A DNA stretch of 64,000 bases from Paraburkholderia sp. GTDB lineage: Bacteria > Pseudomonadota > Gammaproteobacteria > Burkholderiales > Burkholderiaceae. The stretch lies in assembly GCA_004322045.1 (NCBI GenBank), contig SCRN01000002.1:1-64000 (forward strand), given 5' to 3'. Shown here in pieces: positions 1 through 64,000 of this stretch. A program made the translations under genes and the position numbers. The notes below the pieces were generated by a model that searched no databases, had not been told where the DNA came from, and was given only the letters and a program-made list of their open reading frames with translations. Position 1 is the stretch's first letter; every line of letters starts with the position of its first letter.

Positions 1-1537
1 TGCGGAAGTGGCCAACGCCATCTCCCAGCAGTACATGCTGACGGCCGTTGCCGCGAAGCAGCGCAACGACAGTTCGACGCTGGCGTTCATCAACAAGGAA
101 CTGCCGCGTCTGCATGCCGAGTTGGACAAAGCCGAGCAGGCGTTGTCGAGCTTTCAGACGAAGGCTCAATCGATGCAGCCGACGAGCGAGGCCCAAGCCT
201 ACCTGCAAGGCGGTATCGACTTCGATCGCCGCATCGCCGATCTGCAGATCCAACGCACGCAGTTGCTCGACCGCTATACGCCCGATAGCCGTTGGGTGCG
301 CAACATCGACGAGCAGCTCGGCCAACTGCGCGCGCAGAAGGCCGAGTTCGACTCGCGCTTCGCCGCGATGCCGTCTTCCGAGCGCAAGAACGTCGACCTC
401 ACGCGTGACGCCAAGGTGGCGGAGCAGGTCTACCTCGGCATGATGCAAAAAGCGGAAGAATTGTCCGTGCGCCGCGCCAGCACGACAGGTGGCGCGCATA
501 TCGTCGACGAAGCGGCCGCGCCGTTCCGTCCCGTCAAGCCTGATCCGCTGATCGTGCTGCCGGGCGGCGTCGTGCTCGGGTTGTTGCTCGGCGTGTCGAC
601 GGTTTTCGTGCGTCGCCACGTGTTGATGGGCGTGACCGATCCGCTGTTCGTCGAGGCGCGCCTGGGCGTGCCGTTGATGGGCGAGGTGCTGTACAGCCAA
701 CAGCAAGCGCGCCTGGATCAAGAGATCGGTGCGCTGCAGCGGCGCTCGCTGTCCTCCCGCAGTGCGGTGCCCGGTTTGCCGGCGCGCGTGCAAAACGCCA
801 CACCGGCGGACGGACGGTTGGTCGCCACGGGCGGGGGCGTCTCGAAGGTGCTTGCCGATCGCTACCCCGACGATCCGTCGATCGAAGCACTGCGCAGCGT
901 GCGCACGTCGCTCTCGCTCGACTTGGCCCATGCACCCAACAACATCGTCATGATGGCGGGGCCGACCCCGGCGGCCGGCAAGAGCTTCGTCGCGGCCAAC
1001 ATGGCCGTGCTGCACGCCGAAGTCGGATCGCGCGTGCTGCTGATCGACGCCGATATGCGCGCCGGTCACTTGGCCTACTACTTCGGCCAACCCAATCGCG
1101 GCGGCTTGTCCGAAGTGCTCAAGGGGGCGATGCAGCCGCACGAAGCGTTGCGCCGCACGAGTGTGGAAGGCCTGACGCTGCTCTCTTGCGGCAGCCGCAT
1201 CGCGAACCCCGCGGCGCTTTTGATGCGCCACAACTTCCGCGAACTGCTGCAGCGGTACTCGCAAGAGTTCGATCTCGTCATCGTCGATACGCCGCCGTTC
1301 CTGGTCGTGACCGACGCCGCCATCATCGCGGGCGACGCGGGCGCCACCGTGCTCGTGCTGCGCTCGGGCATGCAAAGCGAGGAGGAGATCGCGGAAACGG
1401 TCCGCAAGCTCGAACGCTCCGAGGCACGCGTCACGGGGGCGGTGTTCAATGCGATCCCGCTGTCGCGCAGCCATCGATACTACGGCTATTACGGCTCAGG
1501 TGACGACATGGAGCCGATGTTCGACGCGACGGCGTGA
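1..1537 (+). CDS. Exopolysaccharide chain-length/tyrosine kinase (Wzz-BY-kinase, GumC/Wzc type), 5' truncated by window edge
   Basis: Open frame continues to the window start; GNVR-like coiled region, TM segment, Walker-type motif (GPTPAAGKSFVAANMA), DxD region LLIDADMR, Tyr-rich C-terminus (HRYYGYYGSG). Confidence 0.9.
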   Translation, partial: AEVANAISQQYMLTAVAAKQRNDSSTLAFINKELPRLHAELDKAEQALSSFQTKAQSMQPTSEAQAYLQGGIDFDRRIADLQIQRTQLLDRYTPDSRWVRNIDEQLGQLRAQKAEFDSRFAAMPSSERKNVDLTRDAKVAEQVYLGMMQKAEELSVRRASTTGGAHIVDEAAAPFRPVKPDPLIVLPGGVVLGLLLGVSTVFVRRHVLMGVTDPLFVEARLGVPLMGEVLYSQQQARLDQEIGALQRRSLSSRSAVPGLPARVQNATPADGRLVATGGGVSKVLADRYPDDPSIEALRSVRTSLSLDLAHAPNNIVMMAGPTPAAGKSFVAANMAVLHAEVGSRVLLIDADMRAGHLAYYFGQPNRGGLSEVLKGAMQPHEALRRTSVEGLTLLSCGSRIANPAALLMRHNFRELLQRYSQEFDLVIVDTPPFLVVTDAAIIAGDAGATVLVLRSGMQSEEEIAETVRKLERSEARVTGAVFNAIPLSRSHRYYGYYGSGDDMEPMFDATA

Positions 1538-1592
1538 CGTCGAAGGCCGCGCCTCGCGCGCGGCCGCATCGCCTCGTTTTTTCGGGAGAACT

Positions 1593-2723
1593 ATGCGCCT
1601 CGTAGTCAATGGTAAGTTCACCGCGCAGCGTTTGACGGGGGTGCAGCGGGTGGCTTACGAACTGTTGCGCGCGGTCCGCGCCACCTATGCCGCGGCGGAC
1701 GAAATCGAAGTAGCGGTACCCAAGAATGCGATCGAATCGTCATCGCCGATCGCGCGGCAGCGCCAAGTGCCTTGGCTCAAGGGCGATCTATGGGAGCAGA
1801 TCGCCTTGCCGCTCGCCACGCGGGGCGAATTGTTGCTGAGCTTGTGCAACAGCGGGCCCGTGTTCAAGCGCCGCCACGTCGTGATGGTTCACGATATGGC
1901 CGTCTACGATACCCCGCACACCTTTTCCTGGCTGTTTCGCACTTGGTATCGCGTCAAGTTCGCACTGCTGATACGGCATGCGCCGATCCTCTTGACCGTC
2001 TCGGCGTTTTCGAAAGCGCGCATCTGTGAACTGCTCGGCGCCGAAGCGTCGCGCGTGCGGGTGGTGCGGCCCGCGGTGGACCATTTCGGCCGCATCGTTT
2101 CCGATCCCTCGATCATCGATCGGCTCGCGCTGCGCGATGTGAAGTATTGCGTCATCGTGGGCAGTTTGGATCCGCGCAAGAATTTGCAGCGCGTCCTTGC
2201 GGCCGTCGAGCGGCTCGGGCATTTGCGCGACGTGAAATTCGTCGTGGTCGGCGGCGCCAACTCGCGGGTGTTCGCTCAGGCCGGGTTGGACTCTCCTGCC
2301 GCAGGAGCGCCTTCCGAATCGGGCGCGCAGATCGTGCGTGCCGGCTACGTATCGGATGGCGAATTGAAGGCGCTTTACGAGCATGCCGCTTGCCTTGCAT
2401 TTCCTTCGTTGTACGAAGGATTCGGCTTGCCTCCGCTCGAGGCGATGTATTGCGGCTGTCCGGCCATCATTTCGCCCCATCCGGCACTCGCCGAGGCGTG
2501 CGGCGATGCGGCGATGTACTGCGACCCGCATTCTGTCGACGACATCGCGCGCAAGATCGAAAGCCTGTTGACGGACGACGCGCTGCACGCCGTGTACCGA
2601 GAAAAGGGCCTGGCGCACGCGCACGCCCGCGGGTGGGAGCGTGCGGCGCAGGAGTTGATCAAGATCTTGAGGGGAGAGACTTATGAAACGGAGCCTGCGA
2701 TCGCCGTTCGCTCGGCCGCATAG
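1593..2723 (+). CDS. Glycosyltransferase family 1 (GT-B)
   Basis: ORF with internal ATG at 1593 (MRLVVNGKF); GSLDPRKNL and FPSLYEGFGLPPLEAM motifs. Confidence 0.9.
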   Translation: MRLVVNGKFTAQRLTGVQRVAYELLRAVRATYAAADEIEVAVPKNAIESSSPIARQRQVPWLKGDLWEQIALPLATRGELLLSLCNSGPVFKRRHVVMVHDMAVYDTPHTFSWLFRTWYRVKFALLIRHAPILLTVSAFSKARICELLGAEASRVRVVRPAVDHFGRIVSDPSIIDRLALRDVKYCVIVGSLDPRKNLQRVLAAVERLGHLRDVKFVVVGGANSRVFAQAGLDSPAAGAPSESGAQIVRAGYVSDGELKALYEHAACLAFPSLYEGFGLPPLEAMYCGCPAIISPHPALAEACGDAAMYCDPHSVDDIARKIESLLTDDALHAVYREKGLAHAHARGWERAAQELIKILRGETYETEPAIAVRSAA

Positions 2724-2750
2724 CTCGCGCGTGGCGAAAGGAACCGGCGC

Positions 2751-4184
2751 ATGACCGATCGATTCGAATTTTCACGGCGGCGGCGCGCGCTGCTGGCGGC
2801 GCTGGCGGCGAGCGGGGCCATGCCGAGCATGGGTGCGTCGGCCGCTCAGTTCGTGCGCCGCGCGGGCGCATCGAGCGGCGGCGAGCGTCGCATCACGCAA
2901 CTGATCGGCGCGAACGGCTGGGCCGAGACCGCCTCGAACATCGCCATGTGGAAGGAGATGGGCATCAGTTGGGGGCGCGATTCGGTCGGGCCGGGGCAGC
3001 GCAACTCGCCCGACGATCCCGTGAGAGTCGACAAGACGGGCGCGGCGTTCGATCACGATCTGCCGTCGGCCATCTTGCAGAACGACCGCAACGGCATTCA
3101 TTCCTTGCTGCTGCTCGGTTATACGCCGAAGTGGAACGCGTCGGTGGACGGCGACGGCCGGTCCGCGCCCAAGGACGATAGCGTGTGGCAACGCTACGTC
3201 GAAACGGTCGTGCGCACCTATATCGCGCCGCCGTACAACGTACGTCATTTTCAGATTTGGAACGAAGCGGCGGGCAAGCTGACGGGCGGCTCGCCGCAAG
3301 CGACGTTCTGGCACGGGAAGAATTTCAGCGCGCATCGCGAGCAGGCGCGACCCTACGATCGCGCGATGCAGGATTACGTCGAGCTCGTGCACATCCCGGC
3401 CGCGCGCATCGTGCGCAAGTACGGCGGCTATGTCGTTTATGGCGGATGGCCCGATCAAGGCGGGTTGGACAACTACATCAAGTGGCTCGAGTATCGAAGC
3501 CCCGAGGCCAATGCGCGCATGATCGATTGGGTCGACTATCTCGACACGCACTACTTGGGTGTCGATGCACTGACGCCGCTTTACGAGCGCTATGTGGCCC
3601 GGGGCGCTGCGCGGGGCATTTGGCAGACGGAGATCGGCGATCGCTACATGACGGATCCGCACTATCTGCCGATGTATTTTTTCAAGTTCGCGGCGTGGGC
3701 GCTTGCCCACGGGTGGAACGATCCGAATCAGTACGTTTCGATGGTGTACCACTGGGACGGGTTCGAACCGTTCCGCCTCACGCATCGCGGCAATCCGCGC
3801 ACCTACAACGTTTCGGGCAGATCGCTGATCGTCCTGAACAAAACCGTCGGCGGTGCGCTCGAGCGATTTAGCGGCCAGCTTGCTTTCGGCCCCGATGCGT
3901 CGGGGCTCGCGTTGCGCTCGGGCGGCGATCTCGTGATTCAGGTGCGGGCCGCGCCCGGCCCCCGCACGGTCGATGTGAGCGGCTGGCCGGGCGCACAACC
4001 GGAGCGCCTCGGCGTGGCGATGATCGACGCGTTGACGGGCGAGGCGGCCGATGCGAGCGCGATCGCGGCGCGCTCGAGCACGCAGGGATTGTCGATCGGG
4101 TTTCGAATTCCAGAGGCGGTCAACGGAGCGGGACATGGCGCACCCGAGCACCTCGCTTATCTCGTCGTGACGCAACGCGTCTGA
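2751..4184 (+). CDS. Glycoside hydrolase-like secreted protein with Tat-like N-terminus
   Basis: SRRRRALLAALAASGAMPSMGASA signal-like start; WNEAAG and TEIG motifs typical of clan A glycosidases. Confidence 0.7.
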   Translation: MTDRFEFSRRRRALLAALAASGAMPSMGASAAQFVRRAGASSGGERRITQLIGANGWAETASNIAMWKEMGISWGRDSVGPGQRNSPDDPVRVDKTGAAFDHDLPSAILQNDRNGIHSLLLLGYTPKWNASVDGDGRSAPKDDSVWQRYVETVVRTYIAPPYNVRHFQIWNEAAGKLTGGSPQATFWHGKNFSAHREQARPYDRAMQDYVELVHIPAARIVRKYGGYVVYGGWPDQGGLDNYIKWLEYRSPEANARMIDWVDYLDTHYLGVDALTPLYERYVARGAARGIWQTEIGDRYMTDPHYLPMYFFKFAAWALAHGWNDPNQYVSMVYHWDGFEPFRLTHRGNPRTYNVSGRSLIVLNKTVGGALERFSGQLAFGPDASGLALRSGGDLVIQVRAAPGPRTVDVSGWPGAQPERLGVAMIDALTGEAADASAIAARSSTQGLSIGFRIPEAVNGAGHGAPEHLAYLVVTQRV

Positions 4185-4242
4185 CGAGGGCGAGCGCAAC
4201 TCGGATCGACAAGAGAAGCGCCGAGATACAGGGAGGATCGAC

Positions 4243-5313
4243 GTGAACAAGGCGAAAGCGGCTCGGCACCCGAGCGGCGTCGCTGCGGGCCTGAGTGCGA
4301 GGACCCGCAATGGGTGGGGTGTAACGGATAGCACGGGCTCGCCTGCGCATGGCGGCTCGAATTCGCATGAGCCTGACGGCGCATCGGCGCAGTTGGGAAT
4401 GATGTGGCACAAGGCGCTCAGGGCTCTTTGGCACGGCGCGAAGAGGTGGCTGCCGGATCGCATGTTCATGCGGATTCAGCATCGGCGGCTGATCGGGCGC
4501 TGGCCGAAGATGAGGCATCCGGTTGCTTACAACGAAGCGATCTTGCTCCGATGCTTGCACCCCGACATGCGATGGGTCGGGCTGACCGATAAGATCGCCG
4601 TGCGCGAATACGTGCGGCAGAAAGTGGGCGAGGCGCATCTGATCCCGCTCATTGCGGCGCCCGAGCGATTCACACGTGAGGTATTCGATGCGTTGCCGAA
4701 CGCCTTCGTCATGAAAGCCAATCATGGCTGCGCGTTCGTCAAAGTGGTGCGCGAGAAGTCGCAGACTTCGTTCGAAGAACTGAACGCGCTCGCCGAAAAG
4801 TGGCTGTCGATCGACTTTTCGCGCTCATCGCGCGAGCGGCACTACCGCTTCATCAAACCGCGGCTCTATTTCGAGCAGTTGCTGCTCGACGAAACCGGGA
4901 AAATTCCTTCGGACTTGAAGCTCCACGTTTTCGGGGGCTGTGCCGAGGGCCCGCTAATCCAAACGATGGTGGTCACCGATCGCTTTGGCGACGTGCACGG
5001 CGATCTGTACGACGCGCATTGGAATCGGATGAACGTCGCTTTCGGCCCGTACGCGCCGAGCGATGCCCCCGGGCCTCGGCCGTGCAATTGGCCGGAGATC
5101 GAGCGCGTGGCGAAGCGCCTCGCCGAGGATTTCGCTTACGTGCGCGTCGATCTCTATTCGGTGGGCGATAAGGTGTATTTCGGCGAGTTGACCTTCACGC
5201 CGGGCGCGGGCGTATTGCGCTTCACGCCGGATAGCCACGACTACGAGTGGGGGCGCATGCTCATGGAGTCGACCGAAGGGTTCGAGCGGATGCGGCGTGC
5301 GGGCTGTGCGTAA
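4243..5313 (+). CDS. TupA-like ATP-grasp family polysaccharide biosynthesis protein
   Basis: LTDKIAVREYVRQKVG, FVMKANHGCAFVKVV, IPSDLKLHVFGG motifs. Confidence 0.82.
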   Translation: MNKAKAARHPSGVAAGLSARTRNGWGVTDSTGSPAHGGSNSHEPDGASAQLGMMWHKALRALWHGAKRWLPDRMFMRIQHRRLIGRWPKMRHPVAYNEAILLRCLHPDMRWVGLTDKIAVREYVRQKVGEAHLIPLIAAPERFTREVFDALPNAFVMKANHGCAFVKVVREKSQTSFEELNALAEKWLSIDFSRSSRERHYRFIKPRLYFEQLLLDETGKIPSDLKLHVFGGCAEGPLIQTMVVTDRFGDVHGDLYDAHWNRMNVAFGPYAPSDAPGPRPCNWPEIERVAKRLAEDFAYVRVDLYSVGDKVYFGELTFTPGAGVLRFTPDSHDYEWGRMLMESTEGFERMRRAGCA

Positions 5314-5551
5314 GTCACGCAAGAGCGTTTGGGCCGACCGTGGTACCGCACAAAAGCGCCAATCGTTCGTCGTTTCAAGTCGCCCCTGAAATATGGATGG
5401 AATTTGCCGGGCTAATCTCAGCCAGGCATGTCGCGAGATGATGCCGTGAAAGGAACGACCCGCTCGGCGGGGCTCAAATTCGAGCAGGTCGTCTCATTGA
5501 AGTTGCGTTGCGCAGTCAACGATCAATTAATCAACGTAATGGAGGCAAGTG

Positions 5552-5662
5552 ATGCCACTCTTCGTCTTTTTCATCGCGGCGGTGTTTGGCGTCGGCGCGC
5601 TGTCCGCTTCGCTGTCGAACGGCGCAGTCGGCCCGGCGCATTTCGTTTGTATCGCGCACTGA
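5552..5662 (+). CDS. 36-aa hydrophobic small protein
   Basis: MPLFVFFIAAVFGVGALSASLSNGAVGPAHFVCIAH with GGAGG Shine-Dalgarno 7 nt upstream; followed by a hairpin and T-rich tract. Confidence 0.5.
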   Translation: MPLFVFFIAAVFGVGALSASLSNGAVGPAHFVCIAH

Positions 5663-5678
5663 GGCGACGGTAGCATCG

Positions 5679-5740
5679 CGCGCTACGTCGCGCGGCGTCC
5701 TCGCAGGAGGCGCTCGCGTGGACGTAGCGCGTTTTTCTTT
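5679..5740 (+). terminator. Rho-independent terminator candidate
   Basis: 11-bp perfect stem CGCGCTACGTC (5679-5689) / GACGTAGCGCG (5721-5731) followed by TTTTTCTTTT. Confidence 0.6.
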
Positions 5741-5750
5741 TGCTTTACTT

Positions 5751-8078
5751 TTACTGCGTGAGTTGCCAGCTCAGCACCGGGTGCGTCGCGCCGGCCGGCA
5801 TCGCCCATGCGCCTCCCTGTTCGAAGTTCCAGGCCGCGAAGCTTGCGGGATTGCTCATTTGCACCTTCGTGAGGCCGTTCGCTTCGGGCAAGCCGTTGCC
5901 GCCGTTCGTTTGACCGGTCGTTTCCTTGTTCCAGTAGACCGACGTGATCGTGCCGGTATTGATGTAGGCCACGCCGGCGGGCGAGTAGGTATTCACCAGG
6001 CCGGTATTGAACGATTCGCCGATCGTCCCTTCGTTGGAATAGACGAGGCCTGCGCCGCCCATGGCGCCTTGCGCTTTCCCGGTTGCATAGGACTGCGAAA
6101 TAAATCCTGTGTTATCGCCGACGAGCCCGCCCGGCTCGACATGGACGGGACCGGTGACGTCGCCCGTCGCATAAGATTGAACGATCGAGCCGTTATTGCG
6201 GCCTACGAGGCCACCGGCCAAGCCCTGCGTGTCGGAACTGACGCCGCTCCACGAGCGGGTGATGGTGCCGTCGTTCTGGCCGACGAGGCCGCCCGTGGTG
6301 GTTTGGTCTTCATTGGTGGCATACAGGAAGCCGGTCGTGTAGCTGTGCGTGACGACACCTCGATTGTCGCCGACGAGGATGCCCGTCGCGGCGTCGTCGT
6401 AGCTCGCGTAGCTGTTGGTCACGCCGACGTTGCGCACGACGCCCGTCTTGCCGACGACCCCGAACAAGCCTGTCGGCTGCCAGAAGGCTTGCTGCTCGAG
6501 CGCCAAGCGGTCGATCGTATGCCCCATGCCGTCGAACTGGCCCGTGAACGCGGTGCTCGTATTACCGAGCGGCGCAAACGTCGCGTCGGCCGCGTCGATG
6601 TCTTTGCCAAGCGCGTACGCGCCGGACAAATCGAGCGAGACGTTATGCAGATCGCCGAGTGTGTTGATGAGCTTGTATGCCGTGATTTGTGACAACAAGC
6701 CGCTATAGGGCGTGCCCACCCAGCCAGGATTCGCGAGCAGCGCGCCGGGTGTGTAGGCGCCGTTCATGTCGTAGAGCGCGCTGACGACGCCCATGCTGCC
6801 CGACCAGTCCAGCGTGCCATGATTGAGCACGCTGCCGCCGTTATCGGCCCCCGATGCGTCCGCGCGCAGGGTCAAAGCGCCGTTGCCTTGGTTCTTGATC
6901 GTTGCGCCCGCATCGATCACGACGTTGTGTTGCGCGTTCAGCGTCAAGCCTGCGGAACCTTGCCAGCGCAGATCGGCGCCGACTTCGAGATCGCCGGCAT
7001 TGCCCGACGCGCCGGTGGTCGTCAGATTGACGGCGGTGCCCGTGTTCAAGCTGCGCACGAGCACGCTCGCCGCTTGGGTATCGACCGTAAGCGAAGGGGT
7101 CGTCAAATTCCAGGTGCCGGCGGTCACGGTAGGCGTGCCGCAACTATCGCAAAGCGACAGCGTGCGTGCGCTGGTATCGACGACGCCACCCGTGCCGTCG
7201 GCATTCTTTGCTGCGATCGAACCGCCGATGACGACGTTGCCCCGATCGGCGACGAGCCATACGTGCCCATCGCGCGTGGACGTGCCCGTCGCGCGAATGG
7301 GGCTATGCGCGCCGGCGAGCGCGAACACGTTGCCATCGGCCGCCTGCAAAGTGACCTGGGCTGCGGAAATGGCGCCGGTATCGAACACCGTGCCGCCGCT
7401 GCCTGCTTGCACGAAGACCTGACGACCGGTGGCCGAGTCTTGCAGCAGGATTTGCTGACCGGCGGCGAGTTCGACGGCGCCCTTGGGCGCGCTGATCGAG
7501 CCCGTATTGGCCACTTCATTGCGTGAAATGAGAACGACGTCGCCGCCGCTCGATCCGATTTTGCCGAAGTTGACGATACGGGCATTCGAATTGCCTGCGA
7601 ACGCGAGGGGGCCGCCTTGCATGAATGCGTCGTTCGAGGCGTCGAGGGTCGAAGCGACGAAGCGGCCGCCTGTGGACACGACGCCCGTGGAGCCCACCAC
7701 GACGCCTTGCGGGTTGATGAGGTAGACGCTGCCCGTTGCGGAGAGCGTGCCGAACAGATTTGACGCGCTCGTGCCGGTGACGCGGTTCAGCGTCGCGCCC
7801 GAGCCGTTGTTGAATACGACGTGATTGCCGCTGCCGATCGAAAAGCTGTTCCAATCGATGACACCGCGGTTCGTGCTCTGGTTGATCGTGAGCGAGCCGT
7901 TGCCGGATGCGATGGAACCGGCGCCCGCGACGAAACTGCCGCCGCCCGGCAATGCGCCCGCATGAGCGGGCGCGATGCACAAGGAAAGGACGCCGAGGGC
8001 AATGGGCGCGAGCAGCGGGCGCCGACGGCGCGAGGCATGGCGATTGCCTGGGCGCACGATGGAGGTCGTGTCGTTCAT
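5751..8078 (-). CDS. Two-partner-secretion (TPS domain) filamentous-haemagglutinin-like exoprotein with GLUG-type repeats
   Basis: Signal peptide; NPQGVVVGSTGVVSTGGRFVAST TPS motif; C-terminal repeated TGGLVGQN/AGGLVGRN/PGGLVGDN units. Confidence 0.85.
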   Translation of the reverse strand: MNDTTSIVRPGNRHASRRRRPLLAPIALGVLSLCIAPAHAGALPGGGSFVAGAGSIASGNGSLTINQSTNRGVIDWNSFSIGSGNHVVFNNGSGATLNRVTGTSASNLFGTLSATGSVYLINPQGVVVGSTGVVSTGGRFVASTLDASNDAFMQGGPLAFAGNSNARIVNFGKIGSSGGDVVLISRNEVANTGSISAPKGAVELAAGQQILLQDSATGRQVFVQAGSGGTVFDTGAISAAQVTLQAADGNVFALAGAHSPIRATGTSTRDGHVWLVADRGNVVIGGSIAAKNADGTGGVVDTSARTLSLCDSCGTPTVTAGTWNLTTPSLTVDTQAASVLVRSLNTGTAVNLTTTGASGNAGDLEVGADLRWQGSAGLTLNAQHNVVIDAGATIKNQGNGALTLRADASGADNGGSVLNHGTLDWSGSMGVVSALYDMNGAYTPGALLANPGWVGTPYSGLLSQITAYKLINTLGDLHNVSLDLSGAYALGKDIDAADATFAPLGNTSTAFTGQFDGMGHTIDRLALEQQAFWQPTGLFGVVGKTGVVRNVGVTNSYASYDDAATGILVGDNRGVVTHSYTTGFLYATNEDQTTTGGLVGQNDGTITRSWSGVSSDTQGLAGGLVGRNNGSIVQSYATGDVTGPVHVEPGGLVGDNTGFISQSYATGKAQGAMGGAGLVYSNEGTIGESFNTGLVNTYSPAGVAYINTGTITSVYWNKETTGQTNGGNGLPEANGLTKVQMSNPASFAAWNFEQGGAWAMPAGATHPVLSWQLTQ

Positions 8079-8344
8079 ATGAGGAAACCCCGTGAGTGGT
8101 TGGCCGCGCTATTGTGCTGTTCCGCTTTGGTGCGATCGAGCAACAACTGTCGACCTAATCGGTCAAGACCACGGAATTTTCAGCCCGGTTCGTACTGCAC
8201 CTTTTTTTGTGGCTTATTCTGCAGTGCAACACAAGAGGTGCTGCGATTTATCCGCTTGGCGAGGATAGGGAGCGCGGCGACGCGGAGACTGCCGACGAAT
8301 AATGATCCTTTAGACAGTTGTTGCCAAGAGGGAGTAGCGTTCAG

Positions 8345-9355
8345 ATGAAGTCAGTCACGATCGCAATCTGTAACTATAACTACGAGCGGTTTCTTGCCGA
8401 TGCCATTAATTCTGCGCTGGCGCAGGACTACCCTGCGACCAAAGTGCTCGTGGTCGATGATGGTTCGACAGATAGATCGCGCGAAATCATCACGAGCTAC
8501 GGCTCACGCATTCGTGCGGTGCTCAAGCCGAACGGCGGTCAAGTGTCGGCGTACAACCTCGCCTTGGAAGAGGTGGACACCGAGTACGTGATCTTGCTCG
8601 ATGCCGACGATCTGCTCTACACAAACGCGGCCACGGACGTGATGCGGCGCTTTGCGACGGGCGACTACGCCAAGGTGCAGTTTCGCTTGGACGTGATAGG
8701 CCAGGACGGCGCGCACACGGGCGTCACGGTCCCGCATTCGGACGCGCCGGCGGATTGCGGCACGTTGCTGCGGCAAGGGTGGTTGTATCCATCGCCGCCC
8801 GCGTCGGGCAATGCTTATAAAACGAGCGCGCTGAAAAAAATATTCCCGATCCCTGAAACGACGGAAGGCCGGTACGGCGCCGATTTTTTTGCGATTTATG
8901 GCGTGGCGTTGGTCGGTCAAGTTGCCTCGGTTTCCGATGCACTCGGCGCGTATCGCGTACATAATTCTGCCGCGCAAGACGTGTCATTCGCCAATTCGGA
9001 AAAAAATAACAAAGCGCCCAAAGCGTATGCCGCGCGATGGAACGCTTTACGCTATGTGGCTCGCCATCGACTGAACATCGACTTGCCCGAATCGTTTCAC
9101 GACTTCTCGCATGAAAAGGCAATTTTTTGCAGCGAGATCTACGGCGCTCCCGTGCTCGACCGTTGGCGCTGGTTCGCCTTCCATTCGCGCAATTATTTGC
9201 ACTCGATCGTCGCCAACCCATTCTGGGGTCCGGTGAAAAAGCTCGGCACCATCGGCTTATCGTGCCTGTGCCTTGTTCCATACGCACCGTTGTCGAACTA
9301 TGTGGTGCGCTTCATCTCCAATCCGCTAGCGCGCGGGAGCAGCGCCGCGCATTGA
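8345..9355 (+). CDS. Glycosyltransferase family 2
   Basis: ICNYNYERFLADAINSALAQDYP and VVDDGSTDRS / LDADD motifs; ATG at 8345. Confidence 0.9.
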   Translation: MKSVTIAICNYNYERFLADAINSALAQDYPATKVLVVDDGSTDRSREIITSYGSRIRAVLKPNGGQVSAYNLALEEVDTEYVILLDADDLLYTNAATDVMRRFATGDYAKVQFRLDVIGQDGAHTGVTVPHSDAPADCGTLLRQGWLYPSPPASGNAYKTSALKKIFPIPETTEGRYGADFFAIYGVALVGQVASVSDALGAYRVHNSAAQDVSFANSEKNNKAPKAYAARWNALRYVARHRLNIDLPESFHDFSHEKAIFCSEIYGAPVLDRWRWFAFHSRNYLHSIVANPFWGPVKKLGTIGLSCLCLVPYAPLSNYVVRFISNPLARGSSAAH

Positions 9356-9418
9356 TGCGGCGCTTCGGAGTTCCCACGTGCTCGTCGCTTGAAGGGCGGC
9401 GGCCTATGAAATATTGCT

Positions 9419-10804
9419 ATGGACAAGAAAGAGAACACCCGCGTACTCGCTTTCGTGTACGGCGGCTACATCATGAGGTACTTGTACCTCCTGGTGGTCA
9501 TCCCGTTCTATGGGCGTGTGCTAGGCGTGACCGAGTACGGCCGCGTGCTCGCGGCCATGTCCTTGATGAACGTCATCTGGATGCTCGTAAGCTACGGCTT
9601 CACCTTCGTCGGCATGCGCGACGTGTCGAGGGCGCATGAAAAGCGCGAGTTCAACGATATCTTCTCTCTGCATCTGAGCGCGCGGATCCTGCTCGGTACG
9701 GTCGGCGGGGCCATCGGCCTGACGGCGACCTTCTGCTCGCCCGTGTTGTCGCAGCGCCCCCTCATCGGCGTACTCGCTACATTGCTCGGCATCTTGAACG
9801 GTTGGAATTTGGGCTGGCTATTCCAAGGGCGGCATCGATTCCGCACGCCGATCATGCTGGAAGTGGTCGGCTTCGCGCTCAGCTTGGTGCTGGTGCTCTC
9901 GCTCGTGCGCGGGCCTGCCGATTCGACCTGGGTGCTGGCGAGCCTATTGACGGCCTGTCTGTGCTCGACCGCTATCGCGTACTGGCTCACGCTCAAGGAC
10001 ATCGGTCTGCCGCGGATGAATTGGCGTGGCGTGCCGAGTCTCATGCGCGATTCGACGATGCTGTTCCTTTACTCGACGGGCTCGGTGGTGCTGACTTCGG
10101 CTTCCACCTACCTCTTGACGTTGCTGTCGACACCGACGCAGGTGGGCTATTACGGCGCCGCGGAGCGCTTCGCGACGATTGGCTTGAGCCTCATGGGTCC
10201 GGCCGCGCAGGTGTTCATCCCCACGATTTCCCGGCAAATCGCGCAGAACGATCATCACGGCGCACGCGCGACGACACGGCGTGGCGCTGCTTTGCTACTC
10301 GGCTATGGATTTCTCGCGCTGGGTGGCGCGTACGTGCTCTCGCCGTTCGTGCTGCCGCTGATCTTGGGCAAAGCGTTCACGCCTAGTGCGCATGTGCTGC
10401 AGCGCTTCGCGTGGATGTTCCCGTTTTCCGCGTTTAATCAGTTCGTGGGTTTTTACGTCTTCCTGCCGCGGAAAAAAGACCGGCTGATGGCGGTCGCGGG
10501 ACTGATGTCGGCGGCAGCCAACCTAGGCTCGGCGCTATTGCTCGCACCGCATTTCGGCGCCATCGGCATGGCGTCTGCGCGTGTGATCGGCGAGGCGACG
10601 CTGTCCAGCACGCTGCTGCTGTTCGCGTGGCGCACCGGGCTGCTGAGCGCAATCTTCGGCCGCACCGCGCCCGGCGAAGAGCTCAACAAGCCCCAGCAAC
10701 AGGCGCCCACCCGAGGCGCCACGACAATTGACGCGTCGCCTGCACCAGTCGCTGCGCAGGCAGCCCCGCATTCGCGCTCTCAAAGCTACCCGTCGATCCG
10801 ATGA
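9419..10804 (+). CDS. Polysaccharide flippase (Wzx/oligosaccharide flippase family)
   Basis: Multi-TM protein, N-terminal YGRVLGVTEYGRVLAAMSLMNV motif; within EPS locus. Confidence 0.88.
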   Translation: MDKKENTRVLAFVYGGYIMRYLYLLVVIPFYGRVLGVTEYGRVLAAMSLMNVIWMLVSYGFTFVGMRDVSRAHEKREFNDIFSLHLSARILLGTVGGAIGLTATFCSPVLSQRPLIGVLATLLGILNGWNLGWLFQGRHRFRTPIMLEVVGFALSLVLVLSLVRGPADSTWVLASLLTACLCSTAIAYWLTLKDIGLPRMNWRGVPSLMRDSTMLFLYSTGSVVLTSASTYLLTLLSTPTQVGYYGAAERFATIGLSLMGPAAQVFIPTISRQIAQNDHHGARATTRRGAALLLGYGFLALGGAYVLSPFVLPLILGKAFTPSAHVLQRFAWMFPFSAFNQFVGFYVFLPRKKDRLMAVAGLMSAAANLGSALLLAPHFGAIGMASARVIGEATLSSTLLLFAWRTGLLSAIFGRTAPGEELNKPQQQAPTRGATTIDASPAPVAAQAAPHSRSQSYPSIR

Positions 10805-12344
10805 GCGCAATCACGAGGCGCACGGTGCCCGTATGATCGAATACGGGCGCCGCAAGCGCGTCGATGCCCGGCAGCGGCGAGCCTAGCGGCGCATCGATGC
10901 CTTCTGTGCGAATGCGGGCGAGATGCGATTCGTAAGCAGTACTAATCATCTCCGTTCGTCCGCTTCCCTTGCCGTTTTTTTGCGCCGCACCGGCGGCAGG
11001 TGACGCAGGTGCGCCCGCCAGCCGCAACGATTCGAGCGCGAGCATATCGGCAAGCGGCTCTGCGCCTAAGTAAGCTGCAAAGACCCGGCCTATTGCCGTC
11101 TGCACGAGCGAGACGACCGTGCCCACGCGCAGGCTGACGTGCAGGGGCTGCGTCGATTCTTCCAAGCGCACCACGGTCGGCCCGAGCGGGCCGAGCACCG
11201 CCGCGGCAACCGTCAAACCGGTCTCGGCCGCAAGACGGGCGATCTCGCGCTGCGCGTCGCGCTCGGGCGCTTGCCGCTGTAGCGCCATCAATCCCAACTG
11301 CAAGCCGAGCGGCCCCGCATCGAAGGCGCCCGCCTCGTCGCGGGCGAGCAAGCCGATTCCCACGAGACTGACCACGTGCGCGAACGCCTTGGCGGCCGGC
11401 ATGTTGGCGGCCGTGGCGAGATCGCGCAGGATCAGCGGCCGTGCGGCTCGCACGAGCGCATTGAGCAACTGCCCCGTCGTATCTAGCGTGCGAATGCCGC
11501 GTTGTCCGGACTCTTCGGTGCCGGGCTCGGCATCCCACGCGCGCGGCGTCTCGATCGCGCCGCCCGGCGACGACGAGTGCAGGGCCGCTTCGATGCGCTG
11601 CGCCGACGCACGCAGCGCTTGGGCGAGCGGGCCATCCCAAGCGACGTCGATCGCGCTCGACGGGCCGATAGCGGTCAGCGTCAACTGGACTGCCCCCGAG
11701 GCATCGACGACGGGCACGCACATGCTGCTGATCCATGGCGTGGGCGTATCGATACCGCGTTCGATGCGCTCGGTGCGAATGCGTTCGAGCGCCGCTTCGA
11801 ACGCGTCGTCTCGCGTGCGTCTCGTCTTGGCTTCCGGCTGCATGGCTTGCCGCTGTGCAGGGCTCAGAAATGCGGAGAACACGCGTCCGGTGGAGGTGGC
11901 GGTCAGCGACATCACGGAGCCGACGTGAAGATTGACGTGCAGCGGCGCACCGGCGTGCTCGTAGTGCACGATGGTCGGCCCGTGCGGCCCCGCCGTGCAG
12001 ACCGCGATGCAGCATCCCGAGCGTTTCGCGAGTGCGGCCACCTCGCTCACGGCCGCGCGATAGGCCGGCCGATGCTCGAGATGCTGCAGCGCCAAACGCA
12101 GCGACAGCGGGCCGGGCTCGTAATCGCCGAGCACGGCGTCGCGCTTGACGAGCCCGAGCCGCGTCAGGCTAACGAGATACGTATGCACCTGGGCAGGCGC
12201 GATGCCGGCCGCGGCGGCGAGTTCGGCCAAGCTCACGCTGCCGCGGTTGGCAAGCACCGCGAGCAGCACGCCCGCGACTTCGACGCTTTGCACGCCGCGG
12301 GACGACACTTTGCTCTCTGCGGCTGGAGGGGAACGCGTGGCCAA
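10683..12344 (-). CDS. Tandem (duplicated/fused) IclR-type transcriptional regulator, 553 aa
   Basis: Two consecutive HTH plus effector-binding modules in one ORF (SVEVAGVLLAVLANRG... and TLDTTGQLLNALVRAAR...; both with PHGPTIV / PLGPTVV and H-VNL/VSLRVG-VVSL blocks). Confidence 0.85.
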   Translation of the reverse strand: MATRSPPAAESKVSSRGVQSVEVAGVLLAVLANRGSVSLAELAAAAGIAPAQVHTYLVSLTRLGLVKRDAVLGDYEPGPLSLRLALQHLEHRPAYRAAVSEVAALAKRSGCCIAVCTAGPHGPTIVHYEHAGAPLHVNLHVGSVMSLTATSTGRVFSAFLSPAQRQAMQPEAKTRRTRDDAFEAALERIRTERIERGIDTPTPWISSMCVPVVDASGAVQLTLTAIGPSSAIDVAWDGPLAQALRASAQRIEAALHSSSPGGAIETPRAWDAEPGTEESGQRGIRTLDTTGQLLNALVRAARPLILRDLATAANMPAAKAFAHVVSLVGIGLLARDEAGAFDAGPLGLQLGLMALQRQAPERDAQREIARLAAETGLTVAAAVLGPLGPTVVRLEESTQPLHVSLRVGTVVSLVQTAIGRVFAAYLGAEPLADMLALESLRLAGAPASPAAGAAQKNGKGSGRTEMISTAYESHLARIRTEGIDAPLGSPLPGIDALAAPVFDHTGTVRLVIALIGSTGSFESANAGLPAQRLVQATRQLSWRLGWAPVAGAC

Positions 12345-12423
12345 GCCAACCTCTTCTCAGTGGGACGCAAAGCCGAGATCTTATCCGACGAGGGTGGGCT
12401 TGTCGTACCTGTGGTTTGGTTAT

Positions 12424-12470
12424 AGCAAATGCATTTGCTGTTGACAAAGCGCGCAAGGACGGCCTAGTAT
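12424..12470 (+). promoter_or_regulatory. Perfect 16-bp palindrome abutting a sigma70-like promoter
   Basis: AGCAAATGCATTTGCT (12424-12439), TTGACA (12441-12446), 18-nt spacer, TAGTAT (12465-12470). Confidence 0.6.
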
Positions 12471-12680
12471 GGCTTCGACTCGGCGAACGACCTACGCCGC
12501 GGCCGCAACGATAGCGATAGCGGTGGCGACAGAGGTTTCGGCCGACTCGAATAAATAAGCAGTCCTATACGAACATTGGAGCGAGACGTCGTCTAGCCGC
12601 CCGGCATAGAAGCCCGGGTGCGCATCGTGCCGCGCTCGCGCATTCGTCGCTCGACGTTTCTTTTCATCAGCGAGATCAAC

Positions 12681-13640
12681 ATGGCAAAGGCATTTGCATC
12701 CCAGGCGGACCTGGAGCAGAAAAAGATCACGTGGACCCAGCTTTCGGAGAACGCCTATGCGTACACGGCCGAAGGCGATCCGAATTCGGGCGTCGTGATC
12801 GGTGAGGACAGCGTGCTGATCGTCGATACCACCGCAACGCCCGCGATGGCACGCGATTTGATCGCCAAGATTCGTTCGATCACCGACAAACCGATCAAGC
12901 ACGTCGTGCTGTCGCATTACCACGCGGTTCGTGTGCTCGGCGCATCGGCTTACTTCGACGAAGGCGCGCAGAACATCATTGCGAGCCGGGGCACGTACGA
13001 GATGATCGTCGAGCGCGGCGAAGCAGACATGAAGTCGGAAATCGAGCGCTTTCCGCGGCTGTTCGCGGGCGTGGAAACGGTGCCGGGCCTCACGTGGCCG
13101 ACGCTCGTGTTCGAGCGTGAAATCACGCTTTACTTGGGCAAGCTCGAGGTGAAGGTCATGCATCTGGGCGCGGGGCATACCAAGGGCGATACGGTCGTAT
13201 GGCTGCCTTCGCAGAAGGTGCTGTTTTCTGGCGATCTCGTCGAATACGGCGCAGCCTGCTATTGCGGCGACGCGCAACTCGCGCCGTGGCCCGCGACGCT
13301 CGATGCGTTGGCGGCGCTCGGTGCCGACAAGCTCGTGCCGGGGCGCGGCCCGGCGCTGACCGATGCGGCGCAAGTGCAAGCGGGCATTGCCTACACGCGC
13401 GATTTCGTGACCACGTTGCTCGATCGCGGCCGTGCCGCCGTGGCGCAAGGGCTCGATCTCAAGGGCGCCATGGCGCTCGCGCGCGAAGCGATGGACCCGA
13501 AATTCGGTCAAGTCTTCATCTACGAGCACTGCTTGCCGTTCGATGTGACGCGCGCGTTCGACGAAGCGAGCGGCATCGTTCACCCTCGCATTTGGACGGC
13601 CGAGCGCGACAAGGAAATGTGGGCCGCGCTGCAGGACTGA
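12681..13640 (+). CDS. MBL-fold metallo-hydrolase
   Basis: VVLSHYHAVRVLGA, GHTKGDTVVWLPSQKVLFSGDLVE. Confidence 0.88.
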   Translation: MAKAFASQADLEQKKITWTQLSENAYAYTAEGDPNSGVVIGEDSVLIVDTTATPAMARDLIAKIRSITDKPIKHVVLSHYHAVRVLGASAYFDEGAQNIIASRGTYEMIVERGEADMKSEIERFPRLFAGVETVPGLTWPTLVFEREITLYLGKLEVKVMHLGAGHTKGDTVVWLPSQKVLFSGDLVEYGAACYCGDAQLAPWPATLDALAALGADKLVPGRGPALTDAAQVQAGIAYTRDFVTTLLDRGRAAVAQGLDLKGAMALAREAMDPKFGQVFIYEHCLPFDVTRAFDEASGIVHPRIWTAERDKEMWAALQD

Positions 13641-13662
13641 AACGGGTGACGGGGAGACTTAG

Positions 13663-15387
13663 ATGGCAATTGATTATCAGACGCTGCGGTTCGAATACCG
13701 GCGTCATGCGGAGCAGGACGGCGGGGCGGCGGCGATCCATCCGGTGATCGTCGTCGGCGCGGGCCCGGTAGGCTTGGCGACGGCGATCGACTTGGCGCAG
13801 CGCGGCGTGAGCGTCGTCGTAGTGGACGACGACAACTGCTTGTCGGCGGGTTCGCGCGCAATCTGTTTTTCAAAGCGCTCACTCGACATTTTCGACCGGC
13901 TGGGCTGCGGCGAGGCCATGGTCGAAAAGGGCGTGCGCTGGCATGTGGGCAAAGTGTTCTTGAAGGACGAACTGGTCTATTCGTTCGATCTGTTGCCCGA
14001 GAGCGGCCACCGCCGCCCCGCCTTCATCAATCTGCAGCAGTACTATGTGGAAGGCTTTTTGATCGAGCGCGCCAAGGCGCTGCCGAATGTGCAGATCCGT
14101 TGGAACAATAAGGTCGTGGGCGTGATGCGGCGTGACCGAGCGCAGCCAGGACAAGCGCCGGTCACGCTGACGATCGATACCCCCGACGGCGAATATGCGC
14201 TCGATGCGCGCTACGTCGTGGCGGCGGACGGCTCGCGTAGCCCGATGCGCCATATGCTGGGGCTCGAAAGCAAAGGCCGCACGTTCAAAGATCGTTTCTT
14301 GATCGCCGACATCAAGATGGAAGCCGACTTTCCATCGGAGCGTTGGTTTTGGTTCGACCCGCCGTTTCATCCTAACCAATCGGTGTTGCTGCACCGGCAG
14401 CCGGACAACGTCTGGCGCATCGATTTCCAACTCGGCTGGGATGCCGATCCCGTGCTCGAGAAAACGCCCGAGCGTGTGATACCGCGGGTGCGCGCGCTGC
14501 TCGGCCCCGACGTGAAATTCGACATCGAGTGGGTGAGCGTCTATACGTTCTCTTGCTTGCGCATGGACAGCTTTCGGCATGGAAACGTATTGTTCGCCGG
14601 CGACGCGGCGCACGGCGTCTCGCCGTTCGGCGCACGCGGCGCGAACAGCGGCTTTCAAGACGCGGAAAATCTCGCATGGAAGCTCGAGATGGTCTTGGCC
14701 GGCCGCGCGCCTGACAGCCTGCTCGATACTTATGCGCGTGAGCGCGAGTATGCGGCCGACGAGAACATCTTGAACTCGACGCGCTCCACCGATTTCATCA
14801 CGCCGAAGAGTCCCATCAGCCGCGTATTCCGCGATGCCGTGCTCACGCTCGCGCGCCGCCATGATTTTGCGCGGCGGCTAGTCAATAGCGGGCGGCTCTC
14901 CGTGCCTGCGCTTCTGCGCGAATCCACGCTGAACACGCCAGATCGGGACCGGTTCGAAGGCGCCATGATGCCGGGCGCCTCCTGCGTCGATGCCCCGGTC
15001 ACGCGCGACGGGATGCAAGATTGGCTGCTCGGGCACATCGGCAGCCGCTTCACGGTGTTGGTCTTTGCGGCGGCGGAAGGATTGCGCCCCGACGAGAAAG
15101 ATGCGATCGAACGCGCTCGCTCGCTTGGGGTGCCCATGCAGATCGTTGTCGTCGGCCCGAGGGGAACATCGCCCGGCAGCGAAAAGTGGGTCACCGACGC
15201 AACCGCCATCGGCGCGCAAGCGTTGTGCGATGTGGACGGGCTCGCGGCCGAGCGTTACGACGGTGCGGCGGGCACGGTGTATCTAATGCGCCCCGATCAA
15301 CATGTGTGCGCGCGCTGGCGGCACGTGACCACGAACGACATCTGCGTTTCGCTCGAACGGGCGCTGGGTGCGGGCGGGGCGGCATAG
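13663..15387 (+). CDS. FAD-dependent aromatic hydroxylase (PheA/TfdB/MhpA-like)
   Basis: VGAGPVGLATAIDLAQRG GxGxxG; DG motif AADGSRSPMR; GD motif VLFAGDAAHGVSPFGARGANSG. Confidence 0.9.
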   Translation: MAIDYQTLRFEYRRHAEQDGGAAAIHPVIVVGAGPVGLATAIDLAQRGVSVVVVDDDNCLSAGSRAICFSKRSLDIFDRLGCGEAMVEKGVRWHVGKVFLKDELVYSFDLLPESGHRRPAFINLQQYYVEGFLIERAKALPNVQIRWNNKVVGVMRRDRAQPGQAPVTLTIDTPDGEYALDARYVVAADGSRSPMRHMLGLESKGRTFKDRFLIADIKMEADFPSERWFWFDPPFHPNQSVLLHRQPDNVWRIDFQLGWDADPVLEKTPERVIPRVRALLGPDVKFDIEWVSVYTFSCLRMDSFRHGNVLFAGDAAHGVSPFGARGANSGFQDAENLAWKLEMVLAGRAPDSLLDTYAREREYAADENILNSTRSTDFITPKSPISRVFRDAVLTLARRHDFARRLVNSGRLSVPALLRESTLNTPDRDRFEGAMMPGASCVDAPVTRDGMQDWLLGHIGSRFTVLVFAAAEGLRPDEKDAIERARSLGVPMQIVVVGPRGTSPGSEKWVTDATAIGAQALCDVDGLAAERYDGAAGTVYLMRPDQHVCARWRHVTTNDICVSLERALGAGGAA

Positions 15388-15402
15388 AGGAACTGAACGA
15401 CG

Positions 15403-15474
15403 ATGAGCAAGATTCATTTGCATTGCTTGATTAGTACTCCTAATTACCTTATCGATGCGCGAGGCGACGAATGA
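15403..15474 (+). CDS. Possible 23-aa ORF translationally coupled to the DUF2783 gene
   Basis: ATG AGC AAG ATT ... GAA TGA; stop overlaps next ATG (ATGA at 15471). Confidence 0.3.
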   Translation: MSKIHLHCLISTPNYLIDARGDE

Positions 15475-15701
15475 AGCTCGACACGCAACTGAATTTGACG
15501 CGGCCCGACGATTTTTACGAGGCGCTGATCGATATGCATCGGGATCTGAACGACGCGCAAAGTCAAAGTGCGAACGCTCAATTGATCTTGCTGCTCGCCA
15601 ATCATATCGGCGATCAAGCGACGCTGGCCGAGGCGATCGGCCTTGCCCGCGAAGCCGCGCTCGAAGCCGTTCCATCACTGCCGCACCGCTGCGCGGCATG
15701 A
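15471..15701 (+). CDS. DUF2783 domain-containing protein
   Basis: LNLTRPDDFYEALIDMHRDLNDAQSQSANAQLILLLANHIGD pattern. Confidence 0.75.
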   Translation: MKLDTQLNLTRPDDFYEALIDMHRDLNDAQSQSANAQLILLLANHIGDQATLAEAIGLAREAALEAVPSLPHRCAA

Positions 15702-15780
15702 GCAAACCCCTACGCAAGTAGTCGCGCCGATCGGCGCGCTAGACGCCGAGGCGCTTTTTTTCCCTCCTGGAGCGAGACAA

Positions 15781-17103
15781 ATGACCCAATCGATCGATGC
15801 CGCCGTGCAAGCGGCAGGGCAGACCCTGCCCGGCGACGACGCCCTTTACCGCAAAATTGCGCTGCGCGTCGTCCCGTTTCTCTTTCTTTGCTATGTCGTG
15901 TCGTTTCTCGATCGCATCAACATCGGTTTCGCCCAGTTGCAAATGAAGCACGATCTAGGATTTAGCGATGCGATGTACGGGCTTGGCGCTGCGATCTTTT
16001 ACATCGGCTATGTCGTGTGCGAAGTACCGAGCAACATGCTGCTGGCCCGCTTCGGCGCAAGGCGCACCTTCGCCCGCATCATGCTGTTGTGGGGTGCGGC
16101 GTCGGTCGGGACGATGTTCGTCAAGACGCCAGGCCATTTCTATGCGCTGCGTTTCGCACTCGGCGTATTCGAGGCCGGATTCTTCCCAGGCATCGTGTTG
16201 TATCTGACCTACTGGTTTCCGGCAGCGCGCCGAGCCGCGATGCTGTCGATCTTCTTCGCCGGCGTGGCCGTCGCGGGGGTGCTCGGTGGATTGTTTTCGG
16301 GCTGGCTCATGCGCGAGACGGCCGGCGTATTCGGGCTGGCCGGTTGGCGCTGGATGTTTGCGATCGAAGGGGCGCCCGCGCTCGTGCTGGGCGTGTTGTC
16401 CTTGACATGGCTCGTCGATGGGCCGAAGCAGGCCACTTGGCTGAACGCGGAGGAAAAGGCTCGCATTGCGCAGGCGCTATCGCATGAGACGCGAAATGCA
16501 GCCCGTGAGCACGGACGCGGTGCGTTCGCGCAAGCGTTGCGCACGCCGCGCGTTTATCTGCTCGCGTTCATTTACTTTTCGTTGACGTGCGCGTCGCTGA
16601 CGCTCAATTTCTGGATGCCGCTCATGATCCGCGATTTCGGCATCACCGATGTCGTGTCGATCAGCCTCTATACCGCTGTTCCCAACGCGTTGGGCGTCGT
16701 CGGACTGATCGCGATCGCGCGCCATTCCGATCGAACGGGCGAACGCCGGCGGCACTTCGCTTTTTGCACGATCGTCGGCGGTGCAGCGTTAGTCGCGCTG
16801 ACTGCGCACTTCGCCAGTTTTGCGGCTATGCTGGCGATTCTCTGCTGCGCCACGATCCTGATCTTCGCGGCGTTGCCGATCTTTTGGACGATGCCGCCGC
16901 ATTGCTTGTCGACGACGGCAACGGCGCCGGGCATCGCCCTCGTGAGCAGCATCGGGATCACGAGCGGCATCGTCAGTCCGTGGGTCATCGGCCAGATCAA
17001 AGTGCGCACGGGCAGCATGGACGACGCGCTCTACTTGTTGACCGCCTTGCTCGTCGCGAGCGGATGCGCCGTGCTCCTGACGATGCGCGAAGTCGACGCG
17101 TAG
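15781..17103 (+). CDS. MFS transporter (anion:cation symporter-like, aromatic/organic acid permease)
   Basis: 12-TM profile; FLDRINIGFAQLQMKHDLGFSDAMYGLGAAIFYIGYVVCEVPSNM. Confidence 0.9.
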   Translation: MTQSIDAAVQAAGQTLPGDDALYRKIALRVVPFLFLCYVVSFLDRINIGFAQLQMKHDLGFSDAMYGLGAAIFYIGYVVCEVPSNMLLARFGARRTFARIMLLWGAASVGTMFVKTPGHFYALRFALGVFEAGFFPGIVLYLTYWFPAARRAAMLSIFFAGVAVAGVLGGLFSGWLMRETAGVFGLAGWRWMFAIEGAPALVLGVLSLTWLVDGPKQATWLNAEEKARIAQALSHETRNAAREHGRGAFAQALRTPRVYLLAFIYFSLTCASLTLNFWMPLMIRDFGITDVVSISLYTAVPNALGVVGLIAIARHSDRTGERRRHFAFCTIVGGAALVALTAHFASFAAMLAILCCATILIFAALPIFWTMPPHCLSTTATAPGIALVSSIGITSGIVSPWVIGQIKVRTGSMDDALYLLTALLVASGCAVLLTMREVDA

Positions 17104-17139
17104 GCGTGCGCTCCGGGTAAGTCATAGGCCCGCTTAACG

Positions 17140-18708
17140 CTATCGGATCCCCATCGAAACGAAACTGCGTGTGTTATCGCGCTGGATCAACAACGCTACC
17201 TGCTTGCCGCTGCGCTCGAGCAATGCTTCGAGCGCATTGCGCGTGTCGATGCGCTCGCTGTTCACCGACAAGATGACGTCGCCCGGCTGAATGCCGGCGG
17301 CCTCGGCAGCTCCCGTCGCGGCGTCGACCACGACGCCGCCGATGGCCCCCGACGCACGGCGTTCGTCTTCGCTCAACGCATGCACGGTCAGACCCGAGCG
17401 CTCGACCAAGTTGCGTTCGGCGGCGCCCGGGCCTCTCGTTTTGGAGCCGCTCTCGCTCTCCTGCCCAGCTCGCGCCGCGACGATCGCCGTCAATTGCATC
17501 GGCTTCTTGTTGCGAACGACGGTGAGCGAGACTTTCGATCCCGGCGGTAACGCCGACACGTAGTCGGTAAGGTCGCTTTCGTGCTCGATCGTCTTGCCGT
17601 TGATCCGTGTGACGACATCGCCCGCTTTGAGCGGGTTCGCGAGCGAGCCGTGCCCTGCGGGCGCCGCGGCGGTGACGAGCGCCCCGGTTGCGTGCGGTAG
17701 CCCGAAAGCCGCGGCGAGGCCCGGATCGACATCCTGCGTTTGGAGACCTAAGCTGCCGCCGCTCACTTTGCCTTGCCCTTGCAGCTGCGCACGCAGCCTA
17801 AGCGCCGCATCGATCGGGATCGCGAACGTCAGGCTCCTGTAGCGTCCCGTATCGGCATAGACCTGCAGATTGACGCCGATCACGGCGCCGTTGCGATCGA
17901 GCAGCGGGCCGCCCGAGGTGTCCGGGTCCGGGGCGATGTCCGTTTCGAGGAAGGTAAAGCCGTTACCGTCCGCCAGCGCATGCGGGGTGACGCTGATGAG
18001 GCCGGAAGTGGCCGCATTCTGCGGACCGTCGGGCGAGCCGATCGCCAAGACGCGCTCGCCGACGCGCACATGCGAGGCATCGCCCACACGCACGGACGGC
18101 AACTTGCCGGCGCCTTCGATCTGCAGTAGCGCGACATCGGTTTGCGGGTCGACGCCGAGCACATTGGCTTTGAATTGGCGGCGGTCCGTCAACGTGACGA
18201 CGACTTGCTCGGCGCGGTTGACGATGTGCGCCGTCGTCACCACAATGCCGTCCGCGCTGATGATGAAGCCCGAGCCCGTGCCCCAAACGACGCGCGGCGG
18301 ATCGGCCACCGTCGAGGGCGCAGCCGGTTGCGCCGACATCCCTCGCACGAGCGCAAAGACCGGGTCGTCCGGATCGAGATTGTCGAGCCCAGGCGCTGCG
18401 GAGGCCTGATCGGCCGTATCGTCCCGCGCCGTCGTGCCGATGTTGACAACGGCTGGCCCGTAGCGCTCCACCATCGCGGCAAAATCCATCTGCACCGCGG
18501 CGGGCGCAGCCGCGGGCGGCGGCGCATGCTGGCTCTTGGCGGATGGCGCGCGCAGCTGGGCGCTCGATACCGCCGGTGAAAGAAACACCGCACCGCCGAT
18601 CAACGCGATCGTCGCTGTGGCGCGGCGCACAGCGCGGGCTTCGGCCCGCCAAGTCTCGCTACGCACGGCAAACCCCTCGGATAGTTGTCTCGCGGGTGGC
18701 CGGCTCAC
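17140..18708 (-). CDS. HtrA/DegP-like serine protease with two PDZ domains
   Basis: GTGSGFIISADGIVVTTAHIV, DPQTDVALLQIEG, PDTSGGPLLDRNGAVIGVN, C-terminal PDZ repeats. Confidence 0.88.
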   Translation of the reverse strand: MSRPPARQLSEGFAVRSETWRAEARAVRRATATIALIGGAVFLSPAVSSAQLRAPSAKSQHAPPPAAAPAAVQMDFAAMVERYGPAVVNIGTTARDDTADQASAAPGLDNLDPDDPVFALVRGMSAQPAAPSTVADPPRVVWGTGSGFIISADGIVVTTAHIVNRAEQVVVTLTDRRQFKANVLGVDPQTDVALLQIEGAGKLPSVRVGDASHVRVGERVLAIGSPDGPQNAATSGLISVTPHALADGNGFTFLETDIAPDPDTSGGPLLDRNGAVIGVNLQVYADTGRYRSLTFAIPIDAALRLRAQLQGQGKVSGGSLGLQTQDVDPGLAAAFGLPHATGALVTAAAPAGHGSLANPLKAGDVVTRINGKTIEHESDLTDYVSALPPGSKVSLTVVRNKKPMQLTAIVAARAGQESESGSKTRGPGAAERNLVERSGLTVHALSEDERRASGAIGGVVVDAATGAAEAAGIQPGDVILSVNSERIDTRNALEALLERSGKQVALLIQRDNTRSFVSMGIR

Positions 18709-18884
18709 AGGCTATGGAACGTGCTCGGTCGATGTCGGTCCCCAGCGCAACCATTGTCGGCCGGGCAGCCCGCCGGCGGCTGTGAGCGAGCGCACGATCG
18801 CGGTGTAACAGTCGGCTCGAGTTCCCGGGGGCGCTGTCGCGACGCTTCGAGATATGTGCCGCGGCGCCGCTCTCGCGCATACTC

Positions 18885-18901
18885 CTTAAGCCCCGCTTAA
18901 G
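18885..18901 (+). promoter_or_regulatory. PmrA/QseB-type response-regulator box (CTTAAG-N5-CTTAAG)
   Basis: Exact CTTAAG CCCCG CTTAAG in the divergent HtrA/TPR intergenic region, 73 nt before the TPR gene. Confidence 0.65.
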
Positions 18902-18973
18902 GGGCACGAGTCACATTACAGAATGTCAGGAAAGCAGGCCCTACGCCTTCTGCGCCTCGAAAACGGAACTCAC

Positions 18974-19738
18974 ATGCCTTACTTCGGAATCGGCCTTCAC
19001 GTCATCGTTGCGATTTATTTCGCGGTGCATGCCGTGCGCCATCAACAAAACATCTATTGGTTGTTCGTGCTCTTTGCGTTTCCCATGCTCGGCAGCCTCG
19101 TGTATTTCTTCGCCGTTTATTTGCCGAGCTGGCGGCAGTCGCGCGGGGCGTATGTCGCGACGCGCGCGATCACGCAGTTCGTGGATCCGAACCGTGCCGT
19201 GCGCGAAAGCCGTGCCGAAGTCGAGCGCGCGCCCACCGTGGCGAGCCGCATGCGGCTAGGCAATGCGCTATTGGAGGCCGGTAACCCGCAAGAAGCGATC
19301 GAGCAGTTTCAAATGGCGGCAAACGGCCCGTTCGCGAACGACCCCGCGTTGTTGCTGGGCTTGGCGCGCGCGCACTTCGAACTCGCGCGGTATGCCGATG
19401 CCGAGGCGGCATTGACGCTGCTCTTCACGAACTATCCGCCAATGCGTCAGCAAGCGCAGCCGTCGCTGCTTTACGCCCGCACGCTCGCGGCGCTTGGGGC
19501 CGTGGGCGCCCGGGCCGCGTTCGAGGTGGCGCTCGCCTGCGCGAGCGATGCGGCGCCGCGCTGCTTGTTTGCCGATTGGCTCGCCGCGCAGCCGAACGAA
19601 GCCGACCGCAAGCGCGCCGCCGCGTTGTACGAAGATATCTTGCAGGACGGCAAACATTGGCCGCGTCACGCGCGCGCGCATAACCGCGAATGGTTGGAGC
19701 GGGCTCAGTCCGCGCGGGCCTCAATGCCGGCTCATTGA
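18974..19738 (+). CDS. TPR-repeat inner-membrane protein with PLDc_N-like N-terminus
   Basis: MPYFGIGLHVIVAIYFAVHAVRHQQNIYWLFVLFAFPMLGSLVYF plus TPR region; alternative start at 18923. Confidence 0.75.
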   Translation: MPYFGIGLHVIVAIYFAVHAVRHQQNIYWLFVLFAFPMLGSLVYFFAVYLPSWRQSRGAYVATRAITQFVDPNRAVRESRAEVERAPTVASRMRLGNALLEAGNPQEAIEQFQMAANGPFANDPALLLGLARAHFELARYADAEAALTLLFTNYPPMRQQAQPSLLYARTLAALGAVGARAAFEVALACASDAAPRCLFADWLAAQPNEADRKRAAALYEDILQDGKHWPRHARAHNREWLERAQSARASMPAH

Positions 19739-19914
19739 GCGGGCGAAATTCGATCCTTTGGTTTCTTTTCCCTTCCTTTTCCCTTCCCTTAACGCTCGGG
19801 CAGGCGCCGCGCGCATGCCGCCCCCGAGCCGTCTCCATCGCCGTCGCCGCTCCCGCATTCAAATAGTCGCCTTAACGGATTCGCACTAGGCGTATACACG
19901 GGGCGCGACGGCGA

Positions 19915-19928
19915 GAAACCGCGGTTTC
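19915..19928. promoter_or_regulatory. Perfect 14-bp palindrome GAAACCGCGGTTTC upstream of the purine permease
   Basis: Direct sequence symmetry; intergenic. Confidence 0.4.
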
Positions 19929-20142
19929 AAGCCGATATAAGCGCTGTCGCATGGGCTTCATGTTGCCCGACTGATGGGACGCGTTTTTGTGTTCGCCTAC
20001 GCTTCGTGACAGCCAAGTGAACGACTGGCGGCAAAGCCCTTCGCGGCCTTCGAGCCGATTCGATTCAGATGGATACCTATTCGAGACAACCCTGATGACG
20101 GTCCGCGCGGCCGTTTCAGCATGCTGATAAAGGAGCAAGCTC

Positions 20143-21528
20143 ATGAGTGATACCCAGGCGCGGCCGATCGTCGGCTCCGGCACGACGGACGGTTTCGGCA
20201 CCAAGGGCGCCGTGGATCGATATTTCGGCATTTCGGCGCGAGGCAGCACCGAGCGCGGCGAAATCGTCGCGGGCGTCACCACTTTTTTGGCGATGGTCTA
20301 TTCGGTGTTCGTGGTCCCGGGCATGCTCGGCAAAGCCGGATTCGATACGAGCGCCGTGTTCGTCGCGGTCTGCCTCACCACGGCTTTCGGCTCGCTGTTG
20401 ATGGGCTTATGGGCGAAGCTGCCGATTGCGATCGGCTGCGCGATTTCGCTCACCGCGTTCACCGCGTTCGGTCTCGTGCTAGGCAAAGGCATCGCCCCGA
20501 CAGTCGCGCTCGGCGCCGTCTTCTTGATGGGGCTCGTCTTCACCGCGATTTCCGTCACCGGCGTGCGCTCGTGGATCTTGCGCAATTTGCCCGCGGGCGT
20601 CGCACACGGCACGGGTATCGGTATTGGGCTGTTCTTGCTGCTGATCGCATCCAACGATGTCGGGCTCGTGATCAAGAATCCGGGCGGCGGCTTGCCGCTT
20701 GCGCTCGGGCATGTCACGGCGTTCCCCGTGGTGATGTCGGTGATCGGCTTGGCGGCGGTTTTCGGGCTCGAGCGGCGTCGCGTGCCGGGTGGGATCTTGC
20801 TTGTCGTCGTCGCCGTGTCGGCCATCGGGCTCGCCTTCGATCCGACCGTGAAATTCCACGGCGTATTTGCGTTGCCTTCGCTGAGTGCGCCGGGGCACGC
20901 CTCGCTGATCGGCGCGATGGATCTCAAAGGCGCACTGTCGGTCGCGGTGCTGCCCAGTGTCTTTGCGCTCGTCATGACCGCCGTCTTCGACGCCACGGGC
21001 ACGATCCGCGCTGTCGCGGGGCAGTCGGGGCAGCTCGACGAGAAGGGCCGCATCATCAACGGCGGGCGCGCGTTGACGGCCGATTCGCTCAGTTCGATTT
21101 TTTCAGGGTTTCTCGGCGGTGCGCCGGCAGCGGCCTATATCGAATCGAGCGTGGGCGTCGCCGCGGGTGCGAAGACGGGCCTGGCCGCCGCGGTGGTCGG
21201 CTTGCTGTTTCTCGTCGTGATGTTCTTCTCGCCCCTTGCGGCGTTGGTGCCGTCGTATGCGACTGCACCCGCGTTGATGTACGTAGGTCTCCTGATGCTC
21301 TCGAGCGTGAGCAAACTCCACATGGACGATAGCGTCGATGCGATGGCCGGACTCGTCACCGCCGTGTTCATCGTGCTGACGGCCAACATCGTGACCGGCA
21401 TCATGCTCGGCTTCGCGACGCTCGTCATCGGCCGCATCGTCAGCGGCGAATGGCGCAAGCTGAACCTCGGCACCGTATCGATTGCCGTCGTGCTGGTGGC
21501 TTTCTATGCAGGGGGATGGGCGATTTGA
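20143..21528 (+). CDS. NCS2/AzgA-type guanine/hypoxanthine permease
   Basis: [39 protein letters not shown] signature; [16 protein letters not shown]. Confidence 0.9.
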
Positions 21529-21533
21529 CGAGG

Positions 21534-21573
21534 GCGAGCTTCGAGCCTGGGAAGCTCGCATTTCCAGGCTTTT
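21534..21573 (+). other. Overlapping hairpins (pseudoknot-like topology) 3' of the permease gene
   Basis: GCGAGCTT(21534-41)/AAGCTCGC(21552-59) interleaved with AGCCTGG(21544-50)/CCAGGCT(21564-70), then TTT. Confidence 0.4.
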
Positions 21574-21599
21574 CGTTGACGATCGCACGGTAGGCGCGC

Positions 21600-21627
21600 A
21601 TTGAGCCCGCATTAAGCCCGCATTTAG
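21600..21627 (+). promoter_or_regulatory. Triple ATTRAG-like hexamer array with 11-bp period
   Basis: ATTGAG-CCCGC-ATTAAG-CCCGC-ATTTAG. Confidence 0.45.
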
Positions 21628-21720
21628 CCCCTAAAGAGCGGCGCGCTACAATGAGCACCGGCAAAACGCGGCGCTACGTGGCGCCGGTTGCGTTTGAATC
21701 GATTGTCAACGGGAGCGCTC

Positions 21721-22395
21721 ATGCGATTGCAAACCCCATTTCTGTTCGACCTCGACGGCACCCTCGTAGATAGCGTCTATCAGCACGTGCTTGCATGGAA
21801 GCAAGCGCTCGATGCCGAAGGGATTGCGTTATCCGTGTGGCGCATTCATCGCAAGATCGGCATGAGCGGCGGGCTGTTCACGGCGCAATTATTGCGCGAG
21901 ACGCGGGCGCAAGTGAGCGAGGAAGCCATCAGCCGGCTGCGCGACGCGCATGCCGACGCTTATCTGCAGTTCCGCGGCCAAGTTCGGCCGTTGCCAGGCG
22001 CTCGGGAGCTATTGAGCGCGTTGTCGCAGGCCGGTATCCCATGGGCGATCGCAACGAGCGGGCGCATGCATACGGCCGCGCTCAATCTCGAGGCGTTGGG
22101 CGTGGATCCCGCCAAGGACGTCGTCGTGACGCGCGACGACGTCAAATACGCCAAGCCCGACCCGGACCTCTTCATCGCCGCGGCACAGCGACTCGGCGTG
22201 CCGATCGAGCACGCGGTCGTAGTGGGCGACAGCATCTGGGACATGCTTGCGGCAAAGCGTTGCCGCGCATTGGGCGTGGGCTTGCTCTCGGGCGGCTACG
22301 GTACCGGCGAGCTCGAACGAGCGGGTGCCCTAAGGGTTTATGACGACCCGGCGGATTTGCTTTACCACCTCGACGAAATCGCGGCTCGGCCATAG
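21721..22395 (+). CDS. HAD-superfamily phosphatase
   Basis: FLFDLDGTLVDSVYQHV motif I; KPDPDLFIAAAQRLG; VVGDSIWDMLAA. Confidence 0.9.
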   Translation: MRLQTPFLFDLDGTLVDSVYQHVLAWKQALDAEGIALSVWRIHRKIGMSGGLFTAQLLRETRAQVSEEAISRLRDAHADAYLQFRGQVRPLPGARELLSALSQAGIPWAIATSGRMHTAALNLEALGVDPAKDVVVTRDDVKYAKPDPDLFIAAAQRLGVPIEHAVVVGDSIWDMLAAKRCRALGVGLLSGGYGTGELERAGALRVYDDPADLLYHLDEIAARP

Positions 22396-22461
22396 GCCTA
22401 CTCACTTCTATTGCAGATCGATGCGGCATCCGCGCCGGGGAGGGCGTGGATGTCTCGCAGG

Positions 22462-22479
22462 CAATTCAAACGAGAATTG
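22462..22479. promoter_or_regulatory. Inverted repeat CAATTC-N6-GAATTG
   Basis: 6-bp arms, intergenic upstream of MHS transporter. Confidence 0.3.
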
Positions 22480-22687
22480 AAACGAAATTCCCTGTTTTGT
22501 CCCAGAACGGTTCCCCTCGCCCAAATTCGCTTGAAGCACCGATTTCGGCTCAGTAAATAGAAACCACGCACCGGCGATCGCTCGAATGCCGGTACGAAAA
22601 AAGACGCCCCGGAGGAGACGAACGAGGGGCCCCCGAAATCCTGTTGCGCAAGCGCGCACGGGTATTTACTGGAGGAGGAGCCGTTTC

Positions 22688-24019
22688 ATGTCATCCCATC
22701 CACACATCGATTCCCGCATGGTTCGCCGCGTCGCAATGGCCAGTGTCATCGGCGCGACGGTCGAATGGTACGACTTCTTTCTTTACGGCGTGGTCGCCGG
22801 CATTGTCTTCAACAAGCTTTACTTCCCGGCGAACGACCCGCTCGTGTCGATCTTGCTTGCCTATACGACTTTCGCGGTGGGCTTCGTCACCCGCCCGATC
22901 GGCGGCGTGCTGTTCGGGCATTTCGGCGATCGCATCGGGCGCAAGTCCGCGCTGATCCTCTCGCTGTTCATCATGGGCGTGTCGACCGTGGGCGTCGCCT
23001 TCGTCCCAACCTACGCGCAGATCGGCGTAGCCGCGCCGGTCCTTTTGTTGTCGTTGCGCGTGCTGCAGGGCATCGGCCTTGGCGGAGAATGGGGCGGCGC
23101 GGTCTTGATGGCCTACGAATATGCGCCACCCCACCGGCGCGGGCTGTATGCGAGTCTGCCGCAAATCGGCTTGTCGATCGGACTGTGTCTCGCCTCGGGC
23201 ATGGTGGCGGCGGTGTCGCATCTGTTGTCGGAACAGGCGTTTTTCGCGTGGGGTTGGCGCGTGGCGTTCGGCGCCTCGCTCGTGCTCGTCATGATCGGCC
23301 TGTATATCCGCCTGAACGTGATGGAGACCCCCGAATTCACCGCGCTCAAGCGCAACCGCAACGAAGTGCGGCTGCCGTTCGTCGAGATGCTCGCCAATTA
23401 TCGCCGCGAGTTGTTGGTCGGCATGGGTGCGCGCTATATCGACGGCGTGTTCTTCAATATCTTCGCCGTGTTCTCGATCGGGTATCTCACGCAGCACATC
23501 AAGATGGATCGCACCGATGCGCTGCTCGGCGTGATGATGGCCGCTTTCGTCATGTGTTTCTTCATTCCGATCTTCGGCGGCCTGTCCGATCGCATCGGCC
23601 GCGCGCGCGTGTACAGGTGGGGCTCGCTGCTTTGCGGCGCGTCGGTCTATCCGGCATTCTGGTTGATCGAGAGCCAGCCGGGCAATACGCTCTTGATTTG
23701 GCTCGCCATCGTCATCCCGTTCGGCATTTGCTACGCGATGGTGTATGGGCCGGAAGCCGCGCTGTTCTCCGAGCTCTTCGATGCGAGCGTGCGTTACACG
23801 GGCATCTCGTTCGTCTATCAGTTCTCGGGCATTTTCGCGAGCGGCATCACGCCGATCATCGCGACGGCGCTGTGGAAGATGAGCGGCGGCAAATGGTGGA
23901 CCATATGCGCCTACGTGCTGTTTTCCGCGCTGGTATCGGCCGTGTCGGCGCGCGCGATCGAACGCGGCCGCGGCGCGCGCTTGTCGACGCACGAGAACCC
24001 GGTAGTCAGCGCGCCGTGA
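22688..24019 (+). CDS. MFS transporter, metabolite:H+ symporter (MHS) family
   Basis: GATVEWYDFFLYG, TRPIGGVLFGHFGDRIGRK, GLGGEWGGAVLMAYEYAP. Confidence 0.92.
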   Translation: MSSHPHIDSRMVRRVAMASVIGATVEWYDFFLYGVVAGIVFNKLYFPANDPLVSILLAYTTFAVGFVTRPIGGVLFGHFGDRIGRKSALILSLFIMGVSTVGVAFVPTYAQIGVAAPVLLLSLRVLQGIGLGGEWGGAVLMAYEYAPPHRRGLYASLPQIGLSIGLCLASGMVAAVSHLLSEQAFFAWGWRVAFGASLVLVMIGLYIRLNVMETPEFTALKRNRNEVRLPFVEMLANYRRELLVGMGARYIDGVFFNIFAVFSIGYLTQHIKMDRTDALLGVMMAAFVMCFFIPIFGGLSDRIGRARVYRWGSLLCGASVYPAFWLIESQPGNTLLIWLAIVIPFGICYAMVYGPEAALFSELFDASVRYTGISFVYQFSGIFASGITPIIATALWKMSGGKWWTICAYVLFSALVSAVSARAIERGRGARLSTHENPVVSAP

Positions 24020-24115
24020 TGGCCTCGCGCTATCGCTATCGCTCTTGCGTCGACACGCTTTAGTCGCGGCGTGAGCCCAATGCGCCGCCGCAGCGCGGCG
24101 TCGTTCGCCGTCGCA

Positions 24116-24880
24116 TCAAGCGCGGAAAGTCTTGGCGGTTTCTTCGGCGGCGTGCCGCAAATCCGGCTCGAAGGCTAGCAAGTCCTGTAACGTGAGCCGC
24201 CCGACCGGCGCCTGCACCGCAATGGCTGCGCAGGCGCGGTGACGGTCGAGCATGACAGGCACCGCGATGGCGATCAGCCCCTGAAGGTGCTCTTGGTCGT
24301 TGACCGCCAACCGGCGCCGGCGCGTCAACGCAAGCTCCTTGCGCAGCACTTCGCGGCTCGTGATCGTGCGCTCGGAATAGGGCCGCAGCGGGAGCGTGTC
24401 GATCACGCGTTCGCGCCGATCCTTCGGCAGAAAACTGATCAAGAGCTTGCCGCTAGCGGAACAATGCAGCGGCACGTGCGACCCCGGCTGCAAATGCATG
24501 CGCAACGGCCACTCCGTTTCCACTCGGTCGATATAGACGACGTCGTTGCCCGACAGCATCGTCAAGTTGCATGTCTCGCCGATCCTCGCCACGAGTTGCT
24601 CGAGCAATACATGGCGCGCGGCAGCCGGGCCGGCATGCATGAGCACGTTCACGGCGAGCATGCGTACTCGCGGCGAACATTCGTAGCGTTTGTCGCCCGC
24701 GCCGCGCGTGACGAGCCACGCATCGGTCAACTGCACGAGGATGCGGTGCATCGTCTGTTTCGGCAGGCCGAGCGTCGTCGCGAGATCCATCATCGATAAG
24801 GGGCGGCCTGCCGCCGCCAACGTTTCGAGCACACGGAACGCTCGCACCGCCGCCGCATTCGATTGATTCGATCCCGACAT
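24116..24880 (-). CDS. IclR family regulator (SauR-like position, divergent from sulfoacetaldehyde dehydrogenase)
   Basis: AFRVLETLAAAGRPLSMMDLATTLGLPKQTMHRIL; effector domain MQPGSHVPLHCSASGKLLISF. Confidence 0.9.
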   Translation of the reverse strand: MSGSNQSNAAAVRAFRVLETLAAAGRPLSMMDLATTLGLPKQTMHRILVQLTDAWLVTRGAGDKRYECSPRVRMLAVNVLMHAGPAAARHVLLEQLVARIGETCNLTMLSGNDVVYIDRVETEWPLRMHLQPGSHVPLHCSASGKLLISFLPKDRRERVIDTLPLRPYSERTITSREVLRKELALTRRRRLAVNDQEHLQGLIAIAVPVMLDRHRACAAIAVQAPVGRLTLQDLLAFEPDLRHAAEETAKTFRA

Positions 24881-24940
24881 GCTGTCTCCTCATCAGGCGC
24901 GCTCGCCGCGCCGTTTTCATTGTGTATCGGATCGCGCGGT

Positions 24941-24966
24941 TTTCGGGACTAGGAGAAGTCCCGAAA
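24941..24966. promoter_or_regulatory. 26-bp inverted repeat TTTCGGGACT-N6-AGTCCCGAAA, candidate IclR operator
   Basis: 10-bp perfect arms in the divergent IclR/dehydrogenase intergenic region. Confidence 0.65.
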
Positions 24967-25044
24967 TTCGCATTTTTTCATCCGCGATCGAGCGCAGTCG
25001 ACGAATGGTCGGGAAACGGGACTCGCACGCTATCGCTGCCGCCT

Positions 25045-25066
25045 AGATTGGCTTTACCGCCAATCT
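25045..25066 (+). promoter_or_regulatory. Hairpin AGATTGGC-N6-GCCAATCT immediately upstream of the dehydrogenase RBS
   Basis: 8-bp perfect arms; ends about 20 nt before ATG 25087. Confidence 0.45.
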
Positions 25067-25086
25067 TTATTGCAATGGGAGCGTGT

Positions 25087-26532
25087 ATGAATGTGAGGGC
25101 TACAACGGCCGAAACGGCAAGCGTGCCGGCTGCGGATGATGTGCGACGCGAGGTGGGCGCGCTGCTTGCCCGCGCACGCGAGGCGCAGCGCGTCTTCGAG
25201 CACGCCGGTCAAACGGCGCTCGATACAGCTGCGGCCGCGGCGGCATGGGCAATCATGGAGCCGGGCCGCAATCGCCGCCTCGCCGAGCTCGCGGTGCGCG
25301 ACACCGGCCTCGGCAACGTCGAGGACAAGGTTCAAAAGAACTTCCGCAAGACGCTTGGGCTGCTGCGCGATTTGCACGGCAAGCCTACTTGCGGCGTGAT
25401 CGCACGCGACGCCGAGCGCGGCATCGTCGAGATCGCGCGGGCGGTCGGCGTCGTCGCAGCGGTGACCCCATCGACCAACCCGGCGGCCACGCCCGCGAAC
25501 AAGATCGTCAATGCGCTCAAATGCGGCAATGCAGTAATCGTATCGCCATCGCCCAAGGGGCATTCGTCGTGCGCGCTGCTCGTCGAGTTCATTCATCAGC
25601 AGTTTGACAAAGCCGGGCTCGACCGGGCGCTCGTGCAACTGCTGCCGGCCCCCGTCAGCAAAGCGGCCAGCGCCGAGTTGATGGCGCAGGCGGACCTCGT
25701 CGTGGCGACAGGCTCGCAAGCGAACGTACGCATGGCCTACGCGAGCGGTACGCCGGCTTTCGGCGTCGGGGCGGGCAATGTCGCGTCGATCGTCGAACAC
25801 TCGGCCGATCTTGACGATGCGGCGCGCAAGATCGCACTGTCCAAGACGTTCGACAATGCGACGAGCTGCTCTTCCGAAAACAGCGTGGTGATCGAAGATG
25901 CGATCTATGACGCGATGCTCGATGCGCTGCAACGATGCGGGGGCGCATTGCTCGATGCAGCGCAAAAAGCCCGCCTGCAAGCGGTGATGTGGCGCGACGG
26001 CAAGCTCTCGGAGCACTGCACTGCAAAGCCGGCGTCGCGCATCGCGCAAACGGCCGGGCTGAGCGAGATCGCGGCGCGTGAGCCGGCGTTCTTGATGGTC
26101 GAGGAAAGCGGCTTCGGTGCCGAGCACCCGTTCTCGGGCGAAAAGCTCGCGCCGGTGCTGGCGCTCTATCGCGCGAGCGATTTCGAGGCGGCGGCAAGCA
26201 TCGTGCGCCAACTCTATGCCTATATGGGCGCGGGCCACTCGGTGGGCTTGCATACCGCGCATCTCGATCACGCAGTCCAATTGGGCGAGCGCTTGCCCGT
26301 TGCGCGCGTGATCGTCAATCAAGCGCATTGCCTCGCAACGGGCGGCAACTTCAACAACGGGCTGCCGTTCTCGCTGTCGATGGGATGCGGCACCTGGGGG
26401 CGCAACAATTTTTCGGGCAACCTCGATTACCGCTATTACCTTAACGTGACGCGGGTGGCTTATCCGATCGAGGAACGCGTGCCCGAGCTCGACGCGCTGC
26501 TTGGCGAGTACTTTAGGAGCGTCGGCCGATGA
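25087..26532 (+). CDS. sauS: CoA-acylating aldehyde dehydrogenase, probable sulfoacetaldehyde dehydrogenase
   Basis: GVVAAVTPSTNPAATPANKIVNALKCGNAVIVSPSPKG; NATSCSSENSVV catalytic Cys region; operon with acyl-CoA ligase. Confidence 0.78.
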   Translation: MNVRATTAETASVPAADDVRREVGALLARAREAQRVFEHAGQTALDTAAAAAAWAIMEPGRNRRLAELAVRDTGLGNVEDKVQKNFRKTLGLLRDLHGKPTCGVIARDAERGIVEIARAVGVVAAVTPSTNPAATPANKIVNALKCGNAVIVSPSPKGHSSCALLVEFIHQQFDKAGLDRALVQLLPAPVSKAASAELMAQADLVVATGSQANVRMAYASGTPAFGVGAGNVASIVEHSADLDDAARKIALSKTFDNATSCSSENSVVIEDAIYDAMLDALQRCGGALLDAAQKARLQAVMWRDGKLSEHCTAKPASRIAQTAGLSEIAAREPAFLMVEESGFGAEHPFSGEKLAPVLALYRASDFEAAASIVRQLYAYMGAGHSVGLHTAHLDHAVQLGERLPVARVIVNQAHCLATGGNFNNGLPFSLSMGCGTWGRNNFSGNLDYRYYLNVTRVAYPIEERVPELDALLGEYFRSVGR

Positions 26533-28151
26533 AAACGCCAACGACGCTGCGCGCATTGATCGACATGCGCGCGATGCAATCTCCAGACGAGCCGTTTCTG
26601 TTGACCGCCACCGCGCGCAATGACGCGCGCACCGATGAGGCGACGGCGATCACCTTCTCCATGCTGCGTGCGCAGTGCCGCGCGCTCGAGGTGCGCTTTC
26701 AGGCGGCCGGACTGCGGCGGGGCGACGTCGTATCCGTGTTCATGGGCAACAGCATGCAGACGGCCACGCTGCTGCTCGGGGCGATGTATAGCGGGCTCAT
26801 TGCTCACCCGCTCAATCTGCTGTGTCAGCCGTCGCAGTTGCGCTACATCGTCGAGCACTCGGATACCCGCATGATTTTCGTGTGCGACGAGACGGCCGAG
26901 GCGATCGCGGCCGCATGCTCGGCCCTTCGCGAGCAAGCGCCTACGCGAGACATCGCGCTCGTCCGTACGGCGCCCGATGCGCTCGAATTGCCGGCGCTGG
27001 CAGCGGGCCGTCTCGCGCTGGCCGAAACTGCGTCGGCGGGCGCCGAAGAAGAACCCGCGGACGAAGATCCCATGCTCGCTTGCGTCGAGCCGAACGACAT
27101 CGCGCTGTTGATGTACACGTCCGGCACGACAGGCGCGCCCAAAGGCGTGCTGCTGAGCCACCGCAATCTACTGGTCAATGCCCGCAACATCAGCGCCGAG
27201 CACCGGCTCGGCATGGGCGACCGCGTGCTCGCATCCTTGCCGCTTTATCACATCAATGGCCTCGTCGTGACGCTGCTCGCGCCGCTTTACCACGGTGGCT
27301 CGGTCGTGATGACGCCGCGTTTTTCGGCGCGCACGTTCTGGCAAGACGTTTCGCGCTTGCGCTGCACCTGGATCAACCTCGTGCCGACGATCGTCGCGTA
27401 CCTGCTGGGCGGGGAGCAACCGGATAAGGGCGACCTCTCGGCGCTCCGGTTTTGCCGCACGGCATCGGCAGCGCTTCCCGCCGATCATCATCGCGCGTTC
27501 GAGGCGCGCTTTGGCATCGGCATCATCGAAACGATGGGGATGACCGAAACGGCGGCGCCGATCTTCAGCAACCCCTCCGAGCCGGCATTGCGGCGCATTG
27601 GCAGCATCGGGCTGCCGTCGGGCGCGCAGGCGAAGGTGATCGATCGCGAGGGCCGCGAGTGCGCGGCATACGAGGCCGGTGAAATCGTGCTGCGCGGCGA
27701 GCAAATCATGCAGGGCTACTACAAGCGGCCCGATGAAACCGCGAAGGCCTTCACGGCGGACGGCTGGCTGCGCACGGGCGACCTCGGGTACCGCGACGAC
27801 GACGGCTATTTTTATATCAACGGCCGCGCCAAGGAGCTCATCATCAAAGGCGGCGAGAACATCGCGCCGCGCGAGATCGACGAAGCGCTATTGCGCCACC
27901 CGGGCGTGTTCGACGCGGCTGCGGTAGGCGTGCCCGATCCCGCATATGGACAGGAGATCGTCGCGTTCGTCGTGGCGCGCGAGGCGCACTGGGACGGCGC
28001 GCCCGACGCCGGCGAACTGCGCGCGCACTGCCTGAGGGAGCTGGGGCGGTACAAAACGCCGAAGGAATTCCACTTCGTCAGCGAACTGCCGCGCGGCCCG
28101 TCCGGCAAGGTGCAGCGCTTGAAGCTCGTCGCACCGCCGCCGCCCGACTGA
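26529..28151 (+). CDS. sauT: AMP-forming acyl-CoA ligase, probable sulfoacetate-CoA ligase
   Basis: YTSGTTGAPKGVLLSHRNL; GWLRTGDLGYRDDDGYFYINGRAKELIIKGGENI; ATGA overlap with sauS. Confidence 0.75.
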   Translation: MKTPTTLRALIDMRAMQSPDEPFLLTATARNDARTDEATAITFSMLRAQCRALEVRFQAAGLRRGDVVSVFMGNSMQTATLLLGAMYSGLIAHPLNLLCQPSQLRYIVEHSDTRMIFVCDETAEAIAAACSALREQAPTRDIALVRTAPDALELPALAAGRLALAETASAGAEEEPADEDPMLACVEPNDIALLMYTSGTTGAPKGVLLSHRNLLVNARNISAEHRLGMGDRVLASLPLYHINGLVVTLLAPLYHGGSVVMTPRFSARTFWQDVSRLRCTWINLVPTIVAYLLGGEQPDKGDLSALRFCRTASAALPADHHRAFEARFGIGIIETMGMTETAAPIFSNPSEPALRRIGSIGLPSGAQAKVIDREGRECAAYEAGEIVLRGEQIMQGYYKRPDETAKAFTADGWLRTGDLGYRDDDGYFYINGRAKELIIKGGENIAPREIDEALLRHPGVFDAAAVGVPDPAYGQEIVAFVVAREAHWDGAPDAGELRAHCLRELGRYKTPKEFHFVSELPRGPSGKVQRLKLVAPPPPD

Positions 28152-28271
28152 CGGGCACACAGCGCGGGTTGCAAGCGCCGAAGGGCGGCCCACAGCGGCG
28201 TCGACAGCGCACGCGCCCGGCCCGATAAAGACACCGAATTTCCCAAGAAAGAGACGGTAGGAGACATCGAC

Positions 28272-29654
28272 ATGAAACAACGTGCGCAGCGCGTGAAGAC
28301 GCGTCACATCATTTTGGCGGTCATGTGCCTCATGTACTTCATCTCGTACATCGACCGCGTGAACATCGCGGTCGCAGGGCCGCTGATCCGCCACGAGATG
28401 GGCTTGACCACCGTGCAACTCGGTCTTGTTTTTTCGGCGTTCGCCTATCCGTACGCGGCTATGCAGATCATTGGCGGATGCTTGTCGGACAAATTCGGCC
28501 CGAAGGTCGTCCTCACCGTGCTCTCGCTGATTTGGGGCGCGGCCACGCTGGCGACAGGATTCGCCGGCAGTGTCGCGACGCTCGTCGTGCTTCGCTTCCT
28601 GCTCGGGATCGGCGAAGGCGGGGCATTCCCCTCCGCGACGCGTGCCTTTACCTACTGGATGCCCGTGCGCGAACGGGGCTTTGCCCAAGGCATCACGCAT
28701 AGCTTCGCGCGCTTGGGCGGGGCCGTGACGCCGCCGCTCGTGCTCGCCGTCGTCGTTGCGGGAGGTTGGCGCGATGCGTTCATCTTGCTGGGTATCGCGA
28801 GCCTTGCTTGGACCGTGCTCTATTTGTTCGTGTTCACGAACACGCCCGAGCAGAATCGTCGCATCACGCAGGAGGAAACCGCGGAGATCGGCTACCGAAG
28901 CGGCGATTGCGAGCGAGCCAAGCGCGCGCCTACGCCATGGCGCAAGCTGATCCGGCGCATGTGGCTCGTCACCTTCGTCGACTTTTGCTACGGCTGGCTG
29001 CTGTGGGTCTATTTGACGTGGCTGCCGTCGTATCTGAAGGAATCGCGTGGCTTCGATTTGAAGCATCTCGCGCTGTTCACGGCGTTGCCGCTGCTCGCCG
29101 GGGTGGTGGGCGACACGTTGGGCGGCGTGGTGTCGGATCGCATCTACAAAAGCACAGGGCGGCTGCGCCTTGCGCGTTGCTCGGTGCTCGTCGTGGGCAT
29201 GGGCGGTTCGCTCGCATTCCTGTTGCCGATGATCTCCGTCGCCGATCCGATGACGGCGGTTTGGCTGCTCACTGGCTCGTTCTTCTTTCTGGAAATCACG
29301 AATCCGGTGCTGTGGACGCTGCCGCTCGACATCGCCGGCAAGTACGCCGGGACTGCTGGCGGGATGATGAACACCGGCTTCGGCATCGCGGGAATGATTT
29401 CTCCGGTTGCGTTCGGCTATCTGATCGAGCGCACCGGCAGCTATAACTCGCCGTTCATGGTGTCGGCCGGTTTGCTCGCATTGGGCGTGATCGCAGCCTT
29501 GTTCATCGACACGGCGCGGACCGTGGAAGCCGACGAGGAGCGCGAGCGCAGCGAGGGGCCGGCGGCGCGCGGCGCATTCGCTTTTGTCGACGCCGCGCCG
29601 GCCGTGCGGCTCGAACGCCATTCGCTGCGCCGGCCGCTGCGCTGGTGGCGCTGA
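28272..29654 (+). CDS. sauU: MFS transporter, probable sulfoacetate importer
   Basis: YFISYIDRVNIAVAGPLIRHEMGL; 12-TM; operon position after sauST. Confidence 0.72.
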   Translation: MKQRAQRVKTRHIILAVMCLMYFISYIDRVNIAVAGPLIRHEMGLTTVQLGLVFSAFAYPYAAMQIIGGCLSDKFGPKVVLTVLSLIWGAATLATGFAGSVATLVVLRFLLGIGEGGAFPSATRAFTYWMPVRERGFAQGITHSFARLGGAVTPPLVLAVVVAGGWRDAFILLGIASLAWTVLYLFVFTNTPEQNRRITQEETAEIGYRSGDCERAKRAPTPWRKLIRRMWLVTFVDFCYGWLLWVYLTWLPSYLKESRGFDLKHLALFTALPLLAGVVGDTLGGVVSDRIYKSTGRLRLARCSVLVVGMGGSLAFLLPMISVADPMTAVWLLTGSFFFLEITNPVLWTLPLDIAGKYAGTAGGMMNTGFGIAGMISPVAFGYLIERTGSYNSPFMVSAGLLALGVIAALFIDTARTVEADEERERSEGPAARGAFAFVDAAPAVRLERHSLRRPLRWWR

Positions 29655-29669
29655 GTGCGCGCGCCCTCG

Positions 29670-31307
29670 TCACACGCCGGCGGCAGCCGGTTCGCCCTGC
29701 GAGAGCGCTTGCGTCGCGCGGTCTTCGAGGATCATCTCGGCTGCCTTCTCGGCGATCATGATGACCGGCGCGTTAGTGTTGCCCGACACGAGCTCCGGCA
29801 TGATCGACGCATCGACGACGCGCAAGCGGGCGACCCCGCGCACGCGCAGGCGCTCGTCCACGACGGCGAGCGCGTCGTTGCCCATCTTGCAGGTGCACGC
29901 GGGATGGTAGATGGACTGACTGAATTCTCGGGCGGCATCGAGCAATTCGGCATCGCTGCGGTAGTGCGCGCCCGGGGTGAATTCGGACACGATATGCGGC
30001 GCGAGCGATGGCGCGGCAGCGATGCGGCGCGCGACTTTGATCCCGTCGACGACGACCGGGTGATCGCGTTCGTCGGACAAATAGTTGGCGTGGATCAGCG
30101 GATAGCGCAGCGGATCGGGCGATACGATCTCGATATGGCCACGGCTGAAGGGCCGCAGTTGGCACACCGAAGCCGTAAAGGCGGAGAACCGATGCGCGCC
30201 CTGTCCGGGCTTATCCGCGCTGAGCGGCTGCATGTGAAATTGGATGTCGGGCCGATCGACGTCGGGGCGCGAGCGCGTGAAGATGGCGACCTGGCTCGCG
30301 GCAAGCGTCAGCGGGCCGGTGCGCCACAGCGCGTACTGCATGCCGATCCACGCTTTGCGCAGCGGGTGATTGACTTCGTCGTTGAGCGTGCGCTCGCGGG
30401 TGCGGTACACGAGCCGAACTTGCAGATGATCTTGCAGGTTCCGGCCAACCCCGGGCAGATCGAGCAGCACCGGCACGCCGGCGCGTTGCAGCACGCTTGC
30501 CGGGCCGATGCCCGAGTGCTGCAGAAGCTGCGGCGAGCCGATCGCGCCCGAGGCAATAATGACTTCGGCGCGGGCGCCCACGAACTTGCGTTCACCCCCT
30601 TGCAGGTATTCGACGCCGATCGCGCGCTTGCCCGCAAAGCGCACGCGGCAGGCCTGGGCACGCGTGAGCACGTGCAAGTTGCCGCGCCCGCGCGCCGGTT
30701 TCAAAAAGCCCTTAGCGGTGCTCCATCGAAAGCCTTTGTGGGCCGTCTGCTGGAAGTAGCCGACGCCTTCTTGCGTCGCACCGTTGTAGTCGGGATTGAG
30801 GGGAATGCCGATTTCCTGCGTGGCAGCGATGAAGTGATCGGCGATGGGCCGGCGCAATCGCAGATCGGACACTTTCAACGGTCCGCCCACGCCGTGATAG
30901 GTGTTCGCACCGCGTTCCTGATCTTCGGATTTCTTGAAGTAGGGCAGCACTTCGGCGTAGCTCCAGCCGCGGTTGCCCAGTGCAGCCCAGCGATCGTAGT
31001 CTTCGCGCTGTCCGCGCACATAGAGCAAGCCGTTGAGCGAGCTGGACCCGCCGAGCACTTTGCCGCGCGGCCAATCGATGCTGCGGCCGGCGAGATTGGC
31101 GTCGGGCTCGGTGCGATAGCACCAGTCGAGCTCGGGGTCGTGCATGGTCTTGAAATAGCCCACTGGCACGTGGATCCACGGATTGGTATCGGCGCCCCCG
31201 GCTTCGAGCAACAGGACGGTGTTGCGCGGATCGGCGCTCAGGCGATTGGCCAATACGCATCCCGCCGATCCCGCACCGACGATGACATAGTCGACTTCCG
31301 GTTCCAT
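29670..31307 (-). CDS. GMC (choline dehydrogenase-like) FAD oxidoreductase; IseJ-like isethionate dehydrogenase candidate
   Basis: DYVIVGAGSAGCVLANRLS, GGSSSLNGLLYVRGQREDYDRW, ACTCKMG; function inferred from island context. Confidence 0.8.
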   Translation of the reverse strand: MEPEVDYVIVGAGSAGCVLANRLSADPRNTVLLLEAGGADTNPWIHVPVGYFKTMHDPELDWCYRTEPDANLAGRSIDWPRGKVLGGSSSLNGLLYVRGQREDYDRWAALGNRGWSYAEVLPYFKKSEDQERGANTYHGVGGPLKVSDLRLRRPIADHFIAATQEIGIPLNPDYNGATQEGVGYFQQTAHKGFRWSTAKGFLKPARGRGNLHVLTRAQACRVRFAGKRAIGVEYLQGGERKFVGARAEVIIASGAIGSPQLLQHSGIGPASVLQRAGVPVLLDLPGVGRNLQDHLQVRLVYRTRERTLNDEVNHPLRKAWIGMQYALWRTGPLTLAASQVAIFTRSRPDVDRPDIQFHMQPLSADKPGQGAHRFSAFTASVCQLRPFSRGHIEIVSPDPLRYPLIHANYLSDERDHPVVVDGIKVARRIAAAPSLAPHIVSEFTPGAHYRSDAELLDAAREFSQSIYHPACTCKMGNDALAVVDERLRVRGVARLRVVDASIMPELVSGNTNAPVIMIAEKAAEMILEDRATQALSQGEPAAAGV

Positions 31308-31456
31308 GAAAGAGGTCTCCTGACAGCCCCCGCGAGGCGGCGCAAGTGCCTGCTGCGTAGGGGTCGCCTCACTGTCGCGGATGGCGAAAGACGGCGCAAG
31401 ACCCACCCGCATTGCGCGGACCAAACTGAAACGGAAAGTATCGATTCGGGATCAAA

Positions 31457-31486
31457 AGCGCCGTGCGCCGCGCGGCGCACGGCGCT
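31457..31486. repeat. Perfect 30-bp palindrome AGCGCCGTGCGCCGCGCGGCGCACGGCGCT
   Basis: Base-by-base checked symmetry in the divergent intergenic region between GMC oxidoreductase and CobS-like gene. Confidence 0.9.
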
Positions 31487-31524
31487 GTACCCACCGAAAC
31501 GGCGTCACTGGCGCTATGAGCGGC
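31485..31524 (+). promoter_or_regulatory. Candidate MocR/TauR direct-repeat site 3 (CTGTACCCACCG...CTGGCGCTA, 23-bp period)
   Basis: Half-sites at 31485 and 31508; similar to sites at 37972 and 41945. Confidence 0.5.
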
Positions 31525-31591
31525 CCGGGGGTGGGCGATACGATGCGGTTCGAGGCGCGAACGGCTCGGCGGCGTAGCAAAGGAGAAAGCG

Positions 31592-32593
31592 GTGACGACG
31601 GATTTCATGCAGGACAGGCCCGATCGCATGGTATCGGTGCGCGAGTGCTTCGGCATCGACACGGGTTTGATGGCGCCCATGTTCGCCGAGCGCGACGATC
31701 ACGTGCCCGATATCGATCCGGCCTACCGGTTCAATCCGGACGTCACGCTTGCGATCCTTGCGGGCTTCATGCGCAATCGGCGCGTGATGGTGCAGGGTTT
31801 GCACGGCACCGGTAAATCGACGCACATCGAACAAGTGGCTGCGCGGCTGAACTGGCCGTGCGTGCGCGTGAACCTCGATGGCCATATCAGCCGGTTGGAT
31901 CTAGTCGGCAAGGACGCCATCGTCGTGCGCGAGGACCGGCAGATCACCGAGTTCCAAGAGGGAATCGTGCCGTGGGCGCTGCAGCGGCCCGTTGCGTTGA
32001 TCTTCGACGAATACGATGCCGGCCGGCCCGACGTCATGTTCGTGATTCAGCGCATCCTCGAGCGCGACGGCAGTTTCACGCTGCTCGATCAGAACCGCGT
32101 GATTCGCCCGCATCCGTACTTCCGGCTTTTCGCTACGTCCAATACCGTCGGCCTGGGCAACCTGAACGGGCTTTACCACGGCACGCAGATGCTCAACCAC
32201 GCGCAGATGGACCGCTGGAACGTCGTCGCGAAGCTGAGCTATCTGCCGCCCGAGCAGGAGGCCGGCATCGTGCTGGCTCGTGTGCCGGAGCTGGACGACT
32301 TCGCCGGTCGCGCGCGTGTCGAGCAGATGGTCGCGATGGCGGCGCTCACGCGCCGAGGTTTCGCCGCCGGCGATCTGTCGACGTTGATGTCGCCGCGCAC
32401 GGTGATCAACTGGGCGGAGAACTGCCAAATCTTCAACGACCCCGAACTCGCATTTCGCCTCACGTTCCTGAACAAATGCGACGAATCGGAACGTCCGATC
32501 GTCAGCGAGTACTATCAGCGCTGCTTCGGCGTCGAACTGGGCGAGCCAGGGCACGAAGCCGAAGCGGGCGGCGGCGCCTTGAAGCCGGCATGA
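31592..32593 (+). CDS. CobS-like AAA+ ATPase
   Basis: [28 protein letters not shown] Walker [23 protein letters not shown] Walker [15 protein letters not shown] start with AAAGGAG RBS. Confidence 0.85.
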
Positions 32594-34311
32594 TGACGGC
32601 CGCGCCTGACGCCGTGTGCGCCGCGGTGCGCCGCGAACGCTTGTGCGCGGCTGTGGCCCGCGCGCTGACGGGCGATGCCGCTTTGCATTATCGAAGCGGA
32701 CGGCTGTGCCGGCAGGTGCGACCGTTGCCGTTGCATGCGCCGCATCTGCGCAGCGACGCGACGCAGGACGATTTCGCTTTGCTGCGCGGCGCAGCCGATT
32801 GCGCGGCGATGCGGCTCGTGCATTCGGACGCGGCGTTGCATCGGTCCTTATCGCCGACGCCCTACATCGAGCGCTTGCTGTTCGAGATTTTCGAGCAGAT
32901 TCGCTGCGAGGCCCAGCCTGCGCCGGGCATGCACGGGCTTGCACGCAATTTGCGCGATCGCTTCGAGTCATGGTCGCGCGGCTATTTCAGGGCGGGGCTC
33001 GCCGACGATCACCTCGGCATCCTCGTCTATACGGTCGTGCAGATCGCATGGTCGCGCGTGACGGGTTGGCCCGTGCTCGACGAAACGGAGGGTCTCATCG
33101 AGGCCACGCGCGCCGGCATCGTCCCGCAGATCGGCTCGGACTTGGCGGGGCTGCGCCGGCATCGTTTCGATCAACGCGCCTATGCACGGCCTGCGCGCGA
33201 GTTGGCGCATCGGATCGCATCGATGCTCGCGCACGCGCGCGCCAGGTTCGGGGATAGCGGCGAGAACGAACGAAAACCCGATGATGCGTTGACCGCGTTC
33301 TCGCTATGGGTGGACTTCGACGAATCGCAGGAGGCCGGTGCTGAAAGCGCGGCGCCGGGCGCAAGTCGAAGCTTGGATCCGTCGACGCAGGGTTACCGCG
33401 CCTATACCACGCAGTTCGACCGCGAGGTGCGCGCAGCAGCGCTCGCCCGGCGGCCGCTGCTGCGCGACTACCGCGCGAAGCTGGATGAGCGCATTGCTGA
33501 AAGCGGCATCAACAGCGCACGCATTGCGCGCGAGTTGCAGTCAGCGCTTGCCGTCCCCCGCAGGGACGGCTGGTCGTTCGGCGAGGAAGACGGACGCATC
33601 GACGGACGTCGTTTGGCACAGGTCATCAGCTCGCCCGCCGAGCGGCGCGTGTTCATGCAGGAGCGGATGCGTCCGCACGGCGATTGTGCAATCGCTTTTC
33701 TGATCGACTGTTCGGCTTCGATGAAGGCGCAGATCGAAACCGTTGCGATGCTGGTCGATAGCCTCGCGCGCGCGAGCGAGCAAGCGGGGCTTGCGACCGA
33801 AGTGCTCGGTTTCACGACCGGCGCATGGAACGGCGGGCGCGCGCGGCTTCGGTGGCTCGCGTCTGCACGGCCGTCGCATCCGGGGCGCCTAAACGAGCTT
33901 TGCCATATGGTGTTCAAGACCGCGAACGATAGTTGGCGGCGTGCGCGCACCGACATCGCCGCGCTGTTCAAGGCCGATCTGTTTCGAGAGGGCGTGGACG
34001 GCGAGGCCGTCGAGTGGGCGTGCGCGCGGCTGGCCGCGCTGGCGGTCACGCGGCGCATCCTCGTCGTGATTTCGGATGGCAGTCCGATGGATGCGGCGAC
34101 CGCGCAGGCCAACCATGCGGCTTATCTCGATGCGCATCTAAAAGAGGTGCTTTTGCGCCACCAAACGCTGCGCGACGTGGATGTGGTGGGGCTGGGCATC
34201 GGGCGCGACTTGAGCGCTTACTACCGGCATTGCGCAACGTTGGACCCGGACGAGCCGCTCGATACGAAGCGGCTCGTCGGGGTGGCTCGGTGGATCGGAG
34301 CGAGGCGCTAG
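32590..34311 (+). CDS. CobT-like protein with C-terminal VWA domain
   Basis: [16 protein letters not shown] (DxSxS), [13 protein letters not shown]; start overlaps CobS-like stop. Confidence 0.85.
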
Positions 34312-34370
34312 CCGTCATAGACATAGCCGCAGCCGCAGCCGACGTCATCGCCGGCCACGCGGCGACTCCC

Positions 34371-35411
34371 TCACGCGGCGTGGGGTTCCTGCGAAGGATG
34401 GGCGCGGCGCGCGTGCGCGGCTTGCGCTTGCACGGCAGTGACAGCGATGACGTAGTAGATGTCCTCGCTGCTGCACCCGCGCGACAGATCGTTGGCGGGA
34501 TAATTCAACCCCTGTAGCAGCGGGCCGATCGCCTTGGCGCCGCCGATGCGTTCAGCGAGCTTGTAGCCGATATTGCCGGCGTCGAGATTGGGGAAGACGA
34601 GCACGTTCGCGTGACCGCCCACCTGCGAGTGTTCGATCTTACGTTCGGCGATTTCGGCGACGATCGCCGCGTCGAGTTGGACGTCGCCGTCGATGGCCAG
34701 GCCCGGGCGCACCGATTTCACGCGTTGCGTCGCCTCGATCACCTTGTCCACATGCGCGTGATGCGCACTGCCGCTCGTGGAAAAAGACAGCATCGCCACG
34801 CGCGGCTCCTCCATCAGCAAGCTGCGCGCGCTATCGGCGGCGGCCATGGCGATTTGCGCGAGTTGCTCGGCGTCGGGATCGACGACGAGCGCGCAATCGG
34901 AGAACACGAGTCCGCCCTTGTAGCGATGAAACGGCTCGCACAGCATCATCAGGAAGAAACTCGACACGAGCTTGAACGACGGCTCGAGCCCGATCAATTG
35001 AATCGCCGTGCGCACGACATCGGCCGTCGTGTTGACCGCGCCCGCCACCGATCCGTCGGCGTAACCGTGCCGCACCATCAGCGCCGAGAAGACGAGCGGC
35101 TTGAGCACTTCCCGTTGCGCCAGCTCCGGCGTCATGCCCTTGCCGCCGCGAAGCGCGACCAGGGTGTCGACGAACGGCGCGCGCCATTCGGAAGCGGCCG
35201 GATCGACGAGGGCGATGTCGCCGAGCGCGAGCGATTCGCGCTCGGCGGCCGCGCGGATGCGGCCGGGATCGCCGACCAGCATGACGCGCGCGATGCCTTC
35301 GCCGCTGGCGCGCACCGCGGCGGCCAGCACGCGTGGATCATCGGCCTCGCACAGCACGATACGCATGGGCGACGCGCGCGCCGCTTCGATGATGCGGTTC
35401 AGGGCTTTCAT
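34371..35411 (-). CDS. pta: Phosphate acetyltransferase
   Basis: [57 protein letters not shown]. Confidence 0.9.
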
Positions 35412-35424
35412 GGTTGCCGGCGGA

Positions 35425-37242
35425 TCAGACGTAGTCCTTGTACTTGTCGAGCAGGCGCACCGGCTTGGACAAGGCGTCGCGACGGAAGGGATCGCCCAGT
35501 TCGCGCGTGCACATGATTTCGATGATCGTCGTCTTGCCTTCGTTCATCTGCATGTCGATCGCGCGTTTGAGCGCCGGCCCCACGTCCTCCAACTGATCGA
35601 CGACGATACCCTCCGCCCCCATTGCGCGAGCAATTGCCGCGAAGCTTTGGTTGTCGAGCTCGCCCGCCACGAAGCGGCGGTTATAGAAATCGACTTGGTT
35701 CTTCTTCTCCGCACCCCATTGCCGGTTGTGGAAAACCACGGCCGTCACGGGAATTCCATGGCGCACGCAGGTCATCGTTTCCATCAGGCTCATGCCCCAC
35801 GCGCCGTCTCCCGCGTACGACACGGCAGGGCGATGCGGCGCCGCCACTTTGGCGCCGATGATCGTCGGGAAGGCATAGCCGCAATTGCCCCAACTCATCG
35901 CCGCAAAGAAGCTGCGCGGCTTGTTAAAGCGCAGGTAGCTGTTCGCGACCGAATTGATGTTGCCGATGTCGGTCGACACCATGACGTCCTCGGGCATCGC
36001 TTTCTCGAGCTCGCGCAGCACTTGTCGCGGATGCAGATAGTGCCCACCGTTGAACGTGCGCTCGTGCTTTTGCTCCTCGATCATGTCGAGGCTGTAGGCG
36101 TCGAGCTCGTGCGTCCAGCTGTCGAGTTCTTTTTCCCACGCCGCTTTCTCGGTGGCGATTTGGTCGGCGCGCTCGCTGCGCGTGGCGTCGCAGGCGAGTT
36201 CGCGATTGGCCAGCCTCTGCGTGAGCGCGAGCGCCGAAGCCTTGGCGTCGCCGCAGATGCCTACCGAGATCTTCTTCACGAGGCCGAGCATCTTGTGGTC
36301 TGCGTCGATCTGAATGATCTTCGCCTCTTTCGGCCAATAGTCCATGCCGTGCTGGGGCAGGGTGCCGAACGGGCCGAGGCGCGAGCCGAGCGCAATCACC
36401 ACATCCGCGCGCGAGAGCAGCTTCATGCCCGCTTTCGAGCCCTGATAGCCGAGCGGGCCGCACCAGAGCGGATGGTTCGCCGGGAATGAGTCGTTGTGCA
36501 GATAGCTGTTGACGACCGGCGCGCCCAAGCGCTCGGCCAGCGCCTTGCAAGCCTCGATCGCATCGGCCATGACCACGCCGCCGCCCGAGATGATGACCGG
36601 AAACTTGGCGCGTGCGATCAAGTCGGCCGCCTCGTTCAAGCTTTCGTCGCCGCCCGGGCCGCGATCGAGCTTGCGCGGCTGCGGGATCTCGACCTTGACC
36701 TTGCCGTAGAAGTAGTCGCGCGGGATGTTGAGCTGGGTCGGTCCCATCTCGGCCTGCGCGCGATCGAAGCAGCGCGCGGTGAATTCGGCCATGCGCGCCG
36801 GATGCGTGACATGGCCCTGGTACTTCGTGAATTCCTGAAACATCGGCAACTGATTCGCTTCTTGGAAGCCGCCCAGGCCAATGCCCATCGTCCCCGCTTC
36901 GGGCGTGACGATCACGACGGGGCTGTGCGCCCAATAGGCGGCCGCGATCGCGGTCACGCAATTGCTGATGCCGGGGCCGTTCTGGCCGATCACGACGCCG
37001 TGGCTGCCCGATACGCGGGCATAGCCGTCGGCCATATGGCCCGCGCCCTGCTCGTGCACGACGGGGATCAGGCGAATGCCGGCCGGCGCGAAGATATCCA
37101 TCGCGTCCATGAACGCCGAGCCCATGATGCCGAACATGTCGGTCACGCCATTGGCCGCGAGCGTTTCGACGAACGCTTCGGAAGGGGTCATCTCTTGCGG
37201 GCCGCTGGCCGTCGCGCGTTTGGAAGTGGATTGGTCGCTCAT
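35425..37242 (-). CDS. xsc: Sulfoacetaldehyde acetyltransferase (ThDP-dependent)
   Basis: [48 protein letters not shown] ThDP region; [27 protein letters not shown]-term. Confidence 0.93.
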
Positions 37243-37348
37243 CAATGTCTCCGGTGCTCGGTTGAACAAAACGCTTGGTTTCCGATGCTATTCAGCGCTC
37301 CAGTCGGGTCAAGCCGTTCCGTCTGCCGACGACGAATTTGGAATGGAA

Positions 37349-37365
37349 TGAAATGATTCGTTTCA
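37349..37365. promoter_or_regulatory. IclR/KdgR-like inverted repeat TGAAA-N7-TTTCA upstream of xsc
   Basis: TGAAATGATTCGTTTCA. Confidence 0.35.
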
Positions 37366-37404
37366 AAAGACGCGCGTTGCCGCATGCATCGCGCGCCCTG
37401 CGGC

Positions 37405-37809
37405 TCATGCGGGCTGCTTCGGGCGTTCTTTACGGAAGGCCCGTTTGACCGCGATCAGCCCATCGCGGAATTCGAACAAGTCGCAGCCTTCGGCTTCGAT
37501 GCGCCAGCCGTCCTTGTGCGTGCCGGAAAACACCCATTCGGACACGCCGCGCTCGCCGGCGACGTAATGCCGGCCGTGGCCCCAATGGGCGTCGGGGAAA
37601 GCGCTGAATACCGCTTCGAATGCGGCGCGCACGGCGTCGCGGCCGACGAAGCGGGTCCCATGCACATCGGGGCCAGCCGCGGCGTCAAAGACGCAGTCTT
37701 CGGTCATGAATCCCATCAGTGCGTTGGCGTCGTGGCGGTTGAACGCGTCGGAAAACGCGGCGAGCGTGTCGGCCGTCACGGCGCAAGGGGCGAGAGGCGT
37801 GTCTGTCAT
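37405..37809 (-). CDS. NTF2/SnoaL-like small protein; candidate small subunit of taurine dehydrogenase (TauX-like)
   Basis: FSDAFNRHDANALMGFMTEDCVFDAAAGPDVHGTRFVGRDAVRAAFEAVF; AGGAGA RBS; directly upstream of xsc. Confidence 0.65.
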   Translation of the reverse strand: MTDTPLAPCAVTADTLAAFSDAFNRHDANALMGFMTEDCVFDAAAGPDVHGTRFVGRDAVRAAFEAVFSAFPDAHWGHGRHYVAGERGVSEWVFSGTHKDGWRIEAEGCDLFEFRDGLIAVKRAFRKERPKQPA

Positions 37810-37971
37810 GCATGTCTCCTGAACAATGAGCGGGCCGCGCCTCGCTGGAAGGCAAGCCGCGGCATGGTTTATCGACACGTTAATGGGCGTGCGAAGGGGC
37901 CGGTAGCGCCAGATTCCCGATTTCGCTTGGGCCAGAGTAGGGTGACTATGGATAGGCGGCGCGCTTGTGCG

Positions 37972-38011
37972 CTGGACCCATCGGATCCCTTCGCCTGGCA
38001 CTACCGGCGCG
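37972..38011 (+). promoter_or_regulatory. Candidate MocR/TauR direct-repeat site 2
   Basis: CTGGACCCATCG (37972) and CTGGCACTACC (37995), 23 bp apart, between NTF2-xsc-pta and the ABC operon. Confidence 0.55.
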
Positions 38012-38163
38012 CTTATTGATTGACAATGCTTGACTAAACGGGCGAGCTATCTCCTGTTTGGTCGTACGCGCATCGAGACACCGATGCGCTTGCTGCAGCG
38101 AGGTTGCGTGCCGGATTGCTGCGCGCACCGTGGGCGCCCGATGTAGAACCGAAGGAGACGGCA

Positions 38164-39024
38164 GTGAGAGCAAGAGCACTACCCGAACACGGCAAGACGA
38201 TCAAACGGCCTGCCAGGCCGCCACGCGAGCCGCGCATCAAGCTTCGCCTCGCCCATGCGAGCATGAAATCGTATTGGCTGACAGCCGTCGTGCTGGCGGT
38301 AGCGGTCCTGCTATGGCAGGTGGTGTCGATGGCGGGTGTGTTTCCCGCTTTCGCCCTGCCTTCGCCGGTGGCGGTATGGCGCGCTTTCGTCGACATCGTG
38401 CGAGAGGGTTACGGCGGGCAGTCGCTCCTCGGCGACATCCTGATCAGTTGCTTTCGCATCGTCATCGGTTTCGTCGGCGCGGTGGCGATCGGCGTGCCCG
38501 TGGGCCTCCTGATGTCGCGCAACAAGATCGTGAACGACATCATCGACCCGTTGCTGCAATTCGTGCGGCCGGTGCCGCCGCTCGCCTACATCCCGCTGCT
38601 CGTCGTCTGGTTCGGCATCGGCGAGTTGCCCAAGGCGGTTCTGATCCTCGTCGGCACGATTCCGGTCATCATCATCGGCACCATGTCCGGCGTCAAGAGC
38701 ACGCCGCCGCTGCGCATCGCGGTCGCGCGCACGCTCGGCGCGACCAACGCGCAAATCTTCCGAAGAATCGTGCTGCCTTCGGCGTTGCCGGAGATTTTCA
38801 CCGCCATGCGCGTCGGGATCGGCGTCGCCTGGACCTGTCTCGTCGCGGCCGAGCTGATCGCCGCCAGCAGTGGCTTGGGCTGGCTCGTGCAGTTCGCGGG
38901 GCAAGCGTTGCAAGTGAGTGTGGTCATCGTGGGCATCGTCATCATCGGGGTGATCGGCTATGCCATGGAATTGGTCATACGCAAAGTAGAGAACTGGGTC
39001 GTGCCTTGGCGCGGGCATGACTGA
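38164..39024 (+). CDS. ABC transporter permease (taurine/sulfonate type)
   Basis: AARTLGATNAQIFRRIVLPSALPEIFTAMRVGIGVAWTCLVAAEL EAA loop; GTG start with AAGGAGA RBS. Confidence 0.85.
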   Translation: MRARALPEHGKTIKRPARPPREPRIKLRLAHASMKSYWLTAVVLAVAVLLWQVVSMAGVFPAFALPSPVAVWRAFVDIVREGYGGQSLLGDILISCFRIVIGFVGAVAIGVPVGLLMSRNKIVNDIIDPLLQFVRPVPPLAYIPLLVVWFGIGELPKAVLILVGTIPVIIIGTMSGVKSTPPLRIAVARTLGATNAQIFRRIVLPSALPEIFTAMRVGIGVAWTCLVAAELIAASSGLGWLVQFAGQALQVSVVIVGIVIIGVIGYAMELVIRKVENWVVPWRGHD

Positions 39025-39048
39025 TTCCACTCATCGAGGAGACGAAAC

Positions 39049-40068
39049 ATGAAAACGAAACACGGGTTGGGAGCGGTTGCCGCGGTGTTGCTGGCCGCCG
39101 GCTATTTGGCGGGCGGCGTGGCTTACGCGCAGAGCAAGCCCGAGGTCGTTATCGGCTATGAAGACAACGGCGCCGATCCATACATGGTGTCGATGGCCGA
39201 GCATTTATTCGAACGGCATATGAACGCCGACGTGCAGTACAAGCTTTTCAGTTCCGGCCCGGCGGCCATGAGCGCGCTGGCGTCCAACAGCTTGACGTTC
39301 ATGTGCGGCATCGGCATTCCACCGCTCGTGACGGCGATCGCGCAAGGTTTGCCGATGGCGATCGTCTACAACCAGGAGCGCTACACCGACGCGGCCGGCA
39401 TCGTGGTCAAGCCCGAAAGCGGAATTCACGATGTGGCGGGCCTGGCGGGCAAGAAGATCGCGATCGTCGCCGGCTCGCAGGCGTCGTTCGAATTGGCGAC
39501 CTTTCTCGCCCAAGCGCACGTGCCGTATTCGGCCGTGACGCAAATCAACATGGCGCCGCCGCAAATGCGCACGTCTTGGGTGACGGGCGCGATCGATGCG
39601 GCCATCGTGTGGGACCCGGTGTTTAGCGCATTGCGCGCGGCTGGCGGAAAGGCGATCAAGACCGACGGCGATCTGCCGCGGGAGGCGTCGAGCTATAACG
39701 TCTGCATCTCCAATGCCGAGTGGGCCAAGGCCCATCCCGAGTTGACGGCCGGTTTCGTCGCGGCGCTCGACGAAGGCTATCAAGTGACGATGACGCATCG
39801 CGATCGGGCGCTCGCCGAGATGGCGCGGCAAACGGGTGTGACCGTTGCAGTCGCGCAAAGCGAATTGGCCGGCTATGAGCTTTTTTCCGGTGCGGATCAG
39901 ACCACGGCGAAAGTCATGGGGTCCGGCGCGGGCGTGAAGACTTCGGCCACGTACCAAACCTTGGTCAACACCGCGAAGGTGCTCAACACGATCGGCCGCA
40001 TTCAGTCCGTGCCGGCCACCTTCGATGCGAACGTTGCACCGCAGTATTCGCAATCGCTTGCCCATTGA
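39049..40068 (+). CDS. Periplasmic taurine/sulfonate-type substrate-binding protein (TauA/SsuA-like)
   Basis: Signal peptide; VVIGYEDNGADPYMVSMAEHLFE; WVTGAIDAAIVWDPVFSAL. Confidence 0.85.
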   Translation: MKTKHGLGAVAAVLLAAGYLAGGVAYAQSKPEVVIGYEDNGADPYMVSMAEHLFERHMNADVQYKLFSSGPAAMSALASNSLTFMCGIGIPPLVTAIAQGLPMAIVYNQERYTDAAGIVVKPESGIHDVAGLAGKKIAIVAGSQASFELATFLAQAHVPYSAVTQINMAPPQMRTSWVTGAIDAAIVWDPVFSALRAAGGKAIKTDGDLPREASSYNVCISNAEWAKAHPELTAGFVAALDEGYQVTMTHRDRALAEMARQTGVTVAVAQSELAGYELFSGADQTTAKVMGSGAGVKTSATYQTLVNTAKVLNTIGRIQSVPATFDANVAPQYSQSLAH

Positions 40069-40096
40069 GGGCGATACAGCGCTGTAGGAGACCGAC

Positions 40097-40834
40097 GTGA
40101 ACATCGTCATCGATTCGCTATACAAGACGTTCGGCGCAACCTCGGCGCTCGAGAACATCAATCTGCACTTTCAGGGCGGCGAATTCGTCACCGTGCTCGG
40201 CGCCTCGGGCTGCGGCAAGACGACTTTGCTGCATTTGCTTGCCGGGCTCACGTCGCCTTCGAGCGGCAACATCTACATCGACGGCGAGGCCAAGAGCGCA
40301 CCCGGGGCCGACCGCGTCGTCGTCTTCCAGCAGGCCGGATTGCTGCCCTGGCTGAGCGTGGAGGAGAACATCGAGTTCGGCCTTTCCTTGCACGGCGTGC
40401 CGAAGGCGCAACGCCGGCAGGCTTCGGCCGAGATCTTGCGCACGATCGGCCTCGAAGCGTTCGGGCGCCACAAGACCTACGAGCTATCGGGCGGCATGCA
40501 GCAGCGCGTGGCGATCGCCCGTGCGCTCGTCATGAAGCCCAAGGTCTTGCTGATGGACGAACCGTTCGGCGCGTTGGACGCGCAAACGCGCACGGCCATG
40601 CAAAGGTTCCTGACAGAGCTATGGGAGCAATTGCATTGCACGATCGTGTTCATCACGCATGACATCGACGAAGCGGTCTTTCTCGGCACGCGCCTCGTGG
40701 TGTTGTCGTCGCGACCGGGGCGCGTCGCGCTCGACGTGCCGATCGAGTTGGATCGGCCGCGCACGCCGCAAACCGCGTTCGAGCCGCATTTCCTCGCGCT
40801 TAAAAAACGGGCGATGGACATCTTGGCGCATTGA
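40097..40834 (+). CDS. ABC transporter ATP-binding protein (TauB/SsuB-like)
   Basis: GASGCGKTTLLHLLAG, LSGGMQQRVAIARAL, LLMDEPFGALD. Confidence 0.92.
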   Translation: MNIVIDSLYKTFGATSALENINLHFQGGEFVTVLGASGCGKTTLLHLLAGLTSPSSGNIYIDGEAKSAPGADRVVVFQQAGLLPWLSVEENIEFGLSLHGVPKAQRRQASAEILRTIGLEAFGRHKTYELSGGMQQRVAIARALVMKPKVLLMDEPFGALDAQTRTAMQRFLTELWEQLHCTIVFITHDIDEAVFLGTRLVVLSSRPGRVALDVPIELDRPRTPQTAFEPHFLALKKRAMDILAH

Positions 40835-40878
40835 CCGGCAATGCGGGGATGTAGCGCGTAGGCTCGATGCCGAGCCTC

Positions 40879-40921
40879 GTACAGGCTGTGTCTTCGTCTT
40901 CGTCTTCGTCTTTGCCTGTAC
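40879..40921. repeat. (GTCTTC)n hexanucleotide microsatellite enclosed by an 8-bp inverted repeat
   Basis: GTACAGGC (40879-86) ... GTCTTCGTCTTCGTCTTCGTCTTT (40890-913) ... GCCTGTAC (40914-21). Confidence 0.75.
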
Positions 40922-40935
40922 TTACGTATGAGCCG

Positions 40936-41748
40936 CTAAGCGCGGCTCGCATGCAGCAGCGGTGCGAGGCCGCTGGCGGCTTGCTTCATCTGCGGCACGG
41001 CTTTGAGCAGATCGTCGAGCGTTGCGCGCGCGGTCGGCGCATGAACGGCGAGCGATGCCAGCACATGGCCATCGTCCGCATCTCTCACGGGCACTGCGAC
41101 CGCCACCATGCCGCGCACGAACTCCTCGTTGTCGATGCCGACGCCGCGTGCGCCGAGGCGATCGAGTTCGGCGGCGAGCGTTTTCGGGTCGGTGAGCGTG
41201 CGGTGCGTCATCTTCTTGAGGGTCATGCGCGCGAGCATGGCATTGCGCTCGAGCAGCGTCATTTGCGAAAGAAACAGCTTGCCGCTCGCCGTGCAATGCA
41301 ACGGCACGCGCATGCCGGGGCGCATTTCGAGCCGTAGCGGTTCGGTGGTTTCGACGCGCTCGACGTACAGCACCGCGTCGTTATCGAGCGCGGTGAGATT
41401 GCAGGTTTCGCCGAGCACCTCGACGAGCGCGCGCAGCACTGCGCGGCAGCCACGGGTGAAGGTGTTGTTCGACAGCGTCGCCAACGCGAACTGCGCCGCG
41501 CGCGGACCGAGCGCGATCGCGCGATCGTGGCCGCGCGAATCGGGCATGTGCATGACGTAGCCGCGCGACTCCAAGGCTTCGATCATCCGCAACAACGTGG
41601 CCTTCGGGATGTGCAGGCGCGCGGACAGTTGCGACAGCGTATAGGGCTGTCCCGCGGCCGCCAGCGCTTCGAGCACGGCAAGCGCGCGCAGCACGCGCGC
41701 CTCGTCGGCGGGTGTGGCGTCGGATGATAGGGAGGCGATGTCGGACAT
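40936..41748 (-). CDS. IclR family transcriptional regulator
   Basis: VLRALAVLEALAAAGQPYTLSQLSARLHIPKATLLRMIEAL; GMRVPLHCTASGKLFLSQM. Confidence 0.9.
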   Translation of the reverse strand: MSDIASLSSDATPADEARVLRALAVLEALAAAGQPYTLSQLSARLHIPKATLLRMIEALESRGYVMHMPDSRGHDRAIALGPRAAQFALATLSNNTFTRGCRAVLRALVEVLGETCNLTALDNDAVLYVERVETTEPLRLEMRPGMRVPLHCTASGKLFLSQMTLLERNAMLARMTLKKMTHRTLTDPKTLAAELDRLGARGVGIDNEEFVRGMVAVAVPVRDADDGHVLASLAVHAPTARATLDDLLKAVPQMKQAASGLAPLLHASRA

Positions 41749-41944
41749 ACGTCTCGGTTCGTCGAGGGCGACGAGATAAATGAACCGTTTTGTACCACTT
41801 CATAGCGTGCGGCATGAAATTGCGGCTGCCTATGCTGGTTTATGCCGATATGGCACGTGATCCGTTCGACGATGACGATCGTGTGCCTCGTCTAGCCGGC
41901 ACCATGTGGAGTGGAGCCCTCGGGGGAGCCCGCGCCCGGCGCCC

Positions 41945-41984
41945 CTGGTCCAAGCGAATCTGCGTCACTGGTTCTACCTGCGCG
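41945..41984 (+). promoter_or_regulatory. Candidate MocR/TauR direct-repeat site 1
   Basis: CTGGTCCAAGCG (41945) and CTGGTTCTACC (41968), 23 bp apart, upstream of the small ORF and FAD oxidoreductase. Confidence 0.55.
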
Positions 41985-42073
41985 AAATTGGCCTACCTAC
42001 ACTTTCTTCGACGGATCGCCGCATCGAAAGCGTTGCGCGCGAACGAGTGGAAAGAACGATCAGGAGACAGATC

Positions 42074-42208
42074 ATGGGCAACAGGCATTTCGCAGGGCTT
42101 GAAGGCGCGGCAAGCCTGCCCGGCGCGAACGATCACGAAGGCGGCCCGAGCGCTGCGGCCGCGCACGCGAAGCGGGCGCCAGCGCGCGTCGCACGCGTCA
42201 ATCCTTAG
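42074..42208 (+). CDS. 44-aa small ORF preceding the FAD oxidoreductase
   Basis: MGNRHFAGLEGAASLPGANDHEGGPSAAAAHAKRAPARVARVNP with CAGGAGACAG RBS. Confidence 0.45.
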   Translation: MGNRHFAGLEGAASLPGANDHEGGPSAAAAHAKRAPARVARVNP

Positions 42209-42219
42209 GAGTCCTAATC

Positions 42220-43635
42220 ATGGAATACAGCTCAGTCGAGCGGGCGGCGAGCGGCTTTACCCCGGACGCGGCGAGCGACCGGCGCTACGATCCGAAGTAC
42301 GATCCGCTGGTGTCTCCGGGCCCTGGGCACGGCAAGGACTATGCGCCAACGTACTGGGTCGCGACCGCCGGCACGCCGCCGGCCGACGATGGCCCGATCG
42401 TCAAAGACATCGACGTCGATGTCGCGATCATCGGTGGCGGCTATACCGGGCTGGCGACGGCGTTGTGCCTGGCGCGCGAGCACGGCATCAAGGCCGTCGT
42501 GCTCGAAGCCAATCGCACGAGCTGGGGCTGCAGCAGCCGCAACGGCGGCCAGGCGCAAAACGCATCGGGCCGCCTGTCGCGCTCGCAGTGGATCGAGCGC
42601 TGGGGCAAAGGGATCGCGCTCAAGATGCATGAGGAGATCCTCGAAGGCTTCGAGCACTTCAAGTCGTTCGTGGCCGAGATCGATTGCGATCCGCAACCGG
42701 GCGGGCACTTTCTCATCGCACATCGTCCCCGCATGATGGAAAAGCTCGCCGCCGAAGCGAAAGTCTGGAAGGACGTGTTCGGTTACCCGTCGGAGTTGCT
42801 GAGCGCGCAAACCTTCCGCCGCGAATTCATCGACGATCACGAGGCGGCCGGCGCACTGCACGAGCCCGAAGGGATCGGCATTCATGCGCTCAAGCTCGCG
42901 TTCGGGTACCTGCGGCTTGCGCGAGAGGCGGGAGCCCGCGTGCATACGAGCAGCCCCGTGACTGGTTGGGAGACGATCGGCGGCGTGCATCATCTGCATA
43001 CGCCGGGCGGCGTGGTGCGCGCCCGTTCGGTGGGCATTGCAACGGGCGCGTATACGGCGCAGACGTTGCACCCGGCGCTGCGCAGCAAGGTGATGCCGAT
43101 TCTGTCGAATTCGATGGTCACGCGCGTGCTGACCGACACCGAAATCGCCGCGTGCAACTTTCGCACGACGCAGGTGCTGACCGATACGCGCACGCTGCGG
43201 TTCTACTACCGCTTTCTGCCGGATCGGCGCTTGCAGATCGGCAGTCGCAGCGCGATCACGGGCGAGGACGCGCCGAACCCGCGCCATCTGGATCTGCTCA
43301 AGGATGGCATGGCGCGCAAGTTTCCGGCGTTGCGCGGCGTCGATATCGACTATTCGTGGTGGGGCTGGGTGGACGTGAGCCATGACATGATGCCGCGCGT
43401 GTGTCAGCCCGATCCGAAGCAGTCGGTCTACTATGCGCTCGGCTACGGCGGCAACGGCGTGTCGTATTCGCAGCAAGCCGGGCGGAGGCTGGCCGAGCGC
43501 ATCGCAGGCAAGAGCGCGCACCAGACGCTGCCGATTTTCACGAGCCCGCTTCCGGGCCACCCGTTTGCGCCGTTCCGCAGAATCGGCCAGCGCATGCTCT
43601 ATTTTCAATACTTCAGGCGCGACGAGCGGGCGTAA
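42220..43635 (+). CDS. DadA-type FAD oxidoreductase; candidate taurine dehydrogenase large subunit (TauY-like)
   Basis: DVDVAIIGGGYTGLATALCLAREHGIKAVVLEANRTSWGCSSRNGGQ; ALGYGGNGVSYSQQAGR. Confidence 0.72.
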   Translation: MEYSSVERAASGFTPDAASDRRYDPKYDPLVSPGPGHGKDYAPTYWVATAGTPPADDGPIVKDIDVDVAIIGGGYTGLATALCLAREHGIKAVVLEANRTSWGCSSRNGGQAQNASGRLSRSQWIERWGKGIALKMHEEILEGFEHFKSFVAEIDCDPQPGGHFLIAHRPRMMEKLAAEAKVWKDVFGYPSELLSAQTFRREFIDDHEAAGALHEPEGIGIHALKLAFGYLRLAREAGARVHTSSPVTGWETIGGVHHLHTPGGVVRARSVGIATGAYTAQTLHPALRSKVMPILSNSMVTRVLTDTEIAACNFRTTQVLTDTRTLRFYYRFLPDRRLQIGSRSAITGEDAPNPRHLDLLKDGMARKFPALRGVDIDYSWWGWVDVSHDMMPRVCQPDPKQSVYYALGYGGNGVSYSQQAGRRLAERIAGKSAHQTLPIFTSPLPGHPFAPFRRIGQRMLYFQYFRRDERA

Positions 43636-43854
43636 ACCACGCGCGGCGCTCGCCGCGATCGCCGTCATGCACGCCCGGCCGGTGGCAGGCCGGGCATCGC
43701 ATCGCCTATTACAACAGCAATAAAACCCATCCATGCGGCGGGGCACGCACGCACGCCTTTGCTCGTGCGTTCGAAGGCACTCGCCATTGCCCCGGCAATT
43801 GCTCATTGGCATTTTCGCCTCGACAGCGGTTAAATCACTAGATAGGGAGAAGAC

Positions 43855-45291
43855 ATGCAATCCTCGATGGATGATGGTCATAACAGCACACTGAAATGCG
43901 GGCTCAAGCAGCGTCATATGACGATGATTGCGCTTGGCGGCGTGATTGGGGCAGGGCTCTTCGTGGGCAGCGGGGTCGTCATTCAGCAAACCGGCCCCGC
44001 CGCCATTCTCTCGTTCCTGATCACGGGCGTGCTCGTCGTGCTCGTGATGCGCATGCTCGGCGAGATGGCGTGCGCCATGCCCGCCGTCGGGTCCTTCTAC
44101 GAATATGCGCGGCTCGCTTTCGCGAACTCGCGTGGGCCGGGCAGGCTCGCCGGGTTCTTGACCGGTTGGATGTACTGGTACTTCTGGGTCATCGTGGTCG
44201 CCCTCGAGGCAGTGGCCGGCGCCAAGCTCGTGCAGTTCTGGCTGCCCGACATGCCCGCCTGGCTCATCAGCCTCGTCCTGCTCGTCGTGCTCACGGCGAC
44301 GAATCTGATTTCGGTCGGCAGCTACGGCGAGTTCGAGTTTTGGTTCTCGTCGATCAAAGTCGGGGCGATCATCGTCTTTCTGTTTCTCGGCGGCCTCTAC
44401 GTGCTCGGCTTGTGGCCGGCGTCGTTGCACACGAGCGCCGTGCTGCCGACGTTGCTCGGTCATGGCGGATTCATGCCGCTCGGCATCGGGCCGGTTTTGA
44501 GCGGTGCGGTCGCGGCCACGGGTTTTTACTTCGGGGCGGAGATCGTGACCATCGCAGCGGCGGAGGCGCAAGAGCCGGCGCGGGCGGTGGCCAAAGCCAC
44601 CAACTCGGTGATCACGCGCGTGCTCGTTTTCTACGTGGGTTCGGTTGCGCTCGTCGTCGCGCTGGTGCCGTGGAATTCGGCGCGCATGGCAACGCCTTAT
44701 GTCAGCGCGTTGCAGGTGATGGGATTGCCCGCCGCCGCGCACGTCATGAATGCGATCGTGCTGACCGCCGTGCTCTCGGCACTCAATTCCGGCCTCTATG
44801 CCGCATCGCGCATGCTGTTTGCCTTGACACGCAACGGCGACGCGCCGGCCTCGCTCGCGAAGATCAATCGCCGTGGCGTGCCGGTGCGCGCGATTTTGCT
44901 CGGTACGCTGTTCGGGTATGTCTCGGTCGTCATGTCGTACGTCTCGCCCGATACCGTATTCGCATTTCTCGTCGACTCGTACGGGACCGTTGCAATCTTC
45001 GTCTACGTGTTGATCGCGTTTTCCCAATTGCGCTTGCGCAGCCGGCTCGATCGTGCGCAAGCGGATCGCCTTCGCGTGAAGATGTGGGGCTTCCCGTATC
45101 TCACGTGGCTTTCGATCGCCGGCATGATCGGCATCCTGGTTGCGATGGCGTTCATCCCCGATCAGCGTAAGCCGCTCTGGCTCGGCGTCGCGAGCCTGGG
45201 CATGCTGCTGCTCGCCTATGCGCTGTTCGTGCGGCGGCGTCGCGAGCGTGCCGTCGACGAGCACGAGTTGGCCTCCTATCCCCCTCGCTGA
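43855..45291 (+). CDS. Amino acid permease (APC/AAT family)
   Basis: LKQRHMTMIALGGVIGAGLFVGSGVVIQQTGPAAILSF. Confidence 0.92.
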   Translation: MQSSMDDGHNSTLKCGLKQRHMTMIALGGVIGAGLFVGSGVVIQQTGPAAILSFLITGVLVVLVMRMLGEMACAMPAVGSFYEYARLAFANSRGPGRLAGFLTGWMYWYFWVIVVALEAVAGAKLVQFWLPDMPAWLISLVLLVVLTATNLISVGSYGEFEFWFSSIKVGAIIVFLFLGGLYVLGLWPASLHTSAVLPTLLGHGGFMPLGIGPVLSGAVAATGFYFGAEIVTIAAAEAQEPARAVAKATNSVITRVLVFYVGSVALVVALVPWNSARMATPYVSALQVMGLPAAAHVMNAIVLTAVLSALNSGLYAASRMLFALTRNGDAPASLAKINRRGVPVRAILLGTLFGYVSVVMSYVSPDTVFAFLVDSYGTVAIFVYVLIAFSQLRLRSRLDRAQADRLRVKMWGFPYLTWLSIAGMIGILVAMAFIPDQRKPLWLGVASLGMLLLAYALFVRRRRERAVDEHELASYPPR

Positions 45292-45428
45292 ATTATCGCT
45301 GCGGCCGATAGTTTCGATCATCGAATACAACTTTTAGCCGGCGGCAGACGCACCTACCATAGCCCTATCCCACTGCGGGCGCTGCCTCGTCGAGGCAGCG
45401 CGCCGCGTTGCGCAAACGAGGGAGCACG

Positions 45429-48389
45429 ATGGACCATCACGCGCGTACGCAAAACGAGAAGCTCGAGTTCAAGACGACGACGTGCTACATGTGCGCCTGC
45501 CGTTGCGGCATTCGCGTGCATCTGCGCGACGGCGAAGTGCGATACATCGACGGCAACCCCGAGCACCCGCTCAATCAGGGTGTGATTTGCGCCAAGGGCG
45601 CCTCGGGCATCATGAAGCAGTATTCGCCCGCGCGGCTCACGCAGCCGTTGATGCGCAAGGCGGGCGCCGAGCGGGGCGAGGCCCGGTTCGAGCCGGTCTC
45701 GTGGGAGGTCGCGTTCGACGTGCTGGAGAAACGTCTTTCGCATTTGCGCGCGACCGATCCGAAACAGTTCGCGCTCTTCACGGGCCGCGACCAGATGCAA
45801 GCGCTCACGGGCCTGTTCGCCAAGCAGTTCGGCACGCCCAATTACGCGGCCCATGGCGGTTTCTGCTCGGCCAATATGGCGGCCGGGATGATCTACACGA
45901 TGGGCGGTTCGTTTTGGGAGTTCGGCGGCCCCGACTTGGATCACGCCAAGCTCTTCTTCATGATCGGCACCGCCGAAGATCATCATTCCAATCCATTGAA
46001 GATCGCGTTGTCGAAGTTCAAGCGGGCAGGGGGGCGCTTCATTGCCATCAACCCCGTGCGCACCGGGTACGCGGCGATCGCGGACGAGTGGGTGCCGATT
46101 CGTCCCGGCACCGATGGCGCGTTGTTCATGGCGTTGATCCGCGAATTGATCGAACACGATGCTTACGATCGCGCGTTCGTCGAACGGTTTTCGAATGCGG
46201 CCGAGCTCGTCGATTTGCGCGAGGACCGCGATACCTTCGGGTTGTTCGTGCGTGATCCGAGCGCGCCCGAAGTGAACGCGCTCTATCCGCAGAATCATCT
46301 ATGGTGGGATACGCGCACCGATCGCGCCGTGCTGCATCACACGGACGGCGCGCAGCCCGCGCTCGAGGGCCGTTATGTGCTCGAGGACGATACGCCCGTC
46401 GCCCCGTCGTTCACGTTGCTGCGCGAGCAGGTTGCGCACTGCACCCCTCAATGGGCGGAGAGAATCACGGGCATCGCGGCCGAGACGATCGTGTGTATCG
46501 CACGCGAAATGGCCACGGTCGCGCGCGAGCAGCGCATCGTGTTGCCGGTGCAGTGGACCGATTCTTGGGGCAAGACGCACGATACGGTAGAGGGCGCGCC
46601 GGTTGCGTTTCATGCGATGCGCGGCCTGGCGGCGCATTCGAACGGGTTTCAAACGATCCGCGCGATGGCCGTATTGATGTCGCTGCTCGGCACCATCGAC
46701 CGGCCGGGCGGCTTTCGGCACAAATCGCCGTATCCGCGGGCAGCGCCGCCTTCGGCGAAACCGCCCAACGATCCGGCGTCGATCAAGCCCAATACGCCGC
46801 TGGCAGCGGGGCCGCTCGGCTGGCCCGCGTCTCCCGCGGATCTGTTCGTGCACGAGGACGGTTCGCCCGCCCGCATCGACAAAGCATTTTCCTGGGAGTA
46901 CCCGCTGGCCGTGCATGGCCTCATGCATTCGGTGATCACGAACGCTTGGCGTGGCGATCCTTATCCGATCGACACGTTGCTGATCTTCATGGCGAACATG
47001 GCATGGAATTCGTCGATGAATCCGGGCCAAGTGCGCAACATGCTCGTCGATAAGCGTGAGGACGGTCAATACAAGATTCCGTTTCTCGTGGTGTGCGATG
47101 CGTTTCAGTCGGAGATGACCGCGTTTGCCGATTTGATTCTGCCCGATACGACTTATCTCGAGCGGCACGATGTGATGTCGATGCTCGACCGCCCGATCTC
47201 GGAGTTCGACGGGCCTGTGGATTCGGTGCGGGTGCCGGTCGTGCCGCCGACGGGCGAATGCAAGCCGTTCCAGGAAGTGCTGATCGAACTCGCGAGCCGT
47301 TTGAAACTTCCCGCGTTCACGACGCCGGAGGGCAAGCGCAAGTACCGCGACTATCCGGACTTCATCGTCAATTTCCAGACGGCGCCCGATTCGGGCACGG
47401 GTTTTCTGATCGGCTGGCGCGGCAAGGGTGGCGAGAAGGCGGTTGTCGGCGAGCCGAACCCGAAGCAGTGGGAACAGTACGCGAGCAACAACTGCGTGTA
47501 CCACCACAAGCTGCCCGAATCGCTGCAGTACATGCGCAATTGCAACGGCCCGTATATGCAATGGGCCGTCGATAACGGCATGCGCAAGTTTGGTTTGCCC
47601 ATCGTCATTCAACTCTATTCGGAAGTGATGCAGACCTTTCGCCTCGCAGCGCAAGGCAAGACACGCGGGCGGCAGCCGCCCGATCACTTGCGCGAGCGGA
47701 TCATGCGCCATTTCGATCCGCTGCCGTTCTGGTATCCCCCGCTCGAATTGGATGTGACCGATGTGGGCCGCTATCCGCTCGCGGCGATCACGCAGCGGCC
47801 GATGGCGATGTATCACTCATGGGATTCGCAAAATGCGTGGCTGCGGCAGATTCATGGCGAAAACCACTTATTCGTCAATCCCGCGACGGCAGCCGCAGCC
47901 GGGATCGACGACGACGGTTGGATCTACGTCGAATCGCCGTGGGGCAAGGTGCGTTGCCGCGCGCGCTATAGCGAGGCGGTGGAACCCGGCACCGTCTGGA
48001 CTTGGAATGCGATCGGCAAGGCAGCCGGCGCGTGGAATTTGGGGCCCAGCGCCGGGGAGTCTCAACGCGGCTTTTTGCTGAACCACGTGATCACCGACGA
48101 GTTGCCGAGCGACATGCGAGCCGGGGAGCGGATCTCGAACTCCGATCCCATCACCGGGCAGGCGGGTTGGTACGACGTGCGCGTGCGCATCTATCGCGCC
48201 GAAGCCGATGCCGCGACGACGCTGCCGCAATTCGAGCCGATGCAGCCGTTGCCCGGTTCGACGAACGTGTTGCAGCGCATGCACGCGTATTTCGCCGGCA
48301 CGGGCGAGTTTGCGGCGAGACTGCGCCGCAAGGTGGCAACCGGCGTGTCGCCGAGCGAGGCCGCGCATCCAGAAGGAGATCGATCATGA
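45429..48389 (+). CDS. soeA: Molybdopterin oxidoreductase, SoeA-like sulfite dehydrogenase subunit
   Basis: TTTCYMCACRCGIRVHLRDGEVRYIDGNPEHPLNQGVICAKG 4Fe-4S motif; HGGFCSANMAAGMIYTMGGSFWEFGGPDLDHAKL; operon with FeS and NrfD/DmsC-like genes. Confidence 0.72.
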   Translation: MDHHARTQNEKLEFKTTTCYMCACRCGIRVHLRDGEVRYIDGNPEHPLNQGVICAKGASGIMKQYSPARLTQPLMRKAGAERGEARFEPVSWEVAFDVLEKRLSHLRATDPKQFALFTGRDQMQALTGLFAKQFGTPNYAAHGGFCSANMAAGMIYTMGGSFWEFGGPDLDHAKLFFMIGTAEDHHSNPLKIALSKFKRAGGRFIAINPVRTGYAAIADEWVPIRPGTDGALFMALIRELIEHDAYDRAFVERFSNAAELVDLREDRDTFGLFVRDPSAPEVNALYPQNHLWWDTRTDRAVLHHTDGAQPALEGRYVLEDDTPVAPSFTLLREQVAHCTPQWAERITGIAAETIVCIAREMATVAREQRIVLPVQWTDSWGKTHDTVEGAPVAFHAMRGLAAHSNGFQTIRAMAVLMSLLGTIDRPGGFRHKSPYPRAAPPSAKPPNDPASIKPNTPLAAGPLGWPASPADLFVHEDGSPARIDKAFSWEYPLAVHGLMHSVITNAWRGDPYPIDTLLIFMANMAWNSSMNPGQVRNMLVDKREDGQYKIPFLVVCDAFQSEMTAFADLILPDTTYLERHDVMSMLDRPISEFDGPVDSVRVPVVPPTGECKPFQEVLIELASRLKLPAFTTPEGKRKYRDYPDFIVNFQTAPDSGTGFLIGWRGKGGEKAVVGEPNPKQWEQYASNNCVYHHKLPESLQYMRNCNGPYMQWAVDNGMRKFGLPIVIQLYSEVMQTFRLAAQGKTRGRQPPDHLRERIMRHFDPLPFWYPPLELDVTDVGRYPLAAITQRPMAMYHSWDSQNAWLRQIHGENHLFVNPATAAAAGIDDDGWIYVESPWGKVRCRARYSEAVEPGTVWTWNAIGKAAGAWNLGPSAGESQRGFLLNHVITDELPSDMRAGERISNSDPITGQAGWYDVRVRIYRAEADAATTLPQFEPMQPLPGSTNVLQRMHAYFAGTGEFAARLRRKVATGVSPSEAAHPEGDRS

Positions 48390-49129
48390 CGCAGATGGCG
48401 CTTGTCATCGACCTGAACGTTTGCGTGGGGTGCCACGCCTGCGTGACGAGTTGCAAGGAGTGGAACACGTCCGGCGAGGCGGGCAGTCTTGCCGATGTTC
48501 ACCCGTATGAGGACGATCCGTCCGGGACGTTCTTCAATCGCGTGCAGACGTATGAAGCAGGCGTGTTCCCGATGACCGATACGATTCACTTCCCGAAATC
48601 GTGCCTGCATTGCGAGGATCCGCCGTGCGTGCCCGTCTGCCCGACGGGTGCGAGCTACAAGCGCAAGTCCGACGGCATCGTGCTGGTCGACTACGACAAG
48701 TGCATCGGCTGCAAGTACTGCGCATGGGCTTGTCCCTATGGTGCGCGCGAGCTAGACGAGGGTCGTAAGGAGATGACGAAATGCACGTTGTGCGCGGATC
48801 GGATCGACAATGAAGCACTGCCGGAGCGCGATCGCAAGCCCGCGTGCGTGCTGGCCTGCCCGACTTCGGCGCGCTTGTTCGGCGATATCCACGATCCGCA
48901 GTCGGAGGTTTCGCGCGCGATCAGCGAGCGTGGCGGGTATCAGCTCATGCCGGAATGGGATACGAAACCCTCGAACCATTACTTGCCGCGCGTCACCACC
49001 GCGCCTTCTTGCGGCTGCGGCAGCGGCAGCACTTGCGGCGGCGCGGCGTCCGGCGCGCAACCGGCATCGCTCGAAGCGAAACTCGAACGCGGTGAAATCG
49101 CACTTGCCGCACTGGCCGTGCAGCGTTGA
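48386..49129 (+). CDS. soeB: 4Fe-4S ferredoxin-type subunit (DmsB/SoeB-like)
   Basis: DLNVCVGCHACVTSCKEWN, CLHCEDPPCVPVCPTGA, CIGCKYCAWACPYGA; ATGA overlap with soeA. Confidence 0.78.
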   Translation: MTQMALVIDLNVCVGCHACVTSCKEWNTSGEAGSLADVHPYEDDPSGTFFNRVQTYEAGVFPMTDTIHFPKSCLHCEDPPCVPVCPTGASYKRKSDGIVLVDYDKCIGCKYCAWACPYGARELDEGRKEMTKCTLCADRIDNEALPERDRKPACVLACPTSARLFGDIHDPQSEVSRAISERGGYQLMPEWDTKPSNHYLPRVTTAPSCGCGSGSTCGGAASGAQPASLEAKLERGEIALAALAVQR

Positions 49130-49174
49130 CGCTCACGCATTCATTCCATTCAAACAGCATCGACGGAGCGCCCC

Positions 49175-50125
49175 ATGCGGCCCGCTTTTTCAGTCATTTT
49201 CCTCACGACACTTTGCGGTGCGGCACAAGGCCTGCTGCTCACCCTCGTCGCGCTCGAGGCCACCTCACGCTTTGCGGCAGGCGTGGCCGTGCCTTCGGCG
49301 CTCTATGTCGTTGGCGCTGCGCTCGCGGTGGTACTGGGCGGCCTTGGCCTGCTCGCATCGTTTTTTCACCTCGGACACCCCGAGCGAGCCTGGCGCGCGA
49401 TCGCCATGTGGCGCACGTCGTGGCTCTCGCGCGAATGCATCGCACTGCCGGCGTTTCTATCGCTCACGACCGCGTATGGACTCGCGCATTGGCTAGGATG
49501 GGGCGATACGCTCGCAATCGGCTCGATCGCCGCCGCGGCGAGCGTCGTCCTGTTCGTGTGCACCGCAATGATCTATGCGTGCTTGCGCTTCCTGCAGGAA
49601 TGGGCGAGTCCGCTCACGCTCGTGAACTTCATGCTGCTCGGCTGCGCTTCCGGTTGCACGCTGGCGACGGCGTGTGCGGCGTGGCTCGCACCGTCGCTCA
49701 TCGTCATGCTCGCGCCCTGCGCATGTGTGTTGACGCTCGCCGGCTGCGCGAGCCGCTTGGCCTCGCTCATGCGTAACGCGCGCCTGAAGCCGAAATCGAC
49801 CGTGCAGAGCGCGACCGGTATTCGTCACGGCAAAGTCGAACAGAAGTCGCGCGGCTTCACGGCGAGCGCATTCAATACGCGCGAGTTCTTTCATGGACAG
49901 AACGCCGGCACGCTGCGCGCGATCAAGGCCGGGTTCGTGACCGCCGCTTTCGCCGCCCCGTTCGTGCTGACCGGCGCGGGCGCGCTCGCGCCGAGATCGA
50001 GCGCGGCGGCGCTCGTGTTGGGCGCCGCGTTCGTGATTCAGTATGCGGGGCTCATCGCCGAGCGCTGGTTCTTCTTCGCCGATGCGGCGCATCCGCAGAA
50101 CATCTACTATCAGCGCGCGTCGTAA
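49175..50125 (+). CDS. soeC: Membrane anchor subunit (DmsC/SoeC-like)
   Basis: ASFFHLGHPERAWRAIAMWRTSWLSRECIALPAF; QYAGLIAERWFFFADAAHPQNIYYQ. Confidence 0.75.
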   Translation: MRPAFSVIFLTTLCGAAQGLLLTLVALEATSRFAAGVAVPSALYVVGAALAVVLGGLGLLASFFHLGHPERAWRAIAMWRTSWLSRECIALPAFLSLTTAYGLAHWLGWGDTLAIGSIAAAASVVLFVCTAMIYACLRFLQEWASPLTLVNFMLLGCASGCTLATACAAWLAPSLIVMLAPCACVLTLAGCASRLASLMRNARLKPKSTVQSATGIRHGKVEQKSRGFTASAFNTREFFHGQNAGTLRAIKAGFVTAAFAAPFVLTGAGALAPRSSAAALVLGAAFVIQYAGLIAERWFFFADAAHPQNIYYQRAS

Positions 50126-50137
50126 AACCAGCTCCGG

Positions 50138-51670
50138 CTACACGCCGGGCCGCTGCGTGCGCACGCATTGCGCGAGCGCCCGTACGCCGGGCTCGATTCG
50201 ATCCAGCGCAATTGCCGAGAAGCCCATGCGGAAATAGCGCCGCGCGTCCTGATCGTCGTTCATGAAGAAGACGTTGCCCGGCTCGATCAGCACGCCGACG
50301 GCTTGCGCGTCGGCGGCCAGCCGTTCGGCATCGAGCCATTGCGGCCCTTCCACCCACGACGATGCGCCGCCCGTAATGGGCACGTAGCGCGCTTCCGGGA
50401 TATGCGCATCGAGCGCGGCCATCAGCGCTTGCGAGCGCTCCCGGTACGCATGCGCGAGCCGCCGCAGTAGCGCATCGTGATGGCCGAGGGCGAGAAACGT
50501 CGCGAACGCGCGTTGAACGTAGCCGACCGGATGCCGCACCATCAAACGCCGCAACGCACGAAACTCGCGAATCAGCTCGCGCGGGCCGACGATATAGCCC
50601 AAGCGCAAGCCTGGCGCGAAGGTCTTGGAAAGGCTGCCGACATAGATTACGCGATCGGCGGTATCGAGGCTCTTTAGTGCCGGGTGTGGCGTGCCCGAGA
50701 ACGTGTTCTCGCTCTCGTAGTCGTCTTCGACGATGACGAAGTCATGCTGCTGCGCCAACTCGAGCAGGGCGCGCCGCCGCTCGATCGGCATCGTTGCGGT
50801 CGTGGGGCATTGGTGGCTCGGCGTGACATAGACGTAGTCGCAGCGGGCGAGCGAGGCGGCGAGCGCATCGGGCGCAATGCCGTGACCGTCCACGCGCAGC
50901 GGCAAGAGCTGCGCGTTGCGGTTTTCGAAGATGTTGCGTGCATCGGGATAGCCCGGGTTCTCGAAACCGACGGTCGTCTCTTTGCCGCAGAGCAAATCGG
51001 CCACCAAGTACAAGGCCTGCTGGCAGCCGTTCGTGATGATGATTTCCTCGGGCGCCGCGAATACGCCGCGCCGCGGCAGCACGCGCGTGCGGATTTGCTG
51101 GATCAGCGATTCGTCGTCGCGCTCGATCAAATCGGGCGCCCAATTGCGGATCTCCATGATCGACAGCGCTTTCATGCAGCACTCGCGCCAATCGTTGGTC
51201 GGAAAAAGCGACTGGTCGAATTGTCCGTAGATGAACGGAAATTCGTAATGCTGCCAATTCGCCGGCTTGACGATATTGCGTTGCGCCGAAGGCGGATGCG
51301 CGATGCGTTGCCGCCAAACGGGACGGCCGGCCGCTTCGTCGTCGGCTCCATTCGATGCCGCAGGCGCTGCGGTATCGAAGCGTGGCAGGCTGCGCAGCAT
51401 CTCAGGATTGACGAAGTGTCCGCTGCGCTCGCGCGAGATCAAATAGCCTTCTTCGACGAGCATCTGGTATGCGAGCACGACGGTGTTGCGTGCGACGCCC
51501 AATTGATCGGCGAGCTCGCGGCTGGACGGCAGGGCGACCTTCGGCGCGAGTTGACCGTCGAGGATCGCGGCGACGAGCATTTGCCGGATTTGATCCTGCA
51601 AACTCTGCTTCGATCCCGACGAGCGCTGAAATTGCTGGGCCCATAACGCGGTCGGGGTGCGGCTCGGCAT
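50138..51670 (-). CDS. MocR/GntR-aminotransferase regulator, TauR-like
   Basis: ALPSSRELADQLGVARNTVVLAYQMLVEEGYLISRERSGHFV wHTH; NWQHYEFPFIYGQFDQSLFPTNDWREC; YVGSLSKTFAPGLRLGYIV PLP Lys. Confidence 0.8.
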   Translation of the reverse strand: MPSRTPTALWAQQFQRSSGSKQSLQDQIRQMLVAAILDGQLAPKVALPSSRELADQLGVARNTVVLAYQMLVEEGYLISRERSGHFVNPEMLRSLPRFDTAAPAASNGADDEAAGRPVWRQRIAHPPSAQRNIVKPANWQHYEFPFIYGQFDQSLFPTNDWRECCMKALSIMEIRNWAPDLIERDDESLIQQIRTRVLPRRGVFAAPEEIIITNGCQQALYLVADLLCGKETTVGFENPGYPDARNIFENRNAQLLPLRVDGHGIAPDALAASLARCDYVYVTPSHQCPTTATMPIERRRALLELAQQHDFVIVEDDYESENTFSGTPHPALKSLDTADRVIYVGSLSKTFAPGLRLGYIVGPRELIREFRALRRLMVRHPVGYVQRAFATFLALGHHDALLRRLAHAYRERSQALMAALDAHIPEARYVPITGGASSWVEGPQWLDAERLAADAQAVGVLIEPGNVFFMNDDQDARRYFRMGFSAIALDRIEPGVRALAQCVRTQRPGV

Positions 51671-51973
51671 GCTCTCTCCTAGGGGCGTTCCGGATAGCGA
51701 GCGGCGCGCGGCGTGCTCGGCGGCGCAGATTTCGCGGGACCATCCGAATTTGGCGGTGCGCGCATCGCGGTGATTGCTCGAATCATACTGAACTCGGGTG
51801 CGCGTCGGCGATCGGGAGAAACATCCCTGGCAAATGGCGCGCGCTTGAGGTTGCGCGCATTCGGCGCGGTGCGGGCGTGCCGATAAGCGCCGATCGAAGG
51901 CGCCGCGCAGGCTAGGCGTGCAGCGACGCAACGCATCGCGATGCAAATGTGTCGTGCGGTCTCCCGTTCAGCG

Positions 51974-52099
51974 TCAACGAGCGATTTGCTGGAGCAACAA
52001 GTGCAAGACCTGACCCAGCGCGTGCTGCATTTGGTCCGGCCTGAGTTGATAGGCCAGCAGCACCGGGGCGCCCAGCAATGCAATCACCAGATATTTCAT
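51974..52099 (-). CDS. 41-aa small membrane-type protein
   Basis: MKYLVIALLGAPVLLAYQLRPDQMQHALGQVLHLLLQQIAR with GAGGAGG RBS. Confidence 0.5.
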   Translation of the reverse strand: MKYLVIALLGAPVLLAYQLRPDQMQHALGQVLHLLLQQIAR

Positions 52100-52712
52100 C
52101 CACGCCTCCTCACGGTGGGGGTGTCGTGAGGCGAGCCCGTAACCGACCGCCTATCGTCTGCCGATGGAAAAGAGCAGGTCCCATGCCATGCGCGCGAAGC
52201 CCGCGTGCGATATAGCGTCTAGGTCATGGCGCCGCTTCGAATGAGCGATTTGCTCGGCTAGGCGTTGCGGCGTCGAAACATCTGGAGGGGACCTGATTGC
52301 GTGCGCGACGGCCGAGCCGGTACCAGGCGATGCATTCGATGCGGCCTTGCGCACGGCTCGGTGCGATGACGGCGCGACGCCCGCTTCGGATCGGGGGGCT
52401 CGGGTCGGCAGCCGCTTGCTTGGCCGCGCGCAAAAGCGTCACAAGGATGAAACGTCGAGTTCGATTGTGTTGGCCGTCTCCCCGCCGGCGCACGCCCTCG
52501 TCGTTTGTTGAGGCGGATCAATCTGCGCAAGGCGCATCAGGCGGATGCTGGAAGGTGCCGACACTTGCGTGAGATACCGCATGACTCCAGCGCGGGCACG
52601 CACCTTGTTGCGTTGCCCCTAGGGCCAAGCGCTCTCACGGCCGCGATCGGCGCAGGCGCAACGCGCATGAGGCACGACATATCCCGTGTTCATACCATTC
52701 GGAGGCTAGCCA

Positions 52713-53099
52713 ATGAGTTATTACTTCGCGAAGACGCTTACGGTTCCGTTCGACGCGGCGGTTCAGCGTGTCGTCGACGCATTGAAGCAGGAGGGGTTCG
52801 GCGTTCTGACGGATATCGATGTGCAGAGTACGTTGAAGGCGAAGATCGGCGTAGACTTTCGCCGCTACCGCATCCTGGGCGCATGCAATCCCGCTTTTGC
52901 GCATCGGGCGCTCGAAGCCGAAGACAAGATTGGCACGATGCTGCCGTGCAACGTGATCGTTCAGGAGACGGCGGACGGCCGGACCGAAGTCGCCGCCGTC
53001 GACCCCGTGGCATCGATGCAAGGCATCGGGAATGCACAGTTGGCGCCGATCGCCGAGCAGGTGCAAGCCAAGTTGAAAAGCATGGTAGCCAGGCTGTAG
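52713..53099 (+). CDS. DUF302 domain-containing protein
   Basis: KTLTVPFDAAVQRVVDALKQEGFGVLTDIDVQSTLKAKIGVDFRRYRILGACNP. Confidence 0.9.
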   Translation: MSYYFAKTLTVPFDAAVQRVVDALKQEGFGVLTDIDVQSTLKAKIGVDFRRYRILGACNPAFAHRALEAEDKIGTMLPCNVIVQETADGRTEVAAVDPVASMQGIGNAQLAPIAEQVQAKLKSMVARL

Positions 53100-53150
53100 A
53101 GCGGGCGGACGCAACCTAGCGCTGCGCAAACGGTTCCAAGCCGAGTGCGC

Positions 53151-54422
53151 TCACTTTGCGAGAGACAACCGAGCGCACCGGTGCTGCAAATAGCTACGCA
53201 CGGCGGGATCGCTGGAGAGGCCGATCGCAATGTCGTACGACGCGAGCGCCTCGGTCCGAGCGCCTGCGCGCGCCAGCAAATCGGCGCGCGCCGCCCAATA
53301 AGGTTGATAGTCTGCCAGCCGCGCATCGTCGGCAAAGACGGCGAGCGCATCGAGCGCCGCTTGCGGGCTATCGCGCTCGGCCAGCGCGAGCGCGCGATTG
53401 ACGGCGACGACCGGCGATGGGGCGATCGAGAACAGCGCATCGTAGAGTTGGACCACTTCAGCCCAGTTCGACCGCCGCGTTCGACAACGATAGATATGCG
53501 CCGACTGCAGCGCGGCTTCGAGCTGAAAGCGTCCGATCGTGTTGCAGGCGCTCGCGCGCCGCAGCAAAACATCGGCTGCATCGATCATCGCGGCATGCCA
53601 CGTGGCCGGATCCTGCGCGGACAACGGCACGTAGTTGCCCGCCTCGTCCCGCCGCGCATCGCGCCGCGCGTGCGAATAGAGCATCAGCGCGAGCAAGCCT
53701 AGCGCTTCGGGTTCGTCCGGCAGCAATTCGACCAGCAAGTGCCCGAGAAACAGCGCTTCGCCCGCGAGATCCTGCCGGACGGCATCGCCGCCGACCGGGT
53801 CCGTCCAACCTTCGGCAAACACCGCATAGACCGCTTCGAGCACGGCCGAGAGGCGCTCGCCCAACTCTTCGCGTTCGGGCACCGTGAACGGCACGCCGGC
53901 ATCGCGAATTTTGTTCTTCGCGCGCGCCAAGCGTTTGGCCATGGCGGCGGGCGAAGTCAAGAACGCCGACGCGATCGTCTTCGCATCGATTCCGAGCACG
54001 ACCTGCAGCATCAGCGGCGTGCGGATGCCCGCTTCGAGCGCCGGGTGGGTGCAGGCGAACAGGAGCGCGAGGCGGCGATCGGGCAGGGCGCTTGGGTCGC
54101 GCTCGTCGATTTCGTCGGCGAGCAATAGCAACTGATTCGCACATTCGTCGCGCACGACGCGATGGCGCACCACGTCGATCGCGCGGCGCCGCGCGACCGT
54201 CATCAACCACGCCTCGGGATTGGCTGGACAGCCGCGCACGGGCCAATCGGCCAACGCGGCCGCGAACGCATCGGCGAGTGCGTCTTCGGCTGCAGCCACG
54301 TCGCGCGTGCGCATCGCGAGCAGCGCGACGAGCTTGCCGTAGCTGCGCCGCGCCACCGCTTCGGCGATCGAACGAGCGGTGTCGTTCGCGTTGCCGTCGC
54401 CGTCGCGGTGGGCCGGTGTCAT
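53151..54422 (-). CDS. ECF-type RNA polymerase sigma factor (SigI/ECF41-like, YCII-associated)
   Basis: VAAAEDALADAFAAALADWPVRGCPANPEAWLMTVARRRAIDVVRH; FACTHPALEAGIRTPLMLQVVLGI. Confidence 0.88.
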   Translation of the reverse strand: MTPAHRDGDGNANDTARSIAEAVARRSYGKLVALLAMRTRDVAAAEDALADAFAAALADWPVRGCPANPEAWLMTVARRRAIDVVRHRVVRDECANQLLLLADEIDERDPSALPDRRLALLFACTHPALEAGIRTPLMLQVVLGIDAKTIASAFLTSPAAMAKRLARAKNKIRDAGVPFTVPEREELGERLSAVLEAVYAVFAEGWTDPVGGDAVRQDLAGEALFLGHLLVELLPDEPEALGLLALMLYSHARRDARRDEAGNYVPLSAQDPATWHAAMIDAADVLLRRASACNTIGRFQLEAALQSAHIYRCRTRRSNWAEVVQLYDALFSIAPSPVVAVNRALALAERDSPQAALDALAVFADDARLADYQPYWAARADLLARAGARTEALASYDIAIGLSSDPAVRSYLQHRCARLSLAK

Positions 54423-54790
54423 GCGCCGCTCTTGGCTTCGTGAGGCAGCGTCCAGACCGGGCGCACTTCCATGATCCCGTGGCTCGCGCCGGGGCAGCGT
54501 GCCGCCCATGCGATCGCGGCATCGAGGTTGGCCGCCTCGACCAGGTAGTAGCCGGCCAACTGCTCCTTCGAGTCGGAGTAGGGGCCATCGAGCACTTGCG
54601 GCTTGCCGTCGACGAGCCGCACGGTCGTGGCCGTATTCGAGGGCTGCAGGCGGTTCGAGCCGAGGATCGCGTCTGCTTTCCTCAACGATTCGGTGTACGC
54701 CTGATACGCCGCAGCGCCTTGTTGACGCTCGCTGTCGGACATTTGGTCCCAGCGGCCTTCGGCCGAATAGATCAGCAGCAGATATTGCAT
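54419..54790 (-). CDS. YCII family protein
   Basis: MQYLLLIYSAEGRWDQMSDSERQ...; VLDGPYSDSKEQLAGYYLVEAANLDAAIAWAARCP; overlaps sigma factor start. Confidence 0.88.
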   Translation of the reverse strand: MQYLLLIYSAEGRWDQMSDSERQQGAAAYQAYTESLRKADAILGSNRLQPSNTATTVRLVDGKPQVLDGPYSDSKEQLAGYYLVEAANLDAAIAWAARCPGASHGIMEVRPVWTLPHEAKSGA

Positions 54791-55372
54791 ATGAGCCTCC
54801 TTGTTGGGTGGTGGCGGCTGCCGTGCATCGAGCCGCCATGGCAATGACGTGCAAGGGGTGCGGCGAAGGACATCGACCGGGGAAATAGTGCACTCGCGAC
54901 GCGTGGTTTGTCACGGTGAGGGTCGCGCGGCAAGGGGCGTGGTCGGGGCGCGGCTGTCCGCCCGAGGCAACCTGCGAGGCTTAGCAACTAAGCTATTGCG
55001 TATTGCAACGCATTCGCATTTGCGTTGATGTTAGCTAAACGTAAGATTGCGGCCCGATCAATTCTTCATCAACGTCCTGCCAACGAGCGTTTGTTTGGTG
55101 ATCTGCCTTATTGCGTCTGCGTCAAGCCGATCTCATAGCGGGAAACGGGCCTTCAAACGCGTTGCTCCGACGCGCAGGTGCCCGCTAACAGTCGCATTGC
55201 CCTCTCCCTTGATGCGAATCAACCATTGCCTGCTCGAGCTTGCATACGCTGTCAGGGTACCTTCCCCAAACGCGGACCTCGGCGCGCATACGCAATTCGA
55301 TCACGCGGTTCCCCTGCAGTTATGCGTCGTCTTGCTGCCGGACTGTTCGAACGAGCGAATCGGAGAAAAACA

Positions 55373-56860
55373 ATGGACATACCGCACGAGCCGTCCAGGC
55401 CGTCCGCGAGCGAGCGTGCCGCTTCGAAGCAACCAAAGACGCGTACGTTGGGCTTACCGCTTCTGACCGGCGTCGTCATCGCATCGATGATCGGCGGCGG
55501 CGCATTCAATCTTCCGCAAAACATGGCGCAGGGCGCGGGGCTTGGCGCGGTCATCGTGGCCTGGGTCATTACGCTCGTCGGCATGTTTTTTCTGTCGAAT
55601 ACGTTTCGCACGCTTGCCGATAAAAGGCCCGATTTGAAGGCGGGCATCTATTCCTACGCGAAAGAGGGATTCGGCCCATTGGCCGGATTCGAAATGGCTT
55701 GGGGGTATTGGCTCTCCGCGGCATTCGGCAATGTGGCATTCGCGTTGTTGTTCATGCAGACGCTCGGCTACTTCTTCCCCGATTTCAGGAGCGGCAGCAA
55801 TTGGCCGGCAATCGCGGGTGCATCGCTGCTGATCTGGATCATGAACTTCGTGGTGCTCTCCGGCGTGAGGCGGGCGGCAATGCTGAACGTCATCTCGAGC
55901 GTGCTCAACATCGGCACGATCACGGTGGCGCTCAGCGCCATGGCCGTGGCGATGAAAGGCGGCATGTTCTCGTTCGACTTCTGGGGCCAACAACAGAATT
56001 TGGGCAGCCTCGTCGGTCAGGTCAAGAGCACGATGCTCGTGACGCTGTGGGTCTTCATCGGCATAGAAGGCGCCGTTGTCGTCTCCGATCGCGCCGCCAA
56101 GACATCGCAAGTGGGGATCGCGACCTTTCTCGGCCTCATCCTTTGCACCGTGCTGTATTTCCTGCTTTCTGCGCTGCCGTTCGGCTTGATGCATCAGGCA
56201 CAGCTCGCGGCCTTGCCGTCGCCGTCCGCGGCATACGTGCTCAAAGCAGCGGTGGGCGATTGGGGCGCCGCATTCATCTCCGTCGCGCTCATGATGTCCA
56301 TCCTCAGTTGTTGGCTGGCGTGGACCATCCTGGTGGCGGAATTGCCGTATGAAGGGGCGAAGGGCGGCGTGTTTCCGAAGTTCCTTGCGCGGGAGAACCG
56401 CCATCATGCGGCCGCGCCTTCGCTTTGGATCTCCAGCATGGCGATGCAGTGCGCAGTGTTCGTCGTGCTGTTCGCGCACAACGCATGGACCTGGCTCATC
56501 TCGATCACCGGGGTCATGATTCTGCCCCCCTACCTCGCGAGCACCGTATTCCTCTGGAAATTCGCCTCGCAATCGACGTATCGAGCCAGCGAGGGCGAAA
56601 CCGCTCGGCAATCCGTGTTGACCGGTGTTTTCGGGACCCTGTACGCCTTGTGGCTGCTCTACGCCGCCGGTCCGCAATTCCTGCTTATGTCGACGGTGCT
56701 CTTCGCGATCGGCGTGCCCGTGTATTGGTGGGCGCGGCGCGAGCATGCGCCCGGCGAGGCGGCGTTTTCGCGCCGCGAAGCCGTTGTGGCTGTGGCGTTG
56801 GTGCTGGTGGCGATCGTCGCGGTCGTGCTGTTCGTGCGCGGGGTTGTGACGATCGGTTGA
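55373..56860 (+). CDS. arcD: APC-family basic amino acid antiporter (arginine:ornithine antiporter)
   Basis: LGLPLLTGVVIASMIGGGAFNLPQNMAQGAG; first gene of arginine operon. Confidence 0.82.
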   Translation: MDIPHEPSRPSASERAASKQPKTRTLGLPLLTGVVIASMIGGGAFNLPQNMAQGAGLGAVIVAWVITLVGMFFLSNTFRTLADKRPDLKAGIYSYAKEGFGPLAGFEMAWGYWLSAAFGNVAFALLFMQTLGYFFPDFRSGSNWPAIAGASLLIWIMNFVVLSGVRRAAMLNVISSVLNIGTITVALSAMAVAMKGGMFSFDFWGQQQNLGSLVGQVKSTMLVTLWVFIGIEGAVVVSDRAAKTSQVGIATFLGLILCTVLYFLLSALPFGLMHQAQLAALPSPSAAYVLKAAVGDWGAAFISVALMMSILSCWLAWTILVAELPYEGAKGGVFPKFLARENRHHAAAPSLWISSMAMQCAVFVVLFAHNAWTWLISITGVMILPPYLASTVFLWKFASQSTYRASEGETARQSVLTGVFGTLYALWLLYAAGPQFLLMSTVLFAIGVPVYWWARREHAPGEAAFSRREAVVAVALVLVAIVAVVLFVRGVVTIG

Positions 56861-56923
56861 CCTTGGCGCGACCGGCGCGTGCCGAGATCGCTGCCGGCAA
56901 CGACCCATACAGTGAGGATAGCG

Positions 56924-59263
56924 ATGCTGTACGACCAGATGTTCGGCTTCTTGTTTTGTTGCGCAATGCCGGTGCCGCCGACGTTTCCTTCGCAACGTGC
57001 GCATTGCATCGTCGAGGAAGTCGGCAGGCTAGGTTATGCGACGACGGTTGCCGCCACGCTAGAGGACGCCCGTTGCGCAGTGCGCAGCGACGCCAGCGTA
57101 GGATGCTTGGTCGTCGAATGGTCGCAGATCGACTCCGAAAGCGACGTCGAAGCGTTCGTTCGATTCGTGCGCGAGCGGGGCCTCGAGGTGCCGATCTTCA
57201 TCTTGGTCGAGCGCCATCTGCTGGAGGAGATACCGGTCGCGGTGCTGGGCCAGGTCACCGGATACGTGTTCATCGAAGAAGATACGCCGCAGTTCGTCGC
57301 CCGCAACCTCGTGAGCCATCTGCGCAATTACGCGGATTCGCTAAAGACCCCGTTCTTCGGCGCGATGGTCGATTATGCCGAGCAGGCCAACCAAATGTGG
57401 ACCTGCCCCGGGCACAATGGTGGTGTCTTTTACCAGAAGAGCCCCATCGGCAGGGCGTTCGTCAAGCACCTGGGCGAGCAGGTCTTTCGCAACGATCTGG
57501 ACAATTCGGTCGTCGAACTGGGCGATTTGCTGGTTCACGAAGGCCCCGCACTGGCTGCGCAAAAGGCCGCAGCACGGATCTTCGGCGCGGAGCGCACCTA
57601 TTTCGTGCTGAACGGCACATCGACTTCCAACAAGATCGCGTTGACGGCGCTCGTGGCGCCCGGCGATCTCGTCCTATTCGACCGCAACAACCACAAGGCC
57701 GCGCATCATGGCGCGCTGCTGCTGGGCGGCGGCATCCCGATCTACCTGCAGACAGGCCGCAACACCTACGGCATGATCGGCCCCATCGATTTCGAGTCGC
57801 TCGACGAACGGCGCATTCGCGAGAGCATTCGGTGCAACCCGCTCGTCAACGATCCGCAAGCCTGGCAACGCGCGCGGCCATTTCGAGTGGCGGTCATCGA
57901 GCAATGCACTTATGACGGGACGATTTACAACGCACGAATGATCGTGGAGAAGCTGGGGCCGCTGTGCGATTACATCCTGTTCGATGAAGCGTGGGCGGGG
58001 TTCATGAAGTTTCACCCGCTATTCGAAGGGCATTTCGCGATGGGAGTCGCGGGACTCGACGCGCAGGCGCCAGGCATCATCGCCACGCAGTCCACGCATA
58101 AGCAATTGGCGGGTTTCTCGCAGGCGTCGCAAATCCACGTCAAGGATGCTCACCTCGCAGGCCAGCGCCGCCAAGTCAGCCATCGGCGCTTCAATGAAAT
58201 GTTCATGCAGCATTCGTCGACGTCGCCGTTTTATCCGCTGTTCGCCTCGCTCGACGTAGGCGCCCAGATGATGAGGGGCCGTTCCGGGCAAGTGCTATGG
58301 GACGACACGATCCGGCTCGGCATCGAGATGCGCAAGAAGCTCCGCGAGCTGCGCCGCGAGTACGAGGCGACGCAAGAAGACCCCGCTCGACGCTGGTTCT
58401 TCGATCCGTTCGTGCCGGACTTCGTGGAGCTCGACGGCCGCACGCAGCGATGGGAGGACGCGCCCACCGATGTGCTGGCGCGGGACGCCCACTGTTGGGA
58501 ACTCGCTCCGGGCAGGCGCTGGCATGGCTTCACGCAACTTGCGCCCGGCTATGCGATGACGGACCCGAACAAGTTGACCTTACTCACGCCCGGGTTCGAT
58601 CGTGAGACCGGCGAATATGCGGACCACGGCATTCCGGCCGCGGTGCTCGCCCAATTTCTGCGAGAGCGGCAAATCGTGCCGGAAAAGAACGATCTGAACA
58701 GCATTCTTTTTTTGCTGACGCCGGGCCTGGAATCGACGAAGGCGGGCACGCTCTTGTCGGCGCTGGTGCGCTTCAAGCAATTGCACGATGACAACGCTTT
58801 GCTCGACGAAGTGATTCCCGCGTTCGTGGCGGCGCATCGCGCGCGCTACGCGGGCCTTGGGCTGCACGACTTATGCGGGCAGATGCATCGGTTCTATCGC
58901 GAACGCAACGTCAGCCGGTTGCAGCGCGAGCAGTTCCGGGCGGGGCACTTTCCGAAAGCAGCGCTGACTCCGCAGCAAGCGATGCACGAACTCGTGCGCA
59001 ACAACGTCGAACTGCTGCCTATCGATAGGATCGGCGGACGCATCGCGGCCACGCTCGCGCTCGTGTACCCGCCCGGCATCGGCGTGGTGGTGCCCGGGGA
59101 GCGATACGACGAACGCGCTCAGCCCATGCTGGACTATTTCCGGATGTTCGAGGAAGGCGGCAATCGCTTTCCGGGTTTTGAAAACGAGATTCAGGGTATT
59201 TACCGCAAGGCGGAAGACGACGGAACCGTGCGGCTCTACACGTACGTCGTCAACGAGCCGTAA
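56924..59263 (+). CDS. Orn/Lys/Arg decarboxylase, biodegradative type
   Basis: N-terminal receiver-like wing domain; TQSTHKQLAGFSQASQIH PLP Lys; ~780 aa. Confidence 0.88.
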   Translation: MLYDQMFGFLFCCAMPVPPTFPSQRAHCIVEEVGRLGYATTVAATLEDARCAVRSDASVGCLVVEWSQIDSESDVEAFVRFVRERGLEVPIFILVERHLLEEIPVAVLGQVTGYVFIEEDTPQFVARNLVSHLRNYADSLKTPFFGAMVDYAEQANQMWTCPGHNGGVFYQKSPIGRAFVKHLGEQVFRNDLDNSVVELGDLLVHEGPALAAQKAAARIFGAERTYFVLNGTSTSNKIALTALVAPGDLVLFDRNNHKAAHHGALLLGGGIPIYLQTGRNTYGMIGPIDFESLDERRIRESIRCNPLVNDPQAWQRARPFRVAVIEQCTYDGTIYNARMIVEKLGPLCDYILFDEAWAGFMKFHPLFEGHFAMGVAGLDAQAPGIIATQSTHKQLAGFSQASQIHVKDAHLAGQRRQVSHRRFNEMFMQHSSTSPFYPLFASLDVGAQMMRGRSGQVLWDDTIRLGIEMRKKLRELRREYEATQEDPARRWFFDPFVPDFVELDGRTQRWEDAPTDVLARDAHCWELAPGRRWHGFTQLAPGYAMTDPNKLTLLTPGFDRETGEYADHGIPAAVLAQFLRERQIVPEKNDLNSILFLLTPGLESTKAGTLLSALVRFKQLHDDNALLDEVIPAFVAAHRARYAGLGLHDLCGQMHRFYRERNVSRLQREQFRAGHFPKAALTPQQAMHELVRNNVELLPIDRIGGRIAATLALVYPPGIGVVVPGERYDERAQPMLDYFRMFEEGGNRFPGFENEIQGIYRKAEDDGTVRLYTYVVNEP

Positions 59264-59281
59264 ACGCTTGGAGAAGCTGCG

Positions 59282-60505
59282 ATGACACTAGGTGTTCATT
59301 CCGAGGCGGGCAAGCTTCGCACGGTGATGGTTTGCCGGCCGGGCTTGGCCCATCGGCGGCTCACGCCGGCCAACCGCGAGGCCCTGCTGTTCGACGATGT
59401 GATCTGGGTCGACAGGGCGATCGAGGATCACGATTTCTTCACGGGCGTCATGCGCGAGCGCGGCATCGAGGTGCTGGAGTTTCAGCATCTGCTCGCGCAA
59501 GTGTGCCTCGACCCTACGGCGCGGGACTGGATTCTCGACCGGCGAATCGTGGAGGAGGAGGTCGGCACGGGCATGCTGCGTGAGTTGCGGCTCTGGCTTG
59601 AAGAGATGCCGGCGCAGCAACTGACCGACGCGTTGATCGGCGGCATTGCCAAGGCGGACTTGCCGTTCGATGCGCGCGGGTTGTTCGGCGGTCATCTCGA
59701 ACGCTCCGATTTCGTGATGCAGCCGCTTGCCAATCTAATCTTTCAGCGCGATCCGAGCGCATGGATCTATGGCGGCGTCACCTTGCATCCGATGTTCTGG
59801 CCGGCGCGGCGCAAGGAGGCGCTGCTGCTCGCCGCCGTCTATCGCTTTCATCCGCGCTTTGCAGGCAAGGTCAAGACGTGGTGGGGCGATCCCGACCGCG
59901 ACTACCGCGCCGCCACACTGGAAGGCGGCGACGTGATGCCGATCGGCAACGGCGTCGTGCTGATCGGCATGGGCGAGCGCACGAGCCCGCAAGCGGTGAC
60001 GCAAGTCGCGCGGCATTTATTCTCCGGCAATGGAGCGAACCGCGTCATCGCGTGCGCCTTGCCGAAGGCGCGTGCATCGATGCATCTGGACACCGTGTTC
60101 TCCTTCATCGACGTGGACTTCGTCAGCATCTATCCCGACGTGGCCCAAGGTATTCGCTGCACGAGCCTGTACCCCGGCGACAAACTCGGCGAGGTTCGCT
60201 ACGAGCGGCACGACGAAGCGTTTCTCTCTGTCGTCGCCGGTGCGCTGGGCCTGGGCTCGCTGCGTGTGCTGACGACGGGCGGAGACTCGTACGAGACAGA
60301 ACGCGAGCAGTGGGACGACGGCAACAACGTGCTCGCGCTGGATCGCCGGGTCGTGCTCGCCTACGACCGCAACACGTATACGAACCGAAAGATGCGGCAA
60401 GCGGGCGTGGAGGTGATCGAAATCCCCGGCGGCGAGCTCGGCCGGGGGCGTGGCGGCAGCCATTGCCTCAGTTGTCCGATCGCGCGCGATCCGATCGAGA
60501 TCTGA
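59282..60505 (+). CDS. arcA: Arginine deiminase
   Basis: [55 protein letters not shown]. Confidence 0.96.
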
Positions 60506-60510
60506 AATAT

Positions 60511-60537
60511 CCGAACCATCTGAACCGTCTGAACCAT
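60511..60537. repeat. Three imperfect 9-bp tandem repeats between arcA and arcB
   Basis: CCGAACCAT CTGAACCGT CTGAACCAT. Confidence 0.7.
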
Positions 60538-60576
60538 CGCAAGGCCGCTCATTATTCTTTGCTCAACGGATGCCCC

Positions 60577-61578
60577 ATGTTCAACGTACACAATCGAAGC
60601 TATCTGACGCTGATCGAATACACGCCGCGCCAGATTCGCTATCTGCTGGACCTATCGCGAGACCTGAAACGCGCCAAATACGCGGGAACGGAAGTGCCGC
60701 GCTTGACCGGAAAAAACATCGCCTTGATTTTCGAGAAGTCATCGACCCGCACGCGCTGCGCGTTCGAAGTGGCGGCGCACGATCAGGGCGCGCATGTCAC
60801 TTACCTCGATCCGACCGGGTCGCAAATCGGGCACAAGGAATCGATCAAGGACACGGCGCGTGTGCTGGGCCGCATGTTCGACGCGATCGAATACCGGGGT
60901 TTTGCTCAGGAAACGGTCGAGGAATTGGCGCAATACGCCGGTGTGCCCGTGTATAACGGCTTGACCGACGAATTTCACCCGACGCAAATGCTGGCCGATG
61001 TCCTGACGATGACGGAATTCAGCGATAAACCGCTTCACGACATTGCTTATTGCTACATCGGCGATGCGCACAACAACAGCGGCAACTCGCTGCTGGTGGT
61101 CGGCGCGAAGCTGGGAATGGACGTGCGTTTGTGCGCGCCGCGTCGATTGTGGCCGCACGACGAGCTGATCGCGCAATGCCGCGCGATCGCGGCGCAGACA
61201 GGAGCGCGCCTCACGTTGACGGAAACGCCCACCGAAGCGGTGAAAGGCGTCGACTTCATTTACACGGATGTCTGGGTTTCGATGGGGGAGCCGGTGGAAA
61301 AGTGGGGCGAAAGAATCCAAGCGCTTTTGCCATATCAGGTCAATGCGGAACTCGTTGCAGTTGCCGGAAACCCGCGCGTGAAGATCATGCACTGCCTACC
61401 GGCGCTCCACGATACGGCAACGCATGTAGGCAAGCAGATCGCGGAGCAGTACGGCCTTGAAAATGGCATCGAAATCACCGATGAGGTGTTTGAGTCGGAT
61501 GCATCGGTCGTATTCGAGCAGGCGGAGAACCGGTTGCATACGATCAAAGCCGTATTGGTCGCAACGCTTGCCGGGTGA
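60577..61578 (+). CDS. arcB: Catabolic ornithine carbamoyltransferase
   Basis: [47 protein letters not shown]. Confidence 0.96.
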
Positions 61579-61590
61579 GCGGAGCGAACG

Positions 61591-62529
61591 ATGCGATTAG
61601 TCGTGGCATTAGGCGGCAATGCACTGCTCAAACGCGGTGAGCCGGTCAGCGCGGACGCGCAGCGCCGCAACGTTCGGCTTGCCGCCGTTCAACTGGCCAA
61701 GGTCGCCGCGGAAAACGAACTCGTGATCGTGCACGGAAACGGGCCGCAAGTTGGACTGCTCGCGCTCGAACAAGCGAAGATGCCGCTGGCCGAGCGTTTT
61801 CCGCTCGATGTCCTGGATGCAGAATCGGAAGGAATGATCGGCTACACGATCGAACAGGAACTCGGAAACGAGCTGCCTTCCGAGCGGGCCTGCGCGACGC
61901 TGCTGACGATGGTGGAGGTCAGCGCCGCCGATCCGGCGTTTGCGCGCCCGACCAAGCCGATCGGAGCCGTGTGCACCCTCGCGCAAGCCGAAGCGATGAT
62001 TGCGGAGAAGGGCTGGACGATGGCGCGCGACGGCGAATCGTATCGGCGCGTGGTGCCGAGCCCCAAACCGGTCCGCCTGCTCGAAATGCAGGCCGTGCGA
62101 TGGCTGCTCGAAAAAGGCGCGGTCGTCATTTGCGCGGGTGGCGGGGGCATCCCTGTCGTCAAGGGGCCGGACGGCCGTTATTGCGGCGCTGAAGCCGTGG
62201 TCGACAAAGATGCGAGCGCGGCGCTCCTTGCCTCGGCAATCGACGCGGACCTGCTCGTGATCGCCACCGACGTGCCAGGCGTTTTCAGAGATTGGGGCAA
62301 ACCGTCGGCGCGGCTGATTCGTCGTGTGAGCCCCGACGCACTCGGCGCGCAAGGCTTCGCTGCCGGATCGATGGCGCCGAAGGTCGAGGCAGCATGCGAG
62401 TTTGCCAAGCGCTCCGGGCGTCGCGCAGTCATCGGTGCGCTGGCGCAAATCGATGCATTGATCGCCGGCACTGCCGGAACGTCGATCGATTGCGCTTATG
62501 CGGAACTAGTCGAAGAAGACGCGAGCTAG
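61591..62529 (+). CDS. arcC: Carbamate kinase
   Basis: [51 protein letters not shown]. Confidence 0.95.
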
Positions 62530-62623
62530 GTAGAATCGCAACGCCGTGACAGCGGATGACTTGGAAGGACTTAAGCCTGTGCGGTTGGCAGATCCTGATG
62601 CGTTCTAGCGAAAACGTGGCCGC

Positions 62624-62875
62624 TCACGAAATCGAATATCGATTCTGTGGGCCGGCGACATACTGCTTTCGAGCGATTTCGAGGAGCCTTTCACGACATT
62701 CATCGAAGGCGCCGAGTAGCGAGCGCTCGTCGGTGCCGGTGCCGGCCTGCAGATTTCTGATGATCGCGTCGTCCACCTGGAACGTGATTTCGCGCGAATT
62801 ATCGTATCCCCAAAAACAAACGCGATGCCTCGCGGCATCGTAACTGCGGCTGGGATTGGGAAATTCGAGTGCCAC
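62624..62875 (-). CDS. DUF1488 domain-containing protein
   Basis: VALEFPNPSRSYDAARHRVCFWGYDNSREITFQVDD; GTG start at 62875 proposed (track start 62911). Confidence 0.75.
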   Translation of the reverse strand: MALEFPNPSRSYDAARHRVCFWGYDNSREITFQVDDAIIRNLQAGTGTDERSLLGAFDECRERLLEIARKQYVAGPQNRYSIS

Positions 62876-62877
62876 GA

Positions 62878-63069
62878 TCAGCCTTTTGCGCGTACGACCG
62901 AATAGCGCCATTTACTGGCGTTCGAATCGATGGAGGCATCGTTGACGCGTCGCTGCTCGGCGCGCAATGCGTCCGCGGTTTCGAGGATGAGCGCTTGCTT
63001 CCTGCGATCCTGGGTGTACTCGCTCACTCGGGCGGCAAGGGTTGCGGTTTGTTTTATGGGTGATCGCAT
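62878..63069 (-). CDS. Hypothetical small protein (63 aa)
   Basis: MRSPIKQTATLAARVSEYTQDRRKQALILETADALRAEQRRVNDASI...; AGGA RBS upstream; directly upstream of the DUF1488 gene. Confidence 0.45.
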   Translation of the reverse strand: MRSPIKQTATLAARVSEYTQDRRKQALILETADALRAEQRRVNDASIDSNASKWRYSVVRAKG

Positions 63070-63439
63070 GATGTGTCCTGGTGCGGCAGGCCACAACGCG
63101 CGACCAGCCTAGTCCGACTGTACACCCTTTAGGTGGTGCCGACGGCTTTTATTATTTTCCGCGGCTATTCGCTAGACAGATGCAAGAACGTTCGATATTC
63201 GCGAACGGTCGTTGGCAAATTGCGGTTGGACCTGCCCGATACAGCAAGTAACGCGTCTTGCGGCTACGGTTGATGTCGATCAATTCATAGCCCCCGTCTA
63301 CGCAATACGCTCGAATGCTGTGCGTTGTATGCCGTCCACGGCGATTACTGCAGTGGCGTACGGCGCCGCGCGCGCCGAACATGATCCGACCTACACCGCA
63401 CGAGGCGCCTCATCGGCCGAGCATTTGAAAGGAACCGGT

Positions 63440-64000
63440 ATGCTGAAAAAACAATCGATCAAATCCAAAGATTTCGCGTTATCGAGCGTGCCGGCGTTTT
63501 GGCCAATGGCGATGGCGGCCGCATTGTTCGAGCAGGGCGCGCAGTTGTACGCGAAGAATCTGAAGTTCGTCGACGAGGAAATCAAGATCAACGAGGAACT
63601 GCGACCGTCGATGGCGACACCTAATCGCGTGCGTCTCGATCTGCGGACCATGGTTTTACGCGAGTATGGAACGCCAGGAGGGATACCCACCCTGGTCAAT
63701 GCGCCTTATGCGGGCCACACCGCGATGATCGCCGACTACAGGGACGGGCAGAGCTTGGTGCAGACGCTTTTGGCTAACGGCGTGGGCCATGTCGCACTGA
63801 CCGACTGGAAGAGCGCGACGTACGACATGAAGGATTTGGAGATCGACAATTATCTGGCCGAACTCATCGTGGCGATCGACGATCTCGGTGGCCGCGTCAA
63901 TCTCGTCGGTTTGTGCCAAGGCGGCTGGGTGTCGGCCATGATCGCCGCGCGCTTTCCGGACAAGGTCAATTCGCTCGTGCTGGCGGGCGCGCCCATCGAT
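63440..64000 (+). CDS. PhaC-like alpha/beta hydrolase, 3' truncated by window edge
   Basis: MLKKQSIKSKDFALSSVPAFWPMAMAAALFEQG...; NLVGLCQGGWVSAMIAARFPDKVNSLVLAGAPID lipase-like box GLCQGG; frame open to window end. Confidence 0.8.
   Translation, partial: MLKKQSIKSKDFALSSVPAFWPMAMAAALFEQGAQLYAKNLKFVDEEIKINEELRPSMATPNRVRLDLRTMVLREYGTPGGIPTLVNAPYAGHTAMIADYRDGQSLVQTLLANGVGHVALTDWKSATYDMKDLEIDNYLAELIVAIDDLGGRVNLVGLCQGGWVSAMIAARFPDKVNSLVLAGAPID

Follow-up and report, generated by a model that had tools for sequence, protein, structure and literature searches.

A perfect palindrome in a variable Trinickia intergenic spacer, probably a product of quasipalindrome correction

The 64,000-nucleotide stretch of the genome of a Trinickia soil bacterium analysed here (the window) carries a perfect 30-bp palindrome, which probably (at odds of roughly seven in ten) arose recently and in this lineage alone by quasipalindrome correction, i.e., by template switching, within a spacer that is unconstrained and separates two conserved blocks. 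Judging from its non-conservation across the genus, the palindrome is most likely roughly neutral, and the functional element at the locus would be the adjacent MocR/TauR-type candidate operator, not the palindrome. The direction of the change, its origin in a single event and the absence of a selected function are all inferred. A perfect palindrome, however striking, can thus stem from a commonplace error of DNA copying and pass for an operator, and the decoy is here separated from the conserved candidate operator that adjoins it.

The palindrome and its rarity

The palindrome (AGCGCCGTGCGCCGCGCGGCGCACGGCGCT) sits between the divergent GMC and cobS-like genes (Table 1). All 30 positions are self-complementary with zero spacer, as had been claimed in the earlier note, and neither of the flanking bases lengthens the self-complementarity. 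It is the longest zero-spacer palindrome of the window (the runner-up has an arm of 9 bp, which is six shorter), and maximum arms in order-3 Markov copies of the window ranged from 8 to 11 bp (30 trials). In a census covering 1.22 Mb of the own genome (~20% of its length), zero-spacer palindromes fitted the order-4 Markov expectation up to arms of 12 bp, and the 15-bp arm was the only outlier. The number of 15-bp arms expected from base composition is about 2e-4 in 64 kb and 0.016 in 6 Mb. The palindrome is therefore unlikely to be a chance matching of independent bases, one such palindrome per genome being less impossible than one per window. The 71-nt segment containing it was predicted to fold at −39.9 kcal/mol (z −4.2); formation of a cruciform or hairpin is thermodynamically plausible, and was probably the cause of the mutation, not a function.

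Table 1 Coordinates of the palindrome, the flanking blocks and the relevant genes in the window
Feature	Positions	Strand	Description
GMC oxidoreductase gene	29670–31307	−	Choline-dehydrogenase-like; start codon ends at 31307
Block 1	31426–31456	none	CTGAAACGGAAAGTATCGATTCGGGATCAAA; 31 bp, conserved in nine Trinickia orthologues
Perfect palindrome	31457–31486	none	30 bp, arms of 15 bp
Left arm	31457–31471	none	5 of 15 positions differ from Y13; putative rewritten copy
Right arm	31472–31486	none	Identical in Y13, as is the following sequence; putative correction template
Block 2, candidate TauR/MocR operator	31485–31516	+	Direct half-sites CTGTACCCAC and CTGGCGCTA, starts 23 bp apart
CobS-like AAA ATPase gene	31592–32593	+	Downstream of block 2; CobT-like gene next
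Second composite TauR/MocR-type site	37972–38003	+	CTGGACCCATC-N12-CTGGCACTA; upstream of TauC-like permease gene of taurine-type ABC transporter
MocR-type regulator gene	50138–51946	−	GntR and aminotransferase-like domains; open-frame coordinates, start codon approximate

Other copies were searched for at up to three mismatches, and none were found in the 5,993,192-base Trinickia genome or in 149 further genomes from its family, ten congeners included; a half-arm search with arms 0–30 nt apart returned the window copy alone from the own genome. Counted genome-wide, as the earlier note had proposed, the sequence is hence unique and no scattered repeat. A terminator role, already doubted in that note, is unlikely, as the palindrome lacks a T-tract and genes diverge on either side of it, and scans of the palindrome region for intrinsic terminators and sigma-70 sites yielded no sites. 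Rfam matches in the gap were sub-threshold and were rejected as chance matches driven by self-complementarity. Elsewhere in the own genome (G000:C19), two long near-perfect hairpins near 324762–324791 and 366155–366185 share an outer stem (GACAAATGCC...GGCATTTGTC) and differ in their cores; they possibly represent a small repeat or terminator family.

Conserved flanks and the candidate operator

Alignment of the divergent gaps of nine Trinickia species revealed two conserved blocks, with the palindrome filling the space between them. Block 1 is possibly the promoter or operator of the GMC gene, and at the loci checked outside Trinickia the 500 bp ahead of cobS-like genes did not contain it. 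A proper block 2 was likewise absent from these stretches, where the three matches to a loose regular expression were unrelated.

The half-sites of block 2 are near-invariant across Trinickia, and a conserved TACRAT-like −10 candidate comes after them. The half-site CTGTACCNRYC is probably somewhat unlike the Rhodobacter box. MocR regulators such as TauR are reported to bind direct repeats spaced about two helical turns apart (PMC5320631), and block 2 shows this arrangement, i.e., CTGKACC and CTGGYNCTA about two helical turns apart at promoters of taurine-utilisation genes. The composite pattern CTGKACCYAYC-N12-CTGGYNCTA occurred at just two sites in the genome (31485 and 37972) at up to two mismatches, with the pattern having been derived from those same two sites. 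These sites probably form a small local TauR regulon that would include the cobS/cobT-like genes. The earlier note was right to report an overlap with a candidate TauR site, as the final CT of the palindrome (31485–31486) opens the CTGTACC half-site; the site itself is credible, and the palindrome covers no more of it than these two bases.

The surrounding cluster contains a taurine-type ABC transporter together with xsc and pta, and its MocR-type regulator (Table 1) is a natural TauR candidate. Two IclR-type regulators are encoded nearby (24116–24880 and 40936–41748). The CobS-like and CobT-like genes (31592–34311) lie in a sulfonate/GMC cluster and not in a cobalamin cluster; the CobS match scored 522 bits, which is below the NCBIfam equivalog cut-off of 558.55 and makes a cobaltochelatase function doubtful. 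The pair of candidate operator sites and block 1 are better leads than the palindrome.

Spacer variation and the origin of the palindrome

The spacer between block 1 and block 2 measured 28, 28, 8, 19, 61, 45, 16, 6, and 96 nt in the window, Trinickia sp. Y13 and the orthologous loci L004 to L010, respectively. The perfect palindrome is present in the window spacer alone; it is absent from all eight congeneric orthologues, seven of which are without any counterpart. Such variation between fixed flanks would not be expected of a functional operator or a structural element, and the absence from the orthologous loci of close relatives, a refuting result by the terms of the earlier note, speaks against an operator role or other conserved function of the palindrome. 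The folds of the other spacers were no better than those of shuffled sequences except in Y13 (P 0.04) and L008 (P 0.01), both values being uncorrected for nine spacers. In L008, the spacer AGGCCCCCACTCGGGG followed by CT forms a small hairpin.

Trinickia sp. Y13 (NZ_JAKWFK010000001.1) is the nearest relative, with an alignment identity to the window of ~92%, and the only one with a comparable spacer. Its spacer has exactly the same length as that of the window (28 nt), which indicates that sequence was rewritten in place and nothing was inserted. All differences within the palindrome fall on the left arm (AGAGACCGGCGCTGC in Y13 vs AGCGCCGTGCGCCGC in the window), and each of the five turns a Y13 mismatch into a window pair, such that the window left arm is the reverse complement of the Y13 right arm at 15 of 15 positions. 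An alternative alignment of the Y13 left arm needs two substitutions and two compensating indels, and still leaves a spacer of 28 nt. At the local divergence of 8%, at least five differences in 15 nt have a P of about 0.005, the placement of all five on one arm has a P of about 0.04, and five random substitutions would arrive at exactly the state of the window with a probability of about 1e-6. The changes are therefore clustered (5 of 15 vs a background of 8%), the putatively derived arm is an exact reverse complement, and the other arm is unchanged in the relative, as expected of a template switch. Across an 87-kb alignment of the window region and Y13, this was the sole cluster of at least four differences per 15 columns that was perfectly reverse-complementary to nearby sequence of the other genome; the scan depends partly on the palindrome itself and hence supports the template-switch reading without being independent proof. 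Perfect cases were found neither in reversed or complemented controls nor in the opposite direction of the same scan.

Quasipalindrome correction is established in E. coli (PMC7202029), and template switching has been inferred for the origin of hairpins and perfect stems in other lineages (PMC8794818). Under this mechanism, a Y13-like ancestor would have carried an imperfect inverted repeat at the spacer. During replication, the nascent strand would have folded back, copied the left arm from its own right arm and then gone back to the proper template, by which several mismatches would have been fixed at once with the spacer length unchanged. The arms of Y13 pair at 10 of 15 positions without gaps, for which the baseline odds, given the GC content, are about 0.06. 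The Y13 left arm also holds an 8-bp direct repeat of sequence on the right side (CGGCGCTG), which arose in 0.6% of simulations of random decay from a perfect arm (a post hoc test); the rarity of this repeat under decay favours the Y13-like state as the older one. Its ancestry is accordingly supported, not proven, by indirect tests on two genomes.

Competing explanations and known systems

The opposite polarity, in which a perfect palindrome arose once by foldback or inverted duplication before the window species and Y13 separated and its left arm then decayed in Y13, with no selected role in either, is unlikely and yet the best of the alternatives. Perfect palindromes mutate readily when long, both species have a 28-nt spacer with much the same composition that is missing from the other congeners, and polarity rests on two genomes without a third relative whose spacer can be aligned. 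Decay in Y13 would, however, have to be confined to one arm, to exceed the local divergence and to leave the direct repeat, each of which has the low probability given above.

It is improbable that this species has newly gained the palindrome as an operator through which a dimeric regulator controls the divergent promoters of GMC and cobS. The palindrome does precede both genes and adjoin the TauR-type half-site, with the IclR-type regulators near. A gapless GC-rich dyad of 30 bp is nevertheless longer than typical half-site pairs. Moreover, the palindrome is missing from all congeners though the flanking blocks are conserved, and with no second copy in the genome there is no regulon. MocR proteins, as noted above, typically bind direct repeats, and the conserved candidate operator at this locus is likewise a direct repeat.

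Even less can be expected of the idea that the spacer is a template-switch hotspot which repeatedly makes hairpins (in the window, weakly in Y13, and in L008) and in this way tunes the linkage between the GMC promoter and a TauR-activated cobS promoter; if true, it would be a case of fast-evolving DNA structures. A slimmer chance still attaches to a selected structure, either a cruciform or an RNA hairpin, by which the two divergent promoters would be insulated or the action of TauR modulated. The very stable fold of the 71-nt segment and the analogous small hairpin of L008 fit such a structure, the latter making selection for hairpins in the spacer faintly possible, but in six of the nine congeneric spacers the fold is no better than in shuffled sequences, two spacers are just 6–8 nt long, and the likely cobS promoter is downstream of the segment, which is thus probably not transcribed from it.

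A REP/BIME element, a MITE, another mobile-element remnant or an assembly artefact is very unlikely: the size of the palindrome is typical of REP elements and the draft assembly comprises 54 contigs, but the sequence is single-copy at up to three mismatches, the spacer length shared with Y13 argues against any insertion, and the site is well inside a 99-kb contig. The scar of a mobile element that had been suggested in the earlier note is disfavoured by the same absence of further copies and by the equal spacer of Y13.

Compared with known systems, the palindrome is like REP/BIME elements in being GC-rich and intergenic and differs from them in being single-copy and undispersed; REP/BIME elements require dispersed intergenic copies, and this class was therefore rejected. 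The likeness to TauR/MocR operators (PMC5320631) belongs to block 2, with its direct half-sites at a distance of about two helical turns and its position ahead of genes of a taurine/sulfonate cluster in which a MocR regulator is also encoded; the operator-like feature is thus the candidate site next to the palindrome and not the palindrome itself. Quasipalindrome mutation as described by the Ripley model for the lacZ and thyA hotspots of E. coli (PMC7202029) is the closest parallel. It differs in that the present case is read from a natural intergenic spacer of two species, with the event unobserved and its polarity unproven. The case would be a tidy natural instance of quasipalindrome correction in bacteria and no surprise, the mutational process being a known one. 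In common with the E. coli hotspots, an imperfect inverted repeat would have become perfect through changes that are clustered on one arm, are explained by copying of the other arm and keep the length of the sequence.
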